Assembly: GCA_021292105.1 (NCBI GenBank)
Contig: CM037870.1
Coordinates: 13,673,234 to 13,737,233 of the forward strand
Direction: 5' to 3'
DNA length: 64,000 bases
Origin: Anadara kagoshimensis
Lineage: Eukaryota; Mollusca; Bivalvia; Arcoida; Arcidae
Each line of letters starts with the position of its first letter. The stretch's first letter is position 1. The notes under the pieces were generated by a model. The model did no database searches. It saw nothing but the letters and a program-made list of their open reading frames with translations, and was not told where the DNA came from. Below, one piece after another: positions 1 through 64,000 of this stretch. Made by a program: the position numbers and the translations under genes.

Positions 1-62
1 TTTTATTCCTAATGAATGGTCAAGCGGACAGCTCAATGTTGTTTACCTACAAGACTACTTAC

Positions 63-353
63 CCTGATTTGTAGTTCTTGAGTGGACACTTTGACGTATG
101 TTCTGCCGTGAGATGTATACTTTTCCCCAGCATCCGGTAAGCATCCATGATAGCACGTGGTATACAATAGGCCGAGGGTCCGTTTTCCGACCAAACTAAC
201 AAGTAAGCTGTCTAAATTGTTCAATGGATGAACATAGGAAGTTGTATGCAGCCGCATACAACTGTGTTGGTGGGTATAACAATACTGACAAGATGATAAT
301 ACCCCGACAATGCATATTGCAGCAAAGGTGATACCAGAAAATAACACGTTCAC
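63..353 (-). CDS. Candidate internal coding exon of an unrecognised secreted or membrane protein
   Basis: On the minus strand this stretch is open for 97 codons and is richer in G+C than its surroundings. It ends at a near-consensus splice donor: the coding sequence ends ...ATCAGG and is followed at once by GTAAGT (plus-strand 57-62). A plausible acceptor (pyrimidine-rich run, then AAAG) lies just upstream, at about 354-370. The first 20 or so residues are hydrophobic (LFSGITFAAICIVGVLSSC) and look like a signal peptide or membrane segment. Cysteines follow in SCQYCYTHQHSC and TTCYHGC, and the exon ends KVSTQELQIR. There is no in-frame ATG at the start, so the initiator would lie in an upstream exon to the right; later exons would lie off the left edge. 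I do not recognise the family. The exon reading is inference from open frame, composition and donor; a chance open frame cannot be excluded. Confidence 0.45.
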
Positions 354-884
354 CTTTAAAATGAAATATACATGTAGTAAAATAATTTGAAGCTGAAATA
401 TATGTACATGGAAAACAATCTCGTTATAACGAAATACAAAGTCGTTTTAACGGGATGCTTAACGTTATAACTAGTGGAACGGATAACAGGTAAAATATTT
501 CACATCGAGATTACAGCATCAAAATTGGCATAAAGGTTCCTTATGTAGCAAATTATAAGAAGAGGTAGTTGGCCATCTCAAATTTTGAATGGCGTCATTA
601 AAAAAAAGTATTGTAATGTCCTCTGAGCAACTTGTAGTTCACTACAATTCACTACAACGTCACTCGTTATAACGATTTTTTCTCTATTTAGTTAAAATCA
701 TTGCAGATAAACATTGTTTACCAAAACTATTTGCTTCTAAAATACTTAAACTCTGAAAAAACAAAGTTATGATTCTACAATCATTCTAAGTGTCAGTTGA
801 TTTGGTAAAATACAATTTGGCACTTCAGTTTTTCTCATTCCATGATCTAAACATATTTGGATTCCAACAAATTTTGTCCAATTT
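354..884. other. Non-coding stretch with two CGTTATAACG palindromes
   Basis: No gene seen. The perfect 10-nt palindrome CGTTATAACG occurs at 422-431 and again at 664-673, each followed by similar AT-rich sequence. They could be the ends of an old miniature transposon, but no target duplication is visible. Confidence 0.3.
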
Positions 885-927
885 CTACTAATGAGGAATT
901 TTATTCCGAAACGACTGTTTAGTGCTA
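885..927 (+). ncRNA. Degenerate type I hammerhead ribozyme relic
   Basis: Visible parts in order: CTAATGA (core CTGATGA with one change), a helix II of GGAAT / ATTCC closed by TTT, the invariant GAAA, a tiny helix III (AC, loop GACT, GT), cleavage-site T, then TAGTGCT as the 3' strand of helix I. The 5' strand of helix I is eroded, so only about 3 bp remain. It shares the same consensus as 25650-25687 and 47277-47322. Probably inactive. Confidence 0.45.
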
Positions 928-1166
928 TATGTAATAATTTATTTCAATGTTCTAAAGAAAGATATAAAAATTTAAAAATATTTATGTTGTGTTGTTATAT
1001 GAGGAAAAAATCAGTAACATTATGTATATATTGAAGTTAGACTTACCATCTTGTATTTATAACAGTTCAATAATATGAAAGATAAGATATATATATTCAA
1101 AGTGTATTAAAAACCAGGTCAATAGGTGACATAAACCTGACCAGTCTTATCTTATAGACTGGCTGA

Positions 1167-1770
1167 AAATGCCAAGGTGTTAGAAATCATCTGCCTTTGA
1201 CACCTAACCACTGTGGTAGCTTAGTTGGTAGAATGCTTGCTCCATAAGTGGGAGGTCGTGGGTTCGAACACAAAATAGCAAGGTTTTAAACATCATCTGT
1301 CTTTGACACCTAACCACTGTGGTAGCTCAAATGGTAGAGTGCTCGCTCCATAAGTAAGAGTGGGGGTGGGGTGGGTGGGTCGTGGGTTCGAACACAAAAT
1401 AGCAAGGTTTTAGACATCATCTGTCTTTGACACCTAACCAGTGTGGTAGCTTAGTTGGTAGAGTGCTCGCCCCATAAGTGAGAGTTGGAGGTCGTGGGTT
1501 CGAACACAAAATGGCAAGGACTTAGGAACCATCTGTCTTCAACACCTAACCACTGTGGTAGCTCAGTTGTAAAAGTGCTCGCTCCATAAGTGGGAGGTCG
1601 TGGGTTCGAACACAAAATGGCAAGGTTTTAGACATCATCTGTTTTTGACAACTAACCACTGTGGTAGCTCAGTTGATAGAGTGCTCGCTCCATAAGTGAG
1701 AGTGGGAGGTCGTGGGTTCGAACACAAAATGGCACGGGTTTCGACATCATCTGTCTTTAACACCTAACCA
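1167..1770 (+). repeat. Tandem array of five tRNA-like SINE heads
   Basis: Five head-to-tail units each carry a tRNA-type head starting CTGTGGTAGC at 1211, 1317, 1441, 1553 and 1659; a sixth head at 1771 begins a full SINE. Spacings are 106, 124, 112, 106 and 112. Each head has a box A-like segment (TAGCTCAGTTGGTAGAGTG, with changes) and a box B-like GGTTCGAACAC, then jumps to a spacer (AAAATGGCAAGG... CATCTGTCTTTGACACCTAACCA). The SINE body after box B is absent. Unit 2 has an extra G-rich insertion near 1362-1380. The spacer end resembles the target-site flank of the full SINE that follows, suggesting local tandem duplication rather than repeated insertion. Confidence 0.85.
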
Positions 1771-2122
1771 CTGCGGTAGCTCAGTTGGTAGAGTGTTCGC
1801 TCCATAAGTGAGAGTACGTGGGTTCGAACCCCGACCGGGTCTGACCCAAGACTTGAAAGTGGGTAGTGACTGTTCTTTCGCGAAGCACTCGATATTTCGA
1901 AATGAAAGTCATGGTTCTTTCGGATGGGAACTTAACATAAACGAGGTCCCGTGTCATGGTTGGCGTGACACGAAAAAGAACCCTGCTGTATAATGCCATC
2001 AGCGCAATGCACAGACACAATCTTCGTCTATAGCTTGCGACGTCTTGATATAAGTGAAAATTCTTGACTGGGACGTTAAACACCATTACTCATGATCAAC
2101 TCAACTCAACTCAACTCAACTG
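1771..2122 (+). mobile_element. tRNA-derived SINE (family S1), full length
   Basis: A tRNA-like head (box A TAGCTCAGTTGGTAGAGTG; box B GGTTCGAACCC) is followed by a body with GGGTCTGACCCAAGACTTG and a 3' domain ending GGACGTTAAACACCATTACT, then a (CAACT)n tail. The flank before the head (TTTAACACCT) and the flank after the tail (TTTGACACCT) match in 9 of 10 positions, fitting an eroded target duplication. It is non-autonomous, with a Pol III-type internal promoter, and would be mobilised by a LINE. The 3' domain is widespread in mollusc SINEs. Confidence 0.85.
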
Positions 2123-2720
2123 TTTGACACCTGATAGGAACAGCGCTTTACAGGGTAAATTATCCACGATATTAAAGTATAGTCGCTCGCAAAACAGAAC
2201 ACCCTCAGCAAACCAAATCAAATTACTCTCCTTTGTTCAGGTGAATAAATAATATAATAATAAAGTAATAGTAAATTTAAATACATCCTTCTTCTGATAG
2301 GGAACGAAGACATGTGATGATAAACTTCTCCCTTTAACAGTTCTCCTTAGAGGTATAGTATTTCCTTTCAAGCAAGCACTATAGGGGAACAGCTCCCTTA
2401 GGGAGAGATCCGCAGTTGTGTTAATTTTGCAAAAGATTCTTGACCATTTTAAATTCCTGAACAAATATATATCTTTTTGTCATTGCGTTCTGACACGTTG
2501 TAATGTAGGAGTTATGTCCCTTACAACGTTAAGAAATAAAAACAAATAATTAAAAAACTACTCTATGTTCCAATCACAAAGCAAATTTCGGTAAATTTGC
2601 GACTTTCCAGGCCAGGTGCTCCTTCTGTTTAGCTAGCTACACCCACCGTGACGAGTAAAATTAAAATTTGAAATGAAAGTAACATATGGAACTATAGGGC
2701 GTCAGTTATAAACAGTTCCT
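2123..2720. other. No feature recognised
   Basis: AT-rich sequence between two SINEs. Short open frames here do not resemble proteins. Confidence 0.5.
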
Positions 2721-2733
2721 CTCGCCGCCTAGG

Positions 2734-3061
2734 AACCACTGCGGTAGCTCAGTTGGTAGAGTGGTCGCTCCGTAAGTGGGAGGTCGTGGGTTCGAACCCC
2801 GTCCGGGTCTGACCCAAGACATGAAAGTGGGTAGTGACTGTTCTTTCGCCAAGCACTCGGCGTCACGGTTCTTTCGGATGGGAACTTAAAATAAACGAGG
2901 TCCCGTGTCCCAGTATGTGTGGCACGATAAAGAACCCTGCTGCATAATGCCATAAGTGCAACGCACAGGCAAAATTTCTACACCTTCGCCTATAGCTGGC
3001 GACGTCTCGATATAAGTGAAATATTCTTGACTGGGACGTTAAACACCATTACTCAACTCAA
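2734..3061 (+). mobile_element. tRNA-derived SINE S1 with intact 13-bp target duplication
   Basis: Full-length copy with box A, box B (GGTTCGAACCC), body, GGGACGTTAAAC domain and ACTCAACTC tail. It is flanked on both sides by CTCGCCGCCTAGG (2721-2733 and 3062-3074), a perfect target-site duplication. The intact duplication marks it as one of the younger insertions here. Confidence 0.9.
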
Positions 3062-3074
3062 CTCGCCGCCTAGG

Positions 3075-3185
3075 CACGTTAAATACATCCCACTGCACAT
3101 TACCCTGAGCACATTGCAAAGATTAAACTCCTACAACTTTACTTATAGTTGGTGACGTCTCAATATAATATTCTTGACAACATTA
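3075..3185 (+). mobile_element. Old SINE 3'-end fragment
   Basis: Sequence related to the SINE 3' domain (TTGGTGACGTCTCAATATAA, then ATTCTTGACA) lies directly downstream of the younger copy, with no head. It is an eroded fragment. Confidence 0.5.
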
Positions 3186-3317
3186 ACAACAGCAGCAACA
3201 ACCTGTTTTATTCGACATTGTTATATTTGTTACAATACATAACCCTTCAATATCATATTATGGTATTATTATTCCATTTATTCGTCGCTTTCTTAACATC
3301 GTATAAGTTAGTAAAGG

Positions 3318-4058
3318 TGTTGCTGGTGCTGCTGCTGCTGCTGATGATGGTGATGGTGGTGCTACTGCTGCTGATGATGATGATGGTGATGGTGGTGCTG
3401 CTGCTGCTGATGGTGATGGTGGTGGTGCTGATGATGATGATGATGGTGATGGTGATGGTGGTGCTGCTGCTGATGATGATGATGATGGTGATGGTGGTGC
3501 TGCTGCTGCTGATGGTGATGGTGATGGTGGTGCTGCTGCTGCTGCTGATGATGATGGTGATGGTGGTGGTGCTGCTGCTGATGATGATGGTGATGGTGGT
3601 GCTGCTGCTGCTGATGATGATGGTGATGGTGGTGCTGCTGCTGCTGATGGTGATGGTGGTGGTGCTGCTGATGATGATGATGGTGGTGGTGGTGGTGGTG
3701 CTGCTGCTGATGATGATGGTGGTGGTGGTGCTGCTGCTGCTGATGATGATGGTGATGGTGGTGGTGCTGCTGCTGATGATGATGATGGTGTTGCTGCTGG
3801 TGGTGGTGGTGGTGGTGGTGCTGCTGCTGCTGGTGGTGGTGGTGTTGCTGATGGTGGTAGAGGTGGTGGTGGTGGTAGTGGTGCTGGTGGTGGTGCTGAT
3901 GATGATGGTTGTGGTGGTGGTGGTGCTGCTGCTGATGATGGTGATGGTGGTGGTGGTGCTGCTGATGATGATGGTGGTGGTGGTGGTGGTGCTGCTGCTG
4001 CTGCTGGTGGTGGTGGTGGTGGTGCTGCTGCTGCTGCTGATGATGATGATGATGAGTA
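3318..4058. repeat. 740-bp compound trinucleotide microsatellite (GCT/GAT/GGT)
   Basis: An uninterrupted trinucleotide tract mixes GCT, GAT and GGT triplets in a loose higher-order order (several GCT, then GAT, then GGT) repeated about every 25-35 bases. All three plus-strand frames are depleted of stops, giving a false open frame of only V, L and M residues. The phase stays in threes, with few indels. Confidence 0.95.
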
Positions 4059-4260
4059 GATTAAAGAAGTATTAATGACTATCTTAATTAATAAAAAGAT
4101 ATTAGATTTCCGTACTTAAAATCGAAAATAACATTTGTTAGGTACATGACGTATAACTTATGTTTTTGAATATTATTAGTCAACTGTTATAAAACGTTAC
4201 ATCTGATGATGGATATCCCCCGTGTCCAATCAAACATCTTTTAATGGTGCTTCAATCCAT

Positions 4261-4482
4261 TGTACAGACCTGTCTAAAATTTAACACCAAATTCACGAAT
4301 TTGTACCGAATCGACAGCAAATCTCGGTCACTTATTAGCCATATTGCGACAACTTTTTGGCAGCTGCTATTTATCTCTTAACAGCTTTTCAACCACTAGC
4401 GATCTATTACCTGGCCACTCGACAGTTAAACTACGGTTTATTTTGGTTAGCTCAGTGATAAACTTTCGACATGTCTGTAATG
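4261..4482. mobile_element. MITE A copy, full length
   Basis: Ends TGTACAGACCTGTCTAAAAT and ...AACTTTCGACATGTCTGTAA are the inverted termini of the family. Consensus ends are CAGTACAGACCTGTCGAAAG and its reverse complement, next to TA. The interior has degenerate CGGCAGCT-type inverted segments. It is a non-autonomous DNA transposon, Tc1/mariner-like by its TA target. Confidence 0.8.
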
Positions 4483-4837
4483 CAAGTAAGACAGCTGGCG
4501 AGTTCTCATTCAATAGTCATGTTTAAATACAATCCCCGTTTGATGTCTTGCAGAGAAAACTCGCTTCTTTTGCAGAACTAATTATCCCGTAATGTTCAAA
4601 TATTTTATATTTAAATTTTTTGCACGTCATGGTAATTTTGTAATATGGTTTTGAAATTAAATCTGGTTATTGTCACCCCAGGGAAGAGGTAATGAAAAAA
4701 CTATAAGGAGTCATTTAGGAATTTATAATTGGTATTTAGTAGTGATGATGATATTATTTAAAATTAAAAGAGTTTTAGCATATGTTTTAATCAACGTAGA
4801 CATATAACAGATACATACATGTACGTATATTTATTGT
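4483..4837. other. No feature recognised
   Basis: AT-rich sequence without gene-like open frames or known repeats. Confidence 0.5.
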
Positions 4838-5152
4838 GAAAACCTTGAAGTAACATTGTTTTCACAAAAGGATTAACATGCGATCGGGCAACTATGGAAT
4901 GATCTTTTTCCTATTATTTCTCTGACAGGGAAACTTATTAATATGTAACATGAAATTCCTTTCTTAAATAAAATAATAAATGCACTTTTAAATGTTGATT
5001 TAAAAAAAATCAAATTTCAATTGGAATTAAACACATTCATTTCATAGTTTTCCGATTAAATGCTGATAGTATAGTAACAGGGATGTCAGATTCGAGCGCC
5101 TTTGTGAAAAAATATTTTTCAACACATGTATTGCATTGTATACAGTCAAACA

Positions 5153-5340
5153 TATAAACGTACAAACCTGTCTGTAAAGGCCACCCAAAGGGAACCAGTA
5201 AAAGTGGCCTTTATTGGCAAGTGTCCTTTTTATACAAGTTCAAATAATATGAATAAAGAACAAATTTGGATACAATTATACTAGCCTTGATAAGCAGGTG
5301 GTCCTTTTATAGAGGTGGCCTGTAAGACAGGTAGGACGGT
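5153..5340 (+). mobile_element. MITE B copy
   Basis: It begins CAGTCAAAC and ends in a degraded GACAGGTAGGACGGT, after TA. The interior has the family's paired AGGCCACC / GGTGGCCT segments and GAATAAAGAACAA. The start carries a small extra segment (ATATAAACGTA). Confidence 0.75.
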
Positions 5341-7127
5341 ATTACAAAACATTAAAGTAACAACGTTTTCACAAAAGGATTAGCATGTGATCGGACAACT
5401 ATAGAATGATTATTTTCCGAAATATCGCCACGTCAAGGAGACTTCTGACAGGGAATTTCATCAAAATGATGGAAAATAGAAATTTTAGAAGTTATATAAC
5501 GAAAACTTTATCTCGTGTCCAAATGACATTCAGTATCACAATTATTTAGATTACTAATTGCACATCGATAATGTTAACTAGACTTTCTCTTTCTGTAGTT
5601 CTTTTAAGCACTATAAAAATAGTTGATACCCCTGGTTGCCTTTTTATCAGTGATTATATGTCAAAGACTGATAGGGGCCACCAAGCGCCACAACAGCACC
5701 TATCTAGAAGTATAGAAGGAATAGGATGATAACCACTGTTCGGGGATTGGTCGTAACTTAGTTTTTTTACAGAAAAAAGATCGCTCTAAAGCTCTGTGAC
5801 TGAATTTAGTTCCCCTTTTTTTACAATCCGTGACCCTAAAGTTACAAAAACAAAGGTAATTGTACAAAGCAATTTTAGAGGTTATATATATGATAACAAA
5901 CATATCTCGAGCCCAATTACATTTTAGCATCTCATTTATGTGCTTCGCTTCTTGTTGCATAATATATTACAAAAGTCATGCAAAATAACTTCTAGACCAC
6001 TATTAACAAATTTTGTTATACTTTTGCATCAGAAGTTATATAAGGACAACTTTATCTCGTGCCCATGTGATATTTATCATCACAATTATTTAGATTACTA
6101 ATTGCACATCTATAATGTTAACTAGACTTTCTCTTTCTATAATTCTTTTAAGCACTATAAAAGATATCTGATACCCCTGGTTGCCTTTTTATCATTGATA
6201 AAATTGATTAAATGTCAAAGACTCATATGGACACTTACCTGGAGGTATAGTAGGAGCTTTGGTGCTGACCGCTGTTCAGAGCTTGATCTTAACAGATCCA
6301 TACCTCTATGACCAAATTTAGCTAATCTGGGGTCTTGAAGTTAAATAAGCAAGGATAATAGGAAAATGACGATTTTAGAAGTTATGTGACAACAAACTTA
6401 TGCCGTCTCGATAGACATCATGTTGGAACCAATTTACGTATGGTTACACGGTGTTACTCATATCACGTTGGATATATACCTGTAGATTACTGTGACAAAA
6501 ACATACCGCATTTTTGGTTCCTTCAAAAAGATGAAAAATGGATATTTTAGATGTTACATGTATATAAGGACAAATTTATCTCGTGTCCATGTGGCATTTA
6601 GCATCACAGTTATATAGATTACTAATTGCACATCAATAATAGTTAACTAGACTTTCTCTTTCTATAGTTCTTTCAAGTCTGATACCCCTGGTTACTTTTG
6701 TACTATCATTGATTATATGTCAAATTATAAAGACATAAAGACTCATATGGGCCACCACTGTCTGAAACAACATTTAATTCAAACGTAAAAAGAACATGAG
6801 CGCTGGCCACTGTTCGAAGTTTGAGCTTTAAAGCAGGGGAAGTCGCTCTAAATTAAAACCGTGACAAATTTGCCGCTTTTTAGGGTATGTTGGCTGAGGC
6901 TAATAACCTTGTTTTTTTACAGGAAAAAGAGACCGCTTTAAGCTTCTATGACAAAATTTAGTCACCCGTTTTACTATCTGGGATCCTGAAGTTAAAAAAA
7001 CAAGGACAATTGGAAATAGTGATTTTAGAAATTATTTGACGACAAACTTATCTCGTGTCCAATAACATTTAGCATCAATTTATGTTTTTCGTTTTTATTA
7101 CATTAAATTAGTACACTAGTACAGTAA

Positions 7128-7428
7128 GTAGGAGGTCGTGGGTTCGATCCCCGGCCGGGTCTGACCCAAGACTTGAAAGCGGGTAGTGACTGTTCTTTCG
7201 CCAAGCACTCGGCATTACGAAATGAAAGTCACGGTTCTTTTGGATGGGAACCTAAAATAAACGAGGTCCCGTGTCACGGTGGGCTTGGCACGCTAAAGAA
7301 TCCTGCTGTATAATGCCATAAGCGCAACGTACAGGCAAAATTTCTGCACCTTCGCCTATTACTGGCGACGTCTCGATATAAGTGAAATATTCTTGACTGG
7401 GACGTTAAACACCATTACTCAACTCTAC
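7128..7428 (+). mobile_element. SINE S1, 5'-truncated
   Basis: It lacks box A, starting at GTAAGTAGGAGG, but keeps box B-like GGTTCGATCCC, the body and the GGGACGTTAAAC domain with an ACTCAACTC tail. It sits inside the ~0.5-kb tandem array. Confidence 0.85.
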
Positions 7429-7684
7429 TATTAACAAAATTTTGTTGCACTTGTGCGATTTGGTTTCTTCAAAAAGATGGAAAATAGAGATTTTAGATGT
7501 TATATAAAGGACAATTTTATCTCGTGTCCATGTGGCATTTAGCATTCACAATTTTTTAGATTACTAATTGCACATCGATAATGTTAACTAGACTTTCTCT
7601 TTCTATGTTTCTTTCAAGCACTATAAAAGATATTTGATACCCCTTGTTGCCTTTTTATCATTGATTATATGTCAAAGCTATTTC

Positions 7685-8768
7685 CTCTTTCCATGTTGAA
7701 ATATTGATCACACTTTCACAGATATCCGCATAATTATTAAATACTTCTTTCGCTTTTTTCAAAAAAGCTTTTAAACAGTAATTCTACATAATTACAAAAC
7801 AATCATAGTGCTACACTTAACGGTACTACACAATTAAATACAAGAAACTCCGAGGTAAAGATAGACCACGCACCTTATCACAATAATTATCATACTGGTG
7901 TTTACATTGAAAGCTTTCAAGAAATGACAAAAATTATCTATGACGGTGAAAGGAGAAAAATAATGATGATTCGACTGATATACAAGGGTCTATGTAATAG
8001 TAAAAGACAAGTACATGTATACCGAAAAACAGTAAGCATTTGTTTGTAGAGTTTGGTAACCGTATGTCTAGATATACATGTACTTTGTTTTTAAAATGCA
8101 TTCAATAGAAATTTTAAATATTAATAATACTAATAATATTAATAATAGTTTCTTGGGTTAGAACACCAGTCGGGTCTGATCAAGACATGAAATAAGGTAG
8201 AGACTGTTCTTTCGCCAAACACTCTGCATTTAGAAATGAAAGTCACGGGGTCCTTTGGAAGAATCCCTAAAAACCGATGCCCCTGCCACGCCTGCCTTCT
8301 CTGCACATTGCCTTGAGCGCACTGCAAAAAGTCAAAATTTCTGCGCTTTATCTACAGTTTGTGATGTCTCGATATAAGTGAAATATTCTTAAATGGAAAA
8401 AAAACCCATTCAATCAATTAATAAATCTTTCCATGTTGAATTATTGATCAAACTTTCACAGAAATAAATACCTCTTTCGTTTTTTAAAGCTTTAAAACAG
8501 TAATTCTATATAATTACAAAACAATCACAGTGCTAGACTTAACGGTCCTACACAATTAAATACAAGAAATGCCGAAGTAAAGATAAACCACGCACCTTAT
8601 CACAATAATTATCATACTGGTGTTTACACAGAAAGCTTTCTAGAAATGACAAAAATTATGTACGACGGCAAAAGAAGAAAAATAATGATGATTCAACTGA
8701 TATGTACAAGGGTCTAAGTGTTAGTAAAAGACACGTACATGCATACCGCAAACAGTAAGCTATTATTT
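7685..8768 (+). repeat. Direct duplication of a ~350-bp block
   Basis: Block 7685-8045 recurs at 8425-8768, about 740 bases downstream, with high identity. The best-conserved core includes CCACGCACCTTATCACAATA and the following ATTATCATACTGG. Other shared segments are CAAGAAA/CTAGAAA..TGACAAAAATTAT and AAAATAATGATGATTC. An old SINE lies between the copies. Confidence 0.8.
8155..8400 (+). mobile_element. Older SINE copy (family S2), head eroded
   Basis: Shares GGGTCTGATCAAGACATGAA, TGTTCTTTCGCCAAACACTC and TGTCTCGATATAAGTGAAAT with S1, but has extra CACTGC and CATTGCC segments. It ends in a (CAAT)-type tail (ATTCAATCAATTAA) instead of (CAACT)n. Confidence 0.65.
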
Positions 8769-8774
8769 TGTCGA

Positions 8775-8955
8775 GTCGGTCGTTATCACAATATTGTTGA
8801 TAAGTATGATGTCTATGTATCCAAAATTATCCTTGATTTATTCGACATCGCATATCATTTCCAATATATTTTAATTTCACACGTCGCGGGTGTAGCTAGC
8901 TAAACAGGAGGTGATTATCATTCTAGAGCACCCGGCCTCAATTCTCTATGTTTCA
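8775..8955 (+). pseudogene. Element C reverse-transcriptase tail, degraded copy
   Basis: Translation gives GRYHNIVDKYDVYVSKIILD, matching the C-terminal end of element C (GRHHSIVDKFHVSVSRIALD at 16.5 kb), followed by the 3'-UTR signature GGTGTAGCTAGCTAAACAGG. The coding part is short and 5'-truncated. Confidence 0.65.
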
Positions 8956-8981
8956 AAGACCCAAGTTTCGTTGGGAATGCA

Positions 8982-9160
8982 CAGTCAAACCTGTCTATAA
9001 AGGCCACCCAAGTGGACTAGTAAAAGAGATCGTAATGGCAGGTGACTTTATATATACAGGTTCAAATAATATGAATAAAGAACAATTGGGATACAATTCT
9101 ACTGGCCTTTATAAGCAGGCGCCTCTTATTGGGAGGTAGCTTCTAAGGCAGGCTGGACTG
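8982..9160 (+). mobile_element. MITE B copy, full length
   Basis: Termini CAGTCAAACCTGTCTATAAA and ...AAGGCAGGCTGGACTG are imperfect inverted repeats. The interior has GGCCACC and its inverse. Confidence 0.85.
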
Positions 9161-9250
9161 TGTACATAAAATGTTACTTAAACGAATTCATTAAGAATAT
9201 TTTAATTTAAACATGAATGTATAATCAACTCTTCCGTCTGTTCTGATGCT

Positions 9251-9303
9251 GTTAAGATGACTTGCGCTTCTGAAAAGTTTTCAGGAGCGCAATTCATCTT
9301 AAC
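9251..9303. mobile_element. Small fold-back element (53 bp)
   Basis: GTTAAGATGACTTGCGC pairs with GCGCAATTCATCTTAAC, and the centre (CTGAAAAGTTTTCAG) is palindromic. The arms are about 26 bp with few mismatches, so this is either a hairpin or the palindromic remnant of a MITE. Confidence 0.65.
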
Positions 9304-9363
9304 AACATGTTATATTGGTATATTGAAAATTCTGAGAATTCATAAAAATCTAGATGGAAATTA

Positions 9364-9460
9364 TTTTTAATTTTCTCTTTTATTATTAATTTTGTTATTC
9401 TAATCCAAATTTTTAATTTTCTCTTTTATTATTAATTTTTTTTATTCCAATATGATCGAA
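9364..9460 (+). repeat. Two tandem copies of a ~46-bp AT-rich unit
   Basis: TTTTTAATTTTCTCTTTTAT occurs twice, about 46 bases apart, each followed by TATTAATTTT. Confidence 0.8.
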
Positions 9461-9537
9461 ATTCAAACTAGTATTATATATTGTTTATCGATTTAAAAGA
9501 AAAAAAGAAATGCATGACATTGCGTTCTCCATTGTAA

Positions 9538-9771
9538 CAATACAAACCTGTCGAAAATTAAACATTGATGTAACAACAAGAGTCTGAGCTCCACTGCCGA
9601 GTCGCCAAGATATGCGGAAAGCCAGTGACCGAAACGCTACCGAGAGATAAAAACAGCTATCGCAACGAAAATCAGTTGAGATATAGCTAACGAAAGGCAG
9701 AGATAAAACTGTCGATTATGGCGCTAATTCGGTAGTAAAGTGTTAAACTTTCGATTTTCGTCGGAACTGTA
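9538..9771. mobile_element. MITE A copy
   Basis: Left end ACAAACCTGTCGAAAATTAA; right end GTGTTAAACTTTCGA followed by a few extra bases before CGGAACTGTAT. The interior keeps GCCGAGTCGCCAAGATATG-type and GATATAGCTAACGAAAG segments. Confidence 0.75.
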
Positions 9772-9825
9772 TCTGCGGAAATCCAGATGTCGATATCCGA
9801 TCTTGATACATAATATAACAATATA

Positions 9826-10058
9826 CGGTACAGACCTGTCTAAAGTTTAACACCAAACTAACCAATTAGTACCGAATCGGCAGCTCACCTCTGCTCCTCG
9901 TTAGCTACGTTGCTGTACATCTCAACAATATTTAACAACTACAATTTAGCTGTCAGCTGCTTTTTGGACATAAGGTAGCCCTATCTCGGCCAATCAGCAG
10001 CTTAGCTTTGTCTCATTTTCGTTAGCTCAGTGTTAAACCTTTGACAGGCCTATCCTGT
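9826..10058. mobile_element. MITE A copy
   Basis: Ends CGGTACAGACCTGTCTAAAG and GTTAAACCTTTGACAGGCCT. It lies some 55 bases after the previous copy in similar orientation. The interior retains ACCGAATCGGCAGCTCA and CGTTAGCTCAGTGTTAAA. Confidence 0.8.
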
Positions 10059-10496
10059 AGATACACAATATAACCATGTATAGTATATAGATTATCGAGT
10101 TACCTCGGCTTTTATACGTCACTCTCAATCGATTACAAATAAAACTTTTACATTTTAAAGTCTTCCTGGGGATAACAAGTTTCTCTAGACGATATTGGAT
10201 ATTCAAGAACACTTACAAGTGCTACATTCAGTCCTGTCGGACATAATTTGTATTGATTATCTCCCCTTATGGATTCAACCCGAAGTAGTCTCTTGTTGAC
10301 CAATTCATTTAAAGAGCCTAATTAGATTTGTGAGTTTTATTGTGTCTCGGGTTAACGACTGTATAACGTGAATACATCGGGGTATAAAATAATATTATGG
10401 TGATGTGTAAATGTTTGTATCAAACTAAACCTCAATGATAATTAAATTGGTTCACGATGACGGAACTGATGCGAATTTATCTGACTCCATGTTTTC
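10059..10496. other. No feature recognised
   Basis: Ordinary AT-rich sequence before the 10.5-13.3 kb array. Confidence 0.5.
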
Positions 10497-10879
10497 ACAA
10501 TCATCCTTACCTAGTATTATGCTTTGTTTACAATGGGCGAAATTATTTAAGAGTTAGGTTCTGATTTTGAATCAGTAATCAAGACATGAACTGAATGAGA
10601 CACCGGCCGTTTATGAGTTATTTGCTCTTCTTTCCTACGGAGCCAACGGTAAAGGCTTACGCCAGGAAACACAACACCTTTTTCACTTGCAACTGAGGTT
10701 ATATTGAACCTGCGAACGCTAACATGCTTTTGTTTTGAACGCTAACAACTTGACCACTGGGTCACGGTAGTCAACAGAAATCTTAAGTCAGAGCCAGGCC
10801 TTAGCAAATGCCACCAAACGTTTGGCAAGATATTTGGTTTTTTTCACTCTTGTTAACATGCATTTTTCTATAAACGAGT

Positions 10880-11070
10880 ACTGTGCAAACCTGTCTAAAC
10901 ACTAAGCTAACGAACAAGTGCCGAATCGGCATCTCGTCTTCGTCTCTCGTTAGATAAGTTTTTGGTATCTGCTAACTATCCCTAGACAGCTACTTAAAAT
11001 TATCCATATCTCATCCACTCGACAGCTAAGCTTCGACCCATTTTAAATGTTCGAGGGGCCTGCATTGCAG
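10880..11070. mobile_element. MITE A copy, diverged
   Basis: Left part CAAACCTGTCTAAAC-ACTAAGCTAACGAA, internal GCCGAATCGGCATCTCGTCT and CACTCGACAGCTAAGCTTCG, then an eroded right end (TGTTCGAGGGGCCTGCATTG). Confidence 0.65.
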
Positions 11071-11552
11071 CTGTATTCTTTCTTTGACTCTTGTTAACAT
11101 GCCATTCTTTCTATTATATATTATACAATACATTTTTGTATTACATCTGGACGTCATACTATTGATCACCACGAAGACAGCTTGAATTAAAGAAATAATT
11201 AAATCAGACTTTTATGAGACAAATTGTAGATTTATTCATCATTTTTAATATGTCCAATTATGCATTCCCAATAACATCATTCGTTATTTAGCATGAACAA
11301 AGTTTTAGGCACTATTGTTTGTTTCTGATTCAGAAATCAATGTAAAATTGTTAAGGGAGGGGGGGTTATGAATGATTTGCCCATTGCCTTTTAAGACAAC
11401 CAGTTATAAAGGCCTCTGCCAAGAAAAAAAACCACCCTTTTCACTTGCGACCGAGGTTAAACCCATAAACGACAAGTTAACGTCTTAACCACTTGGTCAC
11501 CACCCCGGTCATGATAAAGGTTATTGGAAATTCAAAGAAAAGAATATATATG

Positions 11553-11715
11553 ATCAAAAACAAACATACTAATCCATGCCCGAATCACAATCCAGAAGCA
11601 AACTAATAACTTTAAAACTGACAAGTGAACTTCCACCAGAGTGTGGCCGAGTGCTCCGGATGGGTAAGCATCTCCTGTTTAGCTAGCTACACCCGCCATG
11701 CGTGTAATTTGAGTA
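11553..11715 (-). mobile_element. Element C 3'-UTR fragment
   Basis: On the minus strand it reads GGGTGTAGCTAGCTAAACAG, GGAGCACTCGGCC, GGAAGTTCACTTGTCAGT and GGATTAGTATGTTTGTTTTT, the same order as the 3' UTR at 16298-16500. No coding part is present. Confidence 0.7.
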
Positions 11716-11778
11716 TAAGTGGAATTCTTATGCGTGTATTTTTTTCTTTGTCTCTTGTCACATGCAATTTTTTTCAAC

Positions 11779-11793
11779 ACACACACACACACA

Positions 11794-11856
<63 letters not shown>

Positions 11857-11857
11857 T
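11779..11857. repeat. (AC)n-(AT)n dinucleotide microsatellite
   Basis: Runs of CA, broken once by CC, pass directly into TA/AT runs. It lies within one unit of the array, where the other units have a short ATATATTATACAATA segment, so it grew from that site. Confidence 0.95.
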
Positions 11858-12209
11858 GTACAATACATTTTGTACCACATCTAAATGTAATACTATTTAT
11901 CACAATGAAGACAGCTAGAAGTAACCAGACATTTATGTTAATTCATCACTCCTAATATTTCCAATCATCCATAGCATGAACAAAATTTTAAGCTAATAAT
12001 GATTGTTTTTGAATCTGAAATCAATGTAAAATTGTTAAGGTAGACAGCTGTTTATGAATGATTTGCACATTGCCTATTAAGCCAACAAGTAAAGGCCCCT
12101 GACAACAAAAACACCATTTTAACTTGTGACCAACGTTAAACCCATAAACAACAAGTTAACACTTGGTCACCGCGGTCTTGGTTATTGAAAATTTAAAGAA
12201 AAGAGTATA

Positions 12210-12381
12210 CAGTCAAATTTGTCTATAAAAGTCACCACAGGGAACCAGTAAAAGTAGCCTTCATGGGCAGGCGGTCTTTATATATACAGGTTCAGATAAT
12301 ATGAATAAAGAACAATTGGGATATAATTATACTGGCCTTTATAAGCAGGTGACCCTTATATAGAGGTGGTCTTTAAGACTG
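12210..12381 (+). mobile_element. MITE B copy
   Basis: Starts CAGTCAAATTTGTCTATAAA and ends GGTGGTCTTTAAGACTG next to TA. Internal ATATGAATAAAGAACAATTG is typical. Confidence 0.85.
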
Positions 12382-12894
12382 TATATCATTTTGAGTCTAT
12401 AGTAGAATTCACATGCATGTATTGTTTATCTTTGACTCTTGTTAATATACAATTCTTTTCATATGATATTATACAATAATTTTTGTATTACATCTGGATA
12501 TAATACTATTTATCACCACGAAGACAGCTGGAAGTAAAGATATCATTAAATCAGACATTTATGAGACAAATTGTAGATTAATTCATCACTCTTAATATTA
12601 CCAATCATCCATACCTAACATCATCCGTTATTTAGCATGAAAACCTTTTTTAGCTCTAATGTTTGTTTTTGAATCAGATATCAATGTGAAATTATAAAAA
12701 TAGGGACCGGTTTATAACTGGTATTGCCCATTGCCTATTAAACCAACAAGTAAAGGCCTCGGACAAGAAAAACGCCCTTTTCACTTGCGACCGAAGTTGA
12801 ACCCATAAACGACAAGTTAACGTCTTAACCACTTGGTCACCACGCGAACGGTACTTATAAAAGTTATTAAAATTTAAAGAAAATAGTATATATA

Positions 12895-13072
12895 CAGTCT
12901 AACCTGCCTTAAAGGCCACCTTTATATAAGGGCCACCTGCTTATAAAAGACAGTAGAATTGTATCCCAATAGTTCTTCATTCAAATGATTTAAAACTTAA
13001 ATTAATGCCACCTGCCAATAAAGGCTACTTTTACTTGTTCCAATGGGTGGCCTTTATAGACAAGTCTGACTG
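12895..13072 (-). mobile_element. MITE B copy, inverted
   Basis: Reads CAGTCTAACCTGCCTTAAAG at the left and CTTTATAGACAAGTCTGACT at the right, the reverse orientation of the copy at 12210. Confidence 0.85.
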
Positions 13073-13689
13073 TATATCAGTTTGAGTATATAGTGGAATT
13101 CCTATGCTTGTATTGTTTTTCTTTCACTCTTGTTAACATACAATTCTTTCTATTTTATATATATTATACAATACATTTTTGTATCACATCTGGATATAAT
13201 ACTATTTATCACCACGAAGACAGCTAGAAGTAAAGAAATCATTAAATCAGACATTTATGAGACAAATTGTGGATGGATTCATCACTCTTAATATTCCTAA
13301 GTAGAAGATAGATCACACAATTACTGTACACGATTATGATTGAGCATTAATAAGGGTGATTGAATGGAAAAACAGATTTGCTAGGAAACATTACTTGATA
13401 AACGGAATTTGAATGGTGTAATCGTGATTTTTAAGAGAAAACGTGATAGCGTAATGAACTGTATTCGAAAAGTGAAAAATTTTCAATTCAGGCTGAGATT
13501 TTATATAACCTAAGTGAAGAATACTATTCGTTGAAAGTGTGATAAATAACGCGTTGCAAGTCTCGCGCGCGCTTGTGTCAAATACATGTACAAAAGTTGA
13601 ACCGAAGGTCAACAATTTTTATTTTAATTTTAAAATACAAAAACCTATGGAATAACTATAAATATTTGGTACACATTTTTATTATAATA

Positions 13690-13915
13690 GAAGGGTCTGA
13701 CCAGGACTTTACAATCGGTAGTGTCTGTTATTCAGAAACAAAAGTCACGGGTCCAAAGAGACTCTATGGCGGTCTATATCACGTTAGATAAAACGCTTAT
13801 GAATCCTTCGAACACATTGCTTTGAATGCATTGCAAAGATACAAAATCCTGCATTTTTGATGGTGAATCCTTGGTACAAATCTGAAACCCACTGAAAACC
13901 TTTTCAATTAATCAC
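13690..13915 (+). mobile_element. Degraded S2-type SINE
   Basis: Recognisable pieces are GGGTCTGACCAGGACTTTAC, AAAGTCACGGGTCC, a CATTGC..GCAAAG pair and an ATTAATC-type tail. No head or target duplication is visible. Confidence 0.45.
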
Positions 13916-13943
13916 TAACAACAATCGTACATTTGCCAACAAC

Positions 13944-14130
13944 AAAAACAAACATACAAAATCCATATTCGAATCACAATCCCAGAGCAAAGTAAAAACT
14001 TTGTAATTAACAAGTGAACTACCACCAGAGAAATTGGACCGTGCGCTCCGAAGAGGTAAGCGCCTGTTTAGCTAGCTACATCCACCAATTGTGTAATCAA
14101 ATTGAGAACGAAAAGGACGTGGGACTATTA
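13944..14130 (-). mobile_element. Element C 3'-UTR fragment
   Basis: The minus strand carries TGTAGCTAGCTAAACAGGCG, a GAGCGCACGGTCC variant and TTTGTTTTTG in the order of the 16.3-kb copy. Confidence 0.6.
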
Positions 14131-14149
14131 GACTAGGAACAAATTCAGA

Positions 14150-14710
14150 AAATGTGACTTGAAGCGGCATTTTTTAGTAAAAGTTGGTAACATGCTTTTC
14201 CAGCATAATTCGAGGGTGCTGAATTCAAAAATGGCGGATACCAAGCTCAATTTTGAGTTTTTAAACCCATAATTCCAAAAACAAAATGGCAGCTAAAATT
14301 AATGGTGTACCAATGCAAAAATGTTAGTTGGGGTTTTAAATTATAGTAACGGTTGGTAACATGATTTATTTAACATAATTTGAGGATCCCTAATTCACAA
14401 ATGGCGGATACCAAGCTCAATATTGAGTTTTTGAACCCATAATTCCAAAAACAAAATGGCGGCTTATAGTGTACCAATGCAAAAATGTTACTTGGGGTTT
14501 CAAATTTTAGTAAAAGTTGGCAACATGCTTAATTTGATATACTTCGAGTTTGCTGTATTTCAAAATTGACGGATACCAAGTAAAATTTTGAGCTTTTGAA
14601 CCCATAATTCCGAAAACAAAATGGCGACTGTTTGAATTTATTGGCATATAATTTCTACGTGTTACTTAAGTTGCATGTTTTAGCAAAAGATGGTACTTTG
14701 TAACATACCA
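14150..14710 (+). repeat. Four tandem ~168-bp units
   Basis: The AAGTTGGTAACATG landmark recurs at about 14181, 14351, 14514 and 14686. Each of the first three units contains ATGGCGGATACCAAG (or a close variant), then AACCCATAATTCC and AAACAAAATGGC. The fourth is partial. A related copy lies inverted at 18590-18790. Confidence 0.85.
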
Positions 14711-14828
14711 GCATAACTTGCAGACTTGAGGTTGTTACATTAAAATGAAAAAGGCTTAACTGAAGTATAAATGTTTAAACCAAATCTAAAACAATTTCTA
14801 AAAATAAAGTGGTGGCTATAGTTTATAC

Positions 14829-14969
14829 ATTTATTGCCTTTGTGTGAGGGAGATATGAACATTTGTTCACCCGCAACAAGTCATATTTCCCGAGGGCGAG
14901 GCCCGAGGGAAATGTGACTTGTGAAGGGTGAACAAATGTTCATATCTCCCTCACACAAAGGCAATAAAT
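14829..14969. repeat. Near-perfect 141-bp palindrome
   Basis: Two arms of about 70 bp: TTTATTGCCTTTGTGTGAGG reads out again in reverse complement as CCTCACACAAAGGCAATAAA. The centre is the GC-rich CCCGAGGGCGAGGCCCGAGGG. It would extrude a long hairpin and abuts the element at 14972. Confidence 0.9.
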
Positions 14970-14971
14970 TG

Positions 14972-15264
14972 TTTATTATACCGAAAGATAACCATGGTAA
15001 TAAGAAAGACAGAAAGAAAGAAATTATTTAAAAAAGACGTTTGAAAACATTAGTCCTTCTCCGATTCATTGCTTTTTCTCCTATCGGAACTCATCGATTC
15101 TCCATCGATGACGTCATATTATTGTGACGTCACGGTATGTTCCGAAGAGGTGGGATATGATGTTTTCAGAGGGATACACGATGTTTTCTCCACCCTGGTC
15201 ACATGACCCAACGATCCAATAAAATTACAGATTGCATCGTATTTTTCTAATGAGGTATAATAAA
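14972..15264. mobile_element. MITE with 11-bp TTTATTATACC terminal repeats
   Basis: The left end TTTATTATACC (14972-14982) is the exact inverse of GGTATAATAAA at 15254-15264. The 293-bp interior has two perfect TGACGTCA sites (15109-15116, 15125-15132). Together with the neighbouring palindrome it may form one larger element. Confidence 0.65.
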
Positions 15265-16297
15265 AGTGTTTGTTCATTATGTGTATCTTTTGCATAGTGT
15301 ACTGATAAATCTACATGACTAATAAATTAAGTTCATTACCAACACCATACATGGTGTGGAATTAACAGTTAAAATCGAAACTTGTGTTTGAAATGCAAAA
15401 AGAGCATATTCCAGAACACTCTCTTATACAGAGTTTGCCACGTGTCCTTGCAAAATAGTATGTAGAACCCGTGGTTGTCAATGTCAAAATACCAAATTAC
15501 TATGCGTGTCATCATGCATCAAACTTTTAAGAATGATATTGCTTTAAAAGGTAGAATCACATCCATTACTTAAAAACATATATCGATTGATATGTTGTGA
15601 ACCCAATATGTAGTGGTTTGAATTTTGACGGTAATATTGCATTATTTTACAACATATTATCGGTCTCTATACAGTTTTGGGAGCTCAATGCAACTTTTAA
15701 ATAATTCATTTTCTTGAAAATTCAGAAAGTCCTCCAATGAATATATAACATCATCATCTAACTTTAAAACTGGGTAATGTAAATAGCAAGACTGATGTGC
15801 AAGCTCAAGCAAAAAATTGGCCACTCAATTTAAAATTTAAAGCAACAATCGTTAATTGCAGTCGAGGCAATGGTAGAATTGTGTTAGTGGAACAAGACTC
15901 CTTTACTTAGTTTTCCACAAGACTTGAATATTTTTCCGTAATAGCCTCAAAAGTAATACAAATCATGTGCCATTTATTTTTATCCCTTTTGGACATAATC
16001 TACATTTACCATCAGAATACCATCAGTATCTAAGTTAACTGTGGTGATGGAACAGTTTTTCTCTGCCTTCTTTGGCAGAGATGAACCAGATGATTCCATT
16101 GTTTAGACTGTTATTTGGGCTCAGGGATGAAATAATATCCCTCTTTGCCTCCATAGAAACAAAGTTCTTATGGGAGCTAGCAGGATCTACCACTAAAATG
16201 TTTAGATTAACACGCGACAAAGTGCATCTTGTGTGCTTCTGATGAATTGCCAGAAGCCCAACAGATCCAAAGCTTTCTTATTGCAGGGTGTCAGAAT
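15265..16297. other. No feature recognised
   Basis: No repeat family seen. A slightly GC-richer patch at 16035-16260 is open on the minus strand but is not recognisable as a protein. Confidence 0.4.
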
Positions 16298-16985
16298 AGA
16301 ATCAAAAACAAACATACTAATCCATTTCCGAATCACAATCCAGAAGCAAAGTAAAAACTTTGGGACTGACAAGTTAGGTTAGACACGTGAACTTCCACCA
16401 GGGAAGTGAGGCCGGGTGCTCCGGAAGGGTAAGCACCTCCTGTTTAGCTAGCTACACCCGTCACGTTTGTAATCAAAATTGTGTGAAAGGAACATGGAAC
16501 TAAGAGACGTCAAATATATCCAAGGCAATCCTGGACACAGAGACATGAAACTTATCAACAATACTGTGATGACGGCCATAAAACTTTTTGAGGGCCTTGA
16601 TAAGCCTAGGCTTGCAATATCCCCGAGTCAACAATTTATTTGCAAGCAGCCTACTTCGTTGTACAAAGTCCCCGTAGTGGGAACAAGCTCTACCATAGCG
16701 TATTAATTGGGAAACAAATACACCATAAGCAGGGGAAGCAGGTATATTGCTGCATAAAAAAGGAAAGTTGACAATAGAAAAATTGAAGTCATCACGTTTG
16801 TCATAAAGTTTTAAATGTAGCCTTTCCTGTGCGTCATAATTCAGGTATAAGTCTAAATATGAAGCAGAACTTGAGGAATCAGTCGTGTCTTTTATTTCAA
16901 GCTCACTAGGATAGATGACATTTACATAGTCTCCAAATTTAGGATTGTTAAGAGAACCTACTCTTCTCTGTGAAATGCCCACTCA
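16298..16985 (-). pseudogene. Element C: 5'-truncated reverse-transcriptase retroelement with 3' UTR
   Basis: A minus-strand open frame at 16500-16982 (160 codons) is the C-terminal part of a retroelement reverse transcriptase. It starts just after where the catalytic YxDD motif would be (SLNNPKFGDYVNVIYPSELE). It continues with the conserved SASYLDLYL and LYDKRDDFNFSIVNFPFLCS, then PAYGVFVSQLIRYGRACS, then LLANKLLTRGY and KKFYGRHHSIVDKFHVSVS. Frames of this type recur across corals, amphioxus and bivalves. The preceding codon is a stop, so finger and palm domains are missing and the copy is dead. The 3' UTR (16298-16499) carries GGTGTAGCTAGCTAAACAGG and ends TTAGTATGTTTGTTTTTGAT. Its clade (LINE or Penelope-like) cannot be fixed from this fragment. 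Several more 3' ends of the family occur in the window. Confidence 0.8.
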
Positions 16986-18069
16986 CTGCCCTTATATTTT
17001 CTGTAACTCACCTGTCAATCATAACAATACCATGGTTTTATCTACGTTTACACAAATGATTAGTGATCAAACTTTCAAAATTTGTGAAAATGTTTAGAGT
17101 AATTTTGTTTTTACAGATTTGCAAAAACAATTTTTTTTAAAGAAAAGGATATCTCAAAAATGAGCAACCAATGGTGATTTCGGCTACCATGAATGGAATG
17201 AAAACAAAGCTCTATTGACCATTTCTGGGGTTGCAACAGTGCAATACCTTCTATGACTGGGGTCATCATTAATTGTTCTGCTTGTCTTGTTCATAATCCG
17301 CCGCCAACCTTTTTAATCTTGCCTATGAAGGGGCATATTTCCCTAGTGTTGCTATCATATCAGTATGGATAGCCTTAGGTGCCTAACCGTTTTGTGCAAA
17401 TATTGGATCCTGCTCTTTCACCATTTTTACATTTACCAAGCCACTAGTCCTATTTACTTTAGAGTAATACCTTGTTGATATTAACTTACAAAATTACACT
17501 GGTCTTCGGATACACGGATTTAAATAGTCAGGGCATAGAAGGGTTGAAAAGGGACATCCGCGCTAATCTCCTTTAACAGAAGGGTCACGGTATAACATTC
17601 AGCCCTCTTACTTCTTACCAGTTTTAATAAAACCAAATATAGCATTACTTTTGCTATAGTTGAATATCAAACTTCACATCAACATTTTGTAGTGCAAGTT
17701 CACCTTTTTAGCAAATAGTCAGCTTAGAGTTGCTCGGTGATGACTAAGCACCCCTAAATAGGTTTGGAAAGCGAGTGTAGTTACATTTACTTTGCTCTTT
17801 CACTTCAAAAAAGAATAATTCTTAAGCATTTGGTGCAAACAGAGGTTTCAATTTTGTAAGCTATTTCATTCACACTGTAGACTACATATATCAGTGTTTC
17901 AGCTTGTTATGTGGCATACTTATTTTATTGAATTAAACAGAAACATACATCCCTATGTTGAAATTACACTCCCCAAAAAGCGAAAAATTTTAAAACTGGC
18001 TTAAATTAAACATGTGTACTTCCTTCATGAGTCAAATATATACATTTTTTCATAATGACCTCTGTCGCT
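16986..18069. other. No feature recognised
   Basis: Unique-looking AT-rich sequence between the element C copy and a decayed repeat. No splice-bounded open frames stand out. Confidence 0.4.
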
Positions 18070-18525
18070 AGGCCACCTGAGACAAAGCTGACCGGCATGC
18101 CAGATCTTTTGATTTCATAAATATCAAACCCCTTTTTACAGAGTTATTGCCCCTGAAAAATACTTATTTTTTGCAAATTGTGCTGGTTTTGTGGCTATTT
18201 ATTAGAAGCTATTATTGTTATATAAAACAATACATTAAAAAATAATGAACATGACAAACTAAGTAGCAATGTTTGTAAGAATACGATGATCCATAGAGGA
18301 GTTGTTACCCCTGGAGTATAATTTTTTGCGAATTTGTGCTTTGATCATATTTTTAAAGAGTATTATAAATAGATAACAACAACAAGTTGCAAAAATAATC
18401 AACATGCCAAGATCTAACTTCGTAGCAAATTTTGTGTATGATAATCAACGAAGGTGTTGTTGCCCAAAAAATTTCAGTCTCTTTTAAATGTTTTCAGGTG
18501 AGCAATAAGACCCATAGGTATTTTG
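18070..18525 (-). mobile_element. Decayed element with CTCACCTG / CAGGTGG ends
   Basis: On the minus strand it begins CCTATGGGTCTTATTGCTCA then CCTG and ends near CTCAGGTGGCCTAGCGACAG, echoing the termini of the Helitron-like element at 34226. Inside, GGGCAATAACTC and GGGGTAACAACTC lie in two related halves. Common mollusc repeat style; the boundaries are approximate. Confidence 0.4.
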
Positions 18526-18589
18526 TTTAAATTTTCTGTTTATTAACACCCAAATAAGCCTTGAAATATTACTATCTTTGATTAATAGC

Positions 18590-18790
18590 TGTTTGGTGCT
18601 ACCAAAACAACTTCCATATCAACTTTCATGCAAAAATGCAATTTGATTTTGGCGGCCATTTTGTATTTCAATTTTGACCTACTTAGAGCAATTTTTCAGC
18701 TTGGTATCCGCCATTTTCGGACTCAGAACACCCAAATTAGGTAAGAATGATATATGGTTTGCTTTTACTAAAAAATGCCTCTTCCTCTTT
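18590..18790 (-). repeat. Inverted copy of the 14.15-kb tandem unit
   Basis: The reverse complement contains AAAATGGCGGATACCAAGCT and an AAAATGGCCGCC-type segment in the order seen at 14150-14710. Confidence 0.7.
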
Positions 18791-18830
18791 AAAACGACGT
18801 CTTTTCTGAAAAGGTGCCTAGTCTATATAG

Positions 18831-18900
18831 GACGTCAAATATATTTAGGTTAATTTTGAATACAGAAACATCATTCGTACCAACAGTATTGTGACAAAGG
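18831..18900 (-). mobile_element. Element C fragment (C-terminal codons)
   Basis: GACGTCAAATATATTTAGGT and ATACAGAAACATCATTCGTA match the end of the element C coding region read from the other strand. Confidence 0.5.
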
Positions 18901-19168
18901 CTCGCACTATCCCTGCAAATATAACAAAGAACATGCAAATACGTCAAGAAACTACTCGAAAGCTCGTATCGTCGCAAATAGCTGTATTTTGCCGATACGA
19001 CGTTAAACAACTTTACAACAATAACAACTACCACAACAGCAGCAGCAGCAACCAATGTATGCGTAGTGTATGTCATCTCTAGGAGACAATTAAAGATGTG
19101 CGTGTAGATATCCTTGTTTAATCGTCTTTACGTAAGTAGTTTACTCTTGTCTTTTAGAATAATTCGTG

Positions 19169-19262
19169 ATCGATCTTTGTCATGTAAAAGTTTGTACCGG
19201 TTCGATCATTATCATGCAAAGGTTTGTACCAGTTCGATCCTAATCATGTAAAGGTTTGTACT
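19169..19262 (+). repeat. Three tandem 32-bp units
   Basis: TCATGTAAAAGTTTGTACC, TCATGCAAAGGTTTGTACC and TCATGTAAAGGTTTGTACT follow each other at 32-base spacing, joined by GGTTCGATC-type linkers. Confidence 0.9.
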
Positions 19263-19269
19263 GGTGCAT

Positions 19270-20528
19270 AAGGTCACGTCGGGATAAAGATGTTATCCGA
19301 CTTAGTTAACAGTAGATATCTCTGGGATGTTTGAATAATTCAAAATTAACTTGTGCTGAGCACAGAAAATGTGTTCTTTGCAGGATAGAATCTGTTACTA
19401 ATTAAAAGACATCTGCTTCGAGATTTAATCAATGAAAAATGTATCTGAACTTTATATGTATCGTAAAATGGTTTTGGAAACTGCTTGATGGACAAGAACT
19501 AAAACTTTTGTTGTTGCTGTAGAAAAGTATTGTCATTAATATTATGGTGGTCAATGTTTGGGTGATTGAAGAAACTCGAGTGCCTGAAGAAAAGGACAAA
19601 TCTTCTGCAACTAAACTGATACACGTGTAAGGTTGTGAGATTTTGATCTAAGCAGTCATAGAACCCTGAAAGACAGTTTGAGTGCTGACTTTGATTGCAT
19701 ATTGCAGTTTTCAGATTGTGAATTTTGAAAAAAATCTGTTTAGAAATACATGTGAAGCCGCTACTATATTGCACGAACTCCATACTTTTTATCCGACATC
19801 TATTTTTCATATTGTAATAAAAAGGCATTTGTATTTTCATATGGCTGCTTAAAAAAACTAAATATACTGATGATTTTGAAGTTTCAAGGAACTGGAATTA
19901 CTCAAACTGTAGTGTTAAGGGCCTGTCGATTCAATTGGGAAGAAGGACATTTTTTATACATCATACTGAAACCCTTGTTCCAAATGACTAGAAGAGAATA
20001 TATAAAGAAATTGCTATTTTAATGCACATTCTGCTAACTTCATTTTTCAGCTCTATTTGAAATATCAATTGACATGTAGACCGATTTAAATGCTAGAACA
20101 AACATTGATAGTCAGATGGAGAGTAGTAATGTTTTCTTCAGGATCCTATCGCTAACATTTAGGCAGTCAGTTCAGAGATCATTGAAGATTTTCCAGAAAA
20201 ACCACCAACCTTCAGTAAGCGAACTGCCAATCTTGACCACACTGCTTGTGTAATATTTAAGACATCGTCCTGAACGCTTACATGAAAACTGTACCATTAA
20301 ACCTGATTGGTCTACATTTTTGCACGTTATGTTATATACTTACCACTTTTTGGATGCATTTTATGATTAAATTGAAATATATGACAGTTCTGCTAAGCTA
20401 AATGTTCGGAGCCTCTTTTGTCTCTAGTTTTGAACAATGAAATATCAAATGACTTGCAGCCGGTTAAAATAAAAAATTAAATTATTATTTTAATTGAATT
20501 AAAAAAAATAAGTTCAGATATGTACTTG
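19270..20528. other. No repeat recognised; one 113-codon open frame
   Basis: A minus-strand frame at 19499-19840 starts with ATG and is open for 113 codons, but its composition (F, N, H and Q rich) and lack of family resemblance make it likely chance. Nothing else stands out. Confidence 0.3.
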
Positions 20529-20706
20529 CAGTACAGACCTGTCGTATATTTAACATATTTAACATTCAGCTAACAAAAAAAACCCAAAAAAACCAAAAAA
20601 CGAAGAGTCGAAATTCGGCTGAAATACGTGTATGAATAGCAAGACTATTAGTGGCCGTAAATGCTGCCGAGAAATCGATAACAGCTGCCGAAAAAAGTGT
20701 CGACAT
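20529..20706. mobile_element. MITE A left part
   Basis: Starts CAGTACAGACCTGTCGTATA and continues to GATAACAGCTGCCGAAAA, interrupted by an A/C-rich insertion near 20575-20600. A matching right end (TTGTAACTTTCGACGGATCC) lies at 21039-21058, so 20529-21062 may be one disrupted copy. The intervening 20707-21031 holds nothing recognised. Confidence 0.6.
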
Positions 20707-21202
20707 AAATGTAACAAGGAAAAGATTACGGCACTTAATGTCCCCTCGAAAACGAAGTTTAGAGAGGCTATAGAATTTTGCTCGTAAGTACGTATGTATG
20801 TATATTGCACTTTCCTTGTCAGCACTCAAACAACTTTATTTCTCAGCAGAATTTAATAAAACTTGATACAAGGGTTTATCCTGGTAATATCTTGGGCAAG
20901 TTCGTGTTTTGTAACTGGCGAACCTGAAGTTCACAGAGTTATTGTCCTTGTTTATTTGAGCGAAATGCCGGTATTTCTTACAGTGCTCTATTGCGAGGGG
21001 ATAAGTATCACTTGTGATGCCTTGGTTATTGCCTTAGTTGTAACTTTCGACGGATCCGTACTTTAGCTGTACGGTTGTTTTTTTTATAAAATATATACAG
21101 TACAGCGCTCGAAGCTCTCTTAACATTTATGAACAGTTAACGTCTTTGTGTTATATAGACATTAAGGGATCGTAACTGCTAAGAGAGGTTCGAGTTATCC
21201 TG

Positions 21203-21394
21203 CCCAGATCTGTTGAAAGTTTAACTTTGAGTCAAAGAAAGGAGTCGAAGCTCGGCTGCCGAGATTTGGACAGCTAGTGGTAGAGAGATAGTTACTAGCT
21301 GCCGAAAAGCTGTCAAAATATCGCTAACGAGGGGTCCAGATTTTGATTCAACACTAATTTATTACCTTAGTTTTAACTTTCGACAGGTCTGTAC
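21203..21394. mobile_element. MITE A copy
   Basis: Left CAGATCTGTTGAAAGTTTAA, right TTTTAACTTTCGACAGGTCT then GTAC. The interior has GAAGCTCGGCTGCCGAGAT. Confidence 0.85.
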
Positions 21395-21423
21395 TTAATC
21401 GGTACTTTTTTATATAATACATA

Positions 21424-21604
21424 CAGTACAGACCTGTCAAAAGTTAAACAGTGGGCCAAAGAAAAGAGACGAAGCTCGGCTGTCGAGATATGGACAGCTA
21501 GAGATAGCTACTAGCTGTCAAGAAACCGCTAACGAGGGTTGGAGATGTGCTAACGATTCAGCATTCATTTATCACCTTAGTTGTAACTTTCGACAGGTCT
21601 GTAC
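21424..21604. mobile_element. MITE A copy
   Basis: Left CAGTACAGACCTGTCAAAAG after TA; right GTAACTTTCGACAGGTCTGT then AC. It is closely similar to the copy at 21203 and only 30 bases away, consistent with a tandem duplication. Confidence 0.9.
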
Positions 21605-21936
21605 ATTATCTGAATGTTTTATGTTGGATATTGATTACAACTTGTGTATAAAATGACGCGTATTAATAAATAATGACTTTCTCATCAAAACTCTGTGTAG
21701 TGTATGATTTCTGATGACAATTAAAAACTAATATAGTTTCTGACAACACATAGTAAATCACTTGACTAGTGTTACTCCAGCTTTTAAATGCTTATTCACA
21801 TTATTGCACACTACAAGAAAATGGTAAGCAGGTTTTGAAAAAGTGTATCCTAAATTTTGATCAAAATTAAAAATGCAAATTAAAATGCACCAAAAAGAAG
21901 AAATAAATTATTTATTAGTTGATTTAATCGCCAATA
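21605..21936. other. No feature recognised
   Basis: AT-rich spacer. Confidence 0.5.
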
Positions 21937-22140
21937 CCGTAAACGAATTTAATTTCGCGTGTATTTATTTTCGAGGTATATGAAATTAAGACATTTACGC
22001 GTATAACATTTTCACGGTTTTTTTTTCAAATATGCACTTTAAGCATAATTTAACTTTTGCTCTGTATTAATTTTCCCGCAAAACGAACGATCGCGAAATA
22101 AGTGAAAATGAGTACACCGCGAAAATAAAGACGTTTACAG
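21937..22140. mobile_element. MITE D with CCGTAAACG / CGTTTACAG ends and TA target
   Basis: CCGTAAACGAATTTAATTTC at the left mirrors GAAAATAAAGACGTTTACAG at the right, each next to TA. Internal TTTCGCG and CGCGAAA segments are inverted. Fold-back MITEs with these ends are frequent in bivalve DNA. Confidence 0.75.
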
Positions 22141-22256
22141 TATATTCGTTAGCTACTTCTAAACACCATATTAAGACCAATAATTTGCACTGTAACAACT
22201 CCTAATGAATTTCAACGCCTAATGAAGTTCAGACTTCGATAGTCGTTGCAATTTCG

Positions 22257-22305
22257 ACGCCTAATGAAGTCCGACTCTTAATGAAGCCCGGACTTCATTA
22301 GGCGT
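22257..22305. repeat. Perfect 16-bp stem, 17-nt loop
   Basis: ACGCCTAATGAAGTCC (22257-22272) is the exact inverse of GGACTTCATTAGGCGT (22290-22305). Two further partial copies of CGCCTAATGAAG and TTAATGAAGCCC surround it. Confidence 0.9.
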
Positions 22306-22379
22306 TGGACTTACTTAGGAAGTGCTACAGTGAAGCTCCGTTGAAGACAAATGCTTAATCTTAGTTTCCAGGTTAATGA

Positions 22380-23660
22380 TTTCTAAATTAGCCAAATTAC
22401 TAATTGGAAAAATTTAATATTCCATTAAGTTCCAAATAAAGTTAATAAACACCAATTAAACATCACTTGCACTACGATATTCAAATATGATTTTATATCG
22501 TGTTCTCACTACAATACAATCATACATAATTCCTTTTAGGAGAAAAGTTAATAGCTTATGAGATGTAGTTGAGGTCTTGTTTCTTCATAAATCAGTACAG
22601 ACCTGTCAAAAGTTTAACAATAAGCTAAAGACTTAACTGCAGAATCGGTTGCTCATCTGCAGAGCTTTTATTGAAAGATACATATTTCCTGCTTAGCGAT
22701 TTTCAAAAAAGTCAGGTAAATAATGTAGAAAGAATAATAATAAAATATAGTTAATTCAAGTGTCACATGTAAATAATTACAATCGGTTTCAAAATCGCAC
22801 ATAATTAAATTAAAAAAAATATTTAAAAAAAATGTGTATGACAATAATTTACATCCGGCCCGGCCATAATTTGCCTATAAGACATCACTAAAAATTATGA
22901 ATTACTCCAATAAATTTCAAATTTAGACAAACAACTCCAATTAACAGGATAAAACATCACTTGCACTACAATATTCAAATATGATTTTATATCGTGTTCT
23001 CACTACAATAAATTTCTTCCTTTGGGGAGAAAAGTTAATGACTTACGATATATTGTAGATGGTTTTGTTTCTCCATAAATATAGTACAGACCTGTCGAAA
23101 GTTTAACAATAAGCTAATGAATTTAATATCGAATGGGTTATCTTCAAATTTGTTATAGATAGAAACGGTACATGTTTCCAGGTAAACAGTTTCAAAAAGC
23201 CAGGTAAATAATTTGAGTAATTCAATATTCCAATAAATTCCAAATGCAGATAAACATTAGCAATTAAAAAGGATGAAACATCACTTGCACTACAATATTC
23301 AAATAGGATTTAATATTGCGTTCTTGCTACAATACCTTTGTTCCCTTCGGGGAGAAAAGTTAATAGCTTATATACAAGGTCTTGTTTCTCCAAGAATGCA
23401 GTACAAACCTGTCGAAAGTTTAATAAGCCAAAGAATTAGGGCCGAATTGACAGCTAATTTCGTCACTCATCAGCTTTGACTCTGCAGCTTTTAGTTTTTG
23501 CTATACATTTCTCGGTAGCATTTTGGCCACTACATGTAGCTATCCATATCTCGGCCACACGGCATCCGGGCTCCGACAGCATTTTGTTAGTTCAGTGTTA
23601 AACAACTTTTGACAGGACCGTACAGTATGGTAGGGGTTTTGTTTCTCCATAAATATCAGG
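22380..23660 (+). repeat. Three tandem units ending in MITE A left halves
   Basis: CATCACTTGCACTAC recurs at 22461, 22955 and 23279. It is followed by GATTTTATATCGTGTTC-type sequence, GGAGAAAAGTTAAT, GTCTTGTTTCTCCATAAAT-type sequence and the left end of MITE A (22593, 23083, 23399). Only the last MITE A is complete. The MITE left half is therefore part of the repeated unit. Confidence 0.8.
23399..23626. mobile_element. MITE A copy, full length
   Basis: Left CAGTACAAACCTGTCGAAAG; right AGTGTTAAACAACTTTTGAC then AGGACCGTACAG. It forms the end of the third unit of the local array. Confidence 0.8.
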
Positions 23661-24220
23661 GAAATCTGATTATAAAATTTGTAAAAAAGAAAAAAATCTG
23701 TAGATAATAAATATAATTGATTTTCTTGGAAAACAAGAGTTCTTGTTACGACATCAAGATATCAATTTTAAAATCATTTATAAATACGAAAACTATTATT
23801 TTAAAATTACCATCAGGATGAGAAAAACATCTTTTGCCATTAAAACAGACATCGATCACTTCTTTTAACTTGCATCTTTTGATCATGTAATTCCAAACCT
23901 TATCAATCTTCCAATTTTCTAAAGCAAGATTCTGACTTTCTGAATAAAGGATTAATAACACGAACACAATTGGAATTCCATTAGCGAAGAGGAAATCTAA
24001 TTTTACACACAATACAATATCCGTTCAAGACTAGAGAAGAATTAAGTTGTATGGAATCCAATTCTCACACACAAACAGATTTTTTACTTTAACATCCCTT
24101 CGATAAAGAAATGTTATTCATGGCATATGGTAAACATTAACGGGGTTTGATCAACAAATGATACCAGCTATGACAAAACTGTGATTTGAATATGCAAAAA
24201 GTGTATTTTCCTATCGAAGA
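23661..24220. other. No feature recognised; weak open frame
   Basis: A minus-strand frame at 23746-24012 encodes a hydrophobic run (GIPIVFVLLILYSES) then NLALENWKIDKVWNYMIKRC. It has no ATG at its start and no convincing splice sites. Confidence 0.3.
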
Positions 24221-24536
24221 GTTGAGTTGAGTTGAGTAATGGTGTTTAAAGTCCCAGTCAAGAATATTTCACTTATATCGAGACGTCGCCAGCTAAAGAT
24301 GAAGGTGCAGAAATTTTGCCTGTACATTGCGTCGAAGGGTTCTTTAGCGTGTCAAGCCTGTGACACGAGACCTCGTTTATTTTAAGTTCTCATCCGAAAG
24401 AACCGTGACTTTCATTTCGTAATGCTTGGCGAAAGAACAGCCACTACCCACTTTCTTGGGTCAGACCCGGCCGGGTTCGAACCCACAACCTCCAACTTAC
24501 GAAGCGAGCACTCTACCAGCTGAGCTACTGCAGTTA
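24221..24536 (-). mobile_element. SINE S1, full length
   Basis: On the minus strand: box A (TAGCTCAGCTGGTAGAGTG), box B (GGTTCGAACCC), GGCCGGGTCTGACCCAAGA, CGACGTCTCGATATAAGTG, the GGGACT-TTAAACACCATTACT domain and an (ACTCA)n tail. Confidence 0.9.
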
Positions 24537-25649
24537 TCCTGACGAAGAAGCTGCTACAGATTTGGTAACTGTGCTTAGACTGAAAATGTCACTGTCTGTG
24601 GTTAAAATTAAGTCAAGGATATATTAACTACAAAAAAATAAAAGACAAAAGGCTAAATTCTCAGATTGTATCATCTAGTCGCCAACATCAATACATGTAT
24701 ATGAACTAATGAGCGTCAACATGCACATGATGGCGCCGGCAACAATATGCAGCCTAAAAACCACATACACATAATTATGTAATGATTCTCGAACAAATAA
24801 TGACTGTTATTTGCAACTTAAGTGGGACTGTTTTGTGGAAATCAAATACAAGCTTGTTTGTAACTACGCGAACTTAATTTTTTGTCTAGTGGACAGTTTC
24901 TATTTGTAAAATATGAAAACGTATAATAAAATTAACAGAAACGTACTAAATGAAATGAAAAGTAACAATCAATAAAGCAGATCGTTAAATCAATTATACA
25001 CCTAAGATATAAGATGTCTAGCCATTTATACCCCGGTCACAACAGGAAATGACGGACCCATATAGTTTTGATTGCACAATCATCACCACCTGTCTTGAGT
25101 TTACATATGTTTGGGGTGCAATTGTCTTAAAGACTGGTTATTGCTAGAAAACAATAAGAACAATATAAAAGTACACAAAAGAAAGTACATGAAATACGTT
25201 TTAAAGTCTCTTCTTAAGAAGTCCATACTTTTGTGAAACCGATAGTAATATGTGGAAGAAAACATATATTTACTGTGTTTAAATTTTCCATTAGGTGTTT
25301 GTGTATGGAAGATTCTGATTGATACAGAATAGTTTTTTTAAGATTCTAACGATGTCCAAATCAACACGGACAAATAAACCATTTCTGTAATGAAATGTGC
25401 AATCGTCACGTATATCACTGTTGAATCCGAACTCTATGTGGGAACTAGAATAATGTTTAAATATGTCTGCGTAGAGAAAAAACTTTCTATTGCTTCTGAA
25501 CAATACATCGTCATTTTCTAAATTTGCTGCTTGTTAAGATGTGAAATTCCTCAAATCTAAGCTTTACTCCATCATGCAAAGTATTTCCTTAGCTAAACGA
25601 GTAAAATATACTTTAATCTTTTGGTATTCTTTTCAACATCTTGAAAACA
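24537..25649. other. No repeat recognised; weak open frame
   Basis: The minus-strand frame 25291-25503 (extendable a few codons upstream) contains SHIEFGFNSDIRDDC and LFVRVDLDIVRILKKLFC. The composition is protein-like, but at this base composition open frames of this length are expected by chance. Confidence 0.3.
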
Positions 25650-25687
25650 AGCACTAACAATGAGGAATGCAACGACCGTCTAGTGCT
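25650..25687 (+). ncRNA. Hammerhead ribozyme relic with intact helix I
   Basis: AGCACTA and TAGTGCT form a perfect 7-bp helix I around a core with ATGAGGAAT, AACGACC and the cleavage triplet GTC. The CTGA part has become ACAA and the loop of helix II is deleted, so it should be inactive. The flanks (TTCTTTTCAACATCTTG before, TGTAAAATT after) match the copy at 47.3 kb. Confidence 0.5.
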
Positions 25688-25859
25688 GTAAAATTAAAAC
25701 TGGTTTAAAATATCTCATCTACACAATAAAAGAAGAACTGTGGGATTAGGAGAATTGTATTTCAATCCTAACATAAAGACAACGCATTAAAAGTTTTAAA
25801 AATAATGCAAATTCATGAAACGATGATATAATAGAAAAATACAGGCTTATAACTCTATA

Positions 25860-26005
25860 CGGTACAGACCTGTCGAAAGTTTAACACAAGGCTGACAACA
25901 AAAAATTTAAATAGTTGAAGCTCAGATACCAAGTGGCCGAGATATGGAAAGCTACATGTAATAACCGAAAAAAGATAAATAGCAGCTGCCAAAACCTGTC
26001 GATAT
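25860..26005. mobile_element. MITE A, partial
   Basis: Left end CGGTACAGACCTGTCGAAAG, internal GCTCAGATACCAAGTGGCCG and CAGCTGCC; the right half is lost. The next copy begins directly after it. Confidence 0.8.
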
Positions 26006-26008
26006 GTA

Positions 26009-26211
26009 CAGTACAGACCTGTCGAAGGTTTAACACTGAGATAACGAAAAGGATTCAAAGCTAGCTGTCGAGTGAGCGAGATATAGATGATAGCTAGTGG
26101 CCTAAAAACTACCAAGCGATAGATAACAGCTGTCGAAAATCTGCAGAGATATAGCTGGTGAGTGACCGATCTGGGGTTCTGATACATTGACTTAGTGTAC
26201 AGGCCTGTACG
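26009..26211. mobile_element. MITE A copy
   Basis: Left CAGTACAGACCTGTCGAAGG; right end eroded to GACTTAGTGTACAGGCCTGT then ACGG. Tandem to the preceding partial copy. Confidence 0.85.
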
Positions 26212-27103
26212 GTAGGTATCGAAGACGGAATCTTTACTGGTATTTGTGCTCTAGGGTTCAACAATATGTATCATTGATAGAAGCCAAATGAAAGCAGTAT
26301 GACTACACAATAAACTTAGGTTTCAGAATCCATAATATGTATAGAAACAATGTTTTCGCCAATGGCATTAAAACACTTGTACGTTGCAATACATATAACG
26401 AATTCCAATGAAGTGGTAACGATCGAGTTATTATTTTTCTCGTGTTTGTTTGAGCATTGGGAGACATTGTACAAAAATAGCCTTCAATGTATGTGGATAT
26501 CCAGAATTGTCATCTTTCAGAAGGGATGTAAACCTCAGACTATGACCTCGGTGGCATTTCTTCTGAAAGGTGTCCACATTAATGTGTCATTGGGACCTCA
26601 TTAGGAGTTGATGCAAAGCTTATCATGAGTAATTAAATTGGTACCGGGTTGACACAGGATGAATATAGTATCATCACATGGCTGTTGTCACACGTTGATG
26701 TATATTAATTTCATTTATTACACCTCGTGTAATTTTTCTGTAATAAACATTTTAAATGCTACATGCACAGATTAATAAACAAATTTAGTATATCGAAAGC
26801 ACATCAGCTTGCATCAACTGCACAGTTCCGCATCAACTAGTGTAAACGTAACTACATAGAACACTATACATTAGAAACAAATTTGTCAGCTGTTGCCACT
26901 ACTGCGAAGTCTGCAGTCGTTGCGAAAAAGGACAAACATTAGTTTTTATTGTAATTAATTTTTATGTATCCCTGAAATATGGGAAAAAGCAAGAAGTCGA
27001 GCGAGCAAGAGGTCGGTCCAAGGTTGGAAGCAAGTTTTTTTTTTTAAATTCGGTTTAAATGAATTAAAAAAAGTGAAGCGGAGAATGTTGCAGACAGGGC
27101 TTG
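26212..27103. other. No feature recognised
   Basis: AT-rich, no repeats or exon-like segments that I can support. Confidence 0.45.
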
Positions 27104-27105
27104 AC

Positions 27106-27182
27106 AGATGGCCGAGTAGCTCAATCTGTTGAGCGTCCTGCTAGTATTAGTAAAGTCCCAAACGTTCGAATCCCGGTTTGGT
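27106..27182 (+). pseudogene. tRNA-like sequence (tRNA pseudogene or SINE head)
   Basis: A D-arm with box A-like TAGCTCAATCTGTTGAGCG and a box B GTTCGAATCCC are correctly spaced, and a G-U-rich acceptor stem (GGCCGAG with TTTGGTC) can form. The T stem does not pair and no clear anticodon stem forms. It is therefore not a functional tRNA gene; a lone SINE head is the alternative. Confidence 0.45.
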
Positions 27183-27677
27183 CGCTGCATTCTTTTTTTC
27201 TCCAGTTGCAGGACATTGGGAGGCATTTGCATAAGAAACTCGTGTAACAAACAATTCTGATCTGTACGGTATACAAACCCCATCCATCAGTCCGACATGT
27301 GATACTTAGAGTCTTGTTTTAGTAAGATTTAAAGCTTTATCAGTTCCACTTACCAATGAAGTCCCCGTTAATTGAATTATATTGAATTGCACGTACTAGA
27401 ATACTGGAGGCGATTACAGAAATTAGCGGAAACAATTACTCTCACTTTACGGAAGTCCAGGACCTCTATTTCCCTAGCTTCATCGATAAAATTATTAAAA
27501 TAATTACGAGTGAACGATTTAAGCAATAAATCACCTGCTGGAATAGAAATATGTCAAAGCAACTGAAATATTCTATGGCAATTCTGTAACAACGGTGATT
27601 TCTAACCAACTACAGACTTCTTAATTTGTTGCCATGGTAAATTGAAAATAATCTAAGCATGTTACATTCAAGACATT

Positions 27678-27726
<49 letters not shown>

Positions 27727-28371
27727 TAGGAAATCCCGAAATACCTAGGTACACCCTAGTGTAAGAAAGTTTGACAGTTAGTTTGCCGAATGTCGGTTGT
27801 TATCAGGCACTCAGATTTTCCCATCATTCCAAGACTAGCCAATACAAGTTCAAGATATACATGTGTATATGTATAACCATTTGTCATCCTAATTTGAATT
27901 TTGAAATTTTGATTGAAAACTTAAAACCAGATTTCAGTGTTTATTTGTTAATATATGTTTTTAGAAAAAGATATCAGTCTAAAATTTTCAAATTAAATTG
28001 GAATCGATGTGATTTAAGTGTAAATTAAAAGAAGATATCGTTAACTAAACCGGTAATAGACACGGCTATGTTTATTACACTATCAACTTCTGTGATAATT
28101 TGGGTTGGGGAGAGTAAAAACTGAAGCTTTTGTCACAACAAGCCATTATCTAGACTTATTGTAATTTGTTACGAATAATAGCCACATTATAGATATAGAC
28201 TAACATCGATATCAATGCTTTTATGTGATTTAACACAAATGATTTTTTCTGCTTCTATAAAGGCTCCGATAGATTCTGTCAAACGGTATTGGTATCGTAT
28301 CAATATTATATACAAAAATTATGTTTCGAAACAAGACTTGAGTTGAGTATATTAAATGTGTTTTATGTGGG
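27183..28371. other. No gene; contains a (GA)n tract
   Basis: Ordinary AT-rich sequence, interrupted at 27679-27723 by a perfect GA dinucleotide run of about 22 repeats. Confidence 0.6.
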
Positions 28372-28590
28372 AGCTGAACCCCGGCTAACTCTATCTCAAA
28401 CTTTAAAATAAGTAGTGATAGTTCTACTGGAATTCACGGTGTCTTTCGAAAAGAGACCTTAAAACCGATGCCCAATGTCTACGTAAGGGAGATAAGATAC
28501 TGAAAAGGTAAAGATTTCTATATACATGGTGGCCTCTCGATATAAACGAAGTAACCTTAGCTAGGATGTAAAACAAATTTCAATCAATCA
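28372..28590 (+). mobile_element. Degraded S2-type SINE
   Basis: Pieces in order: GGGAGCTGAACCCCGGCTAA, AAAACCGATGCCCAATGTC, GGTGGCCTCTCGATATAAAC and a CAATCAATC tail. The tRNA head is eroded. Confidence 0.5.
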
Positions 28591-28805
28591 TTTAATCAAT
28601 TGCAATATGATGGTCTAATTAAAGTTGAAGAGAAATAAAGTGGAATGAACTTCACTTAAACAAAACAGACATTGTTGAAACTCATTTCTCATAGGAATAT
28701 AGACAAGTTTGGATTATATTTCAATAAAGTGGAATAAACTCTCCTTAAACAAGGGAAAGGATGACATACAGAAATTGGAACTCATTTCATTGGTATCAAT
28801 ACATA

Positions 28806-29063
28806 CAGTACAGATCTGTCGAAAGTTTAACACCAAGCTAACGAATAAGTGCGTTTACAACTGAAATATTTGGCGTCTGCCGATTCGGGAGCGCATCTTG
28901 AACCCTTCGTGAGCTTTTCTTGGCAGCTGTTCGTCAGCTGGTACCTTTTTCTAGGTAGACTCTCTATCACTAGAGCTCTTGATGTCTCGGTCACACGGCA
29001 ACCAAGCTTGGACTCATTTTCGTTAGTTCAGTGTTAAACTTTAGACGAGCCTGTATTGTACTG
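28806..29063. mobile_element. MITE A copy, full length
   Basis: Left CAGTACAGATCTGTCGAAAG after TA; right CGTTAGTTCAGTGTTAAACT then TTAGACGAGCCTGTA. The interior keeps TGCCGATTCGGGAGCGCATC and TCGTCAGCTGGTACC. Confidence 0.85.
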
Positions 29064-29420
29064 TATTTCAGTAAAGAGGAATGAACTCTTTTAAAAAAGA
29101 TATGGCGACACACAAAAACTGGAACTCATTTCAATGGGTACTAATGCATATACACTGTACAAATTATTGAATAAAATAGACCAAAATATCCGTCAAAGTG
29201 AAATAAAACAGAATTATTTCACTTAACTAAGAAAAGATGACAAGTTAGGCTCGTATCTTCGCAAGAACCATATGGTGTACACCGCCAGTAAATAGAAAAA
29301 CCCATAAAAACTCTACTTTCTAACTTCAGGACGTGTTAGGTTGATGTCGGATGTATGCGTATTAAATTGATTCTTATGACTCCTGTGGGATGTGTATTGC
29401 CGCATTCTTTTTATGTACAA
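29064..29420. other. No feature recognised
   Basis: Contains short repeats of a TCAATAAAGTGGAAT-like motif shared with 28.6-28.8 kb, otherwise plain sequence. Confidence 0.4.
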
Positions 29421-29645
29421 GTACAGCACAGGCCCGTCAAAAATTTGACACTGAGCTAACGTAAAGAAGTCTTTCCTCGGCTGCCGAGTCGCAGAGGCAT
29501 GGATGACCAGTGGTCAAAAAGCAGCTTAGAGATAGATAACAGCTGCCGAAAAGTCGAGATATAGCTAACTTGGGGGTCGAGATGAGCTGTCAATTAGCGG
29601 CACTAATTCGTTAGCTTGGTGTTTAACTTTGGACAGAACTGTACA
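29421..29645. mobile_element. MITE A copy
   Basis: Left GTACAGCACAGGCCCGTCAA, right CGTTAGCTTGGTGTTTAACT then TTGGACAGAACTGTAC. Confidence 0.85.
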
Positions 29646-29859
29646 TGTAAATGAATTATAGATAAGCGATATATAGTGATATGGGATTGTACAATCGCTT
29701 CTATATCGATTTCTAAATAGGTTTGCTATCTTTTTGTTATCATAAATACAACACTAATTAAAACACTGTTTTAATGGGGAATTGTTTCTTGTATATAACT
29801 TTACTTACATTACCGGCCCGTCTAAAGTTGAACACATAGCAGGCAGTTTATTGCAATCA

Positions 29860-30300
29860 AAATCCCACTCGAGACAGATTCTAGTATCAGAAAGTTTGTC
29901 ACTTCGCTTGTCAAAGGTCGGTGTTTTTTGCCGGGCACTCTGGTTTCCTCAACACATTCCTGAACTGACCAACTCGATGTAAGTAAAAATAATCTTGAGT
30001 GGGGCGCAACACACCCCTCATAATGCCGGATCGAAAGTTTATCAGTTTGCTTGCCGAAGTTCGGTAGGTGTTTTTTGGGGGGGCACTCTGGTTTCCTCCA
30101 ACATTTTTGATCTGACCACCTCGATGTAAGTAAAAAAAATCTTGAGTGGGCGTAAAACACCCCTCATAGTGCCAAATCGAAAGTTTGTCAGTTTGCTTGC
30201 CGAAGTTCGGGTTTTTTTGGGCACTCTGGTTTCCTCCAACATCACTGACCTGGCCAACTCGATGTAAGTGAAAAAAATCTTGACTGAGGCGGAACACACT
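29860..30300 (+). repeat. Three tandem ~143-bp SINE 3'-end monomers
   Basis: GGTTTCCTC recurs at 29942, 30090 and 30229. Each unit reads GCACTCTGGTTTCCTC, then CAACTCGATGTAAGTAAAA or a near variant, AATCTTGA(G/C)TG and GGCG..ACACACC, joined by GAAAGTTTGTCA..TTGC. This is the 3' domain of a mollusc SINE without its head. Confidence 0.85.
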
Positions 30301-30381
30301 CAAAACAGTGTCAACTCGACAGCTCGGCCGCTCGTTACCCATATATTGGCATGTGCTATATCTTTCGACAGCTTACAGCTA

Positions 30382-30683
30382 AGTTAAGTTAAAGTTAAAG
30401 TCTGTCCCGAGCCATTAGGCCCATCAGGCCGGAGCTTATCCCGGTTTCGGTGGCGTTAAGCGACTGAGAGTACAAGACTCTCTCCTGAATGGGACCCCGG
30501 TCCATCGCAGGGTTAACCCCCAACATTTTGCTGGTACTCATTTATTTTTCAGCTGAGTGAACTGGAACAACGCGAAATTAAGTGTCTTGCTCAAGGACAC
30601 AACACATCGCCCGGTCCAGGGATCGAACCTACGACCTTCGAATCATGAGTCCAACGCCTTAACCACTAGGCCACGCGCTTCCC
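30382..30683 (-). mobile_element. tRNA-derived SINE (family S3) with 11-bp target duplication
   Basis: On the minus strand: head GTGGCCTAGTGGTTAAGGCG (box A), GGTTCGATCCC (box B), then the conserved core GTGTCCTTGAGCAAGACACT and CAGTTCACTCAGCTG, and a 3' part with GCCTGATGGGCCTAATGG and a TTAACTTTAACTTAACT tail. GCTTACAGCTA flanks it on both sides (30371-30381 and 30684-30694). The core is shared by SINEs of many marine animals. Confidence 0.9.
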
Positions 30684-31039
30684 GCTTACAGCTAGCTACT
30701 TGCTATTCATGTCTCTGTCAATCGCCAAACGAGCTTAGACTCCTTTACGATAGCTCAGTGTTTAACTTTCGACAGATTTGTACTGTAACTTTATTAAACA
30801 TGGCTGAAGCGGTAGTGTGTTGTTCCTTATACTCTCTTACACGAAGCAGAGGCATGTCCCCCGTACTTGGTGACGTCTGGATATAAGTATTTTTTTTACC
30901 TATTTTAAATAAAAATCGTTATTTAGATTCATTTATTAACTCTCGCCAGATCTGTACTATACGTGGGTGTGAAGCGGATGTGTATTCCCTTGCTGTTCCA
31001 TATAGGAGGTAAAATTTTATTATGTTTTGAAAACATTAT

Positions 31040-31905
31040 AGTCATTTGAAGGACTGATAAATATTTGATAACTTATTGATAAAATTGTCTTATTTCTGTC
31101 TTTTTCTCATTAAAATTATATTATGTGTTCTTTGTCATAAAATGCTTAAAATTACATCTAAATGTATTGTATTGTCGGTAGAGATTGCTATTTATGTATG
31201 AACAATCATGCTATCAAATTTTTTTCTACTGCTGTCATGATCATTTGTTACCTTTGAATATTTAAAATAATTTAAACTTAGGAAATCAGGCGCGGATCCA
31301 GACGGGAGGCACACCTGGCCTGTGCCCCTAAAAGGTTCTGGTATTCATAATAAGAAATATTTTACCAGTCCATAAATGCATTTTTTTTCTAAAATATAAA
31401 AATAAACTATCACCTTTGAGTGAAACTGACAATTAAAATTTGAAGTCTCCTAATTTCCCACTGAACGATGTACATAGCAGCCTCTTCACCACGCTATAAC
31501 ATGGGGTAAGGGCGGCTCTATATATAGCTTTTGTCCCCAAACACAAATGAAAAATTTGTCAGTGTGCCCCACCTAACATAGAATCCTGGAACCGCTACTG
31601 GAAATCACCCATTTTTATGTTCACTGGTACGTTCCTTGTTGTGTATCATAACTTGGGTGTTCTGTTGATGAACATCCCGCGTAGGCTATTTAATTTTATA
31701 ATTTTAATGTGTTTTAGATATTGGTGTTTAGAGGATTTATAAGACTGGTAAATATTTGATAACTTATTGATAAAATTATCTTATTTCTATCTTTTAATCA
31801 TTAAAATTATATAATATTTTCTTTGTCATAAAATACTTTAAACTACATGTATATTAATAATTTATTGTGTTTTATTACTGATATATAGATTGTTGTATTT
31901 TATAT
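31040..31905 (+). repeat. Direct duplication ~690 bp apart
   Basis: TAAATATTTGATAACTTATT, then GATAAAATTGTCTTATTTCT and TTTGTCATAAAATGCTT at 31069-31150 recur at about 31752-31835 with few changes. A MITE (31288-31599) lies between. Confidence 0.8.
31288..31599. mobile_element. hAT-like MITE
   Basis: The left end AGGCGCGGATCCAG and right end CTGGAACCGCTACT are imperfect inverses of the CAGGGGCGGATCC type typical of hAT MITEs. GGAAATC flanks both ends (31281-31287, 31600-31606), close to the 8-bp hAT target size. Confidence 0.7.
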
Positions 31906-32103
31906 TTCGTTTCAAACCTTGGACCAAGGACCAAGGTTAGCTATGACATCATACAGAAAAGCAACATCTTGTTATCACATACCTTTCTACTAGGTAGGGT
32001 ACGTCATGTGCTACCTTGAACTTATTACTTATCGCGGTGTTTAAATTTTCAATTTTTCGAGTATTTCCTGGTCTACGAATTTACATATCAACGAAATAGT
32101 ATA

Positions 32104-32281
32104 CAGTCCAACCTGCCTTAAAGGCCACCTCTATATAAGGGTCACCTGCTTATAAAGGCCAGTAGAATTGTATCCCAATTGCGCTTTATTTATATTGTTG
32201 AACCTGTATATAATGGCGACTTGCCTATAAAGGTCACTATTACTGGTTCCTTTGGGTGACCTTTATAGACAGCTTTGACTG
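32104..32281 (-). mobile_element. MITE B copy, full length
   Basis: CAGTCCAACCTGCCTTAAAG at the left and CTTTATAGACAGCTTTGACT at the right, with TA on both sides. Inverted relative to the copy at 8982. Confidence 0.9.
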
Positions 32282-32554
32282 TATATTATAAACTTACCTT
32301 AAATATAGAGACTACTTGCACAAAGCAAGGGTTTAGTTTAATACCCCTAAAATGACATTTTGATAAAACCAAGAAAAATTAATTTCCTTGTGCTTATTTT
32401 TGAAAAAAAAACTTTTTGAAATAAAGTTGATACGATTGTAAGATTTCGTCCCTTTTCTTGCTAGTAATTTCTGGTGTACTTTTTCCATATATTTATTAAG
32501 TGACAAATAAATTCTGTTGAGCCTAATAATTCTGTAATAACAACGCTTAATGTT

Positions 32555-32851
32555 GAGTTCAGTACTGGTGTTTAACGTCCCTGTCAAGAATATTTTACTT
32601 ATATCGAGACGTCGCCAGCTATAGGCGAAGGTGCAAAACTTCTGCCTTTGCGTTGCGCTGATGGCATTATACAACAGGGTTCTTTATCGTGCCAAGCTTA
32701 CCAAGACACGGGACCTCGTTTATTATAACGTTCCATCCGAAAAAACACTGACTTTTATTTTGTAATGGCGAAAGAACAGTCACTACCCACTTTTAAGTCT
32801 TGGGTCAGACCCGGCCAGGGTTCGAACCCACGACCTCCCGCGTACATGTAG
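32555..32851 (-). mobile_element. SINE S1, head truncated
   Basis: On the minus strand: box B (GGTTCGAACCC), GGGTCTGACCCAAGACTTA, CGACGTCTCGATATAAGTA, GGGACGTTAAACACCAGTAC and a GAACTCAA tail. Box A is missing: the sequence starts at GGGAGGTCGTGGG. Confidence 0.85.
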
Positions 32852-32879
32852 TAACAACGGTATATGCGGCAATATTTAT

Positions 32880-32940
32880 TTATTAAGTATGGGTTTACGA
32901 CACAGTCAAGAATATTTCGCTTATATCCATACGTCACCAG
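32880..32940 (-). mobile_element. Old SINE tail fragment
   Basis: The minus strand keeps TGACGTATGGATATAAGCGA then AATATTCTTGACTG, a diverged SINE 3' domain directly beside the LINE 3' end. Confidence 0.5.
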
Positions 32941-32984
32941 GAATTGGTGAATGGCAGATATTATTACCTTTACAGTGCGATAAT

Positions 32985-32989
32985 ATAAT

Positions 32990-33043
<54 letters not shown>

Positions 33044-33800
33044 TTATTGCTCAAACACAATTTACATAATTGGTTAAGGCAATATAAAATATTTATTATA
33101 ACAAACACCATACAAATTTACAAATAAAGAAAAAAACACATGTTATAGATAAAAGTGGATTTAAGATCAATGTGCAACATCCGAAGGGTTTTGATTGTCT
33201 CATTTTTTAAGTTTGTGAGTCACGTGTTGTTTCTGATGTCAAGACTGCAAGTTATGAAGGTTATTATTTCTCTTAATATTTTTTCATTTTTATTATTTAA
33301 TAAATATTTTATTTTTGATATATCTGACATCTTCATAAAATAAGGAGTGTAATTTGAAATTTCTTTAAATAATATATTCCTATTTTGTTTGTATTGTTTG
33401 CAGGATAACAAGAAATGAATTTCAGTTTCAATTTGGTTTTTGTTACAACTTAAGCATATTCTGGAGTTAACATCTAAATTATTATATCTTCCCGCTTCAA
33501 TAGCAAGTTTAGCTATGGTGGATCTGTCTTTGCGCGTATGGAGAAGATTAAGGTATGGGGGTTCATATTGTGATGTTATTAATTGATTGAATAATTTGAG
33601 TTTACTTTATGAGACATTGTTATCATTTTGAGTTGTTCTTGGTTTTCTATATCAATGATTCTTTGTTTAATGTTTGTAAGATGCAAGTTTATAAGTTCTG
33701 GATTATTTATGATAAAGGAGTAACCTAATCGATTTAAAATAGTTTTCACATGTGTTATAAGATGACAGTATAGGTTCGATTTCTTAGTCATTTCATTTTT
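32985..33800 (-). pseudogene. 5'-truncated LINE: reverse-transcriptase C-terminus with zinc ribbon and (ATT)n tail
   Basis: The minus-strand translation from 33791 gives KTILNRLGYSFIINNPELIN and LTNIKQRIIDIENQEQ, typical of the region after the reverse-transcriptase domain of LINEs. One frameshift near 33600 moves the reading into a second frame open to the stop at 33220. That frame reads NQLITSQYEPPYLNLL, KDRSTIAKLAIEAGRYNN and RICLSCNKNQIETEIHFLLS followed by Cys. The CxxC...H...C zinc-ribbon residues are all present (plus-strand 33454-56, 33445-47, 33415-17, 33400-02). Downstream the element has a short UTR with AATAAA and ends in a pure (ATT)n tract (AAT on the plus strand, 32985-33044), the usual tail of CR1/L2/RTE-like LINEs. 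Endonuclease and catalytic domains are absent. Confidence 0.8.
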
Positions 33801-34225
33801 TTTATTTTAAATAACCCAAACTCATTTGTCCCGGTTAGAGATCCCTTCTTTTGGATATTTAGCAAAGTTGTATCAAATTAACACGGTTTTATTATAAAGT
33901 GCAAGTGATATTTGACCCTTAACTTCATGGACATTGAGATTGGAGCACATTGCCGCTTGAACAGACCTGGAAATGGGTAGTGACTATGATTTGAACAAAG
34001 ATAGTGAGATTGGTCATTTTGAGATGACCGCCATCAAGAAACCGAATGCAATATTATTTTATTTCATTTTTAACATGATGTCATTAGGTTTGACTTTGGG
34101 CATTTAACGTCGAATTAATTAACTTGCCCCTAATGAGGCCCCTGTTTTTTGTAAAATTACCAAAATGACGTAATTTAGTATACATTGTATCTTATTTGAA
34201 TGACGTCACATTTGAAACATCTTTT
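33801..34225. other. No feature recognised
   Basis: Contains TGACGTCA at 34201-34208 and a weak match to the sequence after the Helitron-like element (GCAAGTGATATTTGACCCTT here, CTGATCTTTGACCCTTGACT at 36.43 kb). Confidence 0.4.
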
Positions 34226-36390
34226 AACAAGAGGCCCATGGGCCTGATACGCTCACCTGATAACTAATGGCTAGCTGATAGATTTAAAGAACACATAAAA
34301 ACTAAACCCCAATGACTTTTTTCTTTACATCATGATAACCATTGTATCAATACCTACAACATTCTAATATACATGCCTATACAAAAAGATAATTAACCCT
34401 TTTGGTATTGTTTTGCTTCTGTGACCTTGACCTTTGAACCCATGACCTTTTTCTATACATCAAAATGATCGTTGTATCAATACTTACAACATTCTAATAT
34501 ACATGCCTATACACAAAGTTTATAGTTTTCGAAATAATTAACCATTTTGGTATTGTTTCACATCTGTGACCTTGACCTTTGAATTCATGTCTTTTTTCTA
34601 TACATCAACATGATCGTTATATCGATACCTACAACATTCTAATATACATGCCTATACAAAAAGTTTATAGTTTTCGAAATAATTAACCATTTTGGTATTG
34701 TTTCACATCTGTGACCTTGACCTTTGAATTCATGTCCTTTTTCTATACACCAAAATGATCGTTGTATCAATACCTACAACATTCTAATATACATGCCTAT
34801 ACAAAATGTTTATAGTTTTCGAGATAATTAACCATTTCGGTATTGTTTCGCATCTGTGACCTTGGCCTTTGAACCCATGACCTTTTTCTATACATCAAAA
34901 TGATCGTTGTATCGATACCTACAACATTCTAATATATATGCCTATACAAAATGTTTATAGTTTTCGAGATAATTAACCATTTCGGTATTGTTTCGAATCT
35001 GTGACCTTGACCTTTGAACCCAAGACCTTTTTCTATACATCAAAATGATCGTTGTATCGATACCTACAACATTCTAATATATATGCCTATACAAAATATT
35101 TATAGTTTTCGAGATAATTAACCATTTTGGTATTGTTTCGCATCTGTGACCTTGACCTTTGAACCCATGACCTTTTTCTATACATCAAAATGATAGTTGT
35201 ATCAATACCTACAACATTCTAATATACATGCCTATACAAAAAGTTCATAGTTTTCGAGATAATGAACCATTTCAGTATTGTTTCACATCTGTGACCTTGA
35301 CCTTTGAACCCATGACCTTTTTCTATACATCAAAATGATCGTTGTATCAATACCTACAACATTCTAATATACATGCCTATACAAAAAGTTTATAGTTTTC
35401 GAGATAATTAACCATTTCAGTATTGTTTCACATCTGTGACCTTTACCTTTGAACCCATGACCTTTTTCTATACATCAAAATGATCGTTGTATTAATACCT
35501 ACAACATTCTAATATATATGCCTATACAAAAAGTTTATAGTTTTCGAGATAATTAACCATTTCAGTATTGTTTCACATCTGTGACCTTGACCTTTGAACC
35601 TATGACCTTTTTCTATACACCAAAATGATCGTTGTATCAATACCTACAACATTCTAATATACATGCCTATACAAAATGTTTATAGTTTTCGAGATAATTA
35701 ACCATTTCGGTATTGTTTCGCATCTGTGACCTTGACCTTTGAACCCATGACCTTTTTCTATACATCAAAATGATAGTTGTATCGATACCTACAACATTCT
35801 AATATACATGCCTATACAAAAAGTTTATAGTTTTCGAGATAATAATTATAATCAGAGGTACAAAAAATTAGGTCACGACCTTCACAATCGACCTTGACCT
35901 CATTTTGAAGATATTAACAAGAAGATGTCAAAACTGAAAACCCCATGTCATTATCTGGTCAAATAGTCAAGTTATAACAATTTGAAGCTATTTTACGATT
36001 TTTTCAAAATTAAACGCAAAAACGCGTAACCTATTTTTTATCCGAATTTCACAAAATGAACAAACTATAGGCTTAAGACCCTAGAGAAGCCAAATATCAC
36101 ATCAGATTTTTTCTCCAATCAGTACTTTCGGAGAAGAAGATTTTTTAAGATTTTTGCACCCCTAGGTCACCTTGACCTAGTTATGGTAGCCATAGCAACG
36201 CCACGAACAAATCTGAATTGCACCAGCCCATATATACTTCTGACAAAGTTTCATTAAAAACTGTCCAGTAGTTTCAGAGGAGAAGTCGAAAATAGGTGTT
36301 AACGACGCACACACGCACACACGCACACACGCACATACACACGCTGCGCTATGCCATAAGCTCACATGACCTTCGGTCAGGTGAGCTAAA
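34226..36390 (+). mobile_element. Helitron/Helentron-like non-autonomous element (pearl-type) with tandem core
   Basis: The 5' end carries a perfect 14-nt palindrome AGGCCCATGGGCCT (34232-34245), then GCTCACCTGA (34251-34260), which is inverted at the 3' end as TCAGGTGAGC (36377-36386). The 3' end has a hairpin TGACC-TTC-GGTCA (36367-36379) followed by CTAA. The core is ten 145-bp tandem units (34421-35845). A unique segment with AAACTGTCCAGTAGTTTCAG follows, then a (CACACG)n microsatellite (36306-36350) just before the terminal hairpin. The plan of subterminal inverted repeats, tandem core, microsatellite and 3' hairpin matches the HINE class and bivalve pearl elements. No Rep/helicase is encoded, so it would move in trans. 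The exact class is inference from structure. Confidence 0.75.
34421..35845 (+). repeat. Ten 145-bp tandem units with nuclear-receptor-like motif
   Basis: GTGACCTTGACCTTTGAACC starts units at 34421, 34566, 34711, 34856, 35001, 35146, 35291, 35436, 35581 and 35726: exactly 145 bases every time, with only substitutions. A shortened unit precedes at about 34300. Each unit then has TTTTTCTATACATCAAAATG, TACCTACAACATTCTAATAT and GTTTATAGTTTTCGAGATAA. Length homogeneity implies recent unequal exchange or rolling-circle amplification. Confidence 0.95.
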
Positions 36391-36820
36391 AATGATCTTA
36401 TAACTTCTTAAGTGCAATTAAAGTACAGCTGATCTTTGACCCTTGACTTAATTTCAATCACATGTGCAGCGAAAATCGAGTACATTGCAACAGGTGCTTG
36501 TTATTGAAGATATTGGTGTGTACCCATGAATTTTTTGAGTGCAAGTAGGTAAAATATTTGATAATTATATAAATACTTAACTTCAAGTACTTCATATCTT
36601 ATTATTATATGATTCATATGAGAAAATGTTAAATGCAATTGATGTGTCATCGCTATGTTAACAGACACTAGTCTTGTTTCTTTCAATAATTAGGGCCAGT
36701 AGTTAGTCTGATGTACAGTAACTATTGGCATCGCTTTTTAAAGGAAACAAGTCCGTATAACTGTTGTATCTCGACTATTCAATCTTTGATAATGACGGAA
36801 ATTCCCAACTAGAATTCTCT
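36391..36820. other. No feature recognised
   Basis: AT-rich sequence after the Helitron-like element. Confidence 0.5.
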
Positions 36821-37075
36821 ACCACGATAGTAGATTAGTCAATAGAATGTCAGCTCCGTATATGAAAAATCGTGGTTCGAACACTGACCTGGTCTGATTA
36901 ATTTTGAAAAGGTACTGGCTGTTTTTGTCAAGCACTTGCCATTTAAAAATGAAAGTGATTTTCTAAAGAATCATCCCTGCACATTGTTTTGAAAGTCAAA
37001 ATTTCTGTCGCATTTTAGCTGGTGACGTTTCGATGTAAGGAAAAATATTCTTGATTAGGACGTAAAACCCTTTAA
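36821..37075 (+). mobile_element. S2-type SINE, diverged
   Basis: Eroded head (CCACGATAGTAGATTAGTCA), box B-like GGTTCGAACAC, GACCTGGTCTGATTAATTTT, CTGTTTTTGTCAAGCACTTG, GGTGACGTTTCGATGTAAGG and GATTAGGACGTAAAACCC. Confidence 0.6.
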
Positions 37076-37149
37076 TTGAAAAATCAGAATTTAATCAAAT
37101 GAAGCCATGGCCAACCAAAAGACAAGTGACTTAACTATTTTGTTAGTTG

Positions 37150-37166
37150 ATAAATAAATAAATGAA

Positions 37167-37225
<59 letters not shown>

Positions 37226-37354
37226 ATTTACGACCGTATATCAGTGTAATATTGCAGCCCACTGCATTTACATTGATTCAGATTAATTTCTGGATTGATG
37301 ATTGAAGTCAATTGGAACAGGAGGCAAGTGGCTGAATTGTTTTTATTACTTGAA

Positions 37355-37413
<59 letters not shown>

Positions 37414-38891
37414 ATGAATAAATAAATAAATAAATAATCCCAATCATTATTACACTTGATACACCTTTTCCCTCAGTCCAGAAAGAAAAAAACACAATCG
37501 GTGTTCCATATACATGTACGTGTATGTTAGCCTTCTTAATTAATTAGAGAAGAGAACCTCGTGATTACGGGAGGGGGTGACTGACATCATCTCCTTATCA
37601 CATTAAGTAAAAAAAGTCCGCTAGTTAGTACTTAAGACGATTTTCACATTGAATCATTTGGGATGACTTTGTAATTTGTAAAATCATCCCGTTTCTCTCG
37701 TTAATCCATATATCAACGCTAATGTGAAGGTCCCGGGATGATCCCAGGCTTTGAACTTGATCACAGAGACAATATCCATATCGGATGATGAGGATAATTC
37801 GCCAAACACTTAGCTTTTAGAATTTAAGAACCCTGGATATTTCGGATGAAGTCTTAACAACGCATGTTTAATGTCATGGTAGACTCGACACGATCAGAAC
37901 CCTCCCTGCACAATTCCTTCAGCACAATGCAAAAGTCACATTCCCTGCCACTTCACATACATGTTTAGCTGGTGACGTCCCGATGTAACTGAAAAATTTT
38001 GGTCCGTTCCATCTACTTATTTTTTGGTTGTAAACCATAGGCTTGTTAAATTAAAACATTGTCAAAAAAGTAACTGATTTATTTTGTTACTTAAAAAATA
38101 AAAATAAACAAACAAATAAATAGATAAATACATAAATAAATAAATAATACCAAAAATCCTCATCCATTGTTACCTTTGATACAGTTTTACACAGGAGAAC
38201 TTTTTTCTATTGTCCTTCATTTCAGAAAAAAACAACAAACGGCGATCCACATATACTTGTACACGTTCATGTATGTAAACATTCCTAATTAATTAGAGAA
38301 GAGAACCTCGTGATTTAATTCCGTGAGACGGGAGGGGGTGACTGACATCATCTCCTAATCACATTAAGTAAAACAAGTCTGCTGGTTACAACTTAAGACG
38401 ATTTTCACATTGAATCATTTGTGATGACTTTATTTATTTTCAATTTGTAAAATCATCCCGTTTCCATCGTTAATCCATACATCAACGCTAATGTGATTAA
38501 CAGGTCACGGGATGATCCTTGGCTTTGAACTGGATCACAGGGACAATTTCCATATCGGATGATAAGGGTGAATCGCCAAATGATTAGCATTTAGGATTAA
38601 AAAGCCACCGATCCTTCGGAAAATCCCTTACAAACGTTAATAATTGCCCATGTCACGGTAGACGCGACATGATAAAGAACCCTACCCCCTGCACAATTCA
38701 TACAGCACAATGCAAAAGTCACATTCCCTGCCACTTCACATGCATGTATAGCTGGTGACGACCCGATGTAACTAAAAAAGTTTGGTGCGTTCCATTTACT
38801 TGTTTCTGGGTTATAAAACCATAGACTTCTAAAATTAAAACATGGTCAACAAGGAGACACGTATATGTGACTGATTTATTTTGTTACTTGA

Positions 38892-38943
<52 letters not shown>

Positions 38944-40320
38944 CCTTTCATCCATTGTTACCTTTCAGACTGTCCTGAGTTCCAGAAAAAAAAAACAAAA
39001 CAACAAACGGCGATCCACGTACACGTACATTATATATGTAAACGTTCCTAATTAATTAGAGTGATTTAATTCTGTGCGACGAGAGTAGGGGGTGACTTGC
39101 ATCATCTCCTTATTACATTAAGTAAAACAAGTCCGCTAGTTCCTACTTAAGACGATTTTGTATTGAATCATTTGGGATGATTTTAGTTTATTTTCAATTT
39201 GTAAATCATCCAATTTCCATCGTTAATCCATACATCAACGCTAATGTGATTAACAGGTCCCGGGATGATCCCAGGCTTTGAGACAATTTCCATATCGGAT
39301 GATTAGGTTACTTCGCTAAACACTTGGCATTTAGAATGAAAGAACCCTGAATATTTCGGACAAGGCCTTAACCGATAGCCAATGTCACGGTAAATGACCC
39401 TACCTGTGTATTGACTGTACAGCGCAAACCAAAGGCCTAAATATCTGCCATTCATATATAGCTGGTCACGATCGATGTAAATGAAATAATTTTGCCCATT
39501 CTGGATTGAAAAACATGAAGGCATGGTCAAGCAGGAGACAAGCAACTGATTTATCTGGTTATTTCATAAAATAAACAAGTAAATAAATGAATAAATTCCA
39601 CATCCATTGTTACCTTTGATACAGTTTTACACAGGAGAACCTTTTCTACTGTCCTTCGTCCCAGAAAAAAAACAACAAACGGCGATCCACGTGTACTTGC
39701 ACATGTACATGTATGTAAACATTCCTAATTAATTAGAGAAGAGAACCTCGTGATTTAATTCCGTGAGACGGGAGGGGTGACTGACATCATCTCCTAATCA
39801 GATTAAGTAAAACAAGTCCGCTAGTTACAACTTAAGACGATTTTCACATTAAATCATTTGGGATGACTTTATTTATTTTCAATTTGTAAAATCATCCCGT
39901 TTCCATCGTTAATCCATACATCAACGCTAATGTGATTAACAGGTCCCGGGATGATCCCTGGCTTTGATCTGGATCACAGAGACAATTTCCATATCGGTGA
40001 CAAGACTGAATTACAAGACACATCGTATAAAATTTAGAATTAAAGATCCAAGGATACTTTCTGAAATGACCCAAATCACAGCAGACGTGGCACGATAAAG
40101 AACCCTCCCTTTACATTGCTTTTGAACAACACAATCCAAAGATAACGATTTTGACCACTTTGCTACATCTGGTGACATCCCGATATAAGTGAAATATTCA
40201 TGTAACGTAAAAATCCATTCAATCAATTCAGTAATATCTGGATTGAAAATTCATGAGGTTATGTCCAATTGCATATAAGAACTAAGGACCTTGAATGGGT
40301 TAGTCAGTTACTTGACTGAA

Positions 40321-40355
<35 letters not shown>

Positions 40356-40790
40356 AACAATACGCTCATTCATTGTTATTTTTGATACAGTTTTACACAG
40401 GATAACTTTTTTCTGCTGTCCTTCGTTTCAGAAAAAAACAACAAACGGCGATCCACGTGTACTTGCACATGTACATGTATGTAAACATTCCTAATTAATT
40501 AGAGAAGAGAAACCTCGTGATTTAATTCCGTGAGACGGGAGGGGGTGACTGACATCATCTCCTAATCACATTAAGTAAAACAAGTCCGCTAGTTGCTACT
40601 TAAGACGATTTTCACATTGAATCATTTGGGATGTCTTTATTTATTTTCAATTTGTGAAATAATCCCGTTTCCATCGTTAATCCATACATCAACACTAATG
40701 TGATTAACAGGTCCCGGGATGATCCCTAGCTTTGAACTGGATCACAGAGACAATTTCCATATCGGATGATGAGGGAATGAATAATTTAAG
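37150..40790 (+). repeat. Five ~0.75-kb tandem units separated by (AAAT)n tracts
   Basis: The landmark TTAATTAATTAGAG lies near 37536, 38286, 39049, 39726 and 40492 (spacings 750, 763, 677, 766). Each unit opens with an AAAT/TAAA microsatellite (37150-37228, 37351-37437, 38095-38147, 38890-38942, 39568-39595, 40318-40357). It then has GGCGATCCACGT-type sequence, the strongly conserved GAGAACCTCGTGATTTAATT and GGTGACTGACATCATCTCC segments, GTCCCGGGATGATCCC, and a degenerate SINE (TAGCTGGTGACG). The fifth unit lacks the SINE part. Confidence 0.9.
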
Positions 40791-41132
40791 ACAAAATAAA
40801 AGACGGAGCGACAACAATACCACACGATATTTATTACACTATGTTGAAAGAAAATTTCTCTGATCGAATTGTTAGTGTGTATATACCTCGCTGTTGTGAT
40901 CAATAACGGTGTTTTAGCTTTCTGCGATCACTACGGTAGATTATTAATATCAAACAGTGTTTCTTACTAATAACATCACAAAATACAGATTCTTTCTAGT
41001 TTTAACAAAAGCAAGGTGTTTTATTTTAAAATTATTATACATATACACACTTGGAGTTTTTATAACATACATGTTTATTTTACTACAAAAATTAGAATTA
41101 TTTTATTTTTGGAAAACTTATCAGGAACAACA
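40791..41132. other. Sequence upstream of an exon candidate
   Basis: AT-rich, no repeat recognised. CTTATCAG at 41117-41124 could serve as a splice acceptor for the short exon that follows. Confidence 0.3.
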
Positions 41133-41225
41133 ATGAAGATGGATCTAATTTGTAAAATAGCACCCGATTCTCTAACTTGTCTGGAGGAGAGGAAAAAAGC
41201 CACACGAGAAAAAGTCACAAGCACG
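41133..41225 (+). CDS. Candidate short coding exon with consensus splice donor
   Basis: ATG at 41133 in a favourable context (ACAACAATGAAG) opens 31 codons reading MKMDLICKIAPDSLTCLEER then KKATREKVTST. It stops in phase 0 at a strong donor, ACG followed by GTGAGTACAG. The block is richer in G+C than its AT-rich surroundings and highly polar and charged at its C-terminal side. Open reading continues past the donor, but there the composition reverts to intron-like. It could be a first coding exon of a plus-strand gene whose other exons lie outside or are unrecognised here. The family is unknown; the call rests on donor, context and composition only. Confidence 0.3.
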
Positions 41226-42532
41226 GTGAGTACAGAACTTTTGTTTTCTTTTAAGGTCTTTCGTTACATTTTAGCAATTTTAAAATTTAATACTTATATA
41301 AGAGAAAATATAGAAGAGTTTCACAATTGTCAATCACTTTTAAGATTTTGCCTATTAGTATATAATATTAGTTACATTTTACTAAAATGAATAGATTCTA
41401 GAACCTTAAGACTCTATATTTTAAACAGTTGATGTAAAAAGTTTAATTGTGGTGAGGGTACTTAATTGATATCTATGTGTTTGTTCATTGCCAATATATA
41501 CATGTGTTATTGAGCGTTTGTTGACATCCATTCAAATCAACAACAGAACACACGTGGTTAGAATATGTCGGAACTCAAGTGGCATAACAAGTTTGAAAAA
41601 TCATTACTTGTTTAAAATTTTATGGACATACTAGGAAAAGTTTATTTTTGAATCAAGATATTTATTTTAGTATAAACAATATTAAATTATTTATTCGATA
41701 CTTATATGATGTAATAGCATGGCATTATGAACAGTGAAAATAACTGGAACTAGAAATTATCTCTATTGTTAGCCCGTCTTTTATATATCCAAAAATTGTA
41801 ACTTCTAATGAAGATATGTATAAATAATTACAAAATATAATTAAAATTTTTGAAAATATGAAACGTTTATTTGTTAAAATATTTAGTGGATGTTTTAAGA
41901 TGACTTGAATGTTCCTATATCGTTATCATATAAAAGTGGAAAAATAGACTCATACTACTGACCAGTACTAGTGTGACCAGTGGTCACAATGTGGATTCAC
42001 GTAACCCATCTCGACCCTACCCCAAGTCCTCACTGACTATTTTAGCTAATTAAAAATTAACTGATTTTAAAGTTACATGTATCTCTCCATTTTGAGTGAG
42101 ATACCTGGATCCCTGCATGTACCGTGAAAGTTTTTAAAACCGGTTGACACAATATAATACATAATACATGTATTTAAAAAGTCACACAGCGACCGTGTGC
42201 CATGTACGACATGCATAAGTCATAATGAAAATATTCCTTATTTAATCCCTTTGACATTCTGCAACAGGAGTTAACATATGTAATTATCTCCCTTTATCCG
42301 ACTAAGTAAACATGAAAGTTTTTTATATATGAAGTAACAGTATTAAATATTTTGAATTATAAATCGACAATGGAAATAAAAGAAAACTTTATGTTGATAC
42401 ACAGCTGGCGACATATATTTAATAAAACATCATGCATCATTACATGTGTATATAAAAGTATAGCCTTGTTACACATGTGTTATTAGTTATGTATTGTGTT
42501 TTAACGATATTTTAATAAAGTGGTGATATAGA
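41226..42532. other. No feature recognised
   Basis: AT-rich sequence; would be intronic if the exon candidate upstream is real. Confidence 0.4.
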
Positions 42533-42636
42533 CTCTCTCTCTCTCTCTCTCTCTTTTAACAGTACATCTGTATAATAAAATGGGATAATTACAAAAGAAT
42601 AGTGGAGTCAAGTGAGATAGACTCTATGCGTTATAG

Positions 42637-42679
<43 letters not shown>

Positions 42680-42771
42680 TTGTTGAAATTTAACAGTATA
42701 TTAAAATTGAAACTATTTGAAAAAGTGAGAGAAATAGTGGAGTCAAGTGAGATAGACTCTATGCGTTATAG

Positions 42772-42822
<51 letters not shown>

Positions 42823-42880
42823 TTGTTGAAATTTAACAGTATATTAAAATTGAAACTATTTGAAAAAGTGAGAGAAATAT
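42533..42880 (+). repeat. (CT)n tracts and a 134-bp duplication with hairpin
   Basis: A block starting AGTGGAGTCAAGTGAGATAG at 42601 repeats at 42735. Each copy has AGACTCTA and TAGAGTCT as an 8-bp stem around TGCGTTA, then a long CT run, GTGTGTTTGTTG and AAAAGTGAGAGAAATA. A shorter CT run lies at 42533-42554. Confidence 0.9.
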
Positions 42881-43871
42881 GGGGGTGTAAGATACATGTA
42901 TATTACTTTTTACCTCGTTGTGGAGACATTTCTTTTAAATGTGCAGACATTTTTTAACATTGTGACAGTCTACTGTTCCAACCTCACCTAACCATCCTCT
43001 GTTGTAAATTTGTGAGAATTTAAATGTGGGAACTTTTTAAGGGACAATCACATTTCCCCACCCAACCTTTAAATAGTGTTTTAACAAAACTACCATAATT
43101 ATATCTGGGACATGACATTTTTCACATTATTGTTGGTGGTAACACCATTAAAAGGTTAATGGAGTAAAGGAATTGTCCAAAAATCGAAGTCTGGAATTCC
43201 CTCTCTCTATTATACCATAAAAATAAATAAGAGAACATGATACCGACAAGCTGCCCATACACATAGTATTTACTATAGCAGCACACACGAATTCGGTATA
43301 ACACATGTGAAAGACACATGTGCTGCTGGCTTAGATGACAGAAATAATCATAATAAAATGCTGCTGTTTTTAGAAAAAAAACTTTTTGGGGATATATTTT
43401 TACAGAATATGATATTTTTAATATGCTGCATACAAAGAAAAGTATCATTTTATAGTAAAGACGTTTTTATGACATTGGATCGACACTTATGATATTTTTA
43501 TTAACTTTGCTTTTTCAAAAGTGATGGGGAATAAAATGTTGTATGACACAAGGTATACGTATAGCTTACTTTAGTACACATGTGGAATACAGAAAATAAT
43601 ATATAATAATATATATTGTGAAAACATTGTTATCAAAATTTTTTGATAGAAAAAACATTATATTGTCGTATACATTTATGCCATGCCAGTAGTCACGCAT
43701 ACCACATTTCGGCACAGAAACATTAAAAGCTTTAATTCGTCACAATTTAAGAAAATTCTGTTGGTTTTAAGTTTTTCCTTGATGCCCATTGTCCGGAGAA
43801 TTTAAGAAGTTCTTAATTTTTCAATAAAAATGCTTTAACTGTTAAAAGTGCTATGCTATTTACCTACCTGT
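42881..43871. other. No feature recognised
   Basis: AT-rich; minus-strand open frame 43122-43448 has a random-looking hydrophobic composition. Confidence 0.4.
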
Positions 43872-44274
43872 ACACAATTCCTTACCTAAGTTTTCCTTAC
43901 CCTAAATCTGGCAAATTTTGGCGGTAAGACTTCCTTTTGTACCCCCACCCATTCAATATATTCAATGTTAATATTTTCTAAAATCATTTTTCACAGAAAT
44001 GTTTAAAATGGCTTGAATCTGTCAATTTTAGACTTTTTCAGTCAAAATTAAAATTTTGATGGAAGGTACACTTAGAAGTCTTTCCATTTTGACATTATTG
44101 CATGGTACTAATAATAAAACAATCAGCAAAATTAAAATATAGATTCAATAAGAAGAGAGTGATCTTTAATATGGTACATAAATTCCTGAGAATCTTAAAA
44201 AATAACAAAATTAATCAGATTTGCGTATAGAAATATCTTAGTTAAGAAATGATTGTGATTTCAAAACTGGGGTC
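43872..44274. mobile_element. MITE F copy, diverged
   Basis: The left end ACACAATTCCTTACCTAAGT mirrors the right end CTTAGTTAAGAAATGATTGT then GATTTCAAAACTGG. A second copy lies nested at 63609-63858. Confidence 0.45.
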
Positions 44275-45372
44275 AGGTCCTTAAAGCATGCATGTAGCTA
44301 TTGTACAAATGTGAGTTTATCTTTTTATACAGACCCAGCATGACATTTTCTATAATATGCTGATTTGCTCATTTATGAATACATTATTTTAGAGATGAAA
44401 TGAATACCGAATTTAGCGTTCGAATGCCACCAAAACTCTAATTTTGTATTCAAATATTTGTTCAGAGATCTACATACAATGTTTATAACAATTAAATAAA
44501 AAGCATATTCATCAAAGAAGCAATATTGATATATTCAAATTCAATGCTGATAGTTCGTCAGATTGCAAAATTAAAATAAAAATTATCATTAATTTTGAAT
44601 TATGTAAAGCTCACGTAACAGCAGATTGTCTTGCTTCAAAAACACAAATTGGTGTTGAAATCAATGAAAATCCCTCAGGTTGTGTGGAAAGAATTGGAAT
44701 TATCACAATATTTTATCATGTATTATTGATATGTTTAATCATATTCACAGTGTTCAATTATTAAATTTTGCTATTTTAATCTAATTATCATACACTTTGA
44801 TTTATGTAAAGCTAAAGTGACATCTTATCATAACGTCTTGTGTAAAAAAAAAATCATTACAATGATTATAAACAATTTAAAACCCTTATGTTATGTGTGA
44901 AAAGTTGCAAAGAAATTATGTGTATTGCAATATTTTATATAGTCAAGGTGTTACTTTATGAGAAATCACAATTAAAAACAAATTATCATTTAATTCGAAT
45001 TATGTTTCGCTCAAGTAAAAACATCATGTCTTGCTTCAAGAACACAAATCGGTGTTAAAATCAATGAAGTACCCCCAGGCTGTGTGGAAAAATTAGAATT
45101 GTTAAAATATTTAATCATGTATTATTAATATGTTTAATCATATTCACAGTGTTCATTTATTAAATTTTGCTATGAAAATAAAAATTTAATTTTCATATAT
45201 TTTGAATTACGAAAAGCGTGATTCAGTAACATCTGGTCATCATGTCTTGTTTTCAATGTTAAAAACAATGTAATACCCCGGTGATGTTAGGTGTAAACAG
45301 GTGGAAACAATTTATCACAATGTATCACATTGATACCTTTGTCAATACAAATTGTGTATGCTGTTATATTTG

Positions 45373-45982
45373 TGTCCTGCTTATGGTGTATTTGTTTCCC
45401 AATTAATACGCTATAGTAGACCTTATTCCCACTCCGGGGACTTTGTTCAACGAAGCAGGCTGCTTGCAAATAAATTGTTGACCATGGGATATTGCAAGTC
45501 CAGGGTTATCAAGGGTCTCAAAAAGTTTTATGGCCGTCATTACAGTATTGTTGATAAGTTTGATGTCTCTGTGTCAAGCATTGCCCTGGATATATGTGAC
45601 GTCTCATAGTTCCATGTTCCTTTCATACAATTTTTATTACACACTTGGTGGGTGTAGCTAGTCAAACAGGAGATGCTTATCCTTCCGGAGCATCAGGCCT
45701 CACTTCCCTGGTGGAAGTTCACGTGTCTAACGTAACTTGTCAGTTCCAAAATTTTATACTTTGCTTCTGGATTGTTATTCGAAAATGGATTAGTATGTTT
45801 GTTTTTGATTCGTTTTTATGTTTTAATTGTCATATGGTTTGTTGCTATTTTGGCATTATATCAAGTGGCTATTCAAAGTCTATAGTTATCTGGTATAACC
45901 TTGTGTTAATCTTGTTTTTTATGGTTGTTATTTCGTGTTCTTGGTTGCATAGGCTATTGCCATTACCTGTTTTATATAGTGT
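45373..45982 (+). pseudogene. Element C: truncated reverse-transcriptase tail and long 3' UTR
   Basis: The frame to 45609 reads PAYGVFVSQLIRYSRPYSHS, RSRLLANKLLTMGYCKSR and LKKFYGRHYSIVDKFDVSVS, the same C-terminus as the copy at 16.5 kb. Only about 80 codons remain. The 3' UTR begins with the shared GGTGTAGCTAGTCAAACAGG, GGAGCATCAGGCCTCACTTC and ATGTTTGTTTTTGATTCG. It extends about 190 bp further (TTATTTCGTGTTCTTGGTTG) and ends where MITE E begins. That distal UTR resembles the TGTTTCGTGTTTGTGGTTTC block of the surrounding array and of the 57.5-62.4 kb array. Confidence 0.8.
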
Positions 45983-46220
45983 CTGTTAGGTCCAAGTGGC
46001 ATAATCGCTTCTTCAACTCAGTGAACGCAAAGAAGCGAAGTTGCTAATATACGATGGTGAAGGAACGAAGTTGCGAAGATACGATGGCGAAGAAGTGACA
46101 GTACCATCGCCCTTTTGTCACCGCATCTTCGCAACTTCGCCATCGTATCTTCGCGATTTTGCTTCTTCGCGTTCAAGTCAAAGGAGCGAAGGAGCGAGAA
46201 TGCAAATTTGGCCCTAACAG
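45983..46220. mobile_element. MITE E with CTGTTAGG ends, GCGAAG-rich
   Basis: The left CTGTTAGGTCCAAGTGGCAT mirrors the right TGCAAATTTGGCCCTAACAG. The interior is full of GCGAAGATACGATGGCGAAG and its inverse, making a long imperfect hairpin. Confidence 0.75.
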
Positions 46221-46584
46221 AATACCATAGTTTTACATTATTTTGAAATATGTAAAGCTCGTTTACATTATTGTAGAATACCATTTAAAATATATTATTT
46301 GATATATTAACAGTGGTATATGACACCACAGAAAAAAAATTATATATTAATACTCAATATTATAAAAACAATTTGATACCCTCATGTCAGGTTTAAAAAG
46401 GTGAAAAAATATGTTTTAAATTATTCATAACTACGTCAAGGAGTGTGATGTCAATACACATTATGGATACTGGTATGGGCAAACAGCATTAACCTGTCCG
46501 CTTGACCTTTGATTGAATTATTCATAATGGACGAGTGAATTTAAGTAATAGGGATCGTGCGTGTATATTTCGATATATGATGTG

Positions 46585-46631
46585 AACACTAATCAGGGGC
46601 AATGTTGATATATATATGTCCGTCATGTGCT
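46585..46631 (+). ncRNA. Very degenerate hammerhead relic
   Basis: AACACTA at the left and GTC followed by ATGTGCT, then ATAAAATTAAATCTGG, occupy the same place in the ~692-bp unit as the better ribozyme at 47277. The catalytic core is not preserved. Confidence 0.3.
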
Positions 46632-47276
46632 ATAAAATTAAATCTGGTATAATATGTTATTACTTTCATATAAAAATCGTCACAGTGTTTGTTGCTAAAC
46701 TTTCCATGGCTACCTTTTTGTTAAATCGAATATCTATCCAAAGTAAGGGATTATGAGGTATTAACTTGTGCTTGTCTTGTCTTGTTTGAATGCTGTTTCG
46801 TGTTTGTGGTTTCTTTGGCTAATTGCAAGTGAATGGGCTTTGGCTAGAAATTGTTTAATCTGCTTCAACAATACACATCATGAGAAAATATAAAACCACA
46901 AATACGCTAATGAAAATAGCAATATCGTCATATGCAAATTTATTGTAAAAATAAAATAGATTATTTGAAAATTAGTATATACTTTAACTTTTATTGTGTT
47001 CATTCATGAAAACCAAATTGCCAAATGCTCAAGTAACATCATCACAACTTGACTTAGAAAAATAATTTATTGCTAAATCAATGTTTTACCCCCCTGTCAG
47101 GTGGTGAATATTACGTGTATTGCATTATTTTATATTTTTCTTACCTTTGTCAACGCACACTATGGATGTTATTATATTATTAGTTATTTTGGTCAAATAT
47201 ATTTTGGTCCGTTGGGTTTCTTTTCAACATCTTGGTTTCATAATTTTTACAGTTTTGGTTTCATAAATTTGGTCCG

Positions 47277-47322
47277 AGCACTTCTGATGAGGGATTGTAT
47301 TCCGGAACGACCGTCTGGTGCT
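47277..47322 (+). ncRNA. Type I hammerhead ribozyme motif, one core change
   Basis: AGCACTT (helix I 5' strand), an exact CTGATGA (47284-47290), helix II GGGAT/ATTCC with loop TGT, GGA in place of GAA, mini helix III AC/GT with loop GACC, cleavage triplet GTC, and TGGTGCT (helix I 3' strand, six pairs including one G-U). The GAA to GGA change should weaken or abolish cleavage. Type I hammerheads with tiny helix III are known from Penelope-like elements and animal retrozymes. Confidence 0.65.
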
Positions 47323-47961
47323 GTAAAATTGAACCTTGTATATAATGTAATTATTTTCATATTAAATCGTCACAGGGTTTGTTGCTACAAATGTCTATGG
47401 CTACCTTTTTTGTGAAATCGAGTGCCCGTCCAAAGTAAAGTGTTATGTGGTATTAACAAGTGTTCATCTTGTCTTGAATAAATGTTGTTTCATGCTCTTG
47501 GTTCCTTTGGCTAATGGGAAGTGCGTGGGTTTTAGCTAGAAACTGTTTAATCTGCTATAACAATACACATAATAAGAAAATATAAAACCACAAAGAGGCT
47601 AATGAAAATAGATGTATTGTCATATGCCAATTTTTTGGTTAAAATGAAATAGATTTTTTAAAAAAAAAAATGCAGATGACATTATTGGTACATGTACATG
47701 TATATTTAAACTTAAGCTTATGACAAGTGTATTGGTTATTGGTTTTGGCAAGAGAGTGTTTAATCCGCCACAAAAAGAACATATTAAACCACAAATCGCC
47801 TAATAGCTGTCATATGCCATTGTTTTAAATTTTATAAAATACATTATTTGAAATTAGCACATGGCAGTATTTATATACATGTATTTAAACATATTTCGTG
47901 TTCATCCATCAAAACCAAATTGTCAAAAACTCGACAGTAATATCATCACGTCTTGATTCTA

Positions 47962-48302
47962 TGGTGACTTATTTCTGATATCGACATAATTTTGGTCAAC
48001 ATAAAATTATCTCGACCTGTTGACTTAATATCACGACAAGTTGAAATAATATCATGGAATGTTGAGATAGTATAATAAAAAGTAGAGATAAATGATAGGG
48101 CATGTTGAGATACTTATGTCGACTAGTCATGCTAAATATCTCGACATAAGTATCTCGACATGCCCTGTTATTTATCTCATTTTTTTTATTTTACTATCAC
48201 AACTTTCCATCATATTATCTTGACTTGCCGTGGTATTAGGTGAAGATGTCGAGATAATTTTGTGTCGATCGAACTTTTATGGATGTCAGAAATAAGCCAC
48301 CA
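47962..48302. mobile_element. MITE G: 341-bp fold-back element with TA duplication
   Basis: TGGTGACTTATTTCTGATAT at the left is the inverse of GATGTCAGAAATAAGCCACC at the right, with TA on each side (47960-47961 and 48303-48304). Inner arms (ATCTCGACATAAGTATCTCG region and its inverse) pair too, so most of the element is palindromic. Confidence 0.85.
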
Positions 48303-48480
48303 TATGATTCGTAAAAATAATTTTATTGCTAAAAGAATGTAATACCCTCATGTCAGATGTAACAAGGTGGAAAGAATCATGTATATTACAATATATATAT
48401 ATATATAATATCCATACGTATGTCAACTATAGTGTTATACCAATACACATTATGAATACTGGTACATATTAAAATCGTCA

Positions 48481-48846
48481 TAAGGTTTTGATGCTATATT
48501 GCTATATTTCCATGGTAAGATCTAATAAATTTCACCATGTTGCAATAACTTGTAGTTTTATTAAATAACTTCGGGGAATAAAAACTATTAAATTGACTTT
48601 TCCTCGTATTTTCTCAGATTTCCGTCAAACCAAATGAGACCTGGTTTCCGGTTACCAGAAGCGGCTGAATAATATATTTTATAAGATATTTTATTACCTG
48701 TATAAATGAAACTTTTTTAACAACCTCCAACATCATGTCATTTTGTGAGATATTTCACTTTCTTATGGATTGAACCTTTTTTTTAACAAACTCCAAGTTT
48801 ACATAGCCGCATGTTATATTGCAAACTGGCTGTAAGAAAGTAGCAA
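48481..48846. other. No feature recognised
   Basis: AT-rich spacer. Confidence 0.5.
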
Positions 48847-49053
48847 CAGTACAGACAAGTCGAAAGTTTAACGATGAGCTAACGGAAGGATTTAAAATCG
48901 GGTGGCCGACAAAAAATTAGAGATAGGTAGAGTCCAAAAACAGCGTATAGAAAAAACAACAGCTGATAAAAAGCTGTGCACATACAGGTAGCATTCGATT
49001 AAAAGACACTAATGTGTAAGCTTAATGTTAATCTTTTGACACGTTGGTACAGT
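48847..49053. mobile_element. MITE A copy
   Basis: Left CAGTACAGACAAGTCGAAAG; right AATCTTTTGACACGTTGGTA then CAG. Diverged interior with ACAGCTGATAAAAAGCTGTG. Confidence 0.8.
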
Positions 49054-49194
49054 TTGTTATTCTGCAAACTGGCTGTTTTATCAATGTTAAGAATTGTTGG
49101 CCTATTCCTGTATGGAATGAAATAGATTGGAAAGAAGACGCTTTAAAGACAAGTTGAAACGTCAAACAGGATCGAAGTCAGTTTGTTTGTCTTT

Positions 49195-49315
49195 TTCCTG
49201 GTTTTCCAGTGATTTTTCCTGGGCACTCAGGATTCTTCCACCATCCTCAAATCTACCACCTTTTTATAATCGTAAGGTATCATGGTTGAGACGTACAACT
49301 TTATTACTCATCTCC
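49195..49315 (+). mobile_element. SINE 3'-domain fragment
   Basis: GGGCACTCAGGATTCTTCCA and GAGACGTACAACTTTATTAC match the 3' domain tripled at 29860-30300. Confidence 0.55.
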
Positions 49316-49549
49316 ACCGTACTCAACTGTATTTCTCACTAATTGCAGATTTTCTATTTGCTTTTTATATGTTCTACCGCAGCAATTAGCATGACTAAAA
49401 TCTTTTTTCTGTATAAAAAAGTACAAATAGTAGGACAAATAGATTTTGAAGAAGGATTTAAAATGGAAATTATCACTAAGAAATGCAACTTTAATAGCTT
49501 TCATTGTATTATAATTAAGGCTAATTGGCTTTCTGTGTGTTTAAGTTAG

Positions 49550-49756
49550 AGTACAGCGCTGTCGAAAGTTTAAAACCGACCTACCAAAAAATTACTCAAC
49601 ACTCTAAATATGGACTGCTAGTGACCGAAAATCTATTTGGAGGTAGATAGCAGCTGCCGAAAAGCTGTCAAGATATAGCTAATGGGAAGCCTAGTTGAGG
49701 ATCGATTTGCCACCAATTCGTTAGCTTAGTGTTAAACTTTCGACAGATCTGTACTG
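49550..49756. mobile_element. MITE A copy, full length
   Basis: Left GTACAGCGCTGTCGAAAGTT; right CGTTAGCTTAGTGTTAAACT then TTCGACAGATCTGTACTG. Interior AGCAGCTGCCGAAAAGCTGT is well kept. Confidence 0.9.
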
Positions 49757-49769
49757 TAAAAACAAACAG

Positions 49770-52700
49770 TGTTAAATCTGAAAAGATAAATGTAAAATAT
49801 TTTCATAATGCTTTTAAGAAAAAGATTTTCCATTAAGACACATTTAAAAACGTGATTTAATCACACCGTTCTTTATAACAAAATACATGTTTACGTGATA
49901 CTAAGAATTTACTAAATATTGTGAAAGATGCACATATGTTTTAAAATAGCGTGTTTAGTAAGACTAAAAAGTGCACATTCTTACAAGTAATTGATTGTGT
50001 CTTAAGTTTCATCTTAATTGTTACTAACAATACGATGACTTGAACATTTTATCGGTAAATAATGAACACAGCTCCTTTGGTTTCTGCAATAACCATTCTG
50101 TAATGCATAGTTGATAACTTTTTTTGTGTATGCTTATTTTATGCTATTCTTCCGGAACAGTCGGCCTCATTTTCCAGTTGAAAGTTCACATTTTAGCTTA
50201 CTTGTCAGTTCCAAAGTTTTTACTTTGCTTCTGGATTGTGATTCGTACATGGATAAGTATGTTTGTTTTAGATTACCAGTCTTTTTAAGTTTTTACTTTG
50301 AGTTTGCGATTGGATTGTTATTTCGACATTTGTTTTAATACAAAACCGCTTAAACTATGGCGCTAGAGGGCGTCTAACATTTTTTTTACTGAAGGTCACT
50401 TTGTAAACAATTTATCATTACCGCTGAATGAATATCATTCATCATGACAAACATTATGGTCGACATATGTTGTGGTATATTATTTTAAAAAATAGCACAA
50501 CATTTTCAACAAAACGCTTTTCGGTAATGTTTGAGAATAATTTAAATGTATTAATGTCCATGCCGAGCTTTCACTGCTTTTTGATTGTTAAGTGTTAAAC
50601 TGATGTCTTGGGTTTGTACTGTACATGGTAAAATTTTACAGTAACGCAAACTATGTAATGTTGTTTTTTTTGCGTACTAGAGATGATATGATGAGCTCTG
50701 GGTTAAATGGAATTTTAATGTTACAACATATCGATAAAGTAATCAACTGCAGATGACAGATCGTTAAAACGTCTTTGAAAACACATTTCTTACTTTACAC
50801 ACAAACAACACAGTGATTTCAATATCTAGTTTCATGTAAAAAGCGTCTTTGTTGAGAATAAAAAGTGCATATTCTTACAAATAATTGATTATGTCTTAGT
50901 TTCGTTTTAATTGTTACTTACATTGAGATGAATTAAACATTTATCGGTAAATACTGCAAAAAGATACTTGGGTTTTGTATTGATGGTGTAATGCATAGTT
51001 TATATCTTGTTGTTACATTGATTACTTTATTTTATCCTTCCTGAGCATCCGACCTCACTCTCCTGGTAGAAAATCACGTGCTTAACTCTATTTGTCAATT
51101 TTCTATATTTTTAAATTTGCTTTTAGATTTTTTGGAACATGGTAGGGTAAATTTTATGTTTTATGATTACTAAACCGATATAGCATTGCTGAAGAACGCC
51201 TAGCCATTTTTGCTGAATGGCGCTTTGTGAAAATTTTATCATAACTAGTAAAATCAATACCACCAGTCAAACTGGGGATAAAAAGATTTTTTGTTTATTC
51301 GGGAATATTTCATTTTTAAATTTTTCATGCATAGCTTTCACTCCATTAAGTTATATTGTTTTTTGCGTGTTTAAGATGTCTAGATGAGCTATGGGTTAAT
51401 TGGAATTTTAAAGTAACAACATATCGATAAAGTAATCAACTGCAAATGACAGATCGTTAAAACTTCTTTGAAAACATAAGTCTTACTTACACACAAAAGA
51501 CATGGCAATGTCAATATCCAGTTACATATAAAAGCGTGTAAAATTAGAATAGAATGTGTACATTCCTACAAATAATTGATTTTGTCTTGAGTTTCGTCTT
51601 ATTTTTACTTACACTGCAATGACTTGAATAAAGTATCGATAAATAATAAGCATAGAACTTTGTATTCAAGAAAGATGTTGTAATGCATAGTTGGTAATTT
51701 CTGATTGATTTGTTTATTTTATGTTATTCTTTCGGAACCTCCAATCTCATTTCCGAGGAAGAAGTTTACGTTTTAGTTTTATTCAGGTTTTAAAAAAAAG
51801 TTTTTACTTTGCTTTGGAATTCCTGTTTGAACATGCATCGGTATGTTTGTGTTTGATGATAAAAATGCCACTTTACTGCAGAGCTAAAGGGCGTCTATCC
51901 ATTTGTACTGAAGGACACTTTGTGAGCATTTCACCGTGATTGATATGATATAAATCATATGATGAAGGTTTTGGTCGACATATTTTGTCGCATGTTAATT
52001 TATCAGAACCCTTTCTATTTTATATGAGAATATGTTTATTTTATGAATGAGCGAACTTTCTCTCTTCTTCTTTAACTGAGTGATGAACTTTCGACAAGTC
52101 TGTACTGTATATAAAACGTATACTGTATTGCTTTTTGTGTGTTTAAAATGATCTGATTAGCTACGGGTTACCTGGAATTTCAAAGTAACAATATATCGAT
52201 ATAGTAATCAACTCCAAATGACAAATCGTTAAAACTTCTTTGAAAACACAAATCTTACTTACACACAAAAGACACGACCTTGTCAATGTCCAGTTTCATG
52301 TAAAAAGCGTGTTTAATAACAATAAAAAGTGTAAATTCTTACAAATAATTGATTTTGTCTTTAGTTTTGTCTTTAGTTAAGTTATCATGGGACGACTTAA
52401 AGGTTTTATCGGTAAATAAGGAACACAGATCTTTTATTCTATTATAAACATGTTGTTAAACATAATTTTCAAAACTTGATATGGATTTAATATTTTATTT
52501 CATCCTTCCGGAGCATCCGGCCTCACTTCCCAGATTGAAATCTACTTGTGTATATAGTTATAAATGCAAAGTTGTCAAAGTCGTAACTTTGCTTTTGAGC
52601 TTGTGATTTAAGCATGGCGAAATCCATACTTTGAAATTTCTCATAAATTTGTTTATGTTATTTTATCTTTACAGGGCACATTGTCTCAGTTCCCAGGTTA

Positions 52701-54650
52701 AATTTAATGCGTTTGACATAACTTGCAGGTTTTCAAAATGTTATACTTATTCCCTTTTGATTTTGATTTGAAAAAGCATAATTTGGTATGTTTGTGTTGA
52801 TTTATAATACTGCTTAAACTACAGTCGAGGGTGAGGTTTAGCCCATTTTACTGAGGGCCGAGCTTTGACAGCTGTTCGTTACCCCGGTATTAACCGTGAT
52901 AAACTATCAGCAGATCTGTACTATAGATGACATCTTCTTTACTTTCTGTAGGTTTACGATGATCAGATGGATTATGGGTTAAACGGAATATTAAAGTAAC
53001 AACATATCGATACTGATTACATAATCTACAAATGACCGACCGTTAAAAACTTCTATGAAAACACAAATTTTGCACATAAAAGGCTCGGCGATGTCAATAC
53101 CGGGTATCCAATTTCATGTAAAAGCGTGTTTTATAAGAATAAAAAGTGTACAAATAATTGATTTTATCTGTACTTTAGATAGTATCGTGTTTATCTTTCT
53201 GTAGGTTTACGATGATCTGATGGGTTATGGGTTAAACGGAATATTAAAGTAACAACATATCGATACTGATATTGATACTGCTTACATAATCTACAAATGA
53301 CCGATTGTTAAAACTTCTATGAAAACACAAATTTTGCACATAAAAGGCTCGGTGATGTCAATACCGGGTATCCAATTTCAGGTAAAAGCGTGTTTTATAA
53401 GAATAAAAAGTGTACAAATAATTGATTTTATCTTTATTTTCGTCTTAATTGTTACTTACACTGCGATGACCTGAAATATTTTATCAGCAAACAATAAACA
53501 CAGTTCCTTGGATTCTGCTGTTATTGTTATCCACAGTTTATAACCTTTATTAGTGTTTTTTTTTCTTTCTGGGGCACTAAGACAGTTTCATTTTCGGATT
53601 CTTATATTTAAGTTAATTTGTCATGTTTTAAAATGTTTAACTATCGCTATTATGATTTGAACTCAGACCAGTGCGCTTGTGTTTAATTATACTAGCGCTT
53701 CAACTGCGGCGTTAGGGTGCATCAAGCAACTGCTAAAGAGCTGACTAAATCAGCCAATTTAACTGGAGATGTTGTTGGTTTTCCTCCACTTTTTTGCGGC
53801 ATTTTTAATTCACAAAACTTGTTTTTATATTCGAGAGAAGTTTTAAGTCATATATCTCCTAGCCAAGTTTTCATTCTTTTCCCTTAGTTCAGTGTCAAAC
53901 TTTCAACAGTTCAGTGCTGCAGAAGTAAACATTTACCAGTAACACACACTATATTGCTTTCTGGTGGATTTAAGATGATTTGATGAGCTATAGGTTAAAT
54001 GAAATTTTAGGGTAACAACATACCGATAAAGCCATTAACTGCAAATGACAGATTGTTAAAACGTCTTTGAAAACACACGTCTCACTAACACACAAAAGAC
54101 ATGACGATGCCAATATCTAGTTTCTTGTAAATACGTGTTTGATAAGAATAAAAAGAATACATCTTTATACTTACAGATAATTGAATTTATCTCTATTTTC
54201 GTTTTCATTGTTACTTACATTTTATCGGTAAAAATATTACATAGTCCTTTTGGTAAAATGAACAAAAACCTTTGAATTCTGCAATAGACATGATGTAATG
54301 CATAGTTTGAATTTATTTATTCAATGTTGTCCTTCCGGAACACCCGACCTCACTTAGTTGGTGGAAATCTAAGTATTTAACTTAATTTAATAGTTTTAAA
54401 AAAAATTAATGTTCTTTTTTAATTGTGATTTGAACGTGGTGAGGTGCTTTTTTCATTTATTATTATGATACCACTTAAACTGCAGTGCTAGGGGAGACTT
54501 AAGTATGATTGACTTGGTAAACAATAAAGGGTTTTGGTCGTGATTTATTGCATCAACGTTGCATGTATTTTTCAGTATCCTTTCCATTTCATTTGAAAAT
54601 ACTTTTTAATTTATGAATAAGTGGTAATTGGTAAAGGGGTTTTACCGCTT
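49770..54650 (+). repeat. Array of seven ~0.75-kb composite units (MITE A right end + element C 3' tail)
   Basis: ACAACATATCGATA recurs (with changes) at 50723, 51416, 52187, 52999, 53252 and 54014. GTAATGCATAGTT recurs at 50100, 50988, 51680 and 54294. Each full unit contains a AGTGTTAAAC..TCTGTACTGTA-type MITE A right end (near 50632, 52110, 52925, 53925), the GATAAAGTAATCAACTGC block, AATAAAAAGTG, TTTATCGGTAAAT, and an element C-like 3' UTR (CTTCCGGAGCATCCGGCCTC, TTTTTACTTTGCTTCTGGAT) at about 50150, 51040, 51725, 52500, 52660, 53560 and 54330. Units 52.95 and 53.20 kb are a near-identical 253-bp duplication. No coding sequence remains. Confidence 0.85.
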
Positions 54651-55496
54651 TATTTATTTATAAGTTTTGCTTGTTTTATTTTCTATCTGTTGTTTGTTTT
54701 TTTTAAATTGTACATGTATAAGCATTCAATGTTTTACGCGCATTTGTTTGTTTGTTTGTTTGTTTTTTTTTTTTTTTTGATTCGTTGACACCCATGCCTT
54801 TACGTTGCACTGTATAACTCTGTACTATTTCGCCAGGCTGAGTGTCTATACATAAAGCTATTATATAGTCCTTGAAAATATTGTCAATTTCATCAGGCTC
54901 ATCAGAAAACTTATGACATCTATACGGTATATACCTAGCTATTCGATTACAAAATCAAAATTTGATATGATTTTCCTTGTTTTCATTTTAAAGATTAAAA
55001 TAGAACTCTAGGTATTTGTATTACGATAAAATGATTGAATTTTAGTGAAATGTCTTTTATTTCAGTTATTGCGTCTACCACGCGAATGAAATAAATTGCT
55101 TTCTCCAAGATAGAATTCCGAGATAAATCTAGAATGTACAAACTTAGCTAAACTGACCCATGTTTAGATATAAATATATAAAATTTCTTAATTTAAACGA
55201 AATTTTAAGTTTTTTATCATACTGTCATAAACTGACTTTGAATTTTTATTTAACCATTAAATGTAGTTTTTAATGCAATATTTTTTTCTTTTTTCAAAAC
55301 AGAACACGCCTATACTAATATGATTTATTAAAATTATAAATATTGTTTTTGTAATGTAGAAGGGTATTACTATGTTTTATAATGTCGTCATGTCTGTATA
55401 GCTTTAGAGCAAATCAGACTTCAGTTTTATTGCTTAGAACAATTGTTCATAGTAATCAAACACTTTTGTGAAGAATCTAATCAAGTGGATAAGTTA
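54651..55496. other. No feature recognised
   Basis: AT-rich sequence with a short GTTT repeat and T run near 54745-54780. Confidence 0.5.
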
Positions 55497-56731
55497 CAGT
55501 ACAGACCTGTCGAAAATTTAACACCGAACTGACTAATCGCTGCCAAATAGACAGCTAAGCTTGGTCTCTTGTTAGCTTTATCTGAAAAGCTTTTAAGTAG
55601 CTGAAACCTATACCACTTGCTTAATGCTTAAGATATAGCAGCTCTTGTTTCGCCATAACTGCAGTGCAGACCTGTCAAAATGTTGACACTGAACTTATGT
55701 TCTGATGCCTAATCGGTAGTTCATAGTGGCTCCTTATTCACTATTTTTCAGCAGCGTTTCGATATCTGATACCTTTACCTCTATGTTAAGATATGGCCCA
55801 ATTCTCCACAAGGAGAGATGGACATAAGTCAAGTAAGTCAAGATATGAAAGAGCTTATGTTTCTTCATGAATACAGTAAAGACGCGTCTGAAGGTAAACA
55901 CCCAAATAACGAATTGAAAACTAATCTTTAGCAATATTTTGGCATCTTTTGGTAGCTGCTAGCTATACCTCTTTTCTTTAACATACATATATATAGAAGA
56001 GCTCTGTTTCTCCATAAAATAAATACAATAACAAACTATCGAAAGTTAAACAATAAACTAACGAATTTTTGTTGAGTCCTGGTTAGCGATATATCGGCAG
56101 CTTTTCGGTAGCTGCTAGCTATGCCTCTTTACTTTAAAATATATGTAGAAAAGCTCTTGTTTGTCCATAAATACAGTAACAAAGCCTATCGAAAGTGAAA
56201 CATTAATTAAAAGAAGTATTGTGGAATAGTAGCTTATCTTGGCTCCTGGTTAGCTATATTTTGACAGCTTTCTGGTAGCTACTCTATATGCTTCGGCAGC
56301 TTTCCGGTCATCAGTTATCCACATCTCTGTAGCCTAGCTTCGACTCCTTTTCATTAGTAACCACTGCGGTAGCTCAGTTGGTAGAGTGCTCGCTCCGTAA
56401 GTGGGAGATCGTGCGTTCGAACCCCGACCGGGTCTGACCCAAGACTTAAAAGTTGGTAGTGACTGTTCTTTCGCCAAGCACTCGGTATTACGAAATGAAA
56501 GTCACGGTAATTTCGGATGGGAACTAAAAATAAACGAGGTAGGCTTTGCACGATAAAGAACCCTGCTGTATAATGCCATCAGCGCAATGCACAGGCAAAA
56601 TTTCTGCACCTTCGCCTATAGCTGGCGACGTCTCGATATAAGTGAAATATTCTTGACTGGGACGGTAAACACCATTACTCAACTCAACTCCTTTTCATTA
56701 GAGTTAAACTTTGGACAGACCCGTACTGTAC
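55497..56731 (+). repeat. Ladder of five MITE A left ends with a single right end
   Basis: Left termini lie at about 55497, 55662, 55874, 56027 and 56174 (spacings 165, 212, 153, 147), each running into TTTTGGTAGCTGCTAGCTAT-type interior and GCTCTTGTTTCTCCATAA. Only one right end exists, GTTAAACTTTGGACAGACCC then GTACTG at 56704-56729. A SINE has inserted just before it. Confidence 0.8.
56358..56686 (+). mobile_element. SINE S1, full length, 15-bp perfect target duplication
   Basis: Complete box A, box B (GGTTCGAACCC), body and 3' domain with ACTCA tail. ACTCCTTTTCATTAG flanks it at 56343-56357 and 56687-56701. It splits the MITE A right end, so it postdates that MITE. A 20-base internal stretch of the usual body (GGTCCCGTGTCACGGT region) is missing near 56540. 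Confidence 0.95.
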
Positions 56732-57539
56732 TTGATGTACGTATGATTCTATACTGTATTACATATTCTGAAGATTAAAACAGATCATATTATCAATAAA
56801 ACGTATTAAACTTCAAAAGTTATTTTTATTTCTGTCTTTAAAATTAAATTGATAAGGAATCTACGAAATCTGATATTTTAGCGTTAAAATCAATGTTATC
56901 ACCATATTTCTATTACGCTCCGAGTTATTGAAATACAAATTACTAGCACGTCGAAGATGAGAATTTATTCCGTCTGCTCGTCTTTGTGACGCCTTGCTTT
57001 AATTCCTAAAACGAATGTCTCTGGTTCTATAGTAATGGCATTTAGACGATTCCTCATTCCTTATATCATGATAGATTCGAGCTGCAGAGATTGGGTAATG
57101 ATAAGAAGTTTTTTCGGTATAAGTAAAACTAAATGTCACAATCAAGAATACAGTGTGTTTTTCACCACCCTTGTTTCCAATGTTGTCCAGGTCATTTTCT
57201 GGATAAACATTGAAGAATTTTCAAATAATTTTTGAAAGTTTAATGAAAAACGTTTTCTTATGGGAATAATTTGAAAATTAAATCATGGCTTAAGAATTTA
57301 ATGAACTAGAAAAAAATCACAATACATCGCAATAATGATTTTCATTGATTTAAATTTGATTACAGAAACATGCTCATTGCAGACAAAAGACTAGATGTTT
57401 TTTTAAAGAGTGCCATATTAGGTACATAAAGACCTCATTATAATGTCCTCGATACTTATCGTCTCAGTATTTTGTTCTTCCAAAATCTTTTTTAAACGCT
57501 TCCCAAGTTTATCACCATTACCCCTTGCAATCTGACTAA
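56732..57539. other. No feature recognised
   Basis: No repeat or convincing exon. A plus-strand open frame 57035-57235 has no supporting features. Confidence 0.4.
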
Positions 57540-57835
57540 ACAAGTGATGTCAATGAATTATTGTTTAACTGAACTTCACTGGTTCCAGTATTAATTTTGT
57601 TTCACTTTCCTTTGTATGTTCTTGTTTGGTTGATTTATGATTTGTATTGTTTTATGTTCCCGGGATTGGTTGTTGGCAAGGGCATGTGTTTTTCAGTTGC
57701 AAAGTCCCTTTTTCCATTTCAATATTGTCCTGCATTATAAGTAAGGCTGTGTAATCATGCCATTGTGTAATTGTAACATCATCATTATGCAAGCGGTGTT
57801 CATACAAATCATGTTATTTTATACCTGTCAAACGC

Positions 57836-58056
57836 AGATAAAGATCTGGCGAAATTTTAACAATGAACTGACGAGAATCAGTCGAAGTGTGTTTGTCGAG
57901 TGGTCGAAATATCGATAGCTTGCGGCAAATGCAGAAAATAGTTGCCGAAAGGTTGTTGAAATATACATATAGGTAATTATAATGAGGGACCATGATCATC
58001 TGTCAATTCGGTACTAATTCGTTTGCCTAGTGTTAAATTTTCGACAATTATGTACT
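57836..58056. mobile_element. MITE A copy in unit 1
   Basis: Left AAGATCTGGCGAAATTTTAA, right GCCTAGTGTTAAATTTTCGA then CAATTATGTACTG. Confidence 0.75.
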
Positions 58057-59688
58057 GTATTGCAGTGTTTGAATTGGTTTCCGGGCTATATGTACTTGTA
58101 TGGATGCTGAATATTTCCTTCATTGCAGGATTACATGTCTAACTATTCACTTTCAAATGTTTAGCGAATTATGCATGACCATCTTTAAATTGTTGAATAT
58201 TTTGTATTAAAATGGGAAAAGCGAAAACAAGAATCGTTTTAACGAAAGTTTTACTGAATCGGTGTTAACATTTCTATTTCAATTATATAATGCATATATA
58301 ATAGTAGTATATCCATTTTGCAGGATTTGCAGTATTATAATACAAATATATATAATTTATAACGTTTTGCTGCGATGTTGGTCAATTTCAAATGCCATTT
58401 TCAAATTAAAACCTATACTTTTATTCGTATATCACTGTAACAACTGTGATAACAAGGACGTTACATGAAATATTTACGACTTCATTTAGTGAAGCATGAC
58501 TCATTATATGGCAACATTGCAAGTGGTTGTACTGTGTAATACATATGCACAAAATATAGCATGCCATCTCATATGTCGAAATTGTCTTTATAATTCATGT
58601 TTATTGCAACGTCAATTGTTTTAGTGCGCCTTTATATGTCTTTTCTTTATAATGTATGATTTTAACTACATCAATGGTTTGTTTTTGCAAATTATGTTAT
58701 TCATTCATTCATGCTTGTAAACCAGTACTGTATACTTATTATGTAAATGCTGCAAAGTTCCAATCATATTCATAAGAAGCTGTAGAAGTTTTCACAATCA
58801 GATAGTGCAATATATCTGTGTTATAGGGATATAATTCGGTGATAATTCACATACAAACTGTTTAAAAATTAAAAAGCTTATGGCATTTGAAAAACAAATA
58901 TCCTCAAAAGTACAGCAAACAGTTGTAGCGTTTTTCTCAATAGGTAAAAATAAAAAAAATTGTTTTACATATTTTGCCTTTCTATACCTTTATCACCTCG
59001 CTAATTACCAATCAATGCCCAAATGACAATTTCAAACCACAGTTACAACTACGAAAATTATAATCTATAATTAATATATCTATTTTCCTGGATTTACGAG
59101 ATGATGATGATAATGCCCAAATCACAGCTGCAACTACGAAAATTAGCACGCGAATTTGTATAAGTCAAATGAGTCAAGATGCCTCGGAAGGGTAAGCACA
59201 TTCGGTTTAGCTAGCTATTTCTGTATTCAAAATCGAGGATGACATCACCATGGAGATGTCGAATATATCTAGAGTAATTTTGGATACAGAGACATCACAC
59301 TTACAAACAATATTGTGATGAAGGACATAATATTTGGTGTCAAAAAACCTATTTCTTATTTACTTCTTTATATGTCTCTCCAGTTTATCGTCAAACGCAT
59401 TGATAATGTGAAATTATGACTGAACAGAAGATGACAAAAAGGTTACCTTAACATGCATTTGTCTTTTTGTTTTGTCTGGTTTATCATTGCATTGTATTTT
59501 GCATGTTCCTGGTGGTGTTGACTGTTGCCAGGGGCATGTTTTAGTTCAAAATTCGCTTCTTCTGTTTCAATTTGATGTGCATTAATAGTTAGGCTGTGTA
59601 GTAATACCGCTGTATAATTGTAACATCATCATTATGCATGCGGTGTTCATATAAATCATGTTATTTTAGAACTGTCAAATACAGATGC

Positions 59689-59730
59689 GTACAGACCTGT
59701 CTAATGGTTAACGTTGCACTTATTGACTTG
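59689..59730. mobile_element. MITE A left end only
   Basis: CGTACAGACCTGTCTAATGG then TTAACG; the rest is missing. Confidence 0.65.
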
Positions 59731-59897
59731 TAAGGATTCGTGCTCCGGATGATTGCTGTTTTCAAGGGCATGTTTTTCAGTTGCAGATACCCTTTCTTTC
59801 TCATTTCAATATTGTCTAGGCGATGTATTATTGTAACATTATTATACATGAGGCGATCATATAAATCATGTCATTCTAGAACTGTCGAACGCAGATA

Positions 59898-60124
59898 AGT
59901 ACAGACTTGTCGAAAGTTTAACAATGAGCTGATGTAAAGTATCCGAAGCTCGACTGTCGATTGACCGAGATATGAATAGCTAGTAAACAAAAAACTGCAT
60001 AGACACAAAACGTGCAAAAACCTGATATAGATATACGATATAGATATATAAGATATAGCTGAAAAGGAGCCAAGATAAGTTGTCGATTCGGTACTTTGTT
60101 GAACTTTCGACAGGTCTGTACTGT
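59898..60124. mobile_element. MITE A copy in unit 2
   Basis: Left AGTACAGACTTGTCGAAAGT; right GAACTTTCGACAGGTCTGTA then CTG, next to TA. Confidence 0.85.
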
Positions 60125-61438
60125 AGTACTCTGTTTGGATTGGTTTCCGGGCTGTATGACTGTTGAATAATTCATAGTATAGAATATTGTTTTCGAGATT
60201 CTCAAATTCAGGATTCTGTCTACACAAAAATTCCTTTTCAAATGTTTATCGAATTATTCATGATAATCTTTGAATTATATTGTTGAATACTTATTGAATA
60301 CTTTTTTAAAAGGGGAAAAGCGAAAACAAGAACCATTTAAACAGATGCAATTTGTAAACATTTCAATTGCATAATGCATAATTAATATATCCCTAGTATG
60401 GGATTTGCTGAATAATAATGACTTTTTTTACAGTTTATTTTTAAATTAAAAAAGTTTTTATTTATATAATCTATAATCAATCTATTATCCATTTTGCGGG
60501 ATTTGTGGAATTATAATGACAGCAATTTTTATTTTATTTTTGCTGCGCTGTTGGTAACATTTCAAAATTAAAATTAGTATTCGTATTTCAGTGAGACAGT
60601 TGTGATAACAAGGACATAACATAATACAATATCAAAGACTTCAATTACTGAAGCATATCTCAATGTATATGAACATTAGTTGTTTTCTGTAAGCAATATA
60701 TAATATCTATTGTAATGCAACTTTATATGCCGGTGTTGTTTGATCATTTATCTTAATTGTCACATCTATTGTTTTTCATGTCAATTTATCTGTCAGTCTT
60801 TGGTATACAAAATCCTGCAAAATAACAATTTTATTTCTAAGCACAGTGACAAGTGTGAAACCTGGCATATTATGTTAAACACGCGAATTCCAATTACGAA
60901 AATGAGGCTAGGTGCTGCAGAAGTGTAAGCATCTCCAGTTGAGCTACCTATATGTCTACGCACAATTTGTGTGATCAAAATTATGAATGATGTCAACATA
61001 GAATCATGAGACGTCAAATATATCCAAAATAACTTTGAATACAGAGACCTCATACTTATTAACAATATTGTGATGATGGAAATAAAATTTGAAGTCTCAA
61101 AACCTTTTTCTTATTTTAAACTTCTTCTGGTTTCTCCAGTTTATCGCAAAACCCCTTGACAACGCCAAAATATTACTCAACAAATGATGGCAACGAATTT
61201 ATTTTTACTTGACTCTAGTGGTTCCAGTTCCGTTTGTCTTTACTATGTATTGCCTTGTTCGACTAGTTTCTCATTGACTTGTATCGTTTCGTGTTTTTTG
61301 GTGTTTGCTTTGGCCAATGGTATGTTTTTCAGTTCCAACTTCCTCCATTGCAATATTGTTCTCCATTATTGGTTCGGCTGTGTAATAGTACCATTGTACA
61401 ACTGTAACATCATCACTATACATGTGTTAATCATATAA

Positions 61439-61569
61439 TCAAAAACAAACATACTAATCCATGTCCGAATCATAATCCAGAAGCAAAGTAAAAACTTTGG
61501 AACTGACAAGTTAGGTTAGACACGTGAACTTCCACCAGGGAAGTGAGGCCGGGTGCCCCGGATGGGTAA
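61439..61569 (-). mobile_element. Element C 3'-UTR fragment, young-looking
   Basis: Nearly identical to 16298-16430: the minus strand has CGGGGCACCCGGCCTCACTT, GAAGTTCACGTGTCTAACCT and GGATTAGTATGTTTGTTTTT. It is 5'-truncated at 61569 and sits inside unit 3 of the ~1.8-kb array, where it interrupts the repeated sequence. Confidence 0.85.
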
Positions 61570-61599
61570 ACATGTTATTTTAAAACTGTCGAATGCAGA

Positions 61600-61822
61600 T
61601 ACCTACAGAACTGTCAAAAGTTTAGCAATAAGCTGACGTAAAGTAGTAGACGCCCGTGTATTGAGTAGCCGGGATATGGATAGGTAGTTGACAAAACCCT
61701 GCATAAAAGCAGATTGCATTTGCGAAAAGCTATAGAGATACAGCTTACAAAAAGCCAAGATTAGCTGTAGATCCGTTACTAACTCGTTAGCTTAGTGTTA
61801 AATTTTCGACAGCCCTGTAAGG
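61600..61822. mobile_element. MITE A copy in unit 3
   Basis: Left CCTACAGAACTGTCAAAAGT; right CGTTAGCTTAGTGTTAAATT then TTCGACAGCCCTGTA. Confidence 0.8.
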
Positions 61823-62671
61823 TATAGCAGTGTTTGAATTGGTTTACGGGCTTGTATCTGATGAATATTTCATAATATAGAATATTGTTATTGAGATCCT
61901 TTATTTTAGGTTTATGTCTATGCAAACATTCCTTTTCAAATAGTACTTAATCGAATTATTCATGATCATCTTTAAATTATTGAATATTTATTGGATAATG
62001 TTTATTCAATTGGAAAATGAGAATAAAAAACCATTGAACGAATGTATTTTTGGATCGATGTAACATATCATGATCGATTGAAAATCTATAATTAATATAT
62101 TCATTTTCCTTGATTTACGGGTTGATAATGACATAATTTGTTGCCCATTAAAAACAATATTCTATTTCGGTGAAGCAATTTTACAATGTATAATTAATAT
62201 ATCAATTTTGTGGGATTTGCGGAATTTTAAATGCGATACAGTTTTTTAAATTGAAAACAATATTGTTACATGATTTTATTTCAGTTAAGCAATTGAGACA
62301 ACAAGGACATAACATTATCAAATATTCAAGATTTTGTTTAATTGAGCAAATCTTAGTGTTTGGGTACATGGATGTTCTTTGTAAACAAAACATAATACCG
62401 GTATTAGTTATAATGCAACTTTATAAGTGATTGTTGGCTTTATAATATTTTCATTGCTACAGCAATGGCTTTTTTTGCAAATTGTACATTTGTATATATA
62501 AAGGAGAAAAAAGAGGGTATGAGATATTTTGCAGTTGGCCTGTTGTTTAAACAACACTTTTTTGATAAACACACATAATAGAATTAAAATTACAAATACA
62601 TATGATTCCGAAAGAAGAATGAATCTCTGTATAACAACTTACATACATTGTCTTACAATATACTATATATC

Positions 62672-62805
62672 AGCATTAAGTTTCAAATACTACATAAATA
62701 AATAAATAAATAAATAAATATTAATAAATAAATAAATAAATAAATAAAATGAAAGAAATGTTCGGAAGAACAAAAAATAGAGAGCATTAAGTTTCAAATA
62801 CTACA

Positions 62806-62864
<59 letters not shown>

Positions 62865-62900
62865 ATGTTACAAAAATGTTCGGAAGAACAAAAAATAGAG
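62672..62900 (+). repeat. Duplicated ~118-bp block with (ATAA)n tracts
   Basis: CATTAAGTTTCAAATACTAC followed by an ATAA run and then TGTTCGGAAGAACAAAAAAT occurs twice; TTCGGAAGAAC lies at 62761 and 62879. Confidence 0.9.
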
Positions 62901-63363
62901 AAGGGAATCAAAACATACGTGTTGGTGATTGATCTTGGAAGATACGTCACATTAATCTGTAAAGAATGTAGTTTGGACTCAGGTTGGAATGAAGCTATCC
63001 GAAAGATGCTTTATTGCATCGATTCAACTTCAGCAAACATTAGTTTTTATTTTTTTTTACTTGCACTGAATCACTGAAGTGATTTTTTATATGATTTTCA
63101 ACTTGAGTAAACATTCATTTTGACCTTTTCACACACACTGAATTTCTGAAGTGTCTAGCAGGTGCAGGTAACACGTAACAAAACGTGCGAGAAATTAGAA
63201 AAAACGCATACCAATATCTGACGTTTCCAGATGCGATCGTGAAATATAGCTCAATACAAAATGATAAAGATCAAAACACTATAGGGTATAACAATACATA
63301 TGTAAAACATATATATATACGTCAAAATAAAAACTAAAGAATTTTCGATCACTTCTGTATATA
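62901..63363. other. No feature recognised
   Basis: An open frame at 62865-63077 starts inside the microsatellite block and has no recognisable domain. Confidence 0.4.
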
Positions 63364-63542
63364 CAGTCAAATCTATCTTAAAAGGCCACCCAAAGGAATC
63401 AGTAAAAGTGGCCTTTATGGTCAGGTGGTCTTTATATACAGGTTCAAATTATATGAATAAAGAACAATTGCAATACAATTCTACTTGCCTTTATAAGCAG
63501 GTGATCTTTATATAGAGGTGACCTTTAAGGCAGGTTAGACTT
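63364..63542 (+). mobile_element. MITE B copy
   Basis: CAGTCAAATCTATCTTAAAA at the left and GACCTTTAAGGCAGGTTAGA then CT at the right, with the usual GGTTCAAATTATATGAATAA inside. Confidence 0.9.
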
Positions 63543-63544
63543 TA

Positions 63545-63985
63545 CAGTCAAACTATCTTTAAAGACCACCCAAAGGAATCAGAAAAAGTGGCGTTTATGT
63601 ACAGGCTCCAACTTCACAATCATTTCTGAACTAAGATTTTCCTTAACCTAAATCAATAAAATTTGAAACCTAAATAATTGTGTTAATTATTAAAATATTC
63701 AGTAATGTAAGATGTCATTTTAAAGATTTTATTACGCTTATGATTTCTATATTTAGTTTTGATAAAATTGATTATTCTTAGTCCTAAAAAGATCTTACCA
63801 AAATTTGTTTCATCGAAATTAAGGAAATTCCTAGTTAAGGAATTATTATGAAACTGGGGCCAGGTGGTTCTTATAGACAGGTTCAAACAACATGAAAAAT
63901 AGCCATTGGGTTAGGTTTTTAATGGGCTTTAAAATCAGGTGACCCTTATATAGAGGTGGTCTTTAAGTCAGGTTCGAATTAACTG
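63545..63985 (+). mobile_element. MITE B copy split by MITE F
   Basis: The left part CAGTCAAACTATCTTTAAAG continues to 63608; the right part resumes at CCAGGTGGTTCTTATAGACA and ends GTCTTTAAGTCAGGTTCGAA near 63985. It follows the previous MITE B directly. Confidence 0.8.
63609..63858. mobile_element. MITE F copy nested in MITE B
   Basis: The left TTCACAATCATTTCTGAACT is inverted at the right as CTAGTTAAGGAATTATTATG then AAACTGG. The middle is AT-rich and non-coding. Confidence 0.6.
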
Positions 63986-64000
63986 TAAACTGGTAAATTC

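Follow-up and report, generated by a model that had tools for sequence, protein, structure and literature searches.

A retrozyme and a Penelope-like element inserted into an old tandem array of Anadara kagoshimensis, and the usual 3′ end of retrozyme copies

Introduction

Metazoan non-LTR retrozymes, as portrayed in the portions of PMC7229834 drawn on here, are non-coding tandem repeats of a few hundred base pairs with a type I hammerhead, a low GC content and thousands of copies. Retrozymes occur as dimers to large multimers, and for Mytilus the same portions give about 5,000 hammerheads (Cervera and de la Pena 2020, PMC7229834). In Penelope-like elements (PLEs) of the Penelope/Poseidon type, the hammerhead lies shortly upstream of an internal start of reverse transcription, and the ends of insertions follow this start and not the ribozyme cut, according to the sections used of Frangieh et al. 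2024 (PMC11167929). These sections also document internal initiation by a PLE in vitro and place the main start site of the PLE PAc 111-118 bp into the ORF and its cut 26 bp into the ORF (PMC11167929).

Here we analyse a 64-kb stretch of Anadara kagoshimensis DNA (the window), in which an old local array houses two neighbouring elements of known kinds, a retrozyme and a PLE. An earlier note on this DNA had joined the two by proposing that the PLE, termed element C, carries the hammerhead. The more useful part of the present work is the end pattern of retrozyme copies in this genome, which hints at how such elements copy themselves and offers a way to look for the partner element.

Results

A model (R1) derived from 24 different hammerheads of another contig of this genome, C1, was run over both strands of the window and detected a hammerhead-like motif at 47269-47330 of the plus strand (76.6 bits, E 4.9e-17); E-values of R1 are rough, since the model was short-calibrated. 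We rejected a chance origin of the motif on this value. Judged by sequence, it is homologous to the type I hammerheads of animal retrozymes and has a helix III of 2 bp, as had been proposed for 47277-47322, although its core is no longer intact. An A to G exchange at 47305 damages the GAAA core box and converts CCGAAAC of the family consensus to CCGGAAC; apart from this lesion and five other differences, 56 of 62 letters agree with the consensus. The motif lies in one of three decayed retrozyme insertions of the window:

47180-47352, plus strand: 5′-truncated retrozyme insertion of 173 bp, 83% identical to the 339-bp retrozyme array unit
47269-47330, plus strand: type I hammerhead homologue, helix III of 2 bp, detected by R1, core lesion 47305 A>G
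797-934, plus strand: second decayed retrozyme insertion, hammerhead at 873-934 (53.6 bits)
25502-25711, plus strand: third decayed retrozyme insertion, hammerhead at 25642-25695 (38.6 bits)

The first insertion covers 0.48 of the 339-bp unit, from unit position 214 to 37, where position 1 is the base after the hammerhead cleavage site. The window hammerhead can thus be assigned to a single decayed copy of a small mobile element that is very common in this genome.

At gathering thresholds, Rfam reported no hammerhead in the window or in eight retrozyme loci, and none in 44300-48700 at E-values up to 10. At a lax threshold, RF00163 matched three 339-bp units with 15.4 bits (E 1.9; cutoff 34). 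The hammerhead is therefore identified by its core pattern, by R1 as a model of the family itself and by copy number, and not by an Rfam call. Free-energy folding of single strands of 60 to 62 nt gave z-scores of −0.62, 0.40 and 0.70. Helix covariation in the 24 hammerhead sequences, which are very alike, was not above that in shuffles; 94.3% of their helix cells were paired compared to at most 48.7% when the partners were slid.

An equivalent decayed hammerhead had been suspected at 46585-46631. With R1 run over 1.1 kb, this stretch reached 6.8 bits (E 1.1), and its direct alignment to 47277-47322 scored 14, which was equalled by 1 of 2000 simple shuffles. The part before 46620 is unremarkable alone (264 of 2000 shuffles as good), and no core was detected by R1 upstream of the following stretch, which stands out (0 of 2000 shuffles as good; blastn 88%, E 2.9e-10 to the retrozyme unit):

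46620-46661, plus strand: remnant of the retrozyme 3′ part, from the hammerhead's last bases to unit position 37, in the first 692-bp-spaced repeat (blastn, shuffles)

By homology, the second motif is what is left of a retrozyme 3′ part; its kinship with the first motif was seen correctly, the equivalent core was not recovered. The spacing of 692 bp itself was confirmed as a repeat of 231 nt at 81% identity, present in two copies. Three parts of the array were delimited:

44570-45220, plus strand: proximal part of the array with a periodicity of about 200/400 bp
46715-46945, plus strand: first copy of the 692-bp-spaced repeat
47407-47637, plus strand: second copy of the 692-bp-spaced repeat

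Genome-wide, a query with 44570-44980 gave five matches at two loci (here and C14:12.627 Mb), and one with 47380-47640 gave three (two here, one at the paralogous locus), in a DNA search that skips very common words, so that a missing match does not show rarity. Queries of similar kind yielded far more, with 3,324 first-look candidates for the retrozyme, queried with the window copy, and 5,399 for the 5′ part of element C. We rejected the array as a family of hammerhead elements: within the reach of this search, both tested segments are confined to two loci and are not dispersed or amplified with a hammerhead. The supposed head-to-tail series of hammerhead elements is better described as an array with retrozyme and element C fragments inserted into it.

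The element C fragment had been reported as reverse transcriptase (RT) sequence followed by a long 3′ UTR, together spanning 45373-45982. Indeed, tblastn identified a C-terminal RT fragment at 45352-45606 that shares 79% of 85 residues with the copy at 16503-16982, and similarity at the DNA level begins at 45376 (91%). In 21 of the 22 other loci compared with locus L034, element C ends at L034 4750-4759 (the exception, L029, at 4719), about 200 bp after the last codon, which maps to 45809-45811 in the window. Five other window copies, aligned over greater lengths, also lose the match at 45807-45811. Thus, the RT C-terminus stands, the UTR stops at this point, and the sequence beyond it belongs to the array, which explains its likeness to the array unit:

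45376-45811, plus strand: 5′-truncated element C insertion with the RT C-terminus to 45606, a stop codon at 45607-45609 and a 3′ UTR to about 45809-45811 (tblastn, DNA alignment)
45812-45982, plus strand: array sequence that resumes beyond the element C insertion (from mapping of the element C 3′ end)
16299-16982, minus strand: better-preserved 5′-truncated element C copy, used as query (alignment)

Taken together, the region appears to be a degenerate tandem array, locus-specific and low in copy number, into which two retroelements inserted separately, the retrozyme at 47180-47352 and element C from 45376 to about 45811.

Element C is abundant, with 68,620 first-look candidates, the best 150 of which scored 96-99% identity. 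The L034 locus contains a frame of 1067 residues (L034:1351-4551) that combines a GIY-YIG domain (residues 203-292; E 1.7e-4, 22.2 bits, cutoff 22.6) and an RT domain (residues 814-917; RVT_1, E 2e-4, 21.6 bits, cutoff 29.6), neither of which reaches its Pfam cutoff; two other element C proteins, both 5′-truncated, showed RVT_1 only. The first 48 or so residues of the frame precede the 5′ end of element C at L034:1497; among 39 further copies scored, 22 begin at L034:1497 or 1498. The presence of RT and GIY-YIG in one ORF identifies element C as Penelope-like by domain content, in agreement with the earlier note. Craig et al. reportedly described Naiad-type PLEs with an N-terminal GIY-YIG in 2021, and Naiads are not known to carry hammerheads. 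In element C, too, GIY-YIG lies N-terminal to RT, and this domain order points to a Naiad-type placement.

A hammerhead inside element C was rejected on the evidence of R1 and Rfam in the copies examined. Neither R1, applied to the full-length copy at L034:1497-4753, nor Rfam at E-values up to 10 on L034:1400-4850 revealed one, and all eight R1 hits in 23 element C loci (in five of them) lay outside the element C copies. In the one copy read at full length, no hammerhead was found within the element or a pseudo-LTR. Full-length copies without a hammerhead had been named beforehand as the observation that would speak against a hammerhead-bearing element C, and this is what was observed in the copies seen. 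It is scarcely credible, then, that element C is the autonomous partner with a hammerhead and that the array arose as a head-to-tail series of non-autonomous derivatives of it, since decayed. The Penelope-like nature of element C, the hammerheads of other PLE clades (in the sections used of PMC11167929) and the similar places that the two elements occupy in separate array units, as judged by eye from the flanks, would favour such an arrangement; besides the missing hammerhead, the two-locus distribution of the tested array segments and the spacing between the two elements argue against it. Retrozyme ends were no nearer to element C 3′ ends than expected from random placement, with 3 of 61 within 30 bp compared to a null mean of 2.5 (P 0.46). 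The proposed pairing of this RT with the hammerhead is not supported.

The same numbers bear on a looser relationship, in which the Penelope-like protein of element C mobilises the retrozyme in trans though itself lacking a hammerhead. In favour of it, no other young RT element encountered here is as abundant as element C, its copies too are truncated variably at the 5′ side while their 3′ end is fixed, and both elements sit at matching places in different array units. Nevertheless, comparison by eye revealed no clear 3′-end sequence common to the two elements and their proximity does not exceed chance, which makes a role of element C in trans rather improbable. The first base after the end of element C is usually T (22 of 23 loci), unlike the bases after the retrozyme end; as the T may still belong to element C as its final base, the difference in flanks counts for little and was set aside.

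Elsewhere in the genome, the hammerhead occurs in tandem arrays of a 339-bp unit with up to 11.55 units, for instance 11.5 copies at 99% identity. Exact hammerhead cores number 7,180 (3570 and 3610 on the two strands) compared to 8 and 0 for a reversed control pattern. The unit has a GC content of 0.342 and a longest stop-free run of 61 amino acids in three tandem units. By its conserved type I core with three helices, its length within the range of 150-450 bp, its arrangement from dimers to large multimers and its low-GC, non-coding sequence, the family can be classed as a metazoan non-LTR retrozyme of a kind known from other animals, of which the window copy is a single fragment with a damaged core. 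A second hammerhead variant was found at L080 and L081, inside a larger repeated stretch.

The 3′ ends of insertions were determined in a non-random sample, 30 loci being the first core-pattern hits on C1 and the rest having been chosen by similarity to the window copy or by nearness to element C. Where an alignment began or stopped within 80 bp of a locus end, it was left out; 9 of 70 rows were removed because their right flank recurred, a step that handles overlaps among the 53 sources. First-look genome rows were not used for this purpose because the query leaves the retrozyme at 47352. Among the resulting 61 distinct insertions, 40 end at unit positions 35-41; for those of 90% identity or more, the figure is 24 of 27. 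No insertion ends within 3 nt of the cleavage site. For uniformly and independently distributed 3′ ends, the chance that some 7-nt bin collects 40 of the 61 would be about 1e-49. The 5′ starts are spread over unit positions 28-331, though not uniformly (KS p 0.0025). Thirteen insertions exceed one unit and 48 are shorter; all six with two or more units end at positions 35-40. Seven of the 21 ends outside 35-41 cluster at 17-21 and may reflect a second start site or decay. The copies examined thus display a usual 3′ end, variable 5′ ends, passage across the cleavage junction and multi-unit arrays. New among these features is the usual retrozyme 3′ end 35-41 nt past the cleavage site in combination with variable 5′ ends, which points to a defined start site of reverse transcription.

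Target-site duplications above chance were not found among the insertions, except at L055 (28 bp); a repeat of 11 or more occurred at 3 of 27 young insertions compared to 2.8% of mismatched pairs. Target priming is thus putative here.

Amplification of the hammerhead repeats as satellite DNA by unequal exchange, with no RNA intermediate, would be in line with the near-identical units within some arrays (L010, 1.000; L009, 0.998; L011, 0.998), yet we consider it very improbable. It predicts neither dispersed sub-unit fragments, to which 48 of the 61 copies belong, nor a common 3′ end with variable 5′ ends, and the cores are about equally frequent on both strands. Mean identity is 0.997 within and 0.982 between arrays, a gap for which one divergent array (L043, 0.988 within) is largely responsible; L013 reached 0.984 within, and L009 and L010 are 0.996 identical to each other. 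Higher identity within than between arrays lends weak support to arrays made in one event, as unequal exchange could give the same pattern.

Discussion

The best explanation of the whole, to which we assign a probability of about 0.8, is a degenerate local array that received two separate insertions, one of them a retrozyme copied from an internal site. The 3′-end pattern would fit copying by an RT that starts at one defined place within an RNA with an intact cleavage junction, a mode of initiation documented in vitro for a PLE (PMC11167929). Genomic retrozyme copies would be transcribed and the RNA cut by the type I hammerhead; by analogy to published animal retrozymes, the ends would be rejoined to circles, or uncut multimers would persist. 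An RT from another element, most likely a Penelope-like one, would then act in trans and start copying at the fixed site about 37 nt past the cleavage site. It would cross the sealed junction, sometimes go through several rounds of the template and stop at a variable point, which would give the insertions a constant 3′ end and differing 5′ ends and, in a few cases, produce arrays of about 5 to 11.5 units. Three parts of this scheme are inferences: the RNA circle, the identity of the partner enzyme and target priming.

A competing origin of the fixed 3′ end is the end of the transcript itself, a termination or processing site from which copying would begin at the terminus and not internally. 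Priming on a defined RNA terminus is compatible with the fixed end taken alone, and the retrozyme 3′ end lies in AT-rich sequence. Units in arrays, however, run past the site and were copied through it, even though all six multi-unit insertions end there, and the expected hammerhead product ends at the cleavage site, where none of the 61 insertions stops. We therefore regard a transcript end as rather unlikely. A multimeric transcript stopping at position 37 would be compatible with both of these points.

Extending internal initiation beyond this genome is tentative and stands at somewhat less than an even chance: a Penelope-like RT may copy animal retrozymes, with circles or uncut multimers of their RNA as template and a fixed start inside the unit about 37 nt beyond the cut, one event may write 5 to 11 units, and the hammerhead may serve to make the circle rather than the end of the copy. 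If initiation is indeed internal, the thousands of copies present here would allow the partner to be found by matching tails.

Compared with the described systems, the Anadara family resembles metazoan retrozymes, as represented in the portions used of PMC7229834, in being tandem, non-coding and low in GC, with a type I hammerhead and thousands of copies. It is distinguished by its 339-bp unit and its 7,180 exact cores and adds a documented usual 3′ end about 37 nt past the cut, a description of which we did not find in those portions of PMC7229834. Element C resembles Naiad-type PLEs in the GIY-YIG preceding RT, in its very high copy number, in head-to-tail neighbours, here about 17-18 bp apart, and in that no hammerhead was found. 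With the Penelope/Poseidon PLEs that carry a hammerhead and a 'tail', as far as they are covered by the sections used of PMC11167929, the retrozyme shares a hammerhead shortly upstream of a putative internal RT start and tandem or partial-tandem copies whose ends would track this start and not the cut; unlike these elements, it is without an ORF and ends about 37 nt past the cut.

Results

A hammerhead in the window and its family

The window occupies G000:C14:13673234-13737233 of a genome of 1.115 Gb in 36 contigs. A covariance model, R1, was derived from 24 distinct hammerheads of this genome, all from a contig other than that of the window. In the window it matched 47269-47330 with 76.6 bits (E 4.9e-17), confirming as real the main hammerhead motif of the earlier note. 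Six of the 62 positions of this copy depart from the family consensus. One of these changes, 47305 A>G, sits in the GAAA box, and on grounds of hammerhead biochemistry the copy is therefore probably inactive. Four of the six differences are A to G (47276, 47293, 47305 and 47317), too few to judge, and A-to-I editing of the retrozyme RNA is a conceivable origin. Two further R1 matches, absent from the earlier note, lie at 873-934 and 25642-25695, giving three hammerheads in the 64-kb window. A second, 'equivalent decayed' hammerhead had been proposed at 46585-46631. As a hammerhead it reached just 6.8 bits with R1 (E 1.1); its homology rests on 46620-46661, which resembles the retrozyme as well as the copy downstream. 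Rfam at its own cutoff did not call the hammerhead motif; on three 339-bp units, RF00163 scored 15.4 bits against a cutoff of 34.

A strict hammerhead core pattern had 3570+3610 matches genome-wide, compared with 8+0 for the reversed pattern. Many of the core copies reside in non-coding 339-bp retrozyme units (GC 0.342, stop-free runs of at most 61 aa), some in near-perfect arrays such as 11.5 copies at 99% on contig C4. The hammerhead at 47269-47330 belongs to a fragment of one unit, 173 bp long and reaching from 214 to 37, position 1 being the base after the cleavage site. Another hammerhead variant, distinguished by its stem II, occurs inside a larger repeated stretch (G000:C1:12444557, 13227824 and 13228811; loci L080 and L081), of which L080 has two tandem copies at a spacing of about 985 bp.

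Most retrozyme insertions share a 3′ end

Retrozyme ends were mapped in 53 sources, the window and 52 partly overlapping loci, where 70 alignments had enough flanking sequence at either end and 61 insertions were left once repeated flanks had been removed. The 3′ end fell at unit positions 35-41 in 40 of the 61 insertions, and in 24 of the 27 that were at least 90% identical; seven of the 61 ended at positions 17-21, and none within 3 nt of the cleavage site. The 5′ starts were spread over positions 28-331, though not uniformly (KS p 0.0025), and lengths ranged from 0.17 to 11.55 units, exceeding one unit in 13/61. The sample was not random: 30 loci were the first core-pattern matches on contig C1, 17 were picked up by their resemblance to the window copy and five were element C loci with a nearby hammerhead, so that coreless copies are under-represented. 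Such bias alone does not set the 3′ end at 37, since copies ending anywhere past the core could also be found. Target-site duplications were not above chance at these insertions, except at locus L055 (28 bp).

Mean identity of retrozyme units was 0.997 within arrays and 0.982 between different arrays. This weakly suggests that each array may have been copied from a single template, weakly because much of the gap is owed to a single divergent array, and because units in two of the arrays are not especially uniform (0.984 and 0.988).

Element C carries no hammerhead in the copies read

Element C, a Penelope-like element, encodes GIY-YIG (residues 203-292) followed by reverse transcriptase (814-917) in one 1067-aa frame, with Pfam scores under the curated cutoffs (22.2 versus 22.6 and 21.6 versus 29.6 bits, respectively). 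This domain order is that of Naiad-type Penelope-like elements. Relative to the reference copy L034, the 3′ end lies at 4750-4759 in 21 of 22 loci compared, about 200 bp past the last codon; of 39 further copies scored over the 5′ part, 21 begin at 1497 and one at 1498. The element is thus about 3,257 bp long. Head-to-tail neighbours occur at G000:C6:12264453-12268185 and C10:6758783-6762507, where the coordinates place the 5′ end of the following copy about 17-18 bp past the 3′ end of the preceding one.

Neither R1 nor Rfam found a hammerhead in the single full-length copy read, and all eight R1 hammerheads across 23 element C loci, located in five of them, lay outside the element's extents. 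For the copies read, this refutes, by the earlier note's own test, its proposal that element C may itself be a hammerhead element. Its copy within the array runs from 45376 to about 45809-45811; thus 45812-45982, previously assigned to its UTR, is array sequence.

The local array and other repeats

The tandem array around these insertions had been proposed as a series of hammerhead units. Against this, segment 44570-44980 was matched five times and 47380-47640 three times, all at one pair of loci, in a genome DNA search that skips very common words yet returned thousands of candidates for retrozyme and element C. The paralogous array locus, some 1.09 Mb from this one on the same contig, also carries a retrozyme copy, whose right flank matches that in the window and whose core lesion differs. 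The retrozyme insertion is therefore probably older than the separation of the two loci.

Further features of the array and the window are:

46020-46190, GAAGAAGCGAAGTTGCGAAG-type palindrome within the array
47960-48304, nested palindrome whose outer arms (122 nt) are 81% and inner arms (46 nt) 87% identical; contains a sub-cutoff Rfam mir-7131 match (48095-48170)
1774-1837 (+), 2742-2805 (+) and 30612-30675 (-), tRNA-like, just above the Rfam cutoff
34387-35843, satellite with 10 copies of a 145-bp unit at 94%
3316-4051, minisatellite with a 33-bp unit made up of GGT/GAT/GCT-type triplets, open in several frames

The nested palindrome looks like a MITE-type element, and the paralogous locus likewise has an inverted repeat (L012 2139-2476). 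The first of the tRNA-like stretches overlaps a 112/218-bp tandem repeat (1378-1829), and this overlap suggests that they are SINE heads.

Discussion

A copy with an intact hammerhead and the following 37 nt must stem from an RNA that either had not been cut at the cleavage junction or had been resealed there. The best reading of the insertion ends is that a circular or multimeric retrozyme RNA would serve as template, that reverse transcription would begin at a fixed internal site and that copying would halt at variable 5′ points. PMC11167929 describes internal initiation in vitro by a purified Penelope-like protein, at sites where its insertions in the genome also end.

The partner of animal retrozymes is left open in PMC7229834 and PMC7761336, where PLEs are a strong candidate. 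Element C is an abundant candidate here. It is suggestive that one retrozyme and one copy of element C inserted at matching places of different array units. Comparison by eye revealed no 3′ tail common to both, and element C copies were no closer to retrozymes than chance.

What we regard as new is the 3′ end at which insertions of animal retrozymes usually stop; its description was not found in the literature searched, supplements and many subscription papers aside, and may be in print. The feature in the window is of a known kind, and decayed. The 339-bp family shows the anatomy of animal non-LTR retrozymes as set out in PMC7229834, which reports thousands of copies in a mussel.
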